From Flavobacteriales bacterium CG_4_10_14_0_2_um_filter_35_18 (GTDB taxonomy: Bacteria; Bacteroidota; Bacteroidia; Flavobacteriales; Flavobacteriaceae), in assembly GCA_002793215.1 (NCBI GenBank), contig PFPU01000183.1:1-53094 (forward strand): DNA of 53,094 nt. The letters are read 5' to 3'. The translations under genes and the position numbers were made by a program. A model generated the notes under the pieces. The model did no database searches and was not told the origin of the DNA. It saw nothing but the letters and a program-made list of their open reading frames with translations. This document shows positions 1-53,094 of the stretch, in pieces; position 1 is the first letter of the stretch, and each line of letters begins with the position of its first letter.

Positions 1-2
1 CG

Positions 3-257
3 ATTGATGATTTCGATAATTTTGATTATATTTTTGCAATGGATTTAGAGAATTATAAAAACATTCTAGCGATTGCACCAAATGATATAGCCAAGCAAAA
101 AGTAAAACTTTTATTGAATGTTTTATTTCCAAACGAAAATTTAGACGTGCCCGATCCTTATTCAGGCGGTGTTTTTCAATTTGAACAAGTTTACAATATT
201 TTAAATAAAGCCACTACCAAATTAGCCACACAATTAAATGAAAACCGAAAAGGGTAA
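3..257 (+). CDS. Low-molecular-weight protein-tyrosine phosphatase, C-terminal part (5' end outside window)
   Basis: The frame is open from the first complete codon of the window, so the gene begins upstream and its catalytic CX5R loop is not visible. What remains shows the hallmarks of the C-terminal half of LMW-PTPs: a FAMDLENY segment and the general-acid loop VPDPYSGG followed by FEQVY and a terminal helix. In this family the Asp of the DPY loop protonates the leaving group during dephosphorylation of phosphotyrosine. The stop lies inside the next gene (20 bp overlap), so the two are probably co-transcribed. The family call is strong; the physiological substrate is unknown. Confidence 0.85.
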   Translation: MDDFDNFDYIFAMDLENYKNILAIAPNDIAKQKVKLLLNVLFPNENLDVPDPYSGGVFQFEQVYNILNKATTKLATQLNENRKG

Positions 258-954
258 ACTCTATTTAATTCCCACTACTTTAGGCGATAATGAGCCTTTA
301 GAAGTGCTGCCGTTGTCTGTTAAAAAGGTGATTGAGCAAGTTGATTATTATATTGTTGAAAACGAAAAATCGGCACGGCATTTTATAAAAAAAATAACAC
401 CTTTAAAACTTCAGCCAAGCCTTACAATCAAATTAATTGATAAATTTACTTCCGAAATTGATACCCAACATTATTTAGATATTTGTTTAACAGGTGTTAA
501 TGTTGGACTTTTATCAGAAGCTGGCAATCCTGCCATTGCCGATCCAGGCGCAAATATGGTGAAATTAGCCCATCAAAAAGGAATTCAGGTCGTGCCATTA
601 GTTGGCCCTTCTTCAATTTTGCTAGCCATGATGAGCAGTGGATTTAACGGGCAAAATTTTGCCTTTAATGGCTATTTACCTATCGCGTTAGACGAGCGTA
701 AAAATAAAATCAAAGCACTCGAAAAATGGTCAAAAGACCAAAACCAATCGCAAATAGTTATAGAAACCCCTTATCGCAACGACAAATTATTCAGCCACCT
801 CTTGCAGGTTTTATCGGGGGATACCTTTTTGTGCGTTGCAGCAGATATAACCTTACCTACAGAGTATATTAGAACTTATTGCGTGAATGATTGGAAAAAA
901 CAAAATCCTCATCTGCAAAAAAGACCCGCTATTTTTATCATTCACAAATATTAA
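238..954 (+). CDS. SAM-dependent methyltransferase, RsmI-like tetrapyrrole-methylase fold
   Basis: A 238-residue protein of the tetrapyrrole methylase superfamily, closest in pattern to RsmI, which 2'-O-methylates a cytidine of 16S rRNA. Supporting motifs are KLYLIPTTLG at the N-terminus, LSEAGNPAIADPG (the SAM-binding loop, compare the RsmI pattern with SDAGTP and SDPG) around residues 93-106, and PLVGPSSILLAMMSSG just after it. It is shorter than full-length RsmI (about 280), which matches the short second RsmI-like paralogue common in Bacteroidota. The ATG at 238 overlaps the upstream phosphatase, implying translational coupling. The target RNA position is not inferable. The stop is two bases from the convergent mltG stop, with no hairpin between. 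Confidence 0.8.
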   Translation: MKTEKGKLYLIPTTLGDNEPLEVLPLSVKKVIEQVDYYIVENEKSARHFIKKITPLKLQPSLTIKLIDKFTSEIDTQHYLDICLTGVNVGLLSEAGNPAIADPGANMVKLAHQKGIQVVPLVGPSSILLAMMSSGFNGQNFAFNGYLPIALDERKNKIKALEKWSKDQNQSQIVIETPYRNDKLFSHLLQVLSGDTFLCVAADITLPTEYIRTYCVNDWKKQNPHLQKRPAIFIIHKY

Positions 955-956
955 AA

Positions 957-2021
957 TTACCTTTTAACGCCTTGTTTATCAATCCATTTTTGATATTTCT
1001 CCGCATTTATAAGATGGTGTTTAAGGTCTTCGGCAAACTCATGAGAACCAAAATTCACCGTGCTGGCACACATAAATAAATAGTTGTGTTTTGCCGGATT
1101 TAAAACGGCATCGATACTCGAAACATCGGGCATTGCAATGGGTCCGGGAGGTAGTCCGGTATTTGAATAGGTGTTAAATGCCGATTTTATCAATAAGTCT
1201 TTCTTAAAAACTCGTTTTATTATGGTGTCATTTTTAAAAGATTGCTTGAGTGCAAAAATGATGGTTGGGTCGGCTTGAAGTGGCCAGCCTTTTTTTAAGC
1301 GGTTAAGATATAAACCCGCAACAATAGGACGTTCTTTAATGGTAGCCGTTTCTTTTTGAACAATTGATGCCAAGGTATAAACTTGTGTGGGATTTAATTG
1401 CAAAGCGTTTGCTTTTGCCATCCTATTGTCGGTTTGCCAAAATTTTTGATATTCCTCAAACATTTTATCTCTAAACTTCTCGGCGGAACTATTCCAATAA
1501 ATATCATAACTATTCGGAATAAAAATACTTAAAACATTAACTTGGTTAAGTTGGTGTGCCTCTAAAAAAAGGCTGTCGCGTAAAGCTTTTAATACGGTAA
1601 CCGAATCGGGTTCAATTTTAGAAGCAATGGTTCCCGCCAACAATTCTAAACTATTTTCGTTGTTAAAGATAAAGGTTAGCGCCTCTTGATGCCCACCTTT
1701 TAGTTTAGTTATTATGGCATTGTTGCTCATCCCTTTTTCAATTGAATACCTACCCGAGCGTATTTTATTTGAATAAGCTCTTAATTTTGCAGTGCGATTG
1801 AAGGAACTTACATCTTTTAGAAAAGGTTTTATTGAATCAGAGATACTTTCAAAGCTGCTGTTGTGAGGAATGAGTAAATAGCCCGATTCTTTAACGTTGT
1901 CGCTAAAAATTAAATGGTAGCCCATCAAAAAATAGACTACAAACAAAAGGGCGATGAGTATTTTACCTTTTTTTAGTTCTGATTTTGAAAGCTTATTTTG
2001 AAGGCTATAATTTAGTTTCAT
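957..2021 (-). CDS. mltG: Endolytic murein transglycosylase MltG (YceG-like)
   Basis: MltG cleaves nascent peptidoglycan strands at the inner membrane and is thought to set glycan chain termination. The protein (354 aa) has a short cytoplasmic N-terminus, one membrane helix at about residues 20-38 (ILIALLFVVYFLMGY), then a periplasmic LysM-like region and the YceG domain. The catalytic signature ASIVQKETA contains the expected Glu, and LQADPTI and TYSNTGLPPGPI are conserved YceG motifs. It is the last gene of a minus-strand cluster dapF, GNAT, mltG; the start ATG overlaps the GNAT stop by 4 bp (ATGA type). Length and motif order are normal for the family. Confidence 0.92.
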   Translation of the reverse strand: MKLNYSLQNKLSKSELKKGKILIALLFVVYFLMGYHLIFSDNVKESGYLLIPHNSSFESISDSIKPFLKDVSSFNRTAKLRAYSNKIRSGRYSIEKGMSNNAIITKLKGGHQEALTFIFNNENSLELLAGTIASKIEPDSVTVLKALRDSLFLEAHQLNQVNVLSIFIPNSYDIYWNSSAEKFRDKMFEEYQKFWQTDNRMAKANALQLNPTQVYTLASIVQKETATIKERPIVAGLYLNRLKKGWPLQADPTIIFALKQSFKNDTIIKRVFKKDLLIKSAFNTYSNTGLPPGPIAMPDVSSIDAVLNPAKHNYLFMCASTVNFGSHEFAEDLKHHLINAEKYQKWIDKQGVKR

Positions 2022-2542
2022 TTGTTGATGCGTTGTAAAAGGATTTCATTTTTAAAGTTATTTTTATAGAAATTCCAGTCTTTTTTTAAGCCGATTTCTA
2101 CAAATCCTAGTTGTTTAAATAGCGTTCTACTTTTTGTGTTATCTTCTAAAATATTGCAGTAAATTTGATGCATTTGCAAGAGGTTAAAACAATAGTTTAT
2201 AAGTAGTTCAATTGATTCTTTTGCAAAACCTTGACCTTGATTTTCGGCAGTGATAACAATCCCCATTCCCACGCGTTTGTGTTGCGGATCAAAATCAAAT
2301 AAATCAATTAAACCAATGGGTAAATTAGTATCAATTTTGGCAATAACAAGGCGCAATTGTTTGGCTTGATAAATGTCTAAGTGAGCTTGTTCTAAATATT
2401 GTTTAAGCACAAATTTAGAATAAGGGGTTTGTGTGCCACTCACTTCCCAAAGGTCTTCATCATTTTCTATTTCAAAAAGAAAATCTAAATCCTTTGGTTC
2501 AATGGCGCGTAAATAAACGCTTGTTCCTTTTAATATTTTCAT
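2018..2542 (-). CDS. GNAT-family N-acetyltransferase (RimJ/RimL-like)
   Basis: A 174-residue single-domain acetyltransferase using acetyl-CoA. The N-terminus YLRAIEPKDLDFLFEIEND is typical of the RimJ/RimL subfamily; the acetyl-CoA-binding segment is VGMGIVITAENQGQGFAKES (Q/R-x-x-G-x-G/A motif), followed by NILEDNTKSRTLFKQLGF, the conserved Asn and C-terminal strand of the fold. The acceptor is unknown; ribosomal protein N-termini and small amines both occur in this family. The start codon overlaps the dapF stop by one base (TAATG) and its own stop overlaps mltG, so the three genes form one transcript. Confidence 0.82.
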   Translation of the reverse strand: MKILKGTSVYLRAIEPKDLDFLFEIENDEDLWEVSGTQTPYSKFVLKQYLEQAHLDIYQAKQLRLVIAKIDTNLPIGLIDLFDFDPQHKRVGMGIVITAENQGQGFAKESIELLINYCFNLLQMHQIYCNILEDNTKSRTLFKQLGFVEIGLKKDWNFYKNNFKNEILLQRINK

Positions 2543-3321
2543 TAAATTTCAATAAATCCTTTAAAAACTTGAACGGCAGGTCCTTCTAAAACCACTTCTG
2601 TATAAATGCCGTCTTTTTCTCTAAAACTAACTTTTAAAAGTCCGCCTTTAGTTTGTAAATTAATAGCCGAATCAGCCGTTTTTTTTGTTTTATGACTCGC
2701 AATGGCAACGGCCGTAACTCCCGTGCCACAACTGAGCGTTTCATCTTCAACACCGCGTTCGTAAGTTCTAACTTTAAAAGTATTTTTGTTTAATTGTTCA
2801 ACAAAATTAATATTGGCTCCTTCTTCGTAATAGGGCGCGCCATATCTAAGGTCATGGCCTTCTTTTTTAACGTCAATTAGGTCAATTTCCGTATGATAGG
2901 CAATGTGGTGTGGCGAACCTGTGTTTAAAAAAACAGTTTCATCTTTAAGGATTATATCGCTAACATTTTGCATTTGCAAGCTTACGGTTTCATCGGAAAT
3001 TTGCGCCCAATGTTCACCATCAATAGCCGTAAAATGAGCCTTATCTTTTATCAAATTTAAAAATTTGGCAAAGGCAACAATACACCGTCCACCATTGCCA
3101 CACATAGTGCTTTCATTGCCATCGGCATTAAAATAAACCATTTTAAAATCAAAGCCTTTTATGTTTTCAAGACAAATTAAGCCATCGGCTCCAATGCCAA
3201 AACGCCTGTCACATAAACGATTAATAAGGTTAATTTGCGATGAGTCAAAAAACTTTAATCGGTTGTCAATGATGATAAAGTCATTTCCTACACCTTGATA
3301 TTTGTAAAAAGTCAGCTTCAT
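2542..3321 (-). CDS. dapF: Diaminopimelate epimerase
   Basis: DapF interconverts LL- and meso-diaminopimelate, the last step before meso-DAP enters peptidoglycan and lysine synthesis. Both catalytic Cys motifs are visible: NADGNESTMCGNGGRC, with the first Cys in MCGNGGR, and ETLSCGTGVTAVA with the second. The start YKYQGVGNDFIIID is the standard N-terminus. I chose the ATG at 3321 because the family begins with MKLTFYKY; an in-frame ATG eight codons upstream at 3345 would add MQAKINSF and overlap the promoter-like box. About 259 aa, normal length. It is first in an operon with a GNAT enzyme and mltG, so two of its three genes serve the cell wall. Confidence 0.93.
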   Translation of the reverse strand: MKLTFYKYQGVGNDFIIIDNRLKFFDSSQINLINRLCDRRFGIGADGLICLENIKGFDFKMVYFNADGNESTMCGNGGRCIVAFAKFLNLIKDKAHFTAIDGEHWAQISDETVSLQMQNVSDIILKDETVFLNTGSPHHIAYHTEIDLIDVKKEGHDLRYGAPYYEEGANINFVEQLNKNTFKVRTYERGVEDETLSCGTGVTAVAIASHKTKKTADSAINLQTKGGLLKVSFREKDGIYTEVVLEGPAVQVFKGFIEI

Positions 3322-3342
3322 AAATGAATTGATTTTAGCTTG

Positions 3343-3350
3343 CAAATGTA
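3343..3350 (-). promoter_or_regulatory. Candidate -7 promoter box for dapF operon
   Basis: On the minus strand this reads TACATTTG, an exact match to the Bacteroidota -7 consensus TAnnTTTG, 21 bases upstream of the chosen dapF start. No convincing -33 TTG lies at the usual 17-23 base spacing, so the call rests on the -7 match and position. Confidence 0.4.
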
Positions 3351-3440
3351 ATGATATTTTGCAAAGTATTTTTTTGTTAAAAACCAGTTAAAACAGCGTT
3401 AAGGCAATGTTAAACAGAATTTAACAATCAATTTAATGAT

Positions 3441-3448
3441 TAATTTTG
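3441..3448 (+). promoter_or_regulatory. Candidate -7 promoter box for htrA
   Basis: TAATTTTG matches TAnnTTTG and lies 27 bases before the ATG at 3476. It overlaps a possible TTG start at 3446, which argues that the TTG is promoter rather than coding. The -33 region has no clear TTG. Confidence 0.4.
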
Positions 3449-3475
3449 AGCGTTGATTTAAAAATTAAATTTAAG

Positions 3476-4912
3476 ATGAAAAAAATTAGCACGTTATTTT
3501 TAATTTCTGCTTTTAGCGGAATCCTAACTTTAGGAGGGTACAAATTGTTTTTTGAAAAAAATAAGCAGGTTCAAGACCCGATGCTTACTTCTTCACAAAG
3601 TAATCTAACTTCAAGATTGGTAAATTATGCCATACCTGCCGAAAACACTGATTTTACAGTTGCTGCCGATGCTACTTTAGCAGCTGTTGTTCACGTTAAG
3701 AATGTATCCGTTCAAGAAGTTCAAGATCCTTTTTCCTCATTTTTTTATGGCGGTAGCGGCACGCGAGAATTGAAACAAGTAGGCACAGGCTCGGGCGTTA
3801 TTATTTCGAAAGATGGCTACATCATTACCAACAACCATGTGATTGACCATGCCAAAACACTAGAAATCACTCTAAATGACCAACGCAAATTTACCGCGAC
3901 CCTTATTGGAGCTGACCCAAATACTGATATAGCACTTGTAAAAATTGAGGCAACCAATTTGCCTTATATCCCATTTGGAAACTCCAATAACATTAAGGTA
4001 GGCGAGTGGGTTTTGGCCGTTGGCAATCCGTTCAATTTATCTTCAACAGTTACGGCCGGAATTATTAGCGCCAAAGGAAGAAATATCAATATCAACAAAA
4101 ATAATCGCGCAATTGAATCATTTATTCAAACCGATGCCGTTGTAAATCCAGGAAATAGTGGCGGTGCATTGGTAAATACACGCGGAGAGCTTATTGGAAT
4201 AAACTCGGCAATTGAATCGATTACAGGTTCTTATATGGGCTATTCGTTTGCAGTTCCATCAAATATTGCTAAAAAAGTTATTGAGGATATGATGCTTTTT
4301 GGCAATGTGCAACGCGCTTATTTAGGTGTTAATGTTGATGATTTAGATGCTGATAAGGCTAAAATTTATGAGATTCCAAATACCGAAGGTGTAATTATTG
4401 TCAATGTCTTGGATGAAAGTGCGGCACTAAAAGCAGGCTTAAAAAAGGATGATGTCATCATTAAAATGGATGAAGTTGAAATTAAAAAATATGCCGATTT
4501 ATCAGGATTTTTGGGTTCAAAACGTCCGGGCGATAAAATTTCTGTAACTTTTATCAGGGCGGGTGTTAAAAAAACAATTCCGGTAACGCTTAAAAATCGT
4601 TTCGGAAAAGAAAGTATTTCAAAAGATGATTATGTAAATTATTATATCGGCGAAACAAAAGTGCTTACGGCAAGTGAAAAATCTAAATTCAATATAGATT
4701 TTGGCGTTAAAATTAGCAAGCTAACAAATAAAGAATTAATAGATAAGGGCTTGAGAAATAATGACATCATTTTAGCAGTTAATGAAGTTAAAATTTTTAG
4801 TGCCAGTGAGTTGAGTTTGCTTTTAAAAAATAATGAAAATAAAGATTACGTAACCTTGCAAATACTCAACCAACAAGGAAGAATAGGTTATGTTTCGATA
4901 AGGTTAGATTGA
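3476..4912 (+). CDS. HtrA/DegQ-type periplasmic serine protease with two PDZ domains
   Basis: A periplasmic trypsin-fold protease and chaperone for misfolded envelope proteins. With the ATG at 3476 the protein (478 aa) begins MKKISTLFLISAFSGIL, a signal peptide or signal anchor. The catalytic triad is readable: His121 in ITNNHVI, Asp151 in DPNTDIALVKI and Ser228 in NPGNSGGALVN. Two PDZ domains follow, about residues 280-375 (AYLGVNVDDL, GVIIVNVLDESAALKAGLKKDD) and 395-478. A TTG at 3446 in the same frame would add ten residues in front of the signal peptide and coincides with a promoter box, so it was rejected. A strong terminator follows, so it is probably monocistronic. Confidence 0.92.
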   Translation: MKKISTLFLISAFSGILTLGGYKLFFEKNKQVQDPMLTSSQSNLTSRLVNYAIPAENTDFTVAADATLAAVVHVKNVSVQEVQDPFSSFFYGGSGTRELKQVGTGSGVIISKDGYIITNNHVIDHAKTLEITLNDQRKFTATLIGADPNTDIALVKIEATNLPYIPFGNSNNIKVGEWVLAVGNPFNLSSTVTAGIISAKGRNININKNNRAIESFIQTDAVVNPGNSGGALVNTRGELIGINSAIESITGSYMGYSFAVPSNIAKKVIEDMMLFGNVQRAYLGVNVDDLDADKAKIYEIPNTEGVIIVNVLDESAALKAGLKKDDVIIKMDEVEIKKYADLSGFLGSKRPGDKISVTFIRAGVKKTIPVTLKNRFGKESISKDDYVNYYIGETKVLTASEKSKFNIDFGVKISKLTNKELIDKGLRNNDIILAVNEVKIFSASELSLLLKNNENKDYVTLQILNQQGRIGYVSIRLD

Positions 4913-4935
4913 TTTGGTTAATTATTATAATTGAG

Positions 4936-4965
4936 AAGACCGCTAATTTTAGCGGTCTTTTTTTT
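4936..4965 (+). terminator. Rho-independent terminator of htrA
   Basis: Perfect 11-bp arms AAGACCGCTAA and TTAGCGGTCTT separated by two bases, followed by a T run. It ends the htrA transcript 24 bases after its stop and lies just upstream of the GAPDH promoter box. Confidence 0.9.
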
Positions 4966-4985
4966 AAATATTACCCTAAATTTAG

Positions 4986-4993
4986 TACTTTTG
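4986..4993 (+). promoter_or_regulatory. Candidate -7 promoter box for GAPDH gene
   Basis: TACTTTTG matches TAnnTTTG exactly, 30 bases before the chosen ATG at 5024 and just after the htrA terminator. No -33 TTG is evident because the terminator T-run occupies that position. Confidence 0.45.
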
Positions 4994-5023
4994 TTAGCAA
5001 CTCAACTAACAACACAACTCATC

Positions 5024-6472
5024 ATGCCACTACAACAAAATTACGAACAAGAGCTTGCTATTCAAACTGATAGAAGGCGAGCGACCATTGAATTTATTAA
5101 AATAATAGGCGATTTATGGTACGACAAAACCATCGAATTAGTCTTATTTCGAAACCAACTAATTGACCGAAATGTAAGCGAAATTTTAAACCTTTTAGAA
5201 TATGCCGCTGCTTTTGTAGAAAAACCAATTTCTATTTATGATTGTTTAGAAATTGCTAAAGCCATTTCTAATCTCGAATTGCCTGCTTCAAAATTAGATA
5301 TTGGCAAGTTAGCTTATGAATGCCTTTTAGAAGGAAATTTATGTAAAGACAAATTGAATTTTGTAAAATCAAAGCTCGGCAAAGCCGAAAAAGATTCTGG
5401 CAATGCGCCTAAAGATATTGTATTATATGGCTTTGGCAGAATTGGACGTTTGCTTGCAAGAGAGCTTATGAGCAAAATGGGAAAAGGTCGTCAAATGCGC
5501 TTGCGAGCCATCGTTACCAGAGATGATAATTCCCCCATTTTTTTAGAAAAACGTGCCGCACTCTTGCGAAATGATTCCGTTCACGGTGATTTTTTAGGCT
5601 CCGTTATTCCCGACTTTGAACGCCAAGCTTTAATTATTAATGGCACAACCGTTTATATGATTTCGGCAAATAATCCCGAATCTATTGATTATACCAAATA
5701 CGGCATCCACAACGCCTTAGTCATTGATAATACTGGAGCTTTTAGAGATGATGTTACTTTGGGAAGGCATTTAAAAGCAAAGGGAATAGACAAAGTTTTA
5801 TTAACTGCGCCTGGAAAAAATGTACCGAATATTGTTTATGGCGTTAACCAAACCGATTACGATCCAAATACCACCCATATTTATTCTGCAGCTTCCTGCA
5901 CAACCAACGCCATCACGCCCGTTTTAAGCGTTATTGAAGATAATTTTGGAATTAATAATGGACATTTAGAAACCATTCACGCCTATACAAACGACCAAAA
6001 TCTAGTCGATAATTTTCATAAAAAGTACCGTAGAGGTCGCGCTGCTGCATTAAATATGGTCATTACCGAAACAGGTGCGGGCAGTGCCGTTGCAAAAGCG
6101 TTACCCACACTTGAGGGAAAACTCACCTCAAATGCCATTCGTGTTCCCGTTCCCAACGGCTCTTTAGCGATTTTAAATCTCCATTTAAAAACCAAAACCA
6201 CTAAGGAAGCGCTAAATGCCATTATGAAAAAGTATGCTTTAGAAGGAAATTTGGTAGAACAAATTAAATACTCTTTGAGCAATGAATTGGTGTCATCTGA
6301 TATAATTGGAACTTCAGCACCAGCGATATTTGATAGCCATGCCACCATTGTTACGCCCGAGGGTCATGACGTGGTGCTCTATGTTTGGTATGATAATGAA
6401 TACGGTTACAGTCACCAGGTGATGCGCTTATCGCGATACATTTCGCAAGTATCTAAATTTACGTATTATTAG
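5024..6472 (+). CDS. Glyceraldehyde-3-phosphate dehydrogenase, long N-terminally extended form
   Basis: Catalyses phosphorylating NAD(P)-dependent oxidation of glyceraldehyde 3-phosphate. The ATG at 5024 gives 482 aa; the frame continues upstream to 4931, but that would put coding sequence through the htrA terminator and the promoter box. Residues 1-130 are an extension not found in ordinary 330-residue GAPDH. The Rossmann motif YGFGRIGR starts near residue 135, the nucleophile is Cys292 in SAASCTTNAITP, and HAYTNDQNLVDNFHKK gives the catalytic His region. C-terminal WYDNEYGYSHQVMRL is standard. Monocistronic between two terminators. The extended form is known in Bacteroidota; whether it runs glycolytically or in gluconeogenesis is not readable here. 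Confidence 0.9.
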   Translation: MPLQQNYEQELAIQTDRRRATIEFIKIIGDLWYDKTIELVLFRNQLIDRNVSEILNLLEYAAAFVEKPISIYDCLEIAKAISNLELPASKLDIGKLAYECLLEGNLCKDKLNFVKSKLGKAEKDSGNAPKDIVLYGFGRIGRLLARELMSKMGKGRQMRLRAIVTRDDNSPIFLEKRAALLRNDSVHGDFLGSVIPDFERQALIINGTTVYMISANNPESIDYTKYGIHNALVIDNTGAFRDDVTLGRHLKAKGIDKVLLTAPGKNVPNIVYGVNQTDYDPNTTHIYSAASCTTNAITPVLSVIEDNFGINNGHLETIHAYTNDQNLVDNFHKKYRRGRAAALNMVITETGAGSAVAKALPTLEGKLTSNAIRVPVPNGSLAILNLHLKTKTTKEALNAIMKKYALEGNLVEQIKYSLSNELVSSDIIGTSAPAIFDSHATIVTPEGHDVVLYVWYDNEYGYSHQVMRLSRYISQVSKFTYY

Positions 6473-6482
6473 CCAAAAGTGA

Positions 6483-8597
<2,115 letters not shown>

Positions 8598-8717
8598 TTT
8601 AGTATAAGATAAACACTACTTTATAAAAAGCATTTTTATTTGTTGACGCTTTAAGCAATTCTAAAAGTTTGATGGGTGAAATAATCAGCTAAAAAAAAAT
8701 CTTTTTAAGTAACCCTA

Positions 8718-9332
8718 TTAGCAGCCACCTCCGGTTTTTTTCTTTTTAGTTTTAGTAAACTGGATGGTCTTTTTTTTGGTTTCTATATTAATTTGAGTTC
8801 CGTTTGCAGGTTTCACTTTTGCCATAAAACTAGCATAGTCTCGGTCTGGTTTTTCTAGTTGAAAGTCAGAAACAATCAATTTATTTTGAGAATCATAAGC
8901 TAATGATGCGCATAAAATTTTTACATTTTTGTAACCAAGTTGTGTTAAAAATAACCAAGCACCATTGGCTTGATTAGGATCGGAGCCAAATAGAACAATT
9001 ATTTTATTACGTTTTGTAAAATCTTCTAGTTGTTCTTTAGCATTTTTATCTAACAGATTGGGGGTATAAATGTTTATGGCATTTGCCAATGAGCCACGAT
9101 CGAATTCGTGTGAAGCCCTTAAATCGACTAAAGCCAAATCTGATTTTAATGAATCTAAAGCCGATTTGTTTATTATAAAATCTTGTTTTTCAATAGGTGT
9201 AATTGGCAGGTTTTTGTCTTTATTAAAAACATTTACAGGTTTTTTAAAACTCAAAACGCCTATAATTATCAATAAGATAAAAATTATTGCCGAAATGGAT
9301 ATATTTTGTGTTCTTTCTAATTCTTTTTTCAT
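8718..9332 (-). CDS. Membrane-anchored rhodanese-like protein with degenerate active site and C-terminal GGGC
   Basis: A 204-residue protein with a membrane helix at about residues 12-29 after a basic N-terminus, predicting a periplasmic domain. Residues 50-160 form a rhodanese fold: LALVDLRASHEFDRGSL matches the substrate-domain start, and IIVLFGSDPNQANGAW occupies the active-site loop. The catalytic Cys expected there is Gly116, so classical sulfurtransferase chemistry through that loop is unlikely. The protein ends in a basic stretch and TGGGC, giving Cys204 at the extreme terminus; one other Cys (141) exists. It is the last gene of the minus-strand operon, 16 bases after the stop of a paralogue with almost the same tail. 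Inference: persulfide carrier using a flexible C-terminal thiol. Confidence 0.8.
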   Translation of the reverse strand: MKKELERTQNISISAIIFILLIIIGVLSFKKPVNVFNKDKNLPITPIEKQDFIINKSALDSLKSDLALVDLRASHEFDRGSLANAINIYTPNLLDKNAKEQLEDFTKRNKIIVLFGSDPNQANGAWLFLTQLGYKNVKILCASLAYDSQNKLIVSDFQLEKPDRDYASFMAKVKPANGTQINIETKKKTIQFTKTKKKKTGGGC

Positions 9333-9348
9333 AACAGTAAAAGTTTAA

Positions 9349-10011
9349 TTAGCAACCACCACCTGTAGTTTTCTTTTTTGTTTTTGTTAGTATAATTTTT
9401 TTGGGAGCTATGTTTGGTGTAGCAGCATTTGAGTTTAAAGTATTAACCGCACCGATACCAAAAAACATGGCCGCGGCTTTTCTGGTGTTGTATTTTTGAA
9501 ATTCTAGCTCAGAGTCTGAAGTTTTGGGCATCTCAGGGTTTAAAATGGTATTAAACCATGCATTTAAGCCTCCTTTTAAAACAAAAATATTGTTATATCC
9601 AAAGCGTTTAGCTATTAACCAAGCTTGGTCTGCAAAAAAGTTATCATTAGAATAAAAAATAACTTTATACCCATCTTGATCTAAATAAGTTTCATTATCA
9701 GGTTTTAAAATAGTTGATAATGGAATATTAGTTGCATTAGGCAATGAAAAATCACTGTATTCTTTAGCCGATCGGACATCAATTAATAAAATAGAGGGGT
9801 CTTTAGATATAAGGCTATTTGCTAAAAAGTCAGTGCTAATATAGCGTTCAGGGCTCATTAGGTTTAACAAAAATGTTTCAGGTTTAATTCCTACATTTTT
9901 TTGATATTTTGGAAGCAGAACCAATCCGCCAGATAAAATAATTAAAATGGCTGCAAGAATTCGATACCTTCTGCGAATGATAATCTTTTTATATTTATAG
10001 GTTTTAGACAT
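9349..10011 (-). CDS. Membrane-anchored rhodanese-like protein whose only Cys is the C-terminal residue (GGGC)
   Basis: A 220-residue protein: strongly basic N-terminus, membrane helix at about 17-34, then a periplasmic rhodanese domain (ILLIDVRSAKEYSDFSLPNA around 74-93, FGYNNIFVLKGGLNAW around 138-152). The active-site loop reads VIFYSNDNFF with Ser121 in place of the nucleophilic Cys. The sole Cys is residue 220, preceded by a basic run and three glycines. The last 12 residues differ from those of the downstream paralogue at one position, although the rest is poorly similar, which suggests selection on the tail. It lies 11 bases from the YeeE-like gene upstream. Role proposed: sulfane-sulfur acceptor or donor for the Mo enzyme or the transporters; not proven. 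Confidence 0.82.
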   Translation of the reverse strand: MSKTYKYKKIIIRRRYRILAAILIILSGGLVLLPKYQKNVGIKPETFLLNLMSPERYISTDFLANSLISKDPSILLIDVRSAKEYSDFSLPNATNIPLSTILKPDNETYLDQDGYKVIFYSNDNFFADQAWLIAKRFGYNNIFVLKGGLNAWFNTILNPEMPKTSDSELEFQKYNTRKAAAMFFGIGAVNTLNSNAATPNIAPKKIILTKTKKKTTGGGC

Positions 10012-10022
10012 AATCTTAAATT

Positions 10023-10613
10023 TTAATAGAATATTTTTTTAACTTTTTTTCTAACTAAATCTGAAATTACAAAGGCAATAATAGCCACTAAAGAAAACAA
10101 AAAGATAAACCAATAGGGAGAGATGCCTAAGGTATCTACCAAAGTGATTGCGCCATAATTGGAACCATCAAATAATGGTTGGATAAAAGAGAAAAATTCA
10201 GAGAAAATAAATACACCGATCAAAATGCCAACGCCATAAGCCATTGCATCAATTTTACCAATGGCAACTGCGCATAAGCTGGTTCCGGGGCAAAAGCCGC
10301 CTAAAATAAAACCTAAACCCATCACAATACCACCTACAATGGCTGCCCATAAATAGGTTGGATGTATGTATAATTTAGAAATATCAATAAAGCCCAAATA
10401 ATCTAAGTAATAAATGCCGATTACAGCTACAACAGCAGCCGTGAAAAACACTTTTAATACAACAAAATCATAGCCATAAAATACACCAGCAAGTTTTCTT
10501 GATGATGAAAATCCTGAGGCTTCTAGCACATATCCAAATATGATACCTATTAGTAAAGCAATAACAAAATCCCATTCTGGAGGAATTATACCGTTCGGAA
10601 TTAAAGGTCCCAT
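10023..10613 (-). CDS. YeeE/YedE-family (DUF395) membrane protein, half-size unit 2
   Basis: A 196-residue integral membrane protein of the YeeE/YedE sulfur-transport family (thiosulfate or sulfane-sulfur uptake, for example TsuA). About five hydrophobic segments are visible. The family signature GGFCPGTSLCAVAIGKIDA around residues 106-124 contains Cys108 and Cys114; in characterised members such membrane-embedded cysteines relay sulfur. An N-terminal FGYVLEASGFSSSRKLAG matches the other conserved loop. It is half the length of fused YeeE proteins (about 350-400) and lies 18 bases after a second half-size gene, so the two probably form one transporter, like PmpA/PmpB-type pairs. Direction of transport is unknown. 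Confidence 0.83.
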   Translation of the reverse strand: MGPLIPNGIIPPEWDFVIALLIGIIFGYVLEASGFSSSRKLAGVFYGYDFVVLKVFFTAAVVAVIGIYYLDYLGFIDISKLYIHPTYLWAAIVGGIVMGLGFILGGFCPGTSLCAVAIGKIDAMAYGVGILIGVFIFSEFFSFIQPLFDGSNYGAITLVDTLGISPYWFIFLFSLVAIIAFVISDLVRKKVKKIFY

Positions 10614-10631
10614 AATTTATTTTTTTAATTA

Positions 10632-11159
10632 TTAAATCCAATTTTTTCTAAAGAAATAAGCAAATGCATAAGCGCTTCCAAATATGGCGAGCATTGTAAC
10701 AAAACCACCAGTTGATAAAACAGCCATTCCACTTAATGCGGCGCCACTTGTGCAACCCCTTGCTAGTTGAGCGCCAAAACCAAAAAACAAGCCTCCTAAT
10801 AGGGCTACGAATAATCGTTTTTTTGATGTTATATTGGGGGCATGCTGAATATATAATTTTAATCTACCACCTAGTGCTCCTGATAAAAATCCGCCTATTA
10901 AAACGCCAAGCGTTTCAAATACTAACCAAGTATTTAAAGGAGATTTTCCATTAATGATAAATTGTTCGTAATAGGCGTTTTTTGAAGCATGTGTGGGAGC
11001 TACATCATCAACAAATGTAACAACAGTGCTTTTAAATGCGCCACTTGCTCCTAATCCACGGCCGGTAATATAAAATGTGAAAATTAAAAGCAGTCCTAGC
11101 ATAAAGCCGCCAAAATAGGGGTTCCAATACACGTGTTTATTTTTAACTTTATTTTCCAT
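10632..11159 (-). CDS. YeeE/YedE-family (DUF395) membrane protein, half-size unit 1
   Basis: A 175-residue membrane protein with about four hydrophobic segments. FYITGRGLGASGAF near residues 29-42 and ARGCTSGAALSGMAVLS near 133-149 are YeeE/YedE signatures; Cys136 is the only Cys. A roughly 40-residue loop between segments 1 and 2 (about 45-75) is more polar than in its partner. It precedes the second YeeE-like gene by 18 bases and follows the NrfD-like gene by 12, within one operon. Inference: together with its partner it moves a sulfur species across the inner membrane, coupled to the Mo enzyme and the rhodanese homologues. Confidence 0.83.
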   Translation of the reverse strand: MENKVKNKHVYWNPYFGGFMLGLLLIFTFYITGRGLGASGAFKSTVVTFVDDVAPTHASKNAYYEQFIINGKSPLNTWLVFETLGVLIGGFLSGALGGRLKLYIQHAPNITSKKRLFVALLGGLFFGFGAQLARGCTSGAALSGMAVLSTGGFVTMLAIFGSAYAFAYFFRKNWI

Positions 11160-11171
11160 GTTCTGAGTTTT

Positions 11172-12113
11172 TTAATATAAATATCTTGTCAATTGTCCGG
11201 CATTTATCATCACAATTCTAAAAATGAGGCCTCCCATTAAAACTAAAAGGCTCGGAATAATAATTGGCACTTTAAAGCCTATTAATTCGGTTAATTCTAA
11301 TACAGCTGGAATTAGTAAGCCTAAAATAATGACAAACACAAAAAACATAACTGTATAATCACCACTTACCAATATTTGCATAGCCTCAAGCTGAACTTGC
11401 GATCCGGCATACATTCCCATTAACATATGGGTTATTAAAAATAGTTCAATAAATATAAGAGCTAAATCAATTTTGCTCATTATTTTTCTCTCAAAATGAC
11501 TCTTAGAAAACAGCAATATTGATGCAGCGCCAGTAGATAATCCGGATGTTAAAAATAAGGGACCCAAAATGGCGTTGTTCCAAAGGGGTCTTGCATTAAA
11601 AGCAGAAAGTAAAATACCAGTATATACACCTAATATTATTGATAAAGGAATTAAAGCGATAGCCATTAATTTTCTGTTCTTAATTAAAAAAGATTGAAAG
11701 TTTTTTAGCCAACTAAATTTTAAATTTAAACTTGGAAATATTTCGGTTGAATAACTTAATACCCATAAAATAGACAAGGGGGTTATTAAGAGTAATACCC
11801 ATGCGCCCCAAGACATAGGTGATGTTATTCTCACTGTGGTATATAACCTCCAAAAATAAAGTTTATGACTTAAATCTATGAACAATGTGCCTAGCCCAAT
11901 AATTAAAGCTAAGGGGGCGATTATGGTTGCCGTTTTAATGGTTGCTTTCATATCATTTTCTTTTCCCAATAAATAGAAAAGCGCTGCAAAAAATAGGATG
12001 CCGGCCGAGAGTCCGCCTAAAAAAAGATAGGTGGATATTTGCCAATGCCAGATTTCTAAAAAAGGGTCTATTTTTGGTAAATGCCTGCCACTGATGAAAA
12101 TTTCTTCTTGCAT
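11172..12113 (-). CDS. psrC: NrfD/PsrC-family membrane subunit of Mo-oxidoreductase
   Basis: A 313-residue protein with eight or so hydrophobic helices, matching NrfD/PsrC, the quinone-interacting membrane anchor of complex-iron-sulfur molybdoenzymes. The N-terminal IWHWQISTYLFLGGLSAG is the conserved first helix of the family, and GTLFIDLSHKLYFWRLYTT contains the polar residues usually near the quinone site. It carries no haem or Fe-S motif. It lies directly downstream of the Fe-S subunit (10-base gap) and upstream of the YeeE-type genes. Role: electron exchange between menaquinone and the four-cluster protein; whether the complex reduces or oxidises its sulfur substrate cannot be read from sequence. 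Confidence 0.87.
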   Translation of the reverse strand: MQEEIFISGRHLPKIDPFLEIWHWQISTYLFLGGLSAGILFFAALFYLLGKENDMKATIKTATIIAPLALIIGLGTLFIDLSHKLYFWRLYTTVRITSPMSWGAWVLLLITPLSILWVLSYSTEIFPSLNLKFSWLKNFQSFLIKNRKLMAIALIPLSIILGVYTGILLSAFNARPLWNNAILGPLFLTSGLSTGAASILLFSKSHFERKIMSKIDLALIFIELFLITHMLMGMYAGSQVQLEAMQILVSGDYTVMFFVFVIILGLLIPAVLELTELIGFKVPIIIPSLLVLMGGLIFRIVMINAGQLTRYLY

Positions 12114-12123
12114 AATAATTGAT

Positions 12124-12660
12124 TTATTTTATTAGATAATAAATATTTGGACTTGTACCTGCTTCTGGTGCCAGCACTTTATATTTTCTTTCTTTTAAAA
12201 GGTTAGAAACTTGACTATTAGGGTCGTCTAAATCGCCAAAACACATACATTTAGTAGGGCATACTGAAACACAAGCTGGTAGTTCACCTTTCTCAATTCT
12301 GTGATGACAAAAAGTACATTTATCAACATATCCATCAGGATGTTGGTATCTAGCATCATAAGGGCAAGATTCTATACAAGCGCCACAACCAATACATTCA
12401 TCTGCTGTTACAAGCACAATTCCGCCTTCTACAATATGGCTTGCACCAGTTGGGCAACAACGCACACAGGGTGCATTATTGCAATGATTGCAACGTTCTG
12501 ATTTTAATTCTATATCAACTTTTGGATAGGAACCATCTACGGTTTCTGTAATCCAATCTCTACAGTACCCAATAGGTACGTTATTTTCTGTTTGACAAGC
12601 AACTACACAATCACTACATCCAACACATTTCAATGTGTCTATTACCATTGCATACCTCAT
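12124..12660 (-). CDS. psrB: Four-cluster 4Fe-4S electron-transfer subunit (PsrB/PhsB/TtrB type)
   Basis: A 178-residue ferredoxin-like subunit with four Cys clusters: CVGCSDCVVACQ (about residues 12-23), CNHCNNAPCVRCCPTGA, CIGCGACIESCPYDA, and CTFC...CVSVCPTKC. This arrangement is that of DmsB/PsrB-type subunits, which wire the Mo subunit to the membrane anchor. No signal peptide is seen, as usual for subunits co-exported with a TAT-bearing partner. It lies four bases after the catalytic subunit gene and ten before the NrfD-like gene. Normal family length, no missing ligands noticed. Confidence 0.92.
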   Translation of the reverse strand: MRYAMVIDTLKCVGCSDCVVACQTENNVPIGYCRDWITETVDGSYPKVDIELKSERCNHCNNAPCVRCCPTGASHIVEGGIVLVTADECIGCGACIESCPYDARYQHPDGYVDKCTFCHHRIEKGELPACVSVCPTKCMCFGDLDDPNSQVSNLLKERKYKVLAPEAGTSPNIYYLIK

Positions 12661-12664
12661 AGTT

Positions 12665-14896
12665 CTAATTTTTATGTGGATCTTCGGTTAATATTTTTAC
12701 AAAATTTCCTCGTAATCCGGTACCACCCATAAGTGGGTCGACTGCTACATTAGAAATCATTTGGGTATCACTAATGCCCTTTCCGTAAGCTCTTGATAAT
12801 TTTTTATCATTATGACCAAAACCGTGATACATATATACAGAATCCCATCCAATTCTTTCGGTTACTCTCACTTTTATTGAAAAAGTTGATAAGATTCCAT
12901 CTTGATTTTCAAGCCATACTTCTTGTTCGTTTTTTATGCCAATTATATTGGCAATCTTAGGATTAACCCAAAGTTTATTTTCTGATTTTAAAGCATTTAA
13001 ATAGGGGTTGTTAATGGTACGGCTAAAGGTATGCATTGGCGAACGTCCATAGTTTAATCTAAAATAACCTTGAGGTGGTTCGGGATGTAATTTATAAATA
13101 GGCATAGGGTCAAAACCTTTAGAGGCTAAATCATCAGAATAAAATTCTATTTTGCCACTAGGAGTATCGAATTTGTATTCATCTCCATCTGCAATATAAA
13201 GTGGTGTTTGCCTATCAAATTTTTTGACACCCACTTGTATCATTTCTTCTAGTGAAGTACCTAATTTTTCTAATTGCCATTTTATAACCTCTTCATAATC
13301 ATTATAATTATAATAATCTTGTAGGTTTAAACGCATACCCAGTTCTTTGCTAATCCACCAAGCTGGTTTGCTGTTGTATTTTGGTTGAACTATAGGTTGT
13401 CGCAAAGCAATGGATGGTTCTCTAAAAGTTGCTGACCTAATACCATCATATCGTTCTAAATAGGTACATTCGGGTAATATAACATCAGCATACCCCGTAA
13501 TTTCCATCGGCATGGTATCTATTACAGCAATAAATTCTAATGAATCAATAGCCTTGATAATTTCTTCTCTTTGAGGAACGGTATTTATTAAATTTGTACC
13601 TGCTACAATCCAGGCTTTTATAGGAAATTCATTCTCTTTATTTGGAATACTTGCTTTTATTAATTCAGAAGTTATTCCCATTTCGGCATAGGGATATTTT
13701 CTACCTAATGCTTCCCAGCCCCATTTTGGTTTTGGATAATCGGGATGTGGAAATTTTGGTAGTGAAACGCTTTCATTCAAATAAAATCCACCTCGTTTGC
13801 CCCAAGACCCCAAAAGACCATTAAGTATGGCAATGGCACGTTCTCTTTGAGAATCATCACCATACCAAACCACATGGCGTCCCGGATGAACAATAACCGC
13901 TGGTGCGGCATTTGCCATTATTCTAGCTGTTTTTCTTATCTCTTCGGGTTTAATAGTTGTAATGCCATAGGCCCATTCAGGGGTAAATTCTTTAACGTGT
14001 TCTTTTAATTTATCAAAACCAAATGTGTATTTTTCAATATAATCTTTATTGTATAAATTTTCATTAATAATAACATTCATCCAAGCTAATAATAAGGCGA
14101 TATCCGTTCCGGGTTTAATAGCTAACCAATGTTTTGATTTGCTGGCGGCTGTTGATAAACGTGGATCTACAGTAATTATAGTAGCCCCATTATCAATGGC
14201 GTCAGACATTTCCTGAACTTGAGAATTATGCATATTTTCGCCAATATGAGAACCTATTAAAACTAAACATTTGGTATCTCTAATATCGGTTGGTTCAGGT
14301 GACCCAATCCAAGCACCAAAAGTTAGCGCAAAACCTGTTTCTCTTGGTCCACGACATTGTGCATAAGCTGGTTCGGCAATGGTATCAGAGCCATAAGCTT
14401 TAAACAAATGTTCTAAGTGGCTTCCCGGTGAGCCATGTTTAAATAACGCAAAACTTTCTGCACCATATTTTTCTTTTACGGTTTTCATTTTAGAAGCGAT
14501 TAAATCTAATGCTTCTTGCCAAGTAGCCTCTCTATAAGTTTGTTCGCCATTTACCGTTGTTCTTATTAAGGGTGTTTTTAAACGGTCTTCATCGTTAAGC
14601 ATTCCTACTCCGCCAGTACCCCTAGGGCAAAGACGACCATTGCAATGTGGGTCGATATCGTTTCCTATTAATTTAATAATTTCACCATTATCATTACTAT
14701 AAGCCCATTCGGCACATTTCCAAAAGCAAACTTCACAATATGTAGCTGTTCTTTTTAAGCGTTTAGCCGTTTTTTTTTGAACGAAATCGCCCATAAATGT
14801 ATTAGCACCAAATACCTTTAACACCGAAGTTGAAGCAGCTACACCACCTAACCCTAAGGCAGAAATTTTAATAAATGTTCTTCTTGATGTAGTCAT
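12665..14896 (-). CDS. psrA: Molybdopterin oxidoreductase catalytic subunit, polysulfide/thiosulfate reductase-like
   Basis: A 743-residue DMSO-reductase-family enzyme. The N-terminus TTSRRTFIKISALGLGG is a twin-arginine signal, so the complex acts in the periplasm. A [4Fe-4S] motif CEVCFWKC...CPRG follows at about 54-92. Cys181 in YAQCRGPRE is the likely Mo ligand, as in PsrA/PhsA and arsenate-type enzymes rather than Ser (DmsA) or Asp (NarG). Length fits PsrA/PhsA (about 750) and not TtrA (about 1000). Substrate is inferred from neighbours (YeeE/YedE, rhodanese homologues): polysulfide, thiosulfate or sulfite, in either direction. First gene of the operon; a CRP/FNR-like palindrome lies 56 bases upstream. 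No molybdenum-cofactor genes are in the window. Confidence 0.85.
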   Translation of the reverse strand: MTTSRRTFIKISALGLGGVAASTSVLKVFGANTFMGDFVQKKTAKRLKRTATYCEVCFWKCAEWAYSNDNGEIIKLIGNDIDPHCNGRLCPRGTGGVGMLNDEDRLKTPLIRTTVNGEQTYREATWQEALDLIASKMKTVKEKYGAESFALFKHGSPGSHLEHLFKAYGSDTIAEPAYAQCRGPRETGFALTFGAWIGSPEPTDIRDTKCLVLIGSHIGENMHNSQVQEMSDAIDNGATIITVDPRLSTAASKSKHWLAIKPGTDIALLLAWMNVIINENLYNKDYIEKYTFGFDKLKEHVKEFTPEWAYGITTIKPEEIRKTARIMANAAPAVIVHPGRHVVWYGDDSQRERAIAILNGLLGSWGKRGGFYLNESVSLPKFPHPDYPKPKWGWEALGRKYPYAEMGITSELIKASIPNKENEFPIKAWIVAGTNLINTVPQREEIIKAIDSLEFIAVIDTMPMEITGYADVILPECTYLERYDGIRSATFREPSIALRQPIVQPKYNSKPAWWISKELGMRLNLQDYYNYNDYEEVIKWQLEKLGTSLEEMIQVGVKKFDRQTPLYIADGDEYKFDTPSGKIEFYSDDLASKGFDPMPIYKLHPEPPQGYFRLNYGRSPMHTFSRTINNPYLNALKSENKLWVNPKIANIIGIKNEQEVWLENQDGILSTFSIKVRVTERIGWDSVYMYHGFGHNDKKLSRAYGKGISDTQMISNVAVDPLMGGTGLRGNFVKILTEDPHKN

Positions 14897-14921
14897 AATT
14901 TTTTGATAAATTTTTCTTATG

Positions 14922-14929
14922 TAAAGATA
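14922..14929 (-). promoter_or_regulatory. Candidate -7 box for the psr operon
   Basis: On the minus strand TATCTTTA differs from TAnnTTTG only in the last base, 25 bases before the psrA ATG. A start site just downstream would place the palindrome at 14952-14965 centred roughly 40 bases upstream, the usual position for a CRP/FNR-type activator. A weak -7 box fits an activator-dependent promoter. Confidence 0.35.
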
Positions 14930-14951
14930 AGCCTGTCTTTATCCTATGATT

Positions 14952-14965
14952 ATGATAAATATCAT
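14952..14965. promoter_or_regulatory. Putative CRP/FNR-family operator
   Basis: ATGATAAATATCAT is a dyad with arms ATGAT and ATCAT around four bases. It matches the FNR-type pattern TTGAT-N4-ATCAA except for the outermost base of each arm. It lies in the 214-base divergent region, 56 bases upstream of psrA and about 145 upstream of the cytochrome gene. Oxygen or redox control of the psr operon is inferred; the cognate regulator is not in the window. Confidence 0.5.
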
Positions 14966-15078
14966 TTATAGAAAATGCAGGTTAATTATTTATTAATATG
15001 TTTAACAATGTATTAGAATATGATATGTAACATAAGTTGCATTAACTTTTTTAATTTAAAGCCCATTTTCAAATGTTA

Positions 15079-15086
15079 TATATTTG
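15079..15086 (+). promoter_or_regulatory. Candidate -7 box for the multihaem cytochrome gene
   Basis: TATATTTG matches TAnnTTTG exactly, 24 bases before the ATG at 15111. The -33 region lacks a TTG at normal spacing. An AAGGAA run about ten bases before the ATG is a possible weak ribosome binding site. Confidence 0.45.
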
Positions 15087-15110
15087 TAAATTCGAAGGAA
15101 AAAGTTTTTA

Positions 15111-17000
15111 ATGAAAAAAAATTTATTAATTGTTTTAGCTTTTTTATTCACAATATTTATTGTGAGTTTCTACGTTTTTAAGGTAATTTTCTTTTCGGAT
15201 GAAACTTCTAAATATCAAAATAATTATAAAAATTTAAGTGATATAAGTAAAGAATCTTGTTTGCAATGTCATACAAATACAACTGGTTTTTCAGTTTATC
15301 ATAACCCTGAATCAATTGGTTGTATAAGTTGCCATTTAGGCAATGGAAAATCATTCAACAAAGTTGAAGCTCACACCAATATGGTAGTGATTCCCGGAAA
15401 TTTAATTGATGCCGAAAAAACTTGTGGCAAATGTCATGCAAGCGAATTATCCAAAATAAAAAATTCAATAATGACCACCAATAGTGGAATCATTGCAGTT
15501 GATAAATATATTTTTGGCGAAGCGGTTTCACCTAATAATCAATACCATATAAATGCCCTAAAAAATTCACCATCTGATAAACATATTAGAGATTTATGCG
15601 CCAATTGTCATCTGGGTTCAAAAAAAGATACTTTAGGACCAATAACCGAATTGAGTAGAGGCGGTGGCTGCAATGCCTGTCATTTAAATTATAGCATTGA
15701 AGCTCAAAAAGCACTAAGTGTTTATTTAAATTCCTCCAAAACCAAACTGCCAAAAATACATCCTTCAACAAGTGTTCTTATTAATGATACTCATTGTTTT
15801 GGTTGTCATAGTCGTTCTAGTCGCATTTCTACTAATTATCAAGGTTGGAGTGAAACCCTGCTCGATTCTAAAGTGGCCATTCAAAACAAAAAATACCGAA
15901 TTATAGATGATACGCGTGTGTATCGTTATATTAAAGAAGATGTGCATCATGCTAAAGGGATGCTTTGCATAGATTGCCATTCGTCGCAGGAAGTGATGGG
16001 AGATGGCAACAAATATCTTCATGAAGAAGATGCCGTAAAGATACAATGCTCCGATTGCCATTTTAAAAATCAACCCAAAACAATTGCTTATGATTCTTTA
16101 GATGCCGAAAGCATAAATGTGTTTTTACATAGAAATTATAAACATTTTAAAAAACCAATCATTGCTGTAAAAAATGGTGGACATCCCTTAGTAAATACCT
16201 ATATTGATACTTTAGGCAATGCTTTTTTGATTGGTAAAAAAGATGGAGCGCTACATAAAATACCCCCTCAATCTTCAATTTGTGCTCGTGATAATGTTCA
16301 TAAAGCAGTAAGTTGTTCAAGTTGTCATTCATCATGGACTTCAAGATGTATTGGTTGTCACACACAATTTGATAAAAATGAAACAAAAGCATTTGATTTA
16401 TTGGATAAAAAATTTGTAAAAGGTCAATGGAAAGAATATGCCGGTGAGTTTGATGCTTCTCTACCAGCATTGGGGGTCAAGTATTTTAGATCTAAAAAAC
16501 AGATAATGCCTGCAATACCTGGGATGATATTATCTATTGACCTCGGCAGTTTTAATGTAAATAGAGATTCATCTATTTTATTTCATAGAATTTATGCACC
16601 AAATTCGCCACATACAACTGTTAAAAAAGCGCGTGATTGTAAATCCTGTCATTCAAACCCTTTAGCATTGGGGTATGGAAATGGCAATTTGCGGTATGAA
16701 ATAAAAAAGGGCTTGGGTAATTGGAAATTTAACGCCGAATATGTTCCAAATAAATACGACCAAATTCCTGAAGACGCTTGGATTTCTTTTTTAGAGCATA
16801 CAAATTCAACAAAAATTTATTCAACGCGAACTGATTTCAGACCTTTTACACTAGAAGAACAAAAAAAACTATTACTGGTGGGTACTTGTTTAGAATGTCA
16901 TCTAGAAACTTCTAAAATTATGCAACAAAGTTTGTCAAAAGGGTTAAAACCACTGTTAAAAAAAACGAGTAATAAATGCATTTTACCAACTTGGCATTAA
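15111..17000 (+). CDS. Membrane-anchored dodecahaem c-type cytochrome
   Basis: A 629-residue protein with an N-terminal membrane helix (about residues 4-28) and twelve CXXCH haem-binding motifs. In order the XX pairs are LQ, IS, GK, AN, NA, FG, ID, SD, SS, IG, KS and LE. The spacing is irregular, with clusters of motifs in residues 50-240 and 285-320 and an isolated last motif near the C-terminus. I do not recognise a named family; the N-terminal half recalls multihaem cytochromes of the hydroxylamine-oxidoreductase/octahaem class, but no catalytic Lys or Tyr crosslink site can be assigned. It is divergent from the psr operon and shares its promoter region, so it is likely a periplasmic electron conduit or terminal reductase for the same pathway. 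Confidence 0.88.
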   Translation: MKKNLLIVLAFLFTIFIVSFYVFKVIFFSDETSKYQNNYKNLSDISKESCLQCHTNTTGFSVYHNPESIGCISCHLGNGKSFNKVEAHTNMVVIPGNLIDAEKTCGKCHASELSKIKNSIMTTNSGIIAVDKYIFGEAVSPNNQYHINALKNSPSDKHIRDLCANCHLGSKKDTLGPITELSRGGGCNACHLNYSIEAQKALSVYLNSSKTKLPKIHPSTSVLINDTHCFGCHSRSSRISTNYQGWSETLLDSKVAIQNKKYRIIDDTRVYRYIKEDVHHAKGMLCIDCHSSQEVMGDGNKYLHEEDAVKIQCSDCHFKNQPKTIAYDSLDAESINVFLHRNYKHFKKPIIAVKNGGHPLVNTYIDTLGNAFLIGKKDGALHKIPPQSSICARDNVHKAVSCSSCHSSWTSRCIGCHTQFDKNETKAFDLLDKKFVKGQWKEYAGEFDASLPALGVKYFRSKKQIMPAIPGMILSIDLGSFNVNRDSSILFHRIYAPNSPHTTVKKARDCKSCHSNPLALGYGNGNLRYEIKKGLGNWKFNAEYVPNKYDQIPEDAWISFLEHTNSTKIYSTRTDFRPFTLEEQKKLLLVGTCLECHLETSKIMQQSLSKGLKPLLKKTSNKCILPTWH

Positions 17001-17118
17001 GGCTAATCTATATAAAAACAATGAATTGAACTAATAAAATAATTAAAACTATAATATCCAAAAAATTGTGAATCAGGTAGCGCTATATATTTTTCAGAAT
17101 CTAAAAAACGAATTGATT

Positions 17119-17208
17119 ATGAAAAATATGAATACTAATAAACAAGAAAAAGCACTAAGTTTGGGCGTTCCTATAATTACAGAAGAAGACTATTTAAAAC
17201 TGATTTAA
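17119..17208 (+). pseudogene. Remnant of ligA 3' end (right boundary of island)
   Basis: A frame from ATG 17119 to TAA 17206-17208 encodes 29 residues; the last 22 (from KQEKALSLG to DYLKLI) correspond to the C-terminal BRCT tail of LigA, and an NM pair upstream also matches. DNA identity to 8526-8591 is 61 of 66. The stop is one base before the yhhN ATG, which is where an intact ligA would end if ligA and yhhN were once adjacent. Upstream of 17119 no ligA similarity is seen. Not expected to be a functional gene. Confidence 0.85.
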
Positions 17209-17209
17209 A

Positions 17210-17872
17210 ATGAACTCAAAACCTAACGTTACACTTGCTACTGCTTTCTTTTTTATGGTATCAATTTTAGATCTTATTGGCATTTTTGCCGATAATGAAT
17301 GGCTTAAAACAACTTTTAAACCGCTCATATTATTGTCGTTAATAGCCCTTTATCTTTTTGTAAGCCTCAAAAAAAACAAGTGGTATTTGTTAGCTTTAAT
17401 TTTTTCTTTTGGAGGCGATGTGTTTCTTTTGTTTGATGCACAAAGCTATTTTATGCTGGGATTGGGTTCGTTTTTGCTGGCACACCTATTTTATATCACA
17501 CTTGTTTCAAAGCAGCTTAAAAAGCCAAATAACAAAGAATGGCTACTGAGTTTTGTAATTTTTTTTGGATTTTTAATCGGTTTATTAATGGTTTTAAAAG
17601 GACATTTAGGGGCGTTTAAAATTCCGGTTGTGGTTTACGGGCTGGTAATTTCAAGTTTTGGCGCTTTGTGTTTTATCAATAATTTACAACAAAAAGATAA
17701 GGCATCTGCTGTTTTATTAATTGGGGCATTGTTGTTTATGTTGTCCGATAGTTTATTGGCGGTTAATAAGTTTTATAGATCAATTGAAATCTTAAACCTA
17801 TTGGTGATGCTTACCTATATCGCCGCCCAGTATCTAATTTTTAGAGCGGTTGTTTTAGCCGAAAAAACCTAA
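17210..17872 (+). CDS. YhhN/TMEM86-family membrane protein (lysoplasmalogenase-like)
   Basis: A 220-residue polytopic protein with about seven or eight hydrophobic helices. LIFSFGGDVFLLF around residues 62-75 is the family signature with the conserved Asp, and LFMLSDSLLAVNKF near 184-197 is the second conserved Asp-containing helix. Characterised relatives hydrolyse the vinyl-ether bond of lysoplasmalogens; activity in bacteria without plasmalogens is uncertain, so the function is given only as family. The start is one base after the stop of the ligA remnant. The stop falls inside a palindrome shared with the convergent xdhC gene. Confidence 0.78.
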   Translation: MNSKPNVTLATAFFFMVSILDLIGIFADNEWLKTTFKPLILLSLIALYLFVSLKKNKWYLLALIFSFGGDVFLLFDAQSYFMLGLGSFLLAHLFYITLVSKQLKKPNNKEWLLSFVIFFGFLIGLLMVLKGHLGAFKIPVVVYGLVISSFGALCFINNLQQKDKASAVLLIGALLFMLSDSLLAVNKFYRSIEILNLLVMLTYIAAQYLIFRAVVLAEKT

Positions 17873-17897
17873 CAGGTTTTTAAAACCTGTTAGGTTT
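17865..17897. terminator. Perfect palindrome between convergent genes, bidirectional terminator or dispersed palindromic repeat
   Basis: Arms AAACCTAACAGGTTTT (17865-17880) and AAAACCTGTTAGGTTT (17882-17897) are perfect 16-bp inverted repeats around a single T. The element overlaps the stop codons of both yhhN and xdhC. Flanking T or A tracts are short, so termination could work both ways. The AACCTAACAGGTT sequence resembles palindromes that recur between genes in Flavobacteria (recollection, not checked). Confidence 0.7.
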
Positions 17898-18834
17898 AGT
17901 TAGTATTTTTAATTTTAATTAATTGTGCAGCAACACTTATAGCAATTTCTTCGGGCGTTTCGCTTTTTATAAATAAGCCTAATGGAGCGTAAACTTTTGC
18001 TAAAAGGTCATCGGTAAAACCTTCACTTTTTAAAACTTCGAATAGCACATTTAGTTTAGATTTACTGCCCATCACACCAAGGAATTTAAAATTTTTATTT
18101 AACAGTGGTGCTAATGCAATTTTATCATCTTTATATCCGTGAGTCATAATGGTAACATAAACAGCAGCTCCTTCTTCTATATAATCGGCTATTTTTTTAT
18201 AATCTATAATGTGTTTTTCAACGCTTAGTGGTAGCGCCTCAAAAGTGTTTAACCCCAGTCTATTATCAAATAAAATGACTTCAAAACCTATTTGCTGACA
18301 CAAAATAGCCGTTGCTGCGCCAACATGGCCACCACCAATAACGTAAAGTTTTGGTTTTTTTTGAATGCGCTCACTGTAAATCCATTGCTTATCAGCCAAT
18401 TTTTTAAAAAAGAAAAGCTGATTTTGAAAGGTCTCTTTTTCGTAGTACAAACCTTTTTCAGTTAAAGAGAGCGTTCCCCTTTTATTGGACATTAATTTTT
18501 CAATTGTAGGCAAATGACTTCCGTTTAACGGAATAAAGGCCAGCGTTTGTTCGCCAGAGCAAATCATTCCGGAGCCTTCTAATTTTACGCCTCGGTGAAT
18601 TTGTCGTTTTAAAAAGACTTGCTCTTTATTTTGGGACAATTGATTTTTAGCTTCTTCAACCATAGCAAATTCCATAACACCCCCACCGATAGAGCCTTTT
18701 AAGTCGCCATTTGGCATGACCAACATTTTAAAACCTTGGCGTCCTGGCGAACTTCCCAAACTCTCAACTACTAACAATAACATCAAATTTTGATGTTTAT
18801 AAAGTTGTTCTTTTAAAGTGTTCCAAAAATTCAT
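17896..18834 (-). CDS. xdhC: XdhC/CoxI-family Mo-cofactor maturation protein
   Basis: A 312-residue XdhC-type protein. Residues 10-60 (VVESLGSSPGRQGFKMLV and GSIGGGVMEFAMVEEA) are the XdhC_CoxI domain; residues about 160-260 form a Rossmann-like domain with YVIGGGHVGAAT. In the family it binds molybdenum cofactor, helps its sulfuration and inserts it into xanthine-dehydrogenase-type enzymes. It is the last gene of the xdh operon and its start overlaps the stop of the membrane-protein gene by 4 bp. Context makes the assignment strong. The 3' end lies in the palindrome shared with yhhN. Confidence 0.9.
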   Translation of the reverse strand: MNFWNTLKEQLYKHQNLMLLLVVESLGSSPGRQGFKMLVMPNGDLKGSIGGGVMEFAMVEEAKNQLSQNKEQVFLKRQIHRGVKLEGSGMICSGEQTLAFIPLNGSHLPTIEKLMSNKRGTLSLTEKGLYYEKETFQNQLFFFKKLADKQWIYSERIQKKPKLYVIGGGHVGAATAILCQQIGFEVILFDNRLGLNTFEALPLSVEKHIIDYKKIADYIEEGAAVYVTIMTHGYKDDKIALAPLLNKNFKFLGVMGSKSKLNVLFEVLKSEGFTDDLLAKVYAPLGLFIKSETPEEIAISVAAQLIKIKNTN

Positions 18835-19322
18835 GAGCCAAATATAGTTTCACTTAGAGCGTAATAAATTGCCATTAAGGCAGAAAAAGTAGCACTGGCA
18901 ACAAAACGCCCATGCAGTTTAGTTTTAGTTTGGATGATAAAATTAGCAAAAAAAGAAATAGGAATGTTTACCGCAAACGATAAAAACGCAATGTTTAACA
19001 AATTCCATTGGATGTTTTCAATTTCGCCCGAAAATAATTTGATAAAAAATAGGTGGCGCGCAATCCAAAGGGGATTAAAATAGGCAATTGCCAAGCCTGT
19101 TTTGCTTAAAACATAGGCTAATCCCTTTAAATTTTTAGTTTTGGTTTCTATCCAATTAAAATAATTTGGTATTTCAAAGGCGTAAAATGTTGCGCCAATA
19201 AAAACCATTCCCAGCAAACGTGTCAAACTAAAATCATGCAGCATAAATGCCGCAATACTGTCGCCAATACTGTAAATAAGCGCGCCTTTTATAAGGTTGT
19301 TTTTCGAGTAAACTAAGGTCAA
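18831..19322 (-). CDS. Small membrane protein in xdh operon, possibly Mpv17/PMP22-like
   Basis: A 163-residue protein with about four hydrophobic segments (around residues 12-30, 35-50, 75-95 and 110-160). I do not recognise it with confidence. IKGALIYSIGDSIAAFML near the N-terminus and RLLGMVFIGATFYAFEIPNYFNWIE recall the GD-containing first helix and following segment of Mpv17/PMP22 proteins, but the match is distant. It overlaps both xdhB (4 bp at its start) and xdhC (4 bp at its end), so it is translationally coupled within the operon. A role in substrate passage or in membrane association of the dehydrogenase is possible but unsupported by sequence alone. Confidence 0.65.
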   Translation of the reverse strand: MTLVYSKNNLIKGALIYSIGDSIAAFMLHDFSLTRLLGMVFIGATFYAFEIPNYFNWIETKTKNLKGLAYVLSKTGLAIAYFNPLWIARHLFFIKLFSGEIENIQWNLLNIAFLSFAVNIPISFFANFIIQTKTKLHGRFVASATFSALMAIYYALSETIFGS

Positions 19323-21586
19323 CTGTTATTTTTAAATGCGTTATACAAATTTTTCAAAACCTTTTGGGGAGTCAGGGGCGCGTCAAATTTTAAGCAATAA
19401 TTTTTATTAAAGGCTTTTATGGCATTTTGAATGGCAAAATAAGTGCCGATACCATACATCAAAGGCGGCTCACCAACGGCTTTCGATTTTAATAAGGCCA
19501 TTTCATTTCCCTCAGATTCTAAGGCTTTAACCACAACTATTTTTGGCATTGCATAAACATCGGGCACTTTATAGGTTGAGAGCGCATTTGATAATAAGCG
19601 TCCATTTTTATCATAAACAAGTTCTTCTGAAGTCATCCAGCCAATGCCTTGGGCTAAAGCGCCTTCTACTTGTCCCATATCAATATCAAGATTCATACTT
19701 TTTCCAAAATCGTGTATAATTTTAACACTGTCAATTGCATAATTACCTCTCAAACAATCTACCGTAACCGTGCTTATGGCAGTTCCATAAACGTGATAAG
19801 CAAACGGCTGTCCCTTTTCCGCCGTTTTGTCAAAATTGATGATTGGTGTGACATAATAGGCTTGTTCAGTAAGGCTAATGCGCTTTAAAAAAGCAGTTTG
19901 GATTAGCGTTTCCCAAGCTATAGACTCCTTATTTTGTAGGTTATAAACGGCTTGATCTTTAAAGTAAATAGCTTTATCAGTCGTATTTAATTCCGCTTTA
20001 GCGATAACCGATAGTCGATTTTTTAGGGTGATACAGGCTATTTGCAAGGCTTTTCCGTTAAGGTCGGCAGTAGAGCTGGCAGCACTTGGCGAGGTATTTG
20101 CCACGCGCGTGGTATTGGTGGTTTCAACGAGAACTTTATTTAAAGACAAACCAAAAGTTTGCGCAACAATTTGCTTGAGTTTGGTATTGACACCTTGCCC
20201 CATTTCAATAGCGCCGGTGCTGAAACCAATGCTGCCATCTTGATATATGTGAACCAGCGCACTGGCTTGGTTCATGGGCGTATTGGTAAACGAAATACCA
20301 AAGCAAATTGGCATTACCGAAATTCCTTTTTTTAGGGCATCATTATGGGAATTGAATTGGGCAACTAATTTAACTTCCTTTTCAAAATCAAAATCTTTTA
20401 CGGCAGTTTGCCAGGTGTTTTTAGCCTCAACTTGTGTGGCAATTTGCCCATAGGAAAACGCATCATTTTCTTGTAATAAATTAGCTTCCTGAATTTTATA
20501 GGCTGGAATATTGAGCATTTCTGCCGCTTTGGCAATTGCCGATTCAATAACAAACATACCTTGTGGCCCACCAAACCCCCTAAAAGCTGTATTTGGTGGC
20601 AGATTGGTTTTGCAGGAAAGTACCTTAGTATAGACATTTTTTATAAAATAGGCATTGGTAGCATGAAATAAAGTTCGCTCGGCAATGGCAGGCGATAAAT
20701 CGGCGGCAGCACCCGCATTTTGTAAAAAGGTAGCTTCGAAAGCCTGAATTTTTAAATCTTTGGTCAAGCCGATTTTAAAGGTGCTTTCATAAGGATGGCG
20801 TTTGCCGGTCATACGCATATCGTCATGGCGGTTTAAGACTAATTTCACGGGTTTATGCAAGTGGTTTGTAGCCAATGCAACCAGCGCCGCCCAAGCCGAA
20901 GCTTGATCTTCTTTGCCGCCAAAGCCACCGCCAAGCCTGATAACATCCACTTCAATTTGATGCATACCTATTCCTAAAACTTTTGCAATGGCTTTTTGAA
21001 CTTGCGTTGGTCCTTGGGTTGAAGCGGTTACTTTTATTTTACTGTTTTCGCCACATTCGGCGTAAGCGCCTTGTGTTTCTAAATATAAATGCTCTTGACC
21101 GTTGCTAAAAGTATCCGCTTCAAAAATATAATCGCAGGTTTTAAAAGCATTAACCGTATTGCCCATTTTAAAAGAGCGTGGTGCACACACAAATTCATTT
21201 TTTTTAAAAGCCTCGGTAGCAGTTGTTATTACCGGCAAGGCTTCGGTTTTTAGGCTTATGAGTTGCCTTGCTTTTTTTGCAATGGCATCACTTTTAGCCA
21301 CAATAAAAGCAATGGGTTGCCCCCAATAATGAATGTCATTTTCAGCCAATAATGGTTCATCTTGAATGATGCCACCAATTTGATTTTGGCCAGGAATGTC
21401 TTGGTAGGTAAAAATTTTGACAACGCCGTCAATAGTTTCCGCTTTAGCGTAGTCTAATTCTAAAATTTTGGCATGGGCAAGTGGCGCATCAAATACCAAA
21501 CCAAAAAGGCATCCTTGTTGCGTATTTAAGTCGTCAATATAAAGCGATTCGCCTCTTAAATGACTGTATGAATCTGTATTTTTCAT
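19319..21586 (-). CDS. xdhB: Xanthine dehydrogenase-type molybdenum-binding subunit
   Basis: A 755-residue molybdopterin-cytosine-dinucleotide-type hydroxylase large subunit. Domain order is a small aldehyde-oxidase a/b hammerhead domain (GESLYIDDL, SHLRGES start) then the Mo-binding domain with IRLGGGFGGKEDQ (about residues 216-228), NTAFRGFGGPQ, SIGFSTGAIEMGQG and KAVGEPPLM near the C-terminus, which includes the catalytic Glu region (VGEPP). It hydroxylates purines or aldehydes, using water as oxygen source. It directly follows the Fe-S/FAD subunit without a gap. The exact substrate, xanthine or another N-heterocycle or aldehyde, is not certain; the three-gene set with xdhC favours xanthine dehydrogenase. 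Confidence 0.9.
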   Translation of the reverse strand: MKNTDSYSHLRGESLYIDDLNTQQGCLFGLVFDAPLAHAKILELDYAKAETIDGVVKIFTYQDIPGQNQIGGIIQDEPLLAENDIHYWGQPIAFIVAKSDAIAKKARQLISLKTEALPVITTATEAFKKNEFVCAPRSFKMGNTVNAFKTCDYIFEADTFSNGQEHLYLETQGAYAECGENSKIKVTASTQGPTQVQKAIAKVLGIGMHQIEVDVIRLGGGFGGKEDQASAWAALVALATNHLHKPVKLVLNRHDDMRMTGKRHPYESTFKIGLTKDLKIQAFEATFLQNAGAAADLSPAIAERTLFHATNAYFIKNVYTKVLSCKTNLPPNTAFRGFGGPQGMFVIESAIAKAAEMLNIPAYKIQEANLLQENDAFSYGQIATQVEAKNTWQTAVKDFDFEKEVKLVAQFNSHNDALKKGISVMPICFGISFTNTPMNQASALVHIYQDGSIGFSTGAIEMGQGVNTKLKQIVAQTFGLSLNKVLVETTNTTRVANTSPSAASSTADLNGKALQIACITLKNRLSVIAKAELNTTDKAIYFKDQAVYNLQNKESIAWETLIQTAFLKRISLTEQAYYVTPIINFDKTAEKGQPFAYHVYGTAISTVTVDCLRGNYAIDSVKIIHDFGKSMNLDIDMGQVEGALAQGIGWMTSEELVYDKNGRLLSNALSTYKVPDVYAMPKIVVVKALESEGNEMALLKSKAVGEPPLMYGIGTYFAIQNAIKAFNKNYCLKFDAPLTPQKVLKNLYNAFKNNS

Positions 21587-22996
21587 TTAACTGACGAGTT
21601 CTAAAATTTTAAAAGTCTTGGAAAATAATTTTAAAAAATGGGCATAAAAAAGCTGTCGCGCCAATAAACGTTTATAAGATTCATCACCACGAACATCGCT
21701 AATGGGCTGAATTTCATCTTGTAAAATTTGGGATGCTTCTTTTAAAATGGCAACGGATAATATTTTATTGCCTAAAAAGTTACAGGTATTTTTAGCGTAA
21801 AACGGAATTGGAGCTACACCACCAAAAGAAAGATGTGCAAATTGAATTTTATGTTGCACCACGCTGATTTGTAGCGCTGAATTAACACTGGCAATATCTA
21901 AATGTGTGCGCTTGCTCACCTTTTCAAAATTAAATTTGCAAGCTAATTTGGGAAGCTTAAAGGCTATATTTAAAAGGTGTTCTTGAGCATGTAAGTCCAA
22001 TTTTTTATAGCCTTTATAAAAGTCTTTTAGCATGAGTGTCCGCAAATAATTGTCGTCATTTTTAAGGGTAATTTCTGCATTTAAAGCTAAAAGAAATATA
22101 GTCATATCGCCAATGGGAGAAGCATTTACAATATTTCCGGCAAGGCTCGCCATATTTCGTATGGGTTCAGAAGATACCAATTTTAAATGGGCGTGAATTT
22201 CAGGGAAATAGGTTTTAAAAGTGGGGTTGTAAAATAAGTCGGATACCGTGGTGTTAGCACCCAAGGTACAGCGATTTTCGTCGAAAGTTAGTTCCATTTT
22301 TTGTTGCACTTGACTGATGAGGTGCACATCGGCATCGGCTAAATTATCGGCATAACGGACATACAAATCGGTGCCACCTGCCACTTTTATGCTATTTTTT
22401 AAGGCTATATTTGGTGTTTTAATTTGCTTTAAACGGTCAAGAATTGTCAAAAAATATTCAGGTAAAAATAAATGATTTATCAACCAATTCAAGCGGTTGT
22501 TTAAAGGGATTTGAGTTAATTCTTCAAAAATTTGATAGGCTGCTTTTTCAATGCTTTTATAGCCGGTACATCGGCAAATATTGCCACTTATGGCGGTAAT
22601 GGCATCTTGTTTCGACACCAAATGTTCTTGTAGGCTCAAGCCAACCAATGCCATCACAAAACCAGGTGTGCAAAAACCACATTGTGTGGCGTTATTGTTT
22701 TTTAACGCCGTTTGAATGGTGTTTAATTTGTTATTTAAATTGACGCCTTCGACAGTAACAATGTGTTTGCCGTGGGCGTTTCCCAAGGGCGAAATGCATG
22801 AAGTAATGCTTTTATAAATTAAGTGATTTTTTGAGTTTATTGTGCCTACTAAAACTGTACATGCCCCACAATCACCTTCGCGGCAACCAATTTTAGTCCC
22901 TTTGAGTTGCTGCTCACTTCGTATAAAATCAACGAGGGTGATGCCGGCATTAGCAGTTGTTTTTATCAGTTTGTTGTTTAAAACAAATTCAATCAT
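21587..22996 (-). CDS. xdhA: Xanthine dehydrogenase-type small subunit, 2x[2Fe-2S] plus FAD domains
   Basis: A 469-residue electron-transfer subunit. Residues 1-75 hold a plant-type [2Fe-2S] ferredoxin domain (GCREGDCGACTVLVG, Cys38, 43, 46), and about 95-145 the helical second cluster (QCGFCTPGFVMAL and GNICRCTGY). From about 195 an FAD-binding domain begins (IKVAGGTDLYVRY, LASLAGNIVNASPIGD), ending in the CO-dehydrogenase flavoprotein C-terminal domain. Electrons pass from the Mo centre through both clusters to FAD and NAD+. It lies six bases after the esterase lipoprotein gene and abuts xdhB. Length matches fused XdhA proteins; no ligand is missing. Confidence 0.92.
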   Translation of the reverse strand: MIEFVLNNKLIKTTANAGITLVDFIRSEQQLKGTKIGCREGDCGACTVLVGTINSKNHLIYKSITSCISPLGNAHGKHIVTVEGVNLNNKLNTIQTALKNNNATQCGFCTPGFVMALVGLSLQEHLVSKQDAITAISGNICRCTGYKSIEKAAYQIFEELTQIPLNNRLNWLINHLFLPEYFLTILDRLKQIKTPNIALKNSIKVAGGTDLYVRYADNLADADVHLISQVQQKMELTFDENRCTLGANTTVSDLFYNPTFKTYFPEIHAHLKLVSSEPIRNMASLAGNIVNASPIGDMTIFLLALNAEITLKNDDNYLRTLMLKDFYKGYKKLDLHAQEHLLNIAFKLPKLACKFNFEKVSKRTHLDIASVNSALQISVVQHKIQFAHLSFGGVAPIPFYAKNTCNFLGNKILSVAILKEASQILQDEIQPISDVRGDESYKRLLARQLFYAHFLKLFSKTFKILELVS

Positions 22997-23002
22997 TAGT
23001 TG

Positions 23003-24139
23003 TTAATTTAATAAGAAAATCAGCGCATTTGGCAAACGCCTTGCCCAATCGGCTTCGGCATGGCGGGCTTGAGCTTCCCTGACGTAAAAGTAATCTTTAT
23101 TTGATAAATATCCTTTAGCATTTAAGGCATTTACCATAGCAATTACGCCAGGTTCAAGTTGTGATTCAAGTCCCACTGTTCCAATATCGAGATAGATTTT
23201 TAAGTCTTTTTTTGGTGCCTTTTCGGAGGTAATTTTAGGCACATAATCAAAATTTTGATACTGAAAAGCAGGCGACATGCAAAGTGCGCCTAAAAAAATA
23301 TCGGAATGTTCCCAAACCAGCATCATTGAAATTAAACCGCCCATAGATGAACCACCTACAAAGGTGTGAAGTCTATCGGGTTTTGTACGGTAAGTGGCAT
23401 CAATAAAGGGTTTTAACTTATTGATGATAAAATTCATATAAGCTTCGCCTTTTGTGCCGGGGGAATAATCTAAACTGCGGTCGGCGGTATTGTTGATTCC
23501 CACAATGATTACTGGTGGAATTTTACCTATTTTTATCAAACTGTCGCACGTTTCATCTGCCTGCCAATCAACGCCAAAAGAACTCGTTTTAGGGTCAATT
23601 AGATTCTGTCCGTCGTGCATGTATAAAACAGGGTATTTTTTATCAGTATTTTTATCGTAATCAGTTGGCAACCAAACAATCACATCGCGAGCTAGGAGTC
23701 CTTCGCCCTGCATTTGTTTATGATATACAACTTGACCTGTAATTTGACCAACGATGGTGTTTTGCGCTTGTCCCCATTGGTAAATGGTGTCTTTTTTTAT
23801 TTTAACTGAAGCCGTGTTGATAGAAAAATTTGCAAAGGGATGTCCTTGTTTATCTAAACCTTCTTTTTGCCAAGAACCAAGAGTGAATTTATATTCTATT
23901 GAGGCGTTTGGCTTAGGCCTAAAGGACTTTTCCCAAAGGTGATTTCCCACAAAAGACATAGCTTTTTTGTCGGCGCTCCAAGAGCCAAGTGCATCAATAT
24001 CGCCCGAAATATAAACTATACTTGTTGTGTCGTTTAAACTAGGTGTAAAGACCTGAATTTTAACAAGTTTTGAAGTGGATTGACAGGTGATTAAGAGACC
24101 AATCGCCAATATAAAGGAAACAGTTTTAAAGGTGTTCAT
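23003..24139 (-). CDS. Lipoprotein esterase with N-terminal CBM20-like domain (Fes/esterase D family)
   Basis: A 378-residue exported protein. MNTFKTVSFILAIGLLITC is a lipoprotein signal with Cys19 as the lipidated residue. Residues 28-110 look like a starch-binding CBM20-type beta-sandwich (YISGDIDALGSWSADK, SIEYKFTLGSW). The rest is an alpha/beta hydrolase of the putative-esterase family that includes enterochelin esterases: PVLYMHDGQNLID, the nucleophile elbow GGSSMGG, and a late His-containing segment. Substrate may be a siderophore ester, acetylated carbohydrate or other ester; not inferable. It is six bases upstream of xdhA, so it appears to lead the xdh operon, which is unexpected for this family. 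Confidence 0.82.
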   Translation of the reverse strand: MNTFKTVSFILAIGLLITCQSTSKLVKIQVFTPSLNDTTSIVYISGDIDALGSWSADKKAMSFVGNHLWEKSFRPKPNASIEYKFTLGSWQKEGLDKQGHPFANFSINTASVKIKKDTIYQWGQAQNTIVGQITGQVVYHKQMQGEGLLARDVIVWLPTDYDKNTDKKYPVLYMHDGQNLIDPKTSSFGVDWQADETCDSLIKIGKIPPVIIVGINNTADRSLDYSPGTKGEAYMNFIINKLKPFIDATYRTKPDRLHTFVGGSSMGGLISMMLVWEHSDIFLGALCMSPAFQYQNFDYVPKITSEKAPKKDLKIYLDIGTVGLESQLEPGVIAMVNALNAKGYLSNKDYFYVREAQARHAEADWARRLPNALIFLLN

Positions 24140-24161
24140 TTTTTAATACTTAAATGTTTTT

Positions 24162-24169
24162 CAAATGTA
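24162..24169 (-). promoter_or_regulatory. Candidate -7 box for esterase-xdh operon
   Basis: Minus strand TACATTTG, an exact TAnnTTTG match, 22 bases before the esterase ATG. No well-spaced -33 TTG was found. Confidence 0.4.
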
Positions 24170-24218
24170 CAAACTTCATTTTAAACGATGGGTTTTAGGC
24201 TTGCCAATTATTAATTAG

Positions 24219-24226
24219 TACATTTG
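24219..24226 (+). promoter_or_regulatory. Candidate -7 box for DinB-like gene
   Basis: TACATTTG, an exact TAnnTTTG match, 42 bases before the ATG at 24269. A TTG at 24201-24203 lies 15 bases upstream, a little closer than the 17-23 usually reported for Flavobacteria. Confidence 0.42.
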
Positions 24227-24268
24227 TTTTAGGTAAATATTTATAAGTGGTATATATTAAAAAAATAG

Positions 24269-24754
24269 ATGAAAACAACCTATAAAATAGCAAGGCGTTT
24301 TAGAGAAGTTATTCTTAATGGAACTTGGGTTGCTAATACAAATTTTAAAGACCAACTGTCAAACTTAAATTGGGAGCTAGCTACTACCAAAATTAACACT
24401 TTTAACACCATTGCTGTTTTAGCACAACACGTTCACTATTATATAAAAGGGATAATAAGTGTTTTTAAAGGGGGACCCCTAAATATTAAAGACAAATATA
24501 GTTTTGATTTTCAGCCCGTTCAATCTCAAGAGGAATGGGAAAGTTTTTTAGATAAATTTTGGATTGATGCTGAGGAATTTGCTTCCTTAGTTGAAAAAAT
24601 GCCCAAAGAAAAGCTAAATCAAGTATTTGTTGATGAAAAATATGGAACGTTTCAACGAAATATTGATGGTGTGATTGAACATTGCTATTATCATTTAGGG
24701 CAAATAGTATTGTTAAAAAAATTATTAAAAAATGATAACCCAAAAACTGCTTAA
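24269..24754 (+). CDS. DinB-like four-helix-bundle protein
   Basis: A 161-residue helical protein of the DinB/YfiT superfamily, whose members bind a metal through three His and include thiol-dependent S-transferases. The N-terminus YKIARRFREVILNGTW is the usual first helix. LAQHVHYYIKG at about residues 50-60 and EHCYYHLGQIVLLKK near 136-150 supply the expected His positions at the ends of helices 2 and 4. Function is not determined; bacillithiol-S-transferase-like activity is one family option. Probably monocistronic, with its own promoter box. The M1 peptidase gene begins 70 bases downstream. Confidence 0.72.
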   Translation: MKTTYKIARRFREVILNGTWVANTNFKDQLSNLNWELATTKINTFNTIAVLAQHVHYYIKGIISVFKGGPLNIKDKYSFDFQPVQSQEEWESFLDKFWIDAEEFASLVEKMPKEKLNQVFVDEKYGTFQRNIDGVIEHCYYHLGQIVLLKKLLKNDNPKTA

Positions 24755-24824
24755 CTTTGACCTAAATCTGTCCTAATAATTTAGGGGTTCTATAAAAACA
24801 ATTAACGCAATTACTTTTAAATTT

Positions 24825-26762
24825 ATGAAAATCAAAAAAATTTTAATCATCACAGGAATCGTGTTTTGCCAAGGCATTTTCGCCCAAAACACGCCCATTC
24901 AAAGGAATTTTGAAAAATTCAGTCCGCTTTTAGAATTAGATAACCTTAGAACACCATTCAGAACGCAAGCAGGCGAACCTGCCGAAAATTATTGGCAAAA
25001 CCGCGCCGATTATAAAATATCAGCTACACTTGATATTAACAATCACACTATAAAAGGACAAGTATCAATTACCTACACCAATAACAGTCCTGATAAATTA
25101 GGCTATGTTTGGTTGCAACTCGACCAAAATAAATTCAATCTAAACTCGCGTGGAGCCGCTATTTTAGGTGCGGTTGGTGGTAGATTTACGGGCGATTTAG
25201 AAGGGGGTTTTCAAATCGCATCTGTCAAGGTTAATGGCGCAGACACAAAATTTATCATTACCGATACGCGGATGCAAATTAGATTAAATAATTCGGTTGA
25301 AGCGAGTGGTGGTAAACTTAACATTGTAATTAATTATGATTTTAAGATTCCTGAATACGGTGCTGATAGAATGGGACGTCAAAAACAATCACAAGGTTGG
25401 GTGTATGAAATTGCACAATGGTATCCAAGAATGGCGGTTTATGACGACGTAAAAGGCTGGAACAATGAGCCTTACTTAGGTTCTGGAGAGTTTTATTTAG
25501 AGTATGGCGACATCGATTATTTTATTACGGTCCCTTTTGACCAAATTGTTGTGGGTTCGGGAGCGCTCGTCAATATTGATGAGGTTTTTCCAAAAAAAAT
25601 AGCTACACGCTACCGCCAAGCACAAAATTCTGATAAAACGGTTATGATTATCAATCCTGATGAAGTTGGAAACACCAAAATTACAAGACCAACACAAAGT
25701 GGCAATCTCACTTGGCATTTTAAAATCAACCAAACCCGTGATGCAGCTTGGGCTGCCTCAAAAGCCTTTATTTTAGATGGTGCAAAAATGAATCTGCCAA
25801 ACGGCAAAACTGCAATGGCTTTATCGGCCTACACCAAAGAAAGCGCCAATGATAATGCATGGAATCATTCAACTGAGTATGTAAAACAATCTATTGAACA
25901 CAATTCAAATATGTGGTTTGCTTACACGTATCCTGTTGCTACCAATGTGGCTGGAATTGTGGGCGGAATGGAATATCCCGGCATTGTTTTTTGTGGCTGG
26001 AAAGCTAAAAATGGTAGCTTATGGGGTGTAACTGACCACGAATTTGGACACAATTGGTTTCCGATGGTTGTTGGTAGTAACGAGCGTTTGCACCCCTGGA
26101 TGGATGAAGGTTTTAACACCTTTATCAATCATTATAGTAGCTTGGCTTATGGAAAATATCCTTCAAGACTAAATAACGTTAAGGGTTTTATAAATAATTT
26201 AACTGATAACGAAAGAGAATTAATAAACACGCCCCCAGACATTTTACAAACCGATAATTTGGGTTTTGAAGCTTATAGAAAACCGGCTTTAGGCTTGTTT
26301 ATGTTGCGAGAATCGATTTTAGGACCAGAACGCTTTGACTTTGCTTTTAAAAATTATATAGCCAAATGGGCCTTTAAACATCCTCGCCCAATTGATTTTT
26401 TTAACGCTATGGAAAATGCTTCGGGCGAAGACTTAGATTGGTTATGGAAAGCTTGGTTTTATGGAACTGGCAATATTGACCAAGCGGTAAATGATGTAAG
26501 CTATTTTAATAATGATGTTAAACAAGGTGCCCTAATTTCACTTGAAAATAAAGGTGAAGTGGTCATGCCCATCAATTTATCCTTAACAGATGAACAAGGA
26601 AACGTTACAACAATTCAAATCCCCGTTGAATTTTGGATGCGTGGCAATAATGCAAATTATAAGACAAATACCACTGCTAAAATTGTCAAAGTAAACCTAG
26701 ACCCAAACAACTTATACCCCGATATTGACGAAAGTAATAATGTTTGGGAAAGCAAAAAATAG
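24825..26762 (+). CDS. Secreted M1-family zinc metallopeptidase
   Basis: A 645-residue aminopeptidase-type protein with an N-terminal signal peptide ([20 protein letters not shown]). Zinc ligands are His405 and His409 in HEFGHNW and Glu428 in WMDEGFNTF, giving the HEXXH-X18-E arrangement of gluzincins. The exopeptidase signature appears as GGMEYPG (compare GxMEN) near residue 383. The C-terminal beta-rich part (about 540-645) resembles the domain after the catalytic unit in bacterial M1 proteins; no type IX sorting domain is obvious. Likely releases N-terminal residues from peptides outside the inner membrane. A symmetrical terminator separates it from the convergent S10 gene. Confidence 0.9.
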
Positions 26763-26790
26763 GTATCAGGTATTTAGACTAAATATTATA

Positions 26791-26830
26791 AAAAAATCAG
26801 GATTGAAAATTTTTTCAATCCTGATTTTTT
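26791..26830. terminator. Bidirectional terminator between M1 and S10 peptidase genes
   Basis: A 40-base near-perfect palindrome (one mismatch at the centre) with GC-containing stem TCAGGATTGAAAA / TTTTCAATCCTGA flanked by six As on the left and six Ts on the right, so it can end transcripts from both convergent genes. Confidence 0.9.
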
Positions 26831-26854
26831 ATTTGATTAGCTAAATTTTAGCCT

Positions 26855-28348
26855 TTAATATTTAGCGGCTTGTCCGGCTTTTGGTGTGCTCAACTTAATA
26901 AATTCTCTAATGTCATCATTGGCAGTTTTTAAATCGGCATGGCGCAAATACATCATGTGACCACTGCGATAGCCTTTAAAATGAAGGCGATCAATAAGTT
27001 TTCCGCTTGGGTCTAAATGCCAAAGTGTGTATTTTGCTTCAAAGTAAGGCGTTGCGCCATCGTAAAAACCAGATTGAATCATTACATGCAAATAAGGATT
27101 TTCAGCCATAGCCAGGCGCAAATTTTCTCCAACATGGTTTTCTTCCCATTCGCCCCAAGGACGCACAGGTCCAAACATATTGTATTTTATATCGGTTTTG
27201 TAATTGAGTTCTTCGCGTAAATAGTAATTAATAGCCGGCGTAAATTCGTGTAACCAAGTGGTGAGTTCGGCATTATAATCTGGCTCTGAACCCGCATCTT
27301 TACTGTCAATTCCTTTATATCGGGAATCTAATCGGCCAACGGTATAACCTTCATCGCGCAACAGCTCTTTCCAAAAATAATCGTAAGGAACTTCTAAGTT
27401 ATTCTGAATAATTACCTTGGCGGAAATGCCTGCGTAATAGGCCATTTTATCGGCAATCGTTTGTTTTTCGGCAAGGCTGATAAAGCCACCTTTTATAAGC
27501 GCCGGAGTCAGGGTATTCATGGCAAAATTTTCAGATTCTGCTAAAACATCCGGCAAATCTTTTTGCTGTAAGGCAGGCGGTAATTTTTTGTAATACCATG
27601 CCGTAGCCGTAAAAAAGGGCAAGCGGTTAGCCACTTCAACAGGCCCTTCGCGTTTGATACCTAAATCCATTGGCGAAACCATAATAACGCCGTTTAAATA
27701 CATCCACTGTTGGTTTTGAAGTGCCAAAGCCAATCCGGCAACGCGCGTGGTGCCATAACTTTCACCAATTAAATATTTTGGAGAAAGCCAACGGTTTGAA
27801 CGTGTTACAAAGGTATTAATCCACTCTGCCAAATATTTAACATCGCTATTTACGCCAAAAAATTGTTTGGTATCGACTTTCTTTGTCGTATCACTTTCAA
27901 TAATTCGCGAATAGGCAGTATTTACGGGGTTTACATAAATGATATCGGCGACATCTAAAATGGAGTTTTCGTTTGGCACAATGCCATAAGGCTGAATAGG
28001 AAAACCTTCATCATCAATTTTTAAAATTTGTGGTCCGGTATAGGCAATATGCATCCAAACTGAAGCAGAACCTGGTCCGCCATTAAAGGAAATAATTAAA
28101 GGGCGATTGGACTTGTCTTTTATATCGCTACGTTCATAATAAGTATAAAAAAGTGAGGCAATAACTTTACCTTCTTTATCCCAAACGGGTTGTGTGCCGG
28201 CAGTTGCAGTGTAGGAAATCAATTTATTTTTAATGGTTACTTGATGGCTGGTAACCACTTTTGAACTTGCTTCTAACTTTCGATCTTGAGGAAAAAAAGT
28301 AAGCGGAAAGAGTAAGAAAATTACTGAAAACAATTTTAGATAGTTCAT
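26855..28348 (-). CDS. S10-family serine carboxypeptidase-like protein
   Basis: A 497-residue secreted alpha/beta hydrolase with a signal peptide (about residues 1-20, LFSVIFLLFPLTFF). The oxyanion-hole motif LIISFNGGPGSASVW, the nucleophile motif IGESYGTTR and a late YRSGHMMYLR with the catalytic His match serine carboxypeptidases. YADIIYVNPVNTAYSR equivalents of the yeast-type DQPVGTGFS segment are also present. It probably removes C-terminal residues from peptides in the periplasm or medium and may complement the neighbouring M1 aminopeptidase. Convergent with the M1 gene; own promoter presumed in 28349-28531. Confidence 0.88.
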   Translation of the reverse strand: MNYLKLFSVIFLLFPLTFFPQDRKLEASSKVVTSHQVTIKNKLISYTATAGTQPVWDKEGKVIASLFYTYYERSDIKDKSNRPLIISFNGGPGSASVWMHIAYTGPQILKIDDEGFPIQPYGIVPNENSILDVADIIYVNPVNTAYSRIIESDTTKKVDTKQFFGVNSDVKYLAEWINTFVTRSNRWLSPKYLIGESYGTTRVAGLALALQNQQWMYLNGVIMVSPMDLGIKREGPVEVANRLPFFTATAWYYKKLPPALQQKDLPDVLAESENFAMNTLTPALIKGGFISLAEKQTIADKMAYYAGISAKVIIQNNLEVPYDYFWKELLRDEGYTVGRLDSRYKGIDSKDAGSEPDYNAELTTWLHEFTPAINYYLREELNYKTDIKYNMFGPVRPWGEWEENHVGENLRLAMAENPYLHVMIQSGFYDGATPYFEAKYTLWHLDPSGKLIDRLHFKGYRSGHMMYLRHADLKTANDDIREFIKLSTPKAGQAAKY

Positions 28349-28493
28349 TTTTAAAGTACTTTTTGGTTAGTAACTGTTTGAATTTTAAACCAAATATAAA
28401 CAATAAAATGATTTGATAATTTTTAAAAAAGTTGTTAAATCAAACCAAATTAAATCTACCTTTTAAAAAAAATTATTAAAACTATAAACACAG

Positions 28494-28501
28494 TATATTT
28501 G
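28494..28501 (+). promoter_or_regulatory. Candidate -7 box for CDF transporter gene
   Basis: TATATTTG, an exact TAnnTTTG match, 30 bases before the ATG at 28532. The -33 region is A/T-rich without TTG. Confidence 0.42.
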
Positions 28502-28531
28502 TAGGCTAACTAATTTAAGCCGTCACGCAAC

Positions 28532-29401
28532 ATGACCAACGAAAAAACAGCCATTAAAACCATCTATTTTAGTCTGTTAAGCAATGCGGGTTTGGCAATT
28601 ATTAAATGGATTTCGGGCTATTTTGGAAATTCGTATGCGCTTATTGCCGATGCCATTGAATCTACAACAGATATTCTTGCCTCGCTTTTAGTGTTGTTAG
28701 GTTTAAAATATTCAATAAAACCTGATGATGAAAACCACCCTTATGGTCACGGAAGGGTTGAGCCATTAATAACCTTTTTAGTTGTTGGATTTTTAATAAC
28801 ATCAGCATCAATAATTGCTTATCAAAGTATTCACAACATCAATACGCCACATGAATTGCCAAAAGCGTGGACGCTAATAATACTCGGGGCAATTATTATT
28901 TGGAAAGAGTTATCCTTTAGAATGGTTATTAAAAAAAGTAAAGAAACCAATAGTTCATCGCTTAAAGCAGATGCTTGGCATCATCGCAGTGATGCCATCA
29001 CCTCGGTTGCAGCTTTTATCGGAATTTCAATTGCCATATTTCTTGGCAAAGGATATGAAAATGCCGACGACTGGGCGGCACTTTTTGCCTCCGGATTTAT
29101 ACTTTATAACAGTTACCTTATTTTTAGGCCGGCACTAGGTGAAATTATGGATGAAAATTTATATGAAGAACTGATTGCCAATATCAGAAAAATAGCGCTT
29201 AAAGTGGATGGCATTATTGCGACAGAAAAATGCTTTATACGCAAATCTGGATTAAAATATCATGTTGATTTACACGCCGTTGTCAATGGAGCGATTTCGG
29301 TAAAGGAAGGTCATGATTTAGCTCATAAACTCAAAGATACGTTGCGGAATGAAATTTCCGTTTTAGGTCATGTTCTCATTCATATTGAACCCGATAAATA
29401 A
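28532..29401 (+). CDS. Cation diffusion facilitator (CDF) family metal efflux protein
   Basis: A 289-residue inner-membrane transporter that exchanges protons for divalent metals such as Zn, Fe, Co or Mn. Metal-site motifs are visible in helix 2 (ALIADAIESTTDI) and helix 5 (KADAWHHRSDAITS, an HxxxD motif). The HPYGHGRVEPL loop between helices 2 and 3 is the standard CDF signature. The cytosolic C-terminal domain (about residues 205-289, VDGIIATEKCFIRKSG...YHVDLHAVV) is complete. Metal specificity is not certain; the H/D pattern of the helices cannot be resolved by eye. A DUF167 gene follows 54 bases downstream. Confidence 0.9.
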   Translation: MTNEKTAIKTIYFSLLSNAGLAIIKWISGYFGNSYALIADAIESTTDILASLLVLLGLKYSIKPDDENHPYGHGRVEPLITFLVVGFLITSASIIAYQSIHNINTPHELPKAWTLIILGAIIIWKELSFRMVIKKSKETNSSSLKADAWHHRSDAITSVAAFIGISIAIFLGKGYENADDWAALFASGFILYNSYLIFRPALGEIMDENLYEELIANIRKIALKVDGIIATEKCFIRKSGLKYHVDLHAVVNGAISVKEGHDLAHKLKDTLRNEISVLGHVLIHIEPDK

Positions 29402-29455
29402 AACTATTACAAAAATTTTCTGCCGGTTACCATTAAACTTTATGATTTAAAATAA

Positions 29456-29869
29456 ATGGCAAAGAACAAAAAATCTAAAACACTTCCAATTAAAGAAGCT
29501 TTATCAATTGAACCCATTTCAAATCCAAAAAAAATGGATTCCTTTTATTGTTGGGATGGCGATACGTTAGTGCTCAATATTCTCGGCACACCGAGTGCTA
29601 AAAAAGATCAAATAGGCAAAGCGCTTGGTAACCAGCTCAAAGTAAGTGTAAAAGAATCCCCCAGAAATGGCCGTGCAACCGATTATATGGTAAAATTTTT
29701 AGCGACAGAATTCGGCATTTCAACAAAAGCCATTGAAGTTGTTACAGGTAGATTCAATATCAATAAGCAATTGCGCATTGCCAATCCTCAAAAGTTGCCA
29801 GCTCAAATCTTGCCTAAAACGGAGCCGGTAAAGCTAGAGCAACCATCTAAAAAGCAAAAGAGGAAGTAA
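29456..29869 (+). CDS. DUF167/YggU-family protein with basic tails
   Basis: A 137-residue protein. Residues 35-108 match the small DUF167 (YggU) fold: TLVLNILGTPSAKKDQIG, GNQLKVSVKESPRNGRATDY and TGRFNINKQLRI correspond to the conserved strand, PP..GKAN helix and terminal strand. The usual family length is about 95-100, so this one carries lysine-rich N- and C-terminal extensions (KKQKRK end) that could bind nucleic acid. Biochemical function of the family is unknown. It follows the CDF gene in the same direction and may share its transcript. No terminator was seen in the 147 bases before the convergent E1 gene. Confidence 0.78.
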   Translation: MAKNKKSKTLPIKEALSIEPISNPKKMDSFYCWDGDTLVLNILGTPSAKKDQIGKALGNQLKVSVKESPRNGRATDYMVKFLATEFGISTKAIEVVTGRFNINKQLRIANPQKLPAQILPKTEPVKLEQPSKKQKRK

Positions 29870-30016
29870 ATGAGCCTTCAAAAAAATAACACTCGTGTTA
29901 ACTCCTAAAAGTAAAATTTGTCATCAACCCCCAAATGATGACTGTAAAGATTATCAAGTTGATAATTTTTAATAATTCCCAAAGATTTAATTTTTAAAGT
30001 GAGTAGTACGTTTTCT

Positions 30017-32467
30017 CTAAAATAATTTTCGATATTTTTTCGGATTAGCCTCGTTCATAACATTGTAAATGCATTCAAAAATAGTTTCGGCATTGGGTTT
30101 TGAAAAATAATCACCATCTGTGCCATAAGCTGCTCGGTGCGGTTGAGCGGTTAAGGTTATAGGTTTGCTATCCAAAAATTGGTAAGCATTTTGCACTTCT
30201 AAAATTTCGTGTAAAAGATAAGCCGAAGCACCTCCCGGAACATCTTCATCAATAATAACCAGTCGGTTTGTTTTTTGAATACTTTTAACCACTGCTTTAT
30301 TTAAGTCGAATGGCAACAAGGTTTGCACGTCAATAAGTTCAATATCAATGCCAACTTGAGTCAGATCTATAATCACGTCTTCAATGATTTTTAAGGTAGA
30401 GCCATAAGAAACAACGGTAACATCATTGCCTTCTTTAATGGTTTCAACAAGACCAATTGGGGTTCTAAACAAACCTAAATTTGTAGGTAATTTTTCTTTT
30501 AGGCGGTAGCCATTCAAATTTTCGACAATTAAGGCGGGTTCATCGCATTCTAAAAGCGTATTATAAAATCCGGCAGCTTTGGTCATATTTCGTGGTACTA
30601 AAATATTAATTCCTCTTAATAGATTGATAATAGCTCCCATAGGTGAGCCAGAATGCCAAATTCCTTCTAGTCGGTGACCACGTGTTCTAATGATTAAAGG
30701 TGCTTTTTGTTTGCCCACCGTTCGGTAGTGTAGTGAAGCCAAATCATCACTCAACAATTGCAAACCGTAAAGCAAATAATCTAAATATTGAATTTCGGCA
30801 ATTGGGCGTAAACCGCGCAAAGCCATTCCAATACCTTGTCCTATAATAGAAGCTTCTCTAATTCCGGTATCCGAAACGCGTAATTTACCATATTTTTCTT
30901 GCAATCCAACAAGACCTTGATTAACATCTCCAATGTTTCCAGCATCTTCACCAAAAATAAAAATATTGTTATTTTTTGAGAACAATTCATCAAAATTATC
31001 TTTTAAAATAATTCGGCCATCAACAAGGGTTTGATGGTTGTCATATATGGGCATAACTTCTTTTACAAGTGTCGCCCTTTTATCGGAGTTGCTATAAAGA
31101 TGTGAGCTAAATTTAGGCTGTTCTGTTTTTAAATAATTGATTACAAACTGTTGAAGTTGTGTTTTTTCTGTAAAATCTTCATCTCTAAGATAAACAATTG
31201 ATTTTTTAGCAGCAACCAAAATATCTTTTCTTGCCGTATCGGCTATTGAAGCTAAATCATTTTTTAATTTGAGGATAAAAGCCCTATTTTTACTTTTTTC
31301 AGCAGTTTTTAAAAGCAATTGAATCAGGTAATCGCGATCTTTATTAATGGGATTTAACAGCGCATTCCAAGCTTCTCTTTTGGCATTATTGACTTCTTTT
31401 TTGGCTTCTTTTTCAATTTCAATTAAGACTGCTTCTGAATCGACAAAGCGCAAGCTAGTGCCATGTTCGTCTTCCAATTCAAAATCAATAATCCATTGGC
31501 GCATCAAGCGAATACAATCATTTTCTTTTTCCCAATTCATCCGCTCTTTCGATTTGTAGCGTTCTTGAGAGCCCGAAGTTGAATGACCTTGTGGCTGCGT
31601 CAAATCTTGAACGTGAATGATTACGGGAACATGATCCTCTCGTGCAATTTTTGAAGCCCTTTGATAAACGTCGACTAGGCGTGTATAATCCCAACCTTTT
31701 ACCACAAATATTTCAAAACCTTTAGCATTTTCATCACGTTTAAATCCGCTTAAAACCTCCGAAATACTCTCTTTTGTGGTTTGATATTTAGCGGGTACCG
31801 AAATGCCATAACCATCATCCCAAACACTTATAACCATTGGTACTTGTAAAACGCCGGCTGCATTGATGGTTTCAAAAAATATGCCTTCAGAAGTGCTCGC
31901 ATTTCCAATAGTTCCCCACGAAATTTCATTCCCATTATTAGAGAATTTTTCATTTTTTAAATTTGGCAAGCGTCTGTACATTTTTGATGCTTGCGCAATG
32001 CCCAGTAAACGTGGCATTTGCCCTGCCGTGGGCGAAATATCACTGGTAGAATTAAATTGTTTGGTCAAATTTTTAAAATCGCCATTTTCGTCTAAACTAT
32101 GGGTAGCAAAATGCCCGCCCATTTGTCGGCCACCCGACATTGGGTCGGCATTTATATCGGGGTTGGCATATAAACCGGAAAAAAATTGCTGTGGGGTCAA
32201 TTCGCCTAGCGCCATCATAAAGGTTTGATCGCGGTAATATCCAGACCTAAAATCGCCCAATTTAAAAGCTTTTGCCATCGCCAATTGTGGCACTTCTTTA
32301 CCATCGCCAAAAATGCCAAATTTCGCCTTTCCAGTGAGTACTTCTCTACGTCCCAAGAGGCTGCATTCCCTACTAATGACGGCTATTTTGTAATCGTTTA
32401 AAACCTCATCTTTAAATTGATTAAATGAGAGTTCTTTTTGACTTAAAGTAGCAGTTCTAAGCGCCAT
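30017..32467 (-). CDS. Fused alpha/beta E1 component of branched-chain 2-oxoacid dehydrogenase
   Basis: An 816-residue thiamin-diphosphate enzyme combining both E1 subunits. The alpha half (about residues 1-400) carries MGGHFATHSLDENG, STSEGIFFETINAAGV in the ThDP region and WDDGYGISVP. The beta half (from about 480) carries FGEDAGNIGDVNQGL, RVSDTGIREASIIGQGIGMA and the C-terminal transketolase domain with IDVQTLLPFDL and VIIDEDVPGGASAYLL. It decarboxylates branched-chain or related 2-oxoacids and passes the acyl group to an E2 not present here. Fused forms are regular in Bacteroidota. Monocistronic, with an exact -7 box upstream. Confidence 0.88.
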   Translation of the reverse strand: MALRTATLSQKELSFNQFKDEVLNDYKIAVISRECSLLGRREVLTGKAKFGIFGDGKEVPQLAMAKAFKLGDFRSGYYRDQTFMMALGELTPQQFFSGLYANPDINADPMSGGRQMGGHFATHSLDENGDFKNLTKQFNSTSDISPTAGQMPRLLGIAQASKMYRRLPNLKNEKFSNNGNEISWGTIGNASTSEGIFFETINAAGVLQVPMVISVWDDGYGISVPAKYQTTKESISEVLSGFKRDENAKGFEIFVVKGWDYTRLVDVYQRASKIAREDHVPVIIHVQDLTQPQGHSTSGSQERYKSKERMNWEKENDCIRLMRQWIIDFELEDEHGTSLRFVDSEAVLIEIEKEAKKEVNNAKREAWNALLNPINKDRDYLIQLLLKTAEKSKNRAFILKLKNDLASIADTARKDILVAAKKSIVYLRDEDFTEKTQLQQFVINYLKTEQPKFSSHLYSNSDKRATLVKEVMPIYDNHQTLVDGRIILKDNFDELFSKNNNIFIFGEDAGNIGDVNQGLVGLQEKYGKLRVSDTGIREASIIGQGIGMALRGLRPIAEIQYLDYLLYGLQLLSDDLASLHYRTVGKQKAPLIIRTRGHRLEGIWHSGSPMGAIINLLRGINILVPRNMTKAAGFYNTLLECDEPALIVENLNGYRLKEKLPTNLGLFRTPIGLVETIKEGNDVTVVSYGSTLKIIEDVIIDLTQVGIDIELIDVQTLLPFDLNKAVVKSIQKTNRLVIIDEDVPGGASAYLLHEILEVQNAYQFLDSKPITLTAQPHRAAYGTDGDYFSKPNAETIFECIYNVMNEANPKKYRKLF

Positions 32468-32902
32468 TGTTTTGATTTTTTAGTTTTTTAGTAGAGCAAA
32501 GTTAAGGATTTTAAATGAGACGTTTTGTTAAAATTAAAAAAGGTGAAAAGCACTTAACTTCACCGATTTAGTTACTTAATAAATAATTAAAAGTTAAATA
32601 TTAACAGAGTTTAATTCCCCTCTTGAAATCGAAGATTCAACAACTTTATAAAAAATACAAACTGAAGTTATAGGGCTTAGGGGTTTGTTTTAGTTTAAAA
32701 TGCAAATATTTTATGTTGTTAATACGATTTTAAAGTATTCACGATGATTAAAAACTACCACAAAAATTGAATTTATTAGATCTAATATTGGTATTTATGT
32801 AAGTAACTCCATAATCTGATTGCATAAAATTAAAATTTTAGAAATAGTTTTTATTTCAAACAAAATTACGTTAATTTGAATACGAAAAAAACAAACAAAC
32901 TT
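32468..32902. other. Divergent intergenic region between E1 and ppgK genes
   Basis: 435 bases without a credible gene. It holds the E1 promoter box at 32497-32504, a GGTGAA...TTCACC hairpin (32542-32564, 11-base loop, no T run) and a long A/T-rich tract before ppgK. An almost-consensus box, TTAATTTG, ends at 32878, 25 bases before the ppgK ATG. Nothing else is recognised. Confidence 0.6.
32497..32504 (-). promoter_or_regulatory. Candidate -7 box for E1 gene
   Basis: Minus strand TAACTTTG, an exact TAnnTTTG match, 29 bases before the E1 ATG. Confidence 0.45.
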
Positions 32903-33640
32903 ATGGAAGTTTTAGGCATTGACATTGGAGGTTCAGGTATTAAAGGGGCTATTGTTAATATTAAAACGGGCGAAATTATATCCGAACGTCACCGTATCAA
33001 AACACCCGAGCCTGCTACGCCACTTGCGGTTGCCGAAACCATAAAATCGATGACCGATTTCTTTAACTGGAAAGGTGTTGTGGGGTGCGGGTTTCCGACG
33101 ATAATTTCTAAAGGCACTTGCAAAGCACACGGCAATTTACATGCCGATTGGGTTGGTGTTAATGCCGAAGATTTATTTGCTAAAACCACAGGTTTAGATT
33201 TTACCATTATTAATGATGCCGATGCTGCCGGTTTGGCCGAGATTAATTTTGGCGCTGGCAAGGATGTTAAAGGTTTGGTTATTATGGTTACCATTGGAAC
33301 GGGAATAGGCTCTGGTGCTTTTTTTAACGGACAATTGCTTCCAAATTTTGAACTTGGAAGATTGTTTTATTTAGACGGCAATATTATTGAAAAATTTGCC
33401 TCTGACGCCACAAGAAAACGCGAAGATTTAAGTTTTAAAAAATGGGGAAAACGTTTTAATAAATTTTTAAAACACATCAACACTATTTTGTCTCCTGATT
33501 TGATTATTTTAGGAGGTGGCGTGGTAGAAAAATTTGATAAATTTAAGGCTAAAATTAAAGTTAAAACACCAATATTAGTCGCTAAGTCTCAAAATAATGC
33601 GGGAATTATTGGCGCTGCTTTGGCAACTACCACAAGATAA
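32903..33640 (+). CDS. ppgK: Polyphosphate glucokinase (ROK family)
   Basis: A 245-residue ROK-fold kinase that phosphorylates glucose with polyphosphate (or ATP). The phosphate-binding motif is [15 protein letters not shown] at the N-terminus; [13 protein letters not shown] and [10 protein letters not shown] are characteristic of [15 protein letters not shown] holds the catalytic Asp, and [17 protein letters not shown] and [15 protein letters not shown] complete the fold. The CxCGxC zinc motif of many other ROK proteins is absent, as expected for PPGK. I chose ATG 32903 over a TTG at 32876, since the extra residues (NTKKTNKL) are not family-like. Followed by a terminator. Confidence 0.9.
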
Positions 33641-33709
33641 AAAGACGCTCTTAATTTGCGCATCAGGGCTAAACTACAAAACCCAAATTGATTCTAAAAT
33701 TTTTTTTAA

Positions 33710-33755
33710 AACCTTATAGATCTAAGTGTTTAATTTAGACCTAGAAGGTTTTTTT
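33710..33755 (+). terminator. Probable terminator of ppgK
   Basis: Imperfect hairpin with arms AACCTT-TAG-TCTAA and TTTAGA-CTA-AAGGTT around 33710-33750, followed by a run of Ts. Located 70 bases after the ppgK stop and 40 before the convergent M28 stop. Confidence 0.65.
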
Positions 33756-33795
33756 AGCCTTGTAAGTTTGAAAGGATCATCACTAAATAATTATC

Positions 33796-35175
33796 TTATT
33801 TAATACCGTATTTATCAAACAAATAAATCATAGCAGTCATAGCGGCAGCACCGAGTTCGACTTCTCTTTTATTTACAATATCCAATTTATCTATGGATGT
33901 GTGATGATAATCGAAATAGCGTTGTGAATCGGGTTGTAAACCAAAAATCACATTGTGTTCATTTTGAAGCGGACCCACATCAGAGCCGCCACCACCTTTG
34001 GCAAAAACATGAACTAAATAGGGTTCAAATAAAGGTTTCCATTTTAGCACTTGTTGGTAATTTGCCTCATTGCAATTAAATCCGAAACCGCGGGGAGTAA
34101 AGCCACCGGCATCTGATTCTAATGCCGCAATATGCTTTTCATTGCGTTCTAGCGCCACACGTGCATATTCTTTTCCGCCGCGCGACCCATTTTCTTCATT
34201 CATATAAAGCACCACGCGAATGCTGCGTTTTGGCTTGTAATTCAGCTCTTTAAAAATGCGTAAAACTTCCATAGACTGCACAATCCCTGCGCCATCATCT
34301 TGTGCGCCTTCGGCTAAATCCCAAGAATCTAAATGACCACCTACAACAATATATTCATTGGGAACAGATGAACCAGTAAGTTCTCCAATTACGTTAAACG
34401 AAAGGGCATCGGGAAAAGTTTGACACGATTGTTTAAAATAAAAGCGCGTATCAGGATTTGTCTTTAAAAGGGCACTAAGTTGATTTGCAGCAATGGTGCT
34501 AATGGCGGCAGTAGGCACTTTTTGAGCTTCGGTCAAATCGCCATAACTCATCACGCCTGTATGCGGAATGTCATCTAAACGCAAATTAATTGAACGGATA
34601 ATAGCGCCCACAGCACCGTATTTTCCGGCAACTCTAGCGCCATCAAATCGCTGGTTAACAGCGCCACCATAAGCCTGAAAGGTTCGTATTAAGTCGGGAT
34701 CCATGGGGCGGTTGTAAAACACAATTTTTCCGCGTACTTGTTCACCAAGGGCTTCTACTTCATCCACACTTTGCACCTCGATAACCTGAGCGGTAACGCC
34801 CCCTTTTTTAGTAGCAATAGAGCCACCTAACGCGCAAATGGGTACGCTAATTCTGCCTTTTTTATCTAAAATAAAAGCTTCTTCTTTTTCGCCACGTTCC
34901 CAATGGGGCACCATAACGGGTTGAAGCCAAACTTTGTTTAAACCTAGTTTTTCTAATTCCTTTTTACCCCAGTCAACTGCTTTTTGGGCATTAGCTGAAC
35001 CTGATAATCGGCCCCCAATATTTTGAGTTAAATAGCTTAGCCACTCATAACTTTTACCATTGGTAAGTGATTGATGAAAAATTTCTTTAATTTTTATAGA
35101 ATCGTGAAAAGATTCTTGCGAAAATCCCGTTAAGGAGATCATTAAAGTTAGTAAATAGATTCTTTTTTTTATCAT
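33796..35175 (-). CDS. Secreted M28-family zinc peptidase with PA domain
   Basis: A 459-residue exported peptidase (signal peptide about residues 1-19). The PA-like insert lies at about 120-240 (KIVFYNRPMDPDL, GKYGAVGAIIRS). Co-catalytic zinc ligands appear in GGHLDSWDLAEGAQDDGAG (His and Asp), EENGSRGGKEY (Glu pair) and YHHTSIDKLD (final His). The pattern resembles plasma glutamate carboxypeptidase/dipeptidase-type M28 proteins. Likely cleaves dipeptides or N-terminal residues outside the cytoplasm. It is downstream of the sigma-54 regulator gene in the same direction, with a 32-base gap, so they may share a transcript. Confidence 0.88.
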   Translation of the reverse strand: MIKKRIYLLTLMISLTGFSQESFHDSIKIKEIFHQSLTNGKSYEWLSYLTQNIGGRLSGSANAQKAVDWGKKELEKLGLNKVWLQPVMVPHWERGEKEEAFILDKKGRISVPICALGGSIATKKGGVTAQVIEVQSVDEVEALGEQVRGKIVFYNRPMDPDLIRTFQAYGGAVNQRFDGARVAGKYGAVGAIIRSINLRLDDIPHTGVMSYGDLTEAQKVPTAAISTIAANQLSALLKTNPDTRFYFKQSCQTFPDALSFNVIGELTGSSVPNEYIVVGGHLDSWDLAEGAQDDGAGIVQSMEVLRIFKELNYKPKRSIRVVLYMNEENGSRGGKEYARVALERNEKHIAALESDAGGFTPRGFGFNCNEANYQQVLKWKPLFEPYLVHVFAKGGGGSDVGPLQNEHNVIFGLQPDSQRYFDYHHTSIDKLDIVNKREVELGAAAMTAMIYLFDKYGIK

Positions 35176-35207
35176 TTTATTTTGGTTTTGATTAGTTTTT
35201 ATTGGTG

Positions 35208-36371
35208 TTATTTACTTGCATAAAGCGCCACATCGTTTTCGCTAATTTCGGTTTCTCCTAATATAATTAGGCGTTCAACTACATTTCGCAATTCTCTGAT
35301 ATTTCCCGTCCAATTGTAGGATTGCAACTTTTTTATCGCTAAAGCGGAAAAAGATTTAGCTACCATACCTTGTTCGGAAGTAATGATGTTAGAAAAATGG
35401 GCAATGAGCAGGGGAATATCGTCGCGCCGTTCGTTAAGTGAAGGCACATGAATTAGAATCACACCAATTCGGTGGTATAAATCCTCCCTAAAACGCCCTG
35501 CTTCAATTTCTTTTTTGAGGTCTTTATTGGTAGCGGCTACCAATCTAACATCTACAATGATATCGTGGTCACTGCCAACGCGGTTTATTTTGTTTTCTTG
35601 AAGCACGCGTAAAACTTTGGCTTGTGCCGACAGACTCATATCGCCGATTTCATCTAAAAAAATGGTTCCGCCATTAGCGGCTTCAAACTTGCCGGCGCGG
35701 TCTTTAATTGCACCTGTAAAAGAGCCTTTTACATGTCCAAATAATTCACTTTCAATTAATTCAGAAGGAATTGCGGCACAGTTAACCTCAACAAGTGGGC
35801 CTTTAAATCGGTTGCTTTTTTCGTGTATCCAATGCGCCACCAATTCTTTTCCGGTTCCGTTATCGCCGGTAATTAAAACGCGCGCATCGGTAGGAGCAAC
35901 CTTGTCAATAATCGCTTTTACTTGATTAATTTGTTCGCTTTCACCAATCATCTCGAATGCCTTGCTAACTTTCTTTTTTAATAGTTTATTTTCGACTACT
36001 AATTTTTTGCGTTCTAAAGCGTTTTTAATAGCTGTTAATAAGCGATTTAAATCGGGCGGCTTAGAAATATAATCGAAAGCTCCTAATTTCATGGTTGCGA
36101 TGGCTTGGTCTAAATCGCCATGTCCAGAAATCATAATAAAGGGAATTTCGGGTTTTATTTTTTGAGCTTTTTCTAAAACTTCAACGCCATCCATTTTTGG
36201 CATTTTTATATCACATAAAACTAAATCGTAATCATTGTCTTTTATTAGGGAAATGCCTACTAATCCATCTTCGGCTTCGGCAATTTCATAATGGCTGTTT
36301 TCTTCAACAATTATTTTAGTTAGCACCCTTCTAATGGTGGCTTCATCTTCAATTATCAGTATTTTGCTCAT
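35208..36371 (-). CDS. NtrC-type response regulator (REC + AAA+ sigma-54 activator) lacking HTH domain
   Basis: A 387-residue protein. The receiver domain (1-120) has the phospho-acceptor Asp in LVLCDIKMPKMDG and the Lys in YISKPP. The AAA+ domain (about 140-370) has Walker A TGDNGTGKE, the sigma-54 contact loop as GSFTGA (Ser for the first Ala of GAFTGA), Walker B GGTIFLDEIGD and R-finger region. The protein stops at ALYASK, directly after the AAA+ C-terminal subdomain, with no Fis-type helix-turn-helix. It can therefore activate sigma-54 RNA polymerase only without its own DNA anchor, or from solution. No histidine kinase is adjacent. Short forms like this occur in Bacteroidota. Confidence 0.88.
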   Translation of the reverse strand: MSKILIIEDEATIRRVLTKIIVEENSHYEIAEAEDGLVGISLIKDNDYDLVLCDIKMPKMDGVEVLEKAQKIKPEIPFIMISGHGDLDQAIATMKLGAFDYISKPPDLNRLLTAIKNALERKKLVVENKLLKKKVSKAFEMIGESEQINQVKAIIDKVAPTDARVLITGDNGTGKELVAHWIHEKSNRFKGPLVEVNCAAIPSELIESELFGHVKGSFTGAIKDRAGKFEAANGGTIFLDEIGDMSLSAQAKVLRVLQENKINRVGSDHDIIVDVRLVAATNKDLKKEIEAGRFREDLYHRIGVILIHVPSLNERRDDIPLLIAHFSNIITSEQGMVAKSFSALAIKKLQSYNWTGNIRELRNVVERLIILGETEISENDVALYASK

Positions 36372-36469
36372 AATATTTCTTATTCTTAAACTTTTAAAAG
36401 GAAGGGGAACTAAATTTTTCTATAATAGCTCATAGAAGCCTTTCCCTTTTGAAAGATAGACGATGGGAA

Positions 36470-37786
36470 TTAATATTTTAACCATTTATAGAGTTCTTTA
36501 TAGCTTGGTTTTTTTCCATACATTAAAATGCCAACGCGATAAATTTTTGCTGCAAACCACACCACTCCTAAAAAGGTTATAATGAGCAGCAACATGGAGA
36601 TGCTAATTTGCCACCAAGGTACGCCAAACGGAATGCGCATAAGCATCACAATTGGCGAGGTTAATGGAAAAATGGAGAAAGCCACCGCAATGGGTCCGTG
36701 TGGATTTTCAATCACTGAAAAGCCGACATAAATGGCTATCATAAGTGGAATCATTACGGGAAACATAAATTGTTGGGTGTCGGTTTCGTTATCAACCGCA
36801 GCGCCAATGGCTGCATAGATGGAGCTATAAATTAAATAACCGCCTAAAAAATAGAAGATAAATGACAAAATTAAAGTGACAAAAGGAAAGTCTTTTAATT
36901 CGTGCAACACCAAGGTAAGATTTCCTGAGACAGATTCTTGCATGTGCGCTGTCATTTCGGGCGTTAATTGTGGTGTATTGCTAGATAAGGCACTGAAATC
37001 AGCTCCTAAGGCACTTGAAATTACAAACATTAAAACACCTGCCGAAACCATCCAAATAACAAATTGTAAAATCCCCGCAAGGGCATTTCCAACTATTTTG
37101 CCGAGCATTAAATGAAAAGGTTGAACCGATGAAATAATGACTTCAATAATGCGATTAGTCTTTTCCTCTATCACGCTGCGCATCACAGAAGTGCCATAAA
37201 TAATGATAAACATAAAGATAAGATAGCCAAAAGCACCTCCAGCAACCATTTTTAAAACGCTGCCAACTTTTGATGCTTTTTCGCCTGTATATTTTTCGGC
37301 GCTAATTTCTACTTTGGTATTTGCCGCTTTTATTTTGTCAATATCAAAACCCATTTTTTCGATTTTAATATCGCGTATTTTTTGTTGAAACTTGCTTTCT
37401 AAATCACCTATTAATGAAAGGCTAGGAGAGCCTTCGCCATAAAGTGTAATGCTTTTTGCCAACAGGTCTAAACTGTCTTGTTTTGGAATAAAAATCAAAC
37501 CATAAAAGTTAGATTCAACGGCTTGTTCTCTGGCAATTTCTAAAGATAAGGGCGATAAATTGACGTATTTTGTGGTTTTAGAATCTTTTAAAACATCGGT
37601 AAAGATTCCAGATTGATCAATAAAAGCTACGGTGCGAACTTCCTCGCTGTTTTTGATGTTTAAATAGGCAATTAAAGCAACCATTGCTACCATAATAAGA
37701 GGACTTAATATGGTCATAACAATAAAGGATTTGTTTCGAACTTTAGCTAAAAATTCGCGTTTTATAATGAGTTTGAGTTTATACAT
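36470..37786 (-). CDS. ABC-2-type transporter permease (NatB-like)
   Basis: A 438-residue permease: N-terminal helix (about 22-42) after IIKREFLAKVRNKSFI, a long extracytoplasmic domain (about 43-180), then five or six helices. MRSVIEEKTNRIIEVIISSVQPFHLMLGK is the diagnostic ABC-2/NatB segment. The family exports Na+ or other small molecules or drugs; the substrate is unknown. The start overlaps the ATPase gene by 8 bp, so both are co-translated. Confidence 0.88.
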   Translation of the reverse strand: MYKLKLIIKREFLAKVRNKSFIVMTILSPLIMVAMVALIAYLNIKNSEEVRTVAFIDQSGIFTDVLKDSKTTKYVNLSPLSLEIAREQAVESNFYGLIFIPKQDSLDLLAKSITLYGEGSPSLSLIGDLESKFQQKIRDIKIEKMGFDIDKIKAANTKVEISAEKYTGEKASKVGSVLKMVAGGAFGYLIFMFIIIYGTSVMRSVIEEKTNRIIEVIISSVQPFHLMLGKIVGNALAGILQFVIWMVSAGVLMFVISSALGADFSALSSNTPQLTPEMTAHMQESVSGNLTLVLHELKDFPFVTLILSFIFYFLGGYLIYSSIYAAIGAAVDNETDTQQFMFPVMIPLMIAIYVGFSVIENPHGPIAVAFSIFPLTSPIVMLMRIPFGVPWWQISISMLLLIITFLGVVWFAAKIYRVGILMYGKKPSYKELYKWLKY

Positions 37787-38714
37787 GGCTGTTGTTATTT
37801 ATGGCTTGAATAAAGATATCGTTGGCAGTTGGCACTAGCTCTACAAAATGATTAATTTGAGATTTAGTGCTTAAATAGTTTAACAAACCATTAGAGGTTT
37901 CGCCACTAGACAACTTGATGTTGAGTTTTAAATCATTGTTTAACGATTTGAAAACGGCTGGTGTAATTTTAAATTTTTGTGAGAGTTCGGCTTCTAAAAC
38001 TTTTAAATCTTCGGCAACCAAGCCCACTTCATAGGTGTTGGTTTTAAATTGCTTTTTAATTTCTATTAAATTGCCGTCTAGTATTTTATTTGATTTATTT
38101 ATTAAAGCAATGTGGTCGCAAACTTCTTCAACACTTTCCATGCGGTGGGTAGAAAAAATTATGGTTGCGCCATTGTCGCGTAAAGCTAAAATTTCATCGC
38201 GAATTAAATTGGCATTAATTGGGTCAAATCCGCTAAAAGGCTCATCAAAAATTAATAATTTAGGTTCATGTAATACGGTAACAATAAACTGGACTTTTTG
38301 AGCCATTCCCTTTGAAAGATCTTGAACTTTTTTATCCCACCAACTGCCAATTTCAAATTTTTCGAACCAAATTTTTAATTTTGCTTTGGCATTAGCTTCC
38401 GACATTCCTTTTAATTGCGCTAAATAAATAGACTGTTCGCCAACTTTCATGTTTTTATACAAACCGCGTTCTTCGGGTAAATAGCCAATTGATGAGATGT
38501 GTTTGGGTTGTAATTTCTCACCGTCTAAAAAAATCTGCCCTTCATCTGGCCCCGTAATTTGATTAATAATTCTAATTAAGGTTGTTTTGCCAGCACCATT
38601 TGGGCCTAAAAGTCCAAAAATGCTACCCCTTGCAACCTCTAGTGAAACCTTGTTTAAAGCCCTAAAAGTGCCATAATTTTTAACAACATTCTCAACTTTT
38701 AATAATGAATTCAT
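37779..38714 (-). CDS. ABC transporter ATP-binding protein (NatA-like)
   Basis: A 311-residue ATPase partner of the downstream NatB-like permease. Walker A is GPNGAGKTT, the signature is LSKGMAQKVQ, Walker B is LLIFDEPFSGFDP and the switch His is in IFSTHRM. The C-terminal 80 residues form the DUF4162-type extension frequent in NatA proteins. The ABC operon points away from the MarR gene; the 166-base region between contains the MarR palindrome nearer to the other side. Substrate unknown. Confidence 0.9.
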   Translation of the reverse strand: MNSLLKVENVVKNYGTFRALNKVSLEVARGSIFGLLGPNGAGKTTLIRIINQITGPDEGQIFLDGEKLQPKHISSIGYLPEERGLYKNMKVGEQSIYLAQLKGMSEANAKAKLKIWFEKFEIGSWWDKKVQDLSKGMAQKVQFIVTVLHEPKLLIFDEPFSGFDPINANLIRDEILALRDNGATIIFSTHRMESVEEVCDHIALINKSNKILDGNLIEIKKQFKTNTYEVGLVAEDLKVLEAELSQKFKITPAVFKSLNNDLKLNIKLSSGETSNGLLNYLSTKSQINHFVELVPTANDIFIQAINNNSHV

Positions 38715-38837
38715 AGCATTTACAATTGCTTTAGTACTTCTAAATTAATTTTTAGACAGTGTTAATTTTAATATCTGCCAACAAATATAGCAATATGAGT
38801 TAAAAAATTTAAACAGTTAACAAAACATTAATTTTTT

Positions 38838-38863
38838 ATTTTATTATGCATGCATAATAAAAT
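38838..38863. promoter_or_regulatory. Perfect 26-bp palindrome, probable MarR autoregulatory operator
   Basis: Arms ATTTTATTATGCA and TGCATAATAAAAT meet at 38850/38851 without a spacer. It lies five bases upstream of the -7 box of the MarR gene and covers its -33 region, so a bound dimer would block RNA polymerase. MarR proteins typically bind such AT-rich dyads. Operator function is inferred. Confidence 0.65.
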
Positions 38864-38868
38864 TTTTA

Positions 38869-38876
38869 TATCTTTG
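38869..38876 (+). promoter_or_regulatory. -7 box of the MarR gene; leaderless or near-leaderless transcript predicted
   Basis: TATCTTTG is an exact TAnnTTTG match only four bases before the ATG at 38881, so transcription would start at or next to the start codon, leaving no 5' leader. Confidence 0.5.
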
Positions 38877-38880
38877 AAAA

Positions 38881-39318
38881 ATGAATCGGGAACAATCAAT
38901 AGATCACTGTTTAAGAGCTTCGTGGCAAGCGGTAGCAAAAATGTATAACGAACAAGCGGCGAAGCATAACAGTTCAATGGCAATGGCATTTGTTTTATTA
39001 AATATTGATCACGAAAACGGAACCCCATCAACCACATTAGGTCCCATAATGGGTATGGAATCTACGAGTTTGTCGCGCATTTTAAAATCGATGGAAACAA
39101 AACAACTCATTTATAGAGAGCGAAATCCCGATGATGCTCGCAGTGTGCTTTTAAAATTAACGCCTTTAGGGGAAGAAAAACGAGAAATTTCAAAACAATC
39201 GGTTATTCAATTTAACAAGGTCATTTCTGAACATTTAACAAAAGAAAAAATTGATAATTTTATTGAAGTAACCCGAACCATCACAAAATTAGTAAACGAA
39301 AAATCCATCTTTATCTAA
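38881..39318 (+). CDS. MarR-family transcriptional regulator of fatty-acid oxidation genes
   Basis: A 145-residue winged-helix repressor. The N-terminal part (SIDHCLRASWQAVAKMYNEQ) and TPSTTLGPIMGMESTSLSRI with the recognition helix match the MarR subgroup found before fad operons in Flavobacteria. The wing is RERNPDDARSVLLKL. The fadJ-like gene starts 48 bases downstream on the same strand, so the regulator probably heads or adjoins the beta-oxidation operon, with acyl-CoA or a fatty acid as plausible ligand (inference). A perfect palindrome upstream suggests autorepression. Confidence 0.85.
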   Translation: MNREQSIDHCLRASWQAVAKMYNEQAAKHNSSMAMAFVLLNIDHENGTPSTTLGPIMGMESTSLSRILKSMETKQLIYRERNPDDARSVLLKLTPLGEEKREISKQSVIQFNKVISEHLTKEKIDNFIEVTRTITKLVNEKSIFI

Positions 39319-39329
39319 ATTGAAAGTAA

Positions 39330-39350
39330 TTTAGAAAACAGTTGTCTAAA
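39330..39350. promoter_or_regulatory. Near-perfect 21-bp dyad before the fadJ-like gene
   Basis: Outer arms TTTAGA and TCTAAA; 18 of the 20 non-central positions pair. It sits 16 bases before the ATG at 39367, between the MarR and fadJ-like genes. It is not similar to the 26-bp palindrome, so another regulator or an RNA hairpin is possible. Confidence 0.4.
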
Positions 39351-39366
39351 CTATAAATTTTAAAAA

Positions 39367-41772
39367 ATGAAAAAAAGAACCATTAACAAAGTTGCAGTAA
39401 TCGGCTCAGGAATTATGGGTTCGGGCATTGCTTGTCATTTTGCTAACATCGGCGTTGAGGTGCTGTTGTTAGACATCGCGCCTCGCGAATTAACCGATCA
39501 AGAAAAGGCTAAAGGCTTAACGCTAAACGATGCCGTTGTAAAAAATAGGCTGGTAAATATGCATTTTGGAAATGCGTTAAAATCAAAACCTTCCCCTATT
39601 TATCACGAATCTTTTGCCAGAAGAATTAAAACCGGTAACACCACCGACGATATGGCTAAGATTGCCGATGCTAATTGGATAATTGAAGTGGTTGTTGAAC
39701 GTTTAGACATTAAAAAACTGGTGTTTGAGCAAATTGAAAAATACCGAACTCCCGGAACACTTATCACTTCTAATACCTCTGGAATTCCCATAAAATTTAT
39801 GAATGAAGGGCGCAGCGCAGATTTTCAACAACACTTTGCGGTAACCCATTTCTTTAACCCACCACGCTATTTAAAACTATTTGAAGTCGTTCCCGGACCT
39901 GCTTGCTCACCAGAAGTTACCAGCTTTTTGATGAATTATGGCGAAAAATTCCTCGGCAAAACTGCCGTGTTGGCTAAAGATACACCTGCTTTTATCGGAA
40001 ATCGCATAGGTGTTTTTGGCATCATGAATTTATTTCATGTGGTAAACGAACTTGGCCTAAGCGTTGAAGAAGTTGACAAATTAACTGGTCCAATTATAGG
40101 ACGACCTAAATCGGCTACCTTTAGAACCGTTGATGTGGTTGGACTCGACACTTTGGTTCACACCTCAAATGGCGTTCACGATAATGCGCCAAATGATGAA
40201 ATGCACAACACTTTTAAAATCCCTGACTTTATCAACAAAATGATGGAAAATCAGTGGCTTGGCAGCAAAACAAACCAAGGTTTTTATAAGAGTACAACCA
40301 ATAAGGAAGGCAAACGCGAAATTCTTGTTTTAGATTTAAAAACGATGGAATATCGCGCTGCAAACCCTGTAAATTTTGCAACATTGGGAATGACTAAAAC
40401 CATCGATAAAGTTATTGACCGTTATAAAGTTTTGGTTACCGGAAAAGATAAAGCGGGCGATTTTTATCGAAAAACCCTTGCCGCTATGTTTCAATATGCT
40501 TCCAATCGTGTTCCCGAAATTTGTGATGACCTTCACGCCATTGATGCTGCTATGAAAGCTGGTTTTGGTTGGGATTTTGGGCCTTTTGAAATTTGGGATT
40601 CTATAGGGGTAGAAAAAGGTATTGAATTGATGAAAGTCGAAGCTTACAAACCAAATGCTTGGGTAAATGAAATGCTAACTAGCGGACAAACATCATTTTA
40701 TACGGTTAAAGAAGGTGCTAAATATTATTATAACATCAATAAAAAACAACAAGAAAAAATTCCAGGACAAGATGCCTTTATCATTTTAGATAACATAAGA
40801 GAAGCTAAAACCATTTGGAGCAATGCCGATGCATCCATTCAACATTTGGGTGATGGTGTTTTAAATGTTGAATTCCGCTCAAAAATGAACACGATAGGCG
40901 CGGGTGTTATTGAAGCCATTAATAAAGGAATAGATTTAGCCGAAAAAGAATATTCTAGTGTTATTATTGGCAATCAAGCACCTAACTTTACTGTTGGAGC
41001 CAATTTGGCAATGGTATTTATGTTGGCGGTAGAGCAAGAATACGACGAGTTAAATTACGCCATTAAAGCCTTTCAAGATACCGTTATGCGCCTCCGCTAT
41101 TCATCTATTCCCACCATTGTTGCACCTCAAGGGATGACGCTTGGTGGCGGATGTGAAATGACACTTCACGCCGATATGGTTGTGGCTGCAGCCGAATCAT
41201 ATATAGGATTGGTAGAGTTTGGTGTAGGCCTACTTCCGGGTGGAGCCGGAACTAAAGAAATGGCTTTAAGAGCCGCCGCTACTTTTAAAGAAGGAGACGT
41301 GCAATTAAACAGTTTACGTCAACATTTTTTGCCTATTGCAATGGCTAAAGTAAGTACTTCAGCTTATGAAGCCTTTGATGTAAACATCCTTCAAAAAGGA
41401 AAAGATATAGTAGTGGTTAACCGCGATCGCCAGTTGGCAACGGCCAAACGCTATGCCATTCAAATGGTTGAAAATGGTTATACAAGACCTATCAAACAAC
41501 AAGTTAAAGTTTTAGGAAAACAAGCTTTAGGCATGTTTTTAGTAGGAACTGACGCAATGGAAAAAGGATTCTATATATCAGAACACGATAAAAAAATAGG
41601 CAACAAAATTGCGTATGTTATGTCGGGTGGCGATTTATCAGAACCTACTTACGTATCGGAGCAATACCTTTTAGATATAGAACGCGAAGCATTTTTATCG
41701 CTTTTAACCGAACGAAAAACTTTGGAACGTATAGAATATACTTTAAAAACAGGGAAACCTTTGCGAAACTAA
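39367..41772 (+). CDS. fadJ: Bifunctional 3-hydroxyacyl-CoA dehydrogenase / enoyl-CoA hydratase
   Basis: An 801-residue fusion performing the hydration and second oxidation of beta-oxidation. The dehydrogenase comes first: NAD motif KVAVIGSGIMGSG, catalytic His in TVTHFFNPP (here VTHFFNPPRYLKLFEVV), and DTPAFIGNRIG. The hydratase/isomerase-like domain is C-terminal (about 480-800), with GMTLGGGCEM forming the oxyanion hole and GLVEFGVGLLPGGAGT the catalytic region. This order is opposite to E. coli FadB/FadJ (hydratase first) but regular in Bacteroidota. First of three genes for a complete cycle with thiolase and acyl-CoA dehydrogenase. Likely repressed by the upstream MarR protein. Confidence 0.92.
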   Translation: MKKRTINKVAVIGSGIMGSGIACHFANIGVEVLLLDIAPRELTDQEKAKGLTLNDAVVKNRLVNMHFGNALKSKPSPIYHESFARRIKTGNTTDDMAKIADANWIIEVVVERLDIKKLVFEQIEKYRTPGTLITSNTSGIPIKFMNEGRSADFQQHFAVTHFFNPPRYLKLFEVVPGPACSPEVTSFLMNYGEKFLGKTAVLAKDTPAFIGNRIGVFGIMNLFHVVNELGLSVEEVDKLTGPIIGRPKSATFRTVDVVGLDTLVHTSNGVHDNAPNDEMHNTFKIPDFINKMMENQWLGSKTNQGFYKSTTNKEGKREILVLDLKTMEYRAANPVNFATLGMTKTIDKVIDRYKVLVTGKDKAGDFYRKTLAAMFQYASNRVPEICDDLHAIDAAMKAGFGWDFGPFEIWDSIGVEKGIELMKVEAYKPNAWVNEMLTSGQTSFYTVKEGAKYYYNINKKQQEKIPGQDAFIILDNIREAKTIWSNADASIQHLGDGVLNVEFRSKMNTIGAGVIEAINKGIDLAEKEYSSVIIGNQAPNFTVGANLAMVFMLAVEQEYDELNYAIKAFQDTVMRLRYSSIPTIVAPQGMTLGGGCEMTLHADMVVAAAESYIGLVEFGVGLLPGGAGTKEMALRAAATFKEGDVQLNSLRQHFLPIAMAKVSTSAYEAFDVNILQKGKDIVVVNRDRQLATAKRYAIQMVENGYTRPIKQQVKVLGKQALGMFLVGTDAMEKGFYISEHDKKIGNKIAYVMSGGDLSEPTYVSEQYLLDIEREAFLSLLTERKTLERIEYTLKTGKPLRN

Positions 41773-41841
41773 GTGCTAAGTAAAATACCACTATGAAACG
41801 ATTTGAAGAACAAAATTTTCCAAAAAAACACAAAATCATCA

Positions 41842-41869
41842 TACTTAATACTTAATACTTAATACGTAA
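41842..41869 (+). repeat. Heptanucleotide tandem repeat, four units
   Basis: Three exact units TACTTAA and a fourth with one change (TACGTAA), in the 139-base gap between the fadJ-like gene and thiolase, ending 42 bases before the thiolase ATG. A short non-gene array; slippage would alter the spacing inside the operon. Confidence 0.7.
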
Positions 41870-41911
41870 TACCAGATACCAGTTACTTGATTCTTAACTA
41901 ATACACATTTT

Positions 41912-43096
41912 ATGAAAACAGCATATATTATACAGGGCTTTAGAACAGCCGTAGGAAAAGCACCAAAAGGCGTTTTCCGATTTAAAAGATCTGACGAATT
42001 AGCCGCCGAAACCATTAAGCACTTATTAAAAGCCGTTCCCCAACTTGAGGTGTCGCGCATAGATGATGTTATGGTAGGTTGCGCGATGCCCGAAGGCGCT
42101 CAAGGTTTAAATATGGGGCGCTTAATTTCGCTTATGGGGCTCAATACCATTGATGTTCCCGGTGTTACCGTTAACCGATTTTGCTCCTCAGGACTTGAAA
42201 CCATAGCTATGGCAACTGCAAAAATTGCCAGCGGTATGGCCGATTGCATTATTGCCGGAGGTGCTGAAAGTATGAGTTCAGTGCCAATGGGTGGCTATAA
42301 ACCTGAGTTAAATTACGATAGCGTTAAGGCTGGCCACGAAGATTATTACTGGGGTATGGGCACTACCGCCGAAGCTGTTGCCAATAAATACAGCATCTCT
42401 CGCGAAGACCAAGATTTATTTTCTTTCAACTCACATCAAAAAGCCTTGAAAGCCATTAAAGATGGAATATTTAAACAAGATATCGTTCCGATAACGGTAA
42501 ATCAAACTTATATAGATGCATCAGGCAAACGCAATGAAAAAAGCTATATAGTCGATACCGAAGAAGGTCCAAGAGCAGATACTTCGTTAGAAGTTTTAGC
42601 TAAATTGCGCCCTGTTTTTGCTCAAGGCGGAAGTGTAACTGCCGGAAATTCCTCGCAAATGAGTGATGGTGCGGCCTTTGTTTTGGTGATGAGTGAAGCA
42701 ATGGTAAAGGAACTAAACTTAGAACCTATTGCACGTTTGGTGAGTTATGTTCCCGTTGGTGTTGAGCCTAGTTTAATGGGCATTGGCCCTATGGTTGCCA
42801 TTCCAAAAGCCCTAAAACGCGCCGGACTCGACTTAAAAGATATCAATTTAATAGAACTTAATGAGGCATTTGCATCGCAATCACTTGCAGTAATGAGAGG
42901 TTTAAAACTAAACCCTGATATTGTAAACGTCAATGGAGGCGCTATCGCAATGGGTCATCCACTTGGATGCACTGGCGCAAAATTATCAGTTCAAATTTTT
43001 AATGAACTCCGTCGCAGAAAACAAAAATATGGCATAGTAACCATGTGTGTTGGAACCGGTCAAGGCGCTGCAGGTATTTATGAATTACTATCTTAA
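41912..43096 (+). CDS. fadA: Acetyl-CoA acyltransferase (thiolase)
   Basis: A 394-residue thiolase that splits 3-ketoacyl-CoA with CoA in the last step of beta-oxidation. The nucleophile is in VNRFCSSGLETIAMA (Cys near residue 92), IAGGAESMSSVPMGG follows, and the C-terminal motifs NGGAIAMGHPLGCTGAKL (His) and CVGTGQGAAGIYE (second Cys) are intact. It lies between the fadJ-like and acyl-CoA dehydrogenase genes. Length and motifs are standard for the degradative class. Confidence 0.93.
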   Translation: MKTAYIIQGFRTAVGKAPKGVFRFKRSDELAAETIKHLLKAVPQLEVSRIDDVMVGCAMPEGAQGLNMGRLISLMGLNTIDVPGVTVNRFCSSGLETIAMATAKIASGMADCIIAGGAESMSSVPMGGYKPELNYDSVKAGHEDYYWGMGTTAEAVANKYSISREDQDLFSFNSHQKALKAIKDGIFKQDIVPITVNQTYIDASGKRNEKSYIVDTEEGPRADTSLEVLAKLRPVFAQGGSVTAGNSSQMSDGAAFVLVMSEAMVKELNLEPIARLVSYVPVGVEPSLMGIGPMVAIPKALKRAGLDLKDINLIELNEAFASQSLAVMRGLKLNPDIVNVNGGAIAMGHPLGCTGAKLSVQIFNELRRRKQKYGIVTMCVGTGQGAAGIYELLS

Positions 43097-43137
43097 CAAT
43101 AAAAACCTATTTATATCTCAATTTAAACTTAGAAAAA

Positions 43138-44955
43138 ATGAGTACAGAACAAACAAACAAAGAATTAATTAGAGGCGGACAATTTCTTGTAAAAGCAGTT
43201 GATTGCGAGGATATTTTTACGCCCGAAGATTTTTCAGAAGAACAACTGATGATGAAAGATGCCGTAAGAGAATTTGTTGACAGAGAAATTTGGCCAAACA
43301 AACCACGTTTTGAAAAGAAAGATTATGCCTTTACCGAAGAAATTATGCGCAAAGCAGGTGAACTCGGCTTTTTAGGCGTATCCGTTCCCGAAGAATACGG
43401 TGGAATGGGGATGGGTTTTGTAGATACCATGTTGGTTTGCGATTATATTTCGGGCGCAACAGGTTCATTTAGCACTGCCTTTGGGGCTCACACCGGAATA
43501 GGAACAATGCCTATTACTCTTTACGGAACCGAAGCACAAAAACAAAAATACGTTCCAAAATTAGCAACCGGCGAATGGTTTGGCGCGTATTGTTTAACCG
43601 AACCAAGCGCAGGAAGTGATGCCAACTCGGGTAAAACAAAAGCCGTTTTATCTAGTGATGGTAAATATTACAGCATTACAGGTCAAAAAATGTGGATTTC
43701 CAATTCTGGATTTTGCAGTTTGATGATTGTTTTTGCGCGTATTGAAAATGATAAAAACATCACCGGTTTTATCGTTGAACGCGATAAAAATAACCCTAAT
43801 GGCATCACCATGGGCGAAGAAGAACACAAACTAGGAATTAGATCTTCCTCAACAAGACAAGTATTTTTTAACGAAACTAAAGTGCCAGTAGAAAATATGT
43901 TATCAGAAAGGGGAAACGGATTTAAAATTGCGATGAACGCGCTAAACGTAGGTCGCATTAAATTAGCGGCTGCCTGTTTAGATGCTCAACGTCGAGTGAT
44001 TACAGAATCGGTCAAATATGCCAATCAACGCGAACAATTCAATACGCCCATTTCAAGTTTTGGCGCTATTCAACAAAAAATCGCCGAAATCACCACAAAC
44101 TGCTGGGTAGGTGAATCGGCCAGTTATCGCGCTGCAAAAAATATTGAAGACCGCATTGCGCTTCGCAAAAATAATGGAAAAGACTCTCATCAAGAAGCCG
44201 AATTAAAAGGCGTTGAAGAATATGCCATTGAATGTTCTATCCTTAAAGTAGCCGTTTCAGAATACACACAAAAATGTACCGACGAAGCGATTCAAATTTT
44301 TGGTGGAATGGGATTTTCGGAAGATACCCCTATAGAATCGGCTTGGCGCGATGCGCGTATTGCTAGAATTTATGAAGGTACAAACGAAATTAACCGCATG
44401 ATTAGCATTGGTATGATGATTAAAAAAGCGATGAAAGGCCATGTAGCTTTATTGGCTCCAGCTATGGCTGTTGCTAAAGAATTGACTAGTATGCCATCAT
44501 TTGACCAACCAGATTATTCCGTTTTATTTGCCGAAGAAAAACAGATTATCGCCAATCTTAAAAAACTATTTTTAATGGTGGCAGGCCCTGTTTTGCAGAA
44601 ATATGGTGAAAAAATTGACGAACACCAACAATTAATGTTGGCATCATCTGATATTTTGATTCAGATTTATATGGCTGAATCTGCAATTTTGCGTGCCGAA
44701 AAATTGGCTAAAAAATTAGGAGCAGATAAGGTTGAGGCACAAATTGCCATGGCGCGCTTAAACCTATTCTATGCCATAGATATTATTGAAACGGCTGGTA
44801 AACATTCAATAATTTCTTTTGCCGAAGGTGACGAACAACGCATGATGTTAGTTGGTTTAAAACGCTATACAAAATACGTTAATTATCCAAATATCATAGG
44901 TTTGCGCAATATTATTGCTCAAAAAGTTATTGCTGAAAGCAGTTATTGTTTTTAG
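43138..44955 (+). CDS. Acyl-CoA dehydrogenase, long form
   Basis: A 605-residue FAD enzyme for the first oxidation of acyl-CoA. The core dehydrogenase occupies about residues 30-420: AYCLTEPSAGSDANSG and ITGQKMWISNSGF (flavin-binding middle domain) and DEAIQIFGGMGFSEDTPIES, then IYEGTNEINRM, which usually includes the catalytic Glu. The remaining 180 residues form an extra helical domain, as in the very-long-chain type enzymes. Third gene of the fad operon, 41 bases after thiolase. A strong terminator follows. Confidence 0.92.
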   Translation: MSTEQTNKELIRGGQFLVKAVDCEDIFTPEDFSEEQLMMKDAVREFVDREIWPNKPRFEKKDYAFTEEIMRKAGELGFLGVSVPEEYGGMGMGFVDTMLVCDYISGATGSFSTAFGAHTGIGTMPITLYGTEAQKQKYVPKLATGEWFGAYCLTEPSAGSDANSGKTKAVLSSDGKYYSITGQKMWISNSGFCSLMIVFARIENDKNITGFIVERDKNNPNGITMGEEEHKLGIRSSSTRQVFFNETKVPVENMLSERGNGFKIAMNALNVGRIKLAAACLDAQRRVITESVKYANQREQFNTPISSFGAIQQKIAEITTNCWVGESASYRAAKNIEDRIALRKNNGKDSHQEAELKGVEEYAIECSILKVAVSEYTQKCTDEAIQIFGGMGFSEDTPIESAWRDARIARIYEGTNEINRMISIGMMIKKAMKGHVALLAPAMAVAKELTSMPSFDQPDYSVLFAEEKQIIANLKKLFLMVAGPVLQKYGEKIDEHQQLMLASSDILIQIYMAESAILRAEKLAKKLGADKVEAQIAMARLNLFYAIDIIETAGKHSIISFAEGDEQRMMLVGLKRYTKYVNYPNIIGLRNIIAQKVIAESSYCF

Positions 44956-44990
44956 GTAGGTTTAGGTTTAGTAAGCTGCTGCAATAACAA

Positions 44991-45020
44991 AATCCCGAGT
45001 CAATTGACTCGGGATTTTTT
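44991..45020 (+). terminator. Terminator of the fad operon
   Basis: Perfect 13-bp arms AATCCCGAGTCAA and TTGACTCGGGATT meeting at 45003/45004, then a run of Ts. Lies 36 bases after the acyl-CoA dehydrogenase stop. Confidence 0.92.
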
Positions 45021-45155
45021 ATGCTTATAGTTGAGAGAATGTAAAAATTAAAGTGTTTTTGGTGACTGAAATAACATAGGGGCAGGGTGGTTTGATTGTT
45101 TAATTTGCCTTTTATAAAATTTTATTTCTTATTTATTTCAAAACAATTAAATACG

Positions 45156-45530
45156 TCAATTCATTTTTAAAGGTTCAAAATCGGCAGTGTACATTGCTTT
45201 AATAAGTGGTTTATATTTGTTATAAGTTTTTATATGATAAGGGTGTTTTAAATAATTATCTAAACCCTGCTTGTCTTTAAAAGTTAGCACAATGCTATAC
45301 CCAAAATTGGTAATGGTATTTCGTTCGTTGGATTCAATTTTTCCTATGGCTACATCTAAAACATCGGAAATGTCTTTAAAATGCAGAATGTCATTAATCA
45401 TTTCAGTTTGGGGGGTATTAACATCATACTCTAAAAGTAATACGTGATAATAACCAGCTGGTTTTGTGTTGTTACACGAAACAAAAGCGAATAAAGTTGC
45501 GATAAAAAAAATTTTTTTCAAGGTTTTCAT
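45156..45530 (-). CDS. Dabb-domain (stress-responsive alpha-beta barrel) lipoprotein
   Basis: A 124-residue lipoprotein: signal FFIATLFAFVSC with Cys19 as lipidation site. The remaining 100 residues form a ferredoxin-like Dabb domain (YYHVLLLEYDVNTPQ, ITNFGYSIVLTFKDKQGLDNYLKHPYHI), dimeric in known members and of no fixed function. It is four bases downstream of the Nramp-like gene, so it is in the same operon. A link to metal transport is possible but only from position. Confidence 0.8.
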   Translation of the reverse strand: MKTLKKIFFIATLFAFVSCNNTKPAGYYHVLLLEYDVNTPQTEMINDILHFKDISDVLDVAIGKIESNERNTITNFGYSIVLTFKDKQGLDNYLKHPYHIKTYNKYKPLIKAMYTADFEPLKMN

Positions 45531-45534
45531 AATG

Positions 45535-46764
45535 TTAATAGTTTATAAGTGAGACAATGTAAAATAAGCTAAAACCTATTAAAAATAGGATTCCGAGCCA
45601 GCTCAATATTTTTAAACCAATTTTAGGATGCCATTGTGGCGGAGTGTGTTTGCTAGTGATTAATAAATAATTGGCTATGGCATAAAATGGAGCGGTTAAA
45701 AAGGAAATGATGGTGGCAACTTTTACCATAAAGGTCATGCTGGTAATGAGAAAACCGAGTATTAATAGGGTGCCAATAGATAAAAAGATAAGCCAAATTA
45801 AGTAGGTATTTTTAGGTGCTTTTTCAAAAAGCAATTCCGTTGTTCGCGCCATGGCCCTAGGTGAGGCATCTAATGTTGTTAAACTGGTGCTAAACATGGT
45901 TGTAAATGCTGCAATGGCGATGATAAGGTAAGCACCCTGCCCTAAATTTTTGGTATATAAAGTTATGAGTTGTTCCGAAAATTTGCTAGCACCGTCGCTA
46001 AAAGTTTCACCCGAACCATACATTACAAATGTGCCCAATGCAATAAAGCAAGCGCCTAAGGTAATGGTACCGATATAGCCAATATTAAAATCTAAAATGG
46101 CTTTTTTAGGATTAATTTTTTGAGTTTTACTTTTTTCTAGTGTCCAAAGGGAATGCCAAGCCGAAATGTCTAGTGGCGCAGGCATCCATCCCATAAAGGC
46201 AATTAAAAAAGCAATGGTTATTTTATTGTCGGGAAATACAGGTGTAAAATCGAACCGGTAACTAGTGTTCTGATAGGCGATAATCATGGCACTTATAGTG
46301 CTGATTGATAAAATGATAACAATGATTTTCATTAAATTATCGAGTAATCGGTATTTGCCAATCATTAAAATCAAGAAACAAACAAAGGTAATTAAAACAC
46401 TCCAAATTAATGTATTATCACTAACGCCAAATAATTTGGTCGCTATTCCGGCAGTTACTATGGTTACCGCTGCCTGAATGGTAAACATGGTGGCAAAAGT
46501 TAATAGGTAATAAAACCACAACATACCTTTACCTAAGCGTTTATAACCGTCGATTAAACTTTCGCCCGTGGCGGCGGCATAGCGCGGACCGTATTGAAAA
46601 AAGGGATATTTAAAAAGGTGAACCAACAATAAAGCCCAAAGTAAACCCATTCCGTAATCGGCTCCAGCCCTTGTAGATTGCACTAAATGTGAAACACCAA
46701 TGGCCGCACCGGCAAATAATAATCCGGGTCCTAGGGTCTTAAGGGTATCTGATAATTTTTCCAT
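45535..46764 (-). CDS. Nramp-superfamily transporter without canonical metal-binding motifs
   Basis: A 409-residue protein with about eleven hydrophobic helices and the Nramp N-terminus LGPGLLFAGAAIGVSH. In Mn/Fe transporters helix 1 carries DPGN and helix 6 carries MPH; here the corresponding positions read GAAIGVSHLVQST and GWMPAPLDISAWHS, so the metal-coordinating Asp, Asn and Met are missing. It may carry another substrate or a different ion. Co-directional with a Dabb lipoprotein (downstream) and an ECF sigma factor (10 bases upstream). Family membership is fairly sure, metal transport is not. Confidence 0.75.
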   Translation of the reverse strand: MEKLSDTLKTLGPGLLFAGAAIGVSHLVQSTRAGADYGMGLLWALLLVHLFKYPFFQYGPRYAAATGESLIDGYKRLGKGMLWFYYLLTFATMFTIQAAVTIVTAGIATKLFGVSDNTLIWSVLITFVCFLILMIGKYRLLDNLMKIIVIILSISTISAMIIAYQNTSYRFDFTPVFPDNKITIAFLIAFMGWMPAPLDISAWHSLWTLEKSKTQKINPKKAILDFNIGYIGTITLGACFIALGTFVMYGSGETFSDGASKFSEQLITLYTKNLGQGAYLIIAIAAFTTMFSTSLTTLDASPRAMARTTELLFEKAPKNTYLIWLIFLSIGTLLILGFLITSMTFMVKVATIISFLTAPFYAIANYLLITSKHTPPQWHPKIGLKILSWLGILFLIGFSLFYIVSLINY

Positions 46765-46774
46765 TTTAAAAAAA

Positions 46775-47329
46775 TTAGTTGTTAATGATGATTTCGGCTA
46801 ATAATTTTTTGGCACGAAGGAGTTTGATTTTTACATTATTAATGGGTTCATTGAGTTCTTGGGCAATTTCTTTATAACTTAATTCCATAAAAAATCGCAA
46901 ATTTATAACTTGTTGATAATGTGGTTTTAGCTGTTTAATATAAGCTAATAATTGAGCTAAATTTTGTTCTTGGATTAATTTATCTACCGGCGATAGTTGT
47001 TCGTCAGATATTTGGTCAACTTCTTTTTGGTGTTTGTGGATAGAAATTAAATCGGGATTTTGTTTTCTAAAATGGTCGATATTGATATTCCTCGAAATGG
47101 TAAATAGCCAGGTTTCAAAACTAAATGCCGGATTGTAAGTATGGAGTTTGTCAAAAGCCTTTGCAAAGGTTTTGATGGTAATGTCTTCGGCTTCATCTTC
47201 ATCTTCGGTTTTGCTCACCTGAAAGTTATAAATAGCTTTCCAATAATTATTTAATAAGGAGCTATAAGCAATTTGGTTGCCTTGTTTTGCTTGTTCAATT
47301 AACGCCAAAATTGCTTGATCTTCTACCAA
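46775..47329 (-). CDS. ECF-type RNA polymerase sigma factor
   Basis: A 184-residue sigma-70-family factor. Region 2 spans about residues 20-85 (AYSSLLNNYWKAIYNF, AEDITIKTFAKAFDKL, SFETWLFTISRNINIDHFRK) and region 4 about 125-180 (HYQQVINLRFFMELSYKEIAQEL, NNVKIKLLRAKKLL). No anti-sigma gene is adjacent. Its stop is ten bases from the Nramp-like gene and its start overlaps the glycosyltransferase stop by 7 bp. Its regulon cannot be inferred. Confidence 0.9.
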   Translation of the reverse strand: MVEDQAILALIEQAKQGNQIAYSSLLNNYWKAIYNFQVSKTEDEDEAEDITIKTFAKAFDKLHTYNPAFSFETWLFTISRNINIDHFRKQNPDLISIHKHQKEVDQISDEQLSPVDKLIQEQNLAQLLAYIKQLKPHYQQVINLRFFMELSYKEIAQELNEPINNVKIKLLRAKKLLAEIIINN

Positions 47330-48480
47330 TGTGTGGGTTTTGAAAACTTATTGCCTATAAAAATACGCAATTGAATCAAAAGTAAAATAATTTCAAGAAA
47401 GAAACCCAAAAATACCAAATCTTTTTCTTGTAATTTTTTTGCCGAAGCATAAAGAATGAGATAGTAAATTAAAAATCTAATTCCGATTAATGGTAATATA
47501 ACGAGCGGTTTAAAGGCAAATATTAAGACTAAAATCGATAAAATCCAAAACAAAAGTTGGGAGGTATAAAAAAGTCCCAATAAAAATTTATGAAAGGGTT
47601 TGTAAAAAGTAGCCGTAGAAACGTGACGTTTTTTTTGATTAATCCATTCTTTAAAGGTGGTTTTAGGTAGTGAAGTGGTAAACGAATCTTGCGAAATGCA
47701 AACAGCGGTATTAGCTTTTGTAGCCATTTGATTGACAAACAAATCATCATCGCCTGATTTAATTTTCATATGTTTTATAAAGCCATTTGCCTCAAAAAAC
47801 AAGTTTTTTTTATAAGCCATATTTCTGCCAACACCCATATAAGGAACGCCGGCTTTGGCATATCCAAAATATTGAATAGCAGTTATAAGCGTTTCATAAC
47901 GAATCAATTTATTCAAAAAAGTTTTGCTTTTTTTATAGCCACCATAACCAATCACAATTTGTTTATCATGGTTAAATTGGCTTGCCATGGCGCTAATCCA
48001 GTGTGTTGAATTTGGTTTGCAATCGGCATCGGTAAACAGTAAATATTCGCAAGATGCGGCTTTTATGCCAAGGGTTAGGGCGTATTTTTTGTTGCCCCAA
48101 AATTGTTCATTTTCTTTAACATCAACGAGCTTAATATGTGGATAAAGCATTAAAAAACTTTCGATTACCTCAAGTGTTTCATCCGAAGAATTATCGTTTA
48201 TGACCACTAATTCAAAATTTGGATAATCTTGTTTAAAAAGAAGTGGAATTAAACGTTTTAAATTTTTTCCTTCGTTTTTAGCACAAATAATTACCGAAAT
48301 GGGTTTGGTAAATTCTGGCGATGGTTTTGGTTTTGCCCAACAAAATAGGCTAAAAACGCCAAGGTAATAGCATAATTGTATCGCAATGACGCCATAAAAA
48401 CTTAGGAGTAATATGTTTTGTAAAGTGCTGATAGTTATTTGTTTTCGCAGTTTTCGGGCAATTTGCCACAATAGCTGCAA
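47323..48480 (-). CDS. Family 2 glycosyltransferase, membrane bound
   Basis: A 385-residue GT-A enzyme. It starts with a hydrophobic helix (about residues 23-50), then the catalytic domain: ISVIICAKNEGKNLKRLIP, VVINDNSSDETLEV, FTDADCKP (metal-binding DxD-type motif) and QKKRHVS (QxxRW-like motif). Two or three C-terminal helices follow. It is likely to transfer a sugar on the cytoplasmic side of the membrane for a polysaccharide or glycolipid. The only ATG, at 48480, overlaps the small upstream gene by 46 bases; the frame has no later ATG before the helix, so the start is uncertain. Confidence 0.85.
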   Translation of the reverse strand: MQLLWQIARKLRKQITISTLQNILLLSFYGVIAIQLCYYLGVFSLFCWAKPKPSPEFTKPISVIICAKNEGKNLKRLIPLLFKQDYPNFELVVINDNSSDETLEVIESFLMLYPHIKLVDVKENEQFWGNKKYALTLGIKAASCEYLLFTDADCKPNSTHWISAMASQFNHDKQIVIGYGGYKKSKTFLNKLIRYETLITAIQYFGYAKAGVPYMGVGRNMAYKKNLFFEANGFIKHMKIKSGDDDLFVNQMATKANTAVCISQDSFTTSLPKTTFKEWINQKKRHVSTATFYKPFHKFLLGLFYTSQLLFWILSILVLIFAFKPLVILPLIGIRFLIYYLILYASAKKLQEKDLVFLGFFLEIILLLIQLRIFIGNKFSKPTHW

Positions 48481-48620
48481 GTTTCGCCGGTTTTGTTTAA
48501 ATGAGGATTTTGGCTAGCACAAGTGCCAGCAAATTTGCCATCTTTTTTTGCCCAAAGTTTTATGGCAATTGCTGCAAATGCTAGGGCGAGCATTCCAATT
48601 GTAATTAAGATGAGTTTCAT
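48435..48620 (-). CDS. Small membrane protein with Cys-rich C-terminus
   Basis: A 61-residue protein: one hydrophobic helix (about 3-22, ILITIGMLALAFAAIAIKLW) followed by a soluble tail with four Cys (GTCASQNPHLN, TCSYCGKLPENC). The CxxC pattern suggests a small metal- or disulfide-binding knuckle. I recall similar short membrane-anchored proteins as conserved but unnamed in Flavobacteria. It overlaps the glycosyltransferase gene by 46 bases on the same strand. The function is unknown. Confidence 0.7.
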   Translation of the reverse strand: MKLILITIGMLALAFAAIAIKLWAKKDGKFAGTCASQNPHLNKTGETCSYCGKLPENCENK

Positions 48621-48660
48621 ATAGTTTATTTATTGCAAATACTGAACCCCAAAATTACGA

Positions 48661-48688
48661 ATAAAAGCCCAACTTTTTAAAGTTGGGC
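48661..48688 (-). terminator. Terminator of the EF-G-like gene
   Basis: Arms GCCCAACTTT and AAAGTTGGGC (48667-48688) with a two-base loop; on the minus strand a TTTTAT tail follows. It lies 11 bases after the EF-G-like stop. Confidence 0.88.
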
Positions 48689-48699
48689 CTAATATTTAG

Positions 48700-50811
48700 T
48701 TAATCTTCGTTGTTTTTTATAAGCTCATTTTGAATATTGATTGGCACAGGTTCAAAATTTACAAATTTTGTATTAAACGAGGCTCTTCCTTGGGTTATAG
48801 AACGTAAGGTAGTTGAAAATTTATAGAGTTCAGCTAAGGGTGTTCTGGTAGTTATTTGCTGATATTTACCCAAACTTTCGAGTCCTAAAATGATTGAGCG
48901 TCTTGATTGCAAATCGGTCATGACATTTCCCATCAGTTCTTCAGGAACTTTTACAATGACTTCGTTTATGGGCTCCATTAACTTTGGATTGGCATTTAAA
49001 AAGGCAGCTTTAAAGGCGTGTGCACCAGCAATTTTAAATGAAATATCATTTGAATCTACCGGATGCATTTTGCCGTCAAATACCATGACTCTGATATCTC
49101 GGGCATAAGATCCCGTTAAGGGTCCTGTTTCCATAACTTCTAAAATGCCCTTCAAGATTGAAGGTAAATAACGCGCGTCAATAACGCCACCAACAATACA
49201 GTTATAAAAAACTAATTTACCGCCCCAAACCAAGTCAATAACTTCCTTGCCACGAATGTTAAAGCCTTCGGGCTCGGGCATACCTTCAAACCACGGTTCT
49301 ATTTTTAGGTGTACTTCGCCAAATTGTCCTGCGCCACCTGATTGTTTTTTATGTTTATAACTAGCTGTAGCCGAGCGCTGAATAGTTTCTCGGTAAGCTA
49401 CACGAGGCTGCTCAAAATGGGCGGTGATGCCAAAATTATTCTTTAGGGTCCAATCAATAATGGCTAAATGAAGTTCACCTTGGCAGGATAATATTTGTTG
49501 TTTGAGCTCTTTTGAATAGTTAAAATTAACGGTCGGATCTTGACTTTCTATTTTTCTAAGCACCTCATTCAATTTTTCATCATCTTTTTTATCTTGGGCG
49601 GAGGTGGCTTTTTGAATCCGCGCTTCGGGATAACTTATTGGTTTAATGGTAATTTTATGTTCTATTGGGTGAAGCGTGTCATTTGTTTCGGTAACTTTTA
49701 ACTTTAAAGTTGCGCCAATATCACCGGCATGAAGTGATTCAACCAGTTCTCTTTTTTTGCCATCCATAATGAATAATTGGTTTAAAACTTCAACGTCTCC
49801 TTTTCTTGAATTTTCGAGTTTATCATTTTGATTTAGCGTGCCCGACATCACCTTAAAAAAGCTGATTTTACCCAAATTTGGTTCATGCACGGTTTTGAAA
49901 ACAAATAGAATGGTTTGGTCTTTTGGATTATAAAAAACCTCTTTATTTTCAACACTCAATTGTGGTTTTAAATCGGCGGCGGCTGGAATGACATTATCAA
50001 TAAATCCCATTAGGCGACCGCTACCCATATCTTTTAAGGCCGAAACACAAAATACCGGAAACAATTCGTTGTTTAACATGCCAATTTTGATGCCTTTACG
50101 CATTTCATCTTCTGTTAAAGTGCCATTTTCAAAATAGAGTTCCATTAAATTTTCGTCATTTTCGGCCGCTTTTTCAATCAATTCATTGTGGAGTTTTTCA
50201 GCGAGTTCCTTTTGGTTGGCGGGGATTTCGAGCTTTTCGGGTTTACCGCCATCGGGTTTAAATTTATAGAGTCTCATTTTAAGCACATCAACAATACATT
50301 GTGCGCCGTTTATAACGATGGGGTATTGAATTTTGATGGCATTTTTGCCGACTAAGTTTTTTAAACTGTTAAAACTTTCGTCAAAATTTGCTTTTGGGTG
50401 GTCAATTTGGTTGATTACAAACACGGTTGGTTTGTTAAAGCGATCAATATAATTCCAAATAATTTCAGTGCCAACTTCAACGCCATATTGGGCATTTATG
50501 AGCATAATAATGCTATCGGCAACGTGCATGGTTGACGCGATTTCTCCTATAAAATCATCTAATCCCGGAGTGTCTATAATATTGATTTTATAATTGCGCC
50601 ATTCGGTGTGCAGTGGTGTTGCATAAATTGAAGATTGGCGCTCTTGTTCAATGCTTTGGTAGTCGGACACGGTATTTTTTTCTTCAACACTACCGCGTCT
50701 ATTCAGAAGTCCAGCTTCAAAGAGCATTGTTTCGGCCAATGTTGTTTTCCCGCTATTATGAGCGCCAACAAAGGCAATGTTTTTAATGAATTTTTCATCA
50801 TATACCTTCAT
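48700..50811 (-). CDS. Elongation factor G-like translational GTPase (paralogue)
   Basis: A 703-residue EF-G-type GTPase. G1 is GAHNSGKTT, G3 DTPGLDDF, G4 NQID. Switch I/II differ from canonical EF-G: the region normally reading EQERGITI is EQERQSSIYA. Domains II-V are present (for example HKKQSGGAGQFGEVHLKIEP in domain IV/III and a C-terminal domain V with VPEELMGNVMTDLQSRR). The canonical EF-G starts with a shorter G domain insert; this one resembles the second EF-G-like protein (EF-G2 type) of many bacteria, of unclear role. Monocistronic with terminator. Confidence 0.85.
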   Translation of the reverse strand: MKVYDEKFIKNIAFVGAHNSGKTTLAETMLFEAGLLNRRGSVEEKNTVSDYQSIEQERQSSIYATPLHTEWRNYKINIIDTPGLDDFIGEIASTMHVADSIIMLINAQYGVEVGTEIIWNYIDRFNKPTVFVINQIDHPKANFDESFNSLKNLVGKNAIKIQYPIVINGAQCIVDVLKMRLYKFKPDGGKPEKLEIPANQKELAEKLHNELIEKAAENDENLMELYFENGTLTEDEMRKGIKIGMLNNELFPVFCVSALKDMGSGRLMGFIDNVIPAAADLKPQLSVENKEVFYNPKDQTILFVFKTVHEPNLGKISFFKVMSGTLNQNDKLENSRKGDVEVLNQLFIMDGKKRELVESLHAGDIGATLKLKVTETNDTLHPIEHKITIKPISYPEARIQKATSAQDKKDDEKLNEVLRKIESQDPTVNFNYSKELKQQILSCQGELHLAIIDWTLKNNFGITAHFEQPRVAYRETIQRSATASYKHKKQSGGAGQFGEVHLKIEPWFEGMPEPEGFNIRGKEVIDLVWGGKLVFYNCIVGGVIDARYLPSILKGILEVMETGPLTGSYARDIRVMVFDGKMHPVDSNDISFKIAGAHAFKAAFLNANPKLMEPINEVIVKVPEELMGNVMTDLQSRRSIILGLESLGKYQQITTRTPLAELYKFSTTLRSITQGRASFNTKFVNFEPVPINIQNELIKNNED

Positions 50812-51001
50812 AATTTGAAAATTTAATGTTAAGAACGCTTAAAGTTACTAAAAATGAAAATATAATAAATGAATTTTTAAATAAAATAATTGAAATCTTT
50901 TTTTAGGGACTTTTACAATTCAAAAAAATCATAACGTTTCCTCAGGCACTTGCAGTGAGGGTGTTAGCTATGGTGAATTTAGAATCTTAAAAATCTTAAA
51001 A

Positions 51002-52546
51002 TTATTGAATGGCCATAACTTTTATTTCCACACGCTGGTTTAAAATATTTGCTTGATTGGTATTTGAAGTGTCTATCGGGCGATTTTTACCATAACCTTG
51101 ATAGCTAATTTGACTTTTTGCAATGCCTCTATCAAATAAAAAATAGGCAACATTTTTAGCGCGGTTAGTAGAAAGTTCTTGTGCGTAATTATCTGGTGGC
51201 AAAGTGTTTGTGTGACCGCCAACCTCAATTTTTACTTCAGGATTTTGTTTTAAAAACTTAAACAATTCCATTAAGGTGCGTTTGGCTTCTCTGGTAAGGG
51301 CATACGAATCGGGTTCAAAATACAAATTGGGTAAAGCAAAACGCTGTCCTATTTTTAATTGATTTGATTTGATGGTTTTTGAATCAAAATCTGCACTTTT
51401 TTCTACTTTTAAAACCTTGGTAACATCTTCTTTATTAATAGGCTCTTGGCGGATATTTGTTTGAATTTTATCATTAATAGTGGTTTGATTGGCTATTATT
51501 TGAGAATTGTTTTGGTTTTTAGTATCAGTAACTTGGTAGCCAATGCGCATACCATTCTGATAAAAGTTTGGTGCGGCATAAGCAATGCTTGTATTAACAT
51601 TTTTAAGTACAGCTTTATTTATTACAAATTTTCCGTTGGCGCAATCTACCTCAAAATCGGGATCTGCAATTTCAAGATTGTTGATATTTTTATAAAAGGC
51701 TTTGGCATTTTGACGCTCTAAATTAAAGGTCAAATTATCAATGTTTGGTGTGTTAATGGTAACTTGTGAGCTGTCGGCATTGTAGCTAAAATCAGCGTAT
51801 TTTAAAATGGCTCTTTTATTGGCAACGCTCTGAATGGCTTGATATTTATACTGATTAGTAACAATTGCCAATGAGTCTTTTAGCCTATTTTGATATTCTA
51901 AGGTAGTTTCAAACATCCCTTTCGCCGACCAGCTTTCAATACTTTTGGTAAAGTAATTATTTACCTCCTTACACGGACTCGACATATCAAGACTACCTAA
52001 AGCGGCTATGGCATCAATATCAGCACCAAAACGTTTATTGGGTTTATAATTGGTCATTAAATCGGTGATTCTAACAAAATAAAATTTATCGTAGGCTTGA
52101 ACAAAGGCGCTAATATCAACCGAAGCCGAAATTTCGTTTACAATGCCCACGTTAATCCAATCTTTGCCATCTTTAGAGATTTCTACTTGTGTGGGTTCAA
52201 AAGTGCCACCTACTTCAAAAATGTATAAATCAGATCCGGCAACATCAATTAGTGCATTATCGGTAAATTGCACGGTTACACTTGCGCCATAACCCAGGGC
52301 ATACATGTTAGAATCCGGTTGACCGATAATATAGTCTTCTTTTGTAAAAAAACGAGAAGCAGCAGGTTCTCCAGGAGTAGCGCCAACCAATTTATCGGCA
52401 AAAGCCAATGGGCCTAACGGAATGGTTACTTTGTGATCGCGCCAGTCAAAATAATAATTTTTTTGGGCTTGGGTAAAAGCAGAAATCAAACAAATAAACA
52501 GGGCGATGATTTGTTTTATAGGGCGATTGTTTGGGTTTATTTGCAA
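51002..52546 (-). CDS. OmpA-family outer-membrane protein with N-terminal beta-sandwich domain
   Basis: A 514-residue exported protein. The signal peptide is IIALFICLISAFTQA (residues 13-27). Residues about 28-190 look like a beta-sandwich of the discoidin-type found in cell-surface proteins (DLYIFEVGGTFEPTQVEI, SKDGKDWINVGIV). The middle is unassigned. Residues about 400-512 form the OmpA peptidoglycan-binding domain (NLYFEPDSYALTREAKRTL, EVGGHTNTL, LSTNRAKNVAYFLFDRGI). The start is TTG at 52546: no in-frame ATG occurs near, and the signal peptide follows at a suitable distance. No partner genes nearby. Confidence 0.8.
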   Translation of the reverse strand: MQINPNNRPIKQIIALFICLISAFTQAQKNYYFDWRDHKVTIPLGPLAFADKLVGATPGEPAASRFFTKEDYIIGQPDSNMYALGYGASVTVQFTDNALIDVAGSDLYIFEVGGTFEPTQVEISKDGKDWINVGIVNEISASVDISAFVQAYDKFYFVRITDLMTNYKPNKRFGADIDAIAALGSLDMSSPCKEVNNYFTKSIESWSAKGMFETTLEYQNRLKDSLAIVTNQYKYQAIQSVANKRAILKYADFSYNADSSQVTINTPNIDNLTFNLERQNAKAFYKNINNLEIADPDFEVDCANGKFVINKAVLKNVNTSIAYAAPNFYQNGMRIGYQVTDTKNQNNSQIIANQTTINDKIQTNIRQEPINKEDVTKVLKVEKSADFDSKTIKSNQLKIGQRFALPNLYFEPDSYALTREAKRTLMELFKFLKQNPEVKIEVGGHTNTLPPDNYAQELSTNRAKNVAYFLFDRGIAKSQISYQGYGKNRPIDTSNTNQANILNQRVEIKVMAIQ

Positions 52547-52585
52547 GGCTCTTTTTTTAGTTGAATGTAAAAGTAAAAAATAAAA

Positions 52586-53094
52586 TTAAGAAAAAACATT
52601 GACTTCAATTTCTAAATCAATTTTAAAAGTTTCCATGACCGTTTTTTGGATGGTTTTTGCCAAAAACAGAATGGCAGTGCCACTGGCATTTCCATAGTTT
52701 ACAAGCACCAATGCTTGTTGTTGGTGAACGCCGGCATCACCAATGCGCTTTCCTTTAAATCCGCATTGTTCAATAAGCCACCCTGCGGGAATTTTAAATT
52801 GATTTTCCGAAATTCTATAAAATGGGCAATTTTGATTTGCTTTTTGCATCGCCTTAAATTGGTTAAAATCAATGATGGGGTTCTTAAAAAAACTGCCACT
52901 GTTGCCAATTTCTTTCGGGTCGGGTAATTTTGAACGTCTAATTTTTATAATGGCTTGGCCTATTTGAGATAAATTGGGTTTTAAAATACCCTGAAGTTCT
53001 GTTTTTAGCGCGCCATAATCGCTATTTATTTGATGTTGTGATGTAGTCAATTTAAAAGTAACCTTTAAAATGACATACTTATTTTTTGCCTCAG
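52586..53094 (-). CDS. murB: UDP-N-acetylenolpyruvoylglucosamine reductase, C-terminal part (5' end outside window)
   Basis: The frame runs without a stop to the window edge (last full codon ends at 53092), so the FAD-binding N-terminal domain is missing. The visible part contains IGNSGSFFKNPI with the catalytic Ser and PAGWLIEQCGFKGKRIGDAGVH, both diagnostic of MurB. The enzyme reduces the enolpyruvyl group with NADPH to make UDP-MurNAc. A TTG at 53050 is not the start, since upstream codons continue the family pattern (EAKNKYVILKVTF). Confidence 0.9.
   Translation of the reverse strand, partial: EAKNKYVILKVTFKLTTSQHQINSDYGALKTELQGILKPNLSQIGQAIIKIRRSKLPDPKEIGNSGSFFKNPIIDFNQFKAMQKANQNCPFYRISENQFKIPAGWLIEQCGFKGKRIGDAGVHQQQALVLVNYGNASGTAILFLAKTIQKTVMETFKIDLEIEVNVFS

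Follow-up and report, generated by a model that had tools for sequence, protein, structure and literature searches.

Why should two neighbouring rhodanese-like proteins that lack the catalytic cysteine of their fold both end in nearly the same lysine-rich stretch, with a cysteine as the very last residue? The question is raised by a window of 53,094 nucleotides, the whole stretch of DNA analysed here, which is contig 25 of a 203-contig genome (2.5 Mb, 90% complete) of a member of the Flavobacteriales. Both proteins, which we call RhoA (9349..10011, minus strand, 220 aa) and RhoB (8718..9332, minus strand, 204 aa), close an operon-like run of minus-strand genes. The run begins with a molybdopterin oxidoreductase (12665..14896), for which PhsA is the best NCBIfam model; since its 478 bits miss the curated cut-off of 694, we refer to this molybdenum enzyme as PhsA/PsrA-like only. 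Its N-terminus is twin-arginine-like by eye (SRRTFIK), and its match to Pfam TAT_signal lies under the cut-off. A 4Fe-4S electron-transfer subunit (12124..12660; Pfam Fer4_11, under the cut-off of every NCBIfam model among the matches listed, 25 of 56) and an NrfD-type membrane subunit (11172..12113; Pfam NrfD, 1.6e-48) follow. Next come the two halves of a YeeE/YedE protein, a PmpA-like C-terminal half (10632..11159, Pfam Sulf_transp profile positions 176-308 of 310) and a PmpB-like N-terminal half (10023..10613, positions 8-156 of 310). An ExtM-like multihaem cytochrome c (15111..17000, plus strand; 234 bits against an NCBIfam ExtM cut-off of 800) is encoded divergently from the operon, which is also adjoined by genes for an XdhC-family protein and a molybdenum enzyme of the xanthine/aldehyde oxidase type (17896-22996). 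A search of the same genome for double rhodaneses yielded weak matches only, while two matches in PLSDB plasmids were both confined to the YeeE part of the query.

The initial annotation, made from the letters of the window, described RhoA and RhoB as tandem rhodanese homologues, diverged outside their tails, which had lost the loop cysteine, and suggested that they are anchored on the periplasmic side of the membrane. The description holds up, and the suggested location is probable. Both reading frames end in GGGC directly before a TAA stop codon (TKKKTTGGGC in RhoA, TKKKKTGGGC in RhoB), and the two proteins are about 30% identical overall. Pfam Rhodanese (PF00581) matches both above its cut-off (7.8e-16 for RhoA, 1.8e-12 for RhoB), which assigns them to the rhodanese fold, and a Foldseek search with RhoA likewise returned rhodanese domains (target TM 0.81 for 3gk5), as did a sequence search. 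No NCBIfam model reached its cut-off for either protein. The AlphaFold model of RhoA (48 sequences, pLDDT 84) consists of a helix at residues 3-31 (9919..10005) and a rhodanese domain, in which Ser121 (9649..9651) comes immediately after strand 116-120, the usual place of the catalytic cysteine in rhodaneses. In the model of RhoB (pLDDT 88), Gly116 (8985..8987) occupies the corresponding position after strand 111-115, and an N-terminal helix spans residues 2-28 (9249..9329). Neither protein thus has the loop cysteine of an active sulfurtransferase. Cys220 is indeed the only cysteine in RhoA, as had been read from the translation, and RhoB has a second one in the motif VKILC. The C-terminal arms are modelled without secondary structure: in RhoA (residues 194-220, 9352..9432) the blocks past residue 190 have mean pLDDT values of 49-61, with residues 189-197 and 218-220 below 50, while RhoB is coil past residue 173 (blocks at 61-74; arm at residues 180-204, 8721..8795). 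The alignment behind the RhoB model was chosen by start position and left out two tail-less homologues (L081 and L104), so that its invariant GGC is no evidence of conservation.

We take both N-terminal helices as transmembrane. Of 109 RhoA-type proteins, 87 have more lysine and arginine ahead of the helix than behind it and nine show the reverse; for RhoB, the corresponding numbers are 38 and 10 of 81. This excess on the N-terminal side suggests that the rhodanese domain faces outwards, more firmly for RhoA, whose domain probably lies outside the membrane. Tailed lipoproteins in two other loci (L031 and L218, lipobox identified by eye) agree with such a location.

Is the tail a peculiarity of one genome? 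We collected homologues from several samples. Among 149 genomes belonging to the same family, 14 contain a homologue, the source genome included. A scan of named genomes contributed its 80 top-ranking loci out of 202, every one from Bacteroidota, with Lutibacter and other Flavobacteriaceae as top RhoA matches. A phylum scan of 395 genomes found 62 matches in 58 genomes, 30 of which entered the set as loci and 31 were added later, the remaining one being the RhoB of genome G032 that was already contained in L030. Distinct proteins were typed by profile, identical reading frames were counted once and one truncated RhoB was excluded. The resulting RhoA-type set comprises 145 distinct homologues from one phylum, 114 closer and 31 more distant ones.

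Across the loci of this phylum, 143 of the 145 RhoA-type proteins terminate in GC, or in GGC with no more than one further residue. All 114 closer homologues have the GC end (96 GGC, 17 GC after another residue and one GGCG). Among the 31 weaker ones, 29 have a GC end or a GGC end extended by a single G, S, A or T; the other two, a 140-aa fragment (L191) and a protein ending in FQC (L174), were scored as misses. Complete RhoB homologues end in GGC in 81 of 84 cases. The tail is absent from RhoB in L028, L081 and L104 and from a RhoB-like protein in L219; in L028, however, where RhoB itself is tail-less, a double-rhodanese lipoprotein encoded downstream ends in QEGGC. None of 1447 non-rhodanese reading frames from the loci (150 aa or longer, many of them mutually orthologous) ends in GC or GGC plus zero to two residues, and we therefore reject chance as the origin of the tails. 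At the DNA level, the pattern KK-x3-GGC-stop occurs twice in the source genome, at RhoA and RhoB (reversed control: none), and ten times in 16 genomes, nine of them at RhoA or RhoB (reversed control: five). An artefact of the search profile can also be dismissed, since 48 of the 62 phylum-scan matches stop before profile position 214 and since a profile without the tail still retrieved tailed proteins in 13 of 15 cases. This latter search covered 395 genomes of the class, eight of which had a match; four of the 15 matches were the already known proteins of the source genome and of G032, and the two untailed ones were a RhoB-like protein (G846) and a protein with an intact loop (G512). Recoding of the stop codon was rejected as well, because TAA, TAG and TGA each occur behind the tail. 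The observation of GGGC tails is thus confirmed and extends further than first stated. Sequences and models support the view that the design, a rhodanese fold devoid of the loop cysteine and equipped with an anchor and a basic, cysteine-ended arm, is conserved in a phylum.

Loss of the loop cysteine is almost as widespread as the tail. In the 114 closer RhoA-type proteins the loop residue is serine (98), glycine (8), alanine (6) or cysteine (2), and with none in the 31 more distant ones, a loop cysteine is found in 2 of 145 overall. RhoB homologues have glycine (76), serine (4), asparagine (3) or alanine (1) and never cysteine (0/84). The idea that the thiol had moved from the loop to the arm is nevertheless too simple: the two RhoA-type proteins with a loop cysteine, in L129 and L135, also have the tail, and further tailed proteins with an intact loop occur in L028, L031 and L218. 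Loop cysteine and arm are hence separate features, able to coexist. Another 80 rhodanese-like reading frames in the loci are, according to a motif search, mostly double-domain proteins with the loop cysteine; 75 of them lack the tail (72 complete and three truncated), while five end in GGC, GGCG or GCD. In a tree of the rhodanese domains, which rests on few columns and includes 17 duplicates (L218-L223) among its 100 rows, a branch with support 95/86 sets off a group of 68 rows that contains nearly all RhoA and RhoB sequences, whereas three tailed proteins, L028_3008, L031_5693 and L218_5642, are placed on another. On this basis, the tail seems to be present on at least two lineages.

The genomic neighbourhood offers hints on a function. 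The N-terminal YeeE half is encoded directly upstream of RhoA or fused to it in 135 of the 138 loci with enough sequence. Of the three exceptions, L153 and L168 have the half in the locus beyond the limits of our script and L142 is without it. Real fusions of the N-terminal half and RhoA are found in 26 of 141 distinct loci. The C-terminal half lies upstream in 123 of 126 loci; L169 has it elsewhere in the locus, while L102 and L142 are without it. Each half contributes one conserved cysteine (Cys108 of the N-terminal half in 139/139 aligned sequences, Cys136 of the C-terminal half in 134/135), as is typical of a split YeeE of the PmpAB or YedE1E2 type. A passage of the SoxT study aligns the cysteines of such short halves with the two cysteines indispensable in TsuA of S. 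thermophila (PMC11582611). The molybdenum enzyme (MopB), the NrfD subunit and the Fe-S subunit occur together in 85 of the 93 loci whose upstream sequence reaches 5.2 kb or more, whereas six have a large multihaem cytochrome in place of MopB, and these six are all of the fused loci in this set. Neither enzyme was found upstream in the remaining two, L102 and L161. Comparing these counts, YeeE is the most constant neighbour, though not an obligatory one. As to the co-occurrence of loop-cysteine loss, tail and psr/YeeE genes proposed as a check of the original idea, tail, loop-cysteine loss and YeeE go together nearly always, while the reductase varies and one genome has the tails and no YeeE (see below).

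We also noticed a second type of operon without the molybdenum enzyme (L148, L156, L158 and L159), composed of genes for a cytochrome with eight CxxCH motifs, a membrane protein, the C-terminal YeeE half and a fusion of the N-terminal half with the rhodanese protein. In L148 the order is cytochrome, cytochrome b561-like gene, C-terminal half and fusion, and the cytochromes of L148 and L156 match Pfam Cytochrome_cB. In loci of the closer homologues, double rhodaneses are encoded downstream in 43 of 71 cases and a porin in 39 of 71; of the 62 such loci with at least 8 kb upstream, 58 contain a gene related to that for the ExtM-like cytochrome.

What, then, might the arm be for? We lean towards the reading that RhoA and RhoB are pseudo-rhodanese carriers, whose terminal cysteine would carry sulfane sulfur between the sulfur chemistry of the periplasm and, in genomes that have it, YeeE. 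The N-terminal helix anchors the rhodanese-fold domain, which would serve as a docking body. The terminal cysteine would take on sulfane sulfur as a persulfide, or as an S-sulfonate from thiosulfate, and the loaded cysteine would ride on the arm as it does with the GGCGG arm of SoxY. On the periplasmic side, candidate partners are the Phs-like molybdenum reductase, the multihaem cytochrome or the double rhodaneses with a loop cysteine. Where YeeE is present, the arm would meet the mouth of the split protein, guided by its basic patch to one site common to RhoA and RhoB, and the two conserved YeeE cysteines may relay the sulfur. Split YedE1E2 is described in PMC10812762 as an importer of zero-valent sulfur, and PMC11582611 calls passage of sulfur from the cysteine of SoxY along the channel cysteines of SoxT conceivable, although the same source doubts hopping from cysteine to cysteine within SoxT, as the channel cysteines are about 7 Å apart. 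From the arm design of SoxY, the uptake by YedE1E2 and the relay idea for SoxT, we infer sulfane sulfur to be the cargo of RhoA and RhoB. In favour of such a role counts the terminal cysteine in glycine context itself (114/114 and 29/31 RhoA-type proteins, 81/84 RhoB), as do the scarcity of the loop cysteine, the YeeE half beside or fused to RhoA, the cysteine conserved in each YeeE half, the tails matched within loci and the GGCG and GGCGG ends in L031 and L218. Several observations count against it: an arm in a genome devoid of YeeE (G438), tailed proteins that have kept the loop cysteine (L129, L135, L028, L031, L218), RhoB or RhoB-like proteins without the tail (L028, L081, L104; L219) and, should it have this operon, the growth of Lutibacter profundi, which thiosulfate did not stimulate (PMC5219744).

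The genome without YeeE deserves a closer look. In L142 (7-7265), from the 99% complete genome G438, the genes for RhoA, RhoB, NrfD, the Fe-S subunit, MopB and a cytochrome lie in a row, and both tails end in VKKVKVEVEEGGC. The whole genome gave no match to the N-terminal YeeE half or to Pfam Sulf_transp; double rhodaneses are encoded on a separate contig (frames of 350 and 352 aa with two matches each). Since the tails are kept here, YeeE is not the sole partner, and the genome, a natural experiment on the arm's other partner, points to exchange with the reductase side as a separate function. It also makes it more likely that the arm serves the reductase alone, delivering sulfur from polysulfide or thiosulfate to the Phs-like active site, while YeeE, though encoded in that operon, would be an independent importer. 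Sud and SbdP are rhodanese-type proteins that supply sulfur reductases, and the frequency of the three reductase genes upstream (85/93) fits such an explanation. On the other hand, the six fused loci with 5.2 kb upstream exchange the molybdenum enzyme for a multihaem cytochrome while YeeE stays, the fusion partner of RhoA is YeeE, and L161 and L102 have the N-terminal YeeE half where the reductase was not found upstream. We thus regard service to the reductase alone as rather unlikely, though it is the alternative that fares best.

A further observation concerns the tails as such, which behave like modules and resemble each other within a locus. In the window, the tails (IILTKTKKKTTGGGC and IQFTKTKKKKTGGGC) differ in some codons at synonymous sites, as originally pointed out, and share other codons. 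RhoA and RhoB agree in all of their last nine residues in 50 of 81 loci, compared to 4.3% between loci; within these 50 loci, 146 of 450 sites show different codons, with no difference at all in three loci. In 36 loci the tail of RhoA is nearer to that of its own RhoB than to the RhoB tail of the nearest genome; the opposite applies to 8 loci, and 37 are ties. At identical tail residues, 33% of the codons differ within loci and 45% between them, so gene conversion or a shared codon bias may contribute, and part of the matching between RhoA and RhoB may come from these sources. In L031 (5693-8449), three neighbouring proteins, a double-rhodanese lipoprotein, a single-rhodanese lipoprotein and a membrane-anchored RhoA, have an identical 16-residue end (KPIVKHKKKEVTGGCG, terminating in GGCG). 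In L218 (4400-9703), a gene for a 410-aa YeeE-type protein heads a series on one strand. It continues with two rhodanese lipoproteins that end in GGGCGG and SGGCGG, one with a loop cysteine and one with a loop serine, and then with a double rhodanese, a porin and a further rhodanese protein.

Such basic tails, repeated on two or three proteins per locus and matched within genomes, could also be docking or sorting tags, or structural disulfide hooks to a partner or between RhoA and RhoB, that carry no sulfur at all. A pure tag, however, would not need to retain the cysteine. Ends such as GGCG, GGCS, GGCA, GGCT and GGCGG preserve the Gly-Cys and not its place as last residue, just as in SoxY, and the usual neighbours are sulfur-handling proteins. 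We consider this explanation improbable.

Two other roles are weaker still. RhoA and RhoB might be sensors whose terminal cysteine signals periplasmic sulfane sulfur via YeeE to a regulator, comparable to SoxT1B for SoxR; a Crp-type regulator lies in one scanned neighbourhood (L020) and SoxT1B appears as a YeeE-type signal unit in PMC11582611, but since the gene runs of 91 of 93 loci include a reductase or a multihaem cytochrome, a sensory role is very improbable. In prenylated eukaryotic GTPases a polybasic stretch likewise precedes the modified cysteine. Lipidation of the lysine-preceded terminal cysteine was nevertheless rejected as its main role and is the least credible of all, as RhoA and RhoB already have an anchor helix, the tailed proteins of L031 and L218 an N-terminal lipobox, and some tails residues beyond the cysteine.

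Returning to sulfane-sulfur carriage, a more far-reaching version can be formulated: these proteins would constitute a widespread and undescribed group of membrane-bound pseudo-rhodaneses, which hand sulfur by a swinging-arm thiol directly to split YeeE, from protein to channel, with the arms of RhoA and RhoB co-evolving towards one docking site and a GGC(GG) end that arose independently of SoxY. We consider this version conceivable, yet in its entirety doubtful. If true, it would mean that the rhodanese fold works on after the loss of its catalytic cysteine and has acquired a SoxY-like arm by convergence. For YeeE members of the SoxT type, the species carried and its presentation from the outside are left open in PMC11582611, and RhoA-type proteins are candidate carriers for that task. 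The fusions with a YeeE half render the carrier idea testable with a single protein. A rhodanese domain encoded beside YeeE and ending in GC could furthermore serve as a signature for sulfur carriers that stay under every NCBIfam cut-off.

How do RhoA and RhoB relate to known systems? A description of a family of rhodaneses with a C-terminal cysteine arm was not found in titles and abstract openings of the open-licence PMC literature, in agreement with the initial annotation, which had named no such family. With single-domain rhodaneses (PspE, GlpE, PDB 3gk5) they have the fold and the Pfam domain in common, but those keep the catalytic cysteine, which is replaced by serine, glycine or alanine in nearly all RhoA and RhoB types. 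DsrC and TusE, the analogue proposed at first, use a cysteine in the terminal region of a C-terminal arm for sulfur transfer; they are cytoplasmic proteins of a different fold. RhoA and RhoB resemble them in having a C-terminal arm with such a cysteine, but are rhodanese-fold proteins, probably located outside, and a DsrC domain is absent from them in Pfam and NCBIfam. The downstream double rhodaneses and porins recall ExtH and ExtI of Geobacter, a rhodanese lipoprotein and an outer-membrane protein (PMC6148476), but these double rhodaneses mostly retain the loop cysteine and are tail-less. In the pairing of YeeE with YeeD (TsuA-TsuB) and in natural YeeED fusions, a sulfur-handling protein with an essential cysteine is joined to YeeE according to PMC11073785, just as RhoA is adjacent to or fused with YeeE; YeeD, however, is TusA-like (PMC11582611) and cytoplasmic, whereas RhoA has a rhodanese fold, lies probably on the outer side and is fused to the N-terminal half. 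Hden_0679, described in a passage of PMC11582611 as a periplasmic DsbA-like protein encoded beside SoxT1A with a cysteine motif at its very C-terminus, also combines a YeeE-type neighbour with a C-terminal cysteine, but is thioredoxin-like with a CxxC motif. A closer analogue than DsrC/TusE is SoxY, in which the cysteine of the C-terminal GGCGG binds the sulfur substrate (PMC6067878). Like SoxY, RhoA and RhoB would be periplasmic carriers with a cysteine in glycine context on a flexible C-terminal arm. The window proteins end in GGGC, but GGCGG itself is carried by two rhodanese lipoproteins from a single genome (L218), which makes SoxY the better comparison. Pfam matches Rhodanese only, and no SoxY domain, in RhoA, RhoB and these two lipoproteins. 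The initial interpretation is thus partly supported, being right in outline, with YeeE as the usual neighbour and SoxY as the analogue. Judged by their domains, RhoA and RhoB are members of neither the SoxY nor the DsrC family: in contrast to the SoxY fold, theirs is that of rhodaneses, they are held by a membrane anchor or occur as lipoproteins, and their arm is basic and mostly has GGC or EGC at its very end.
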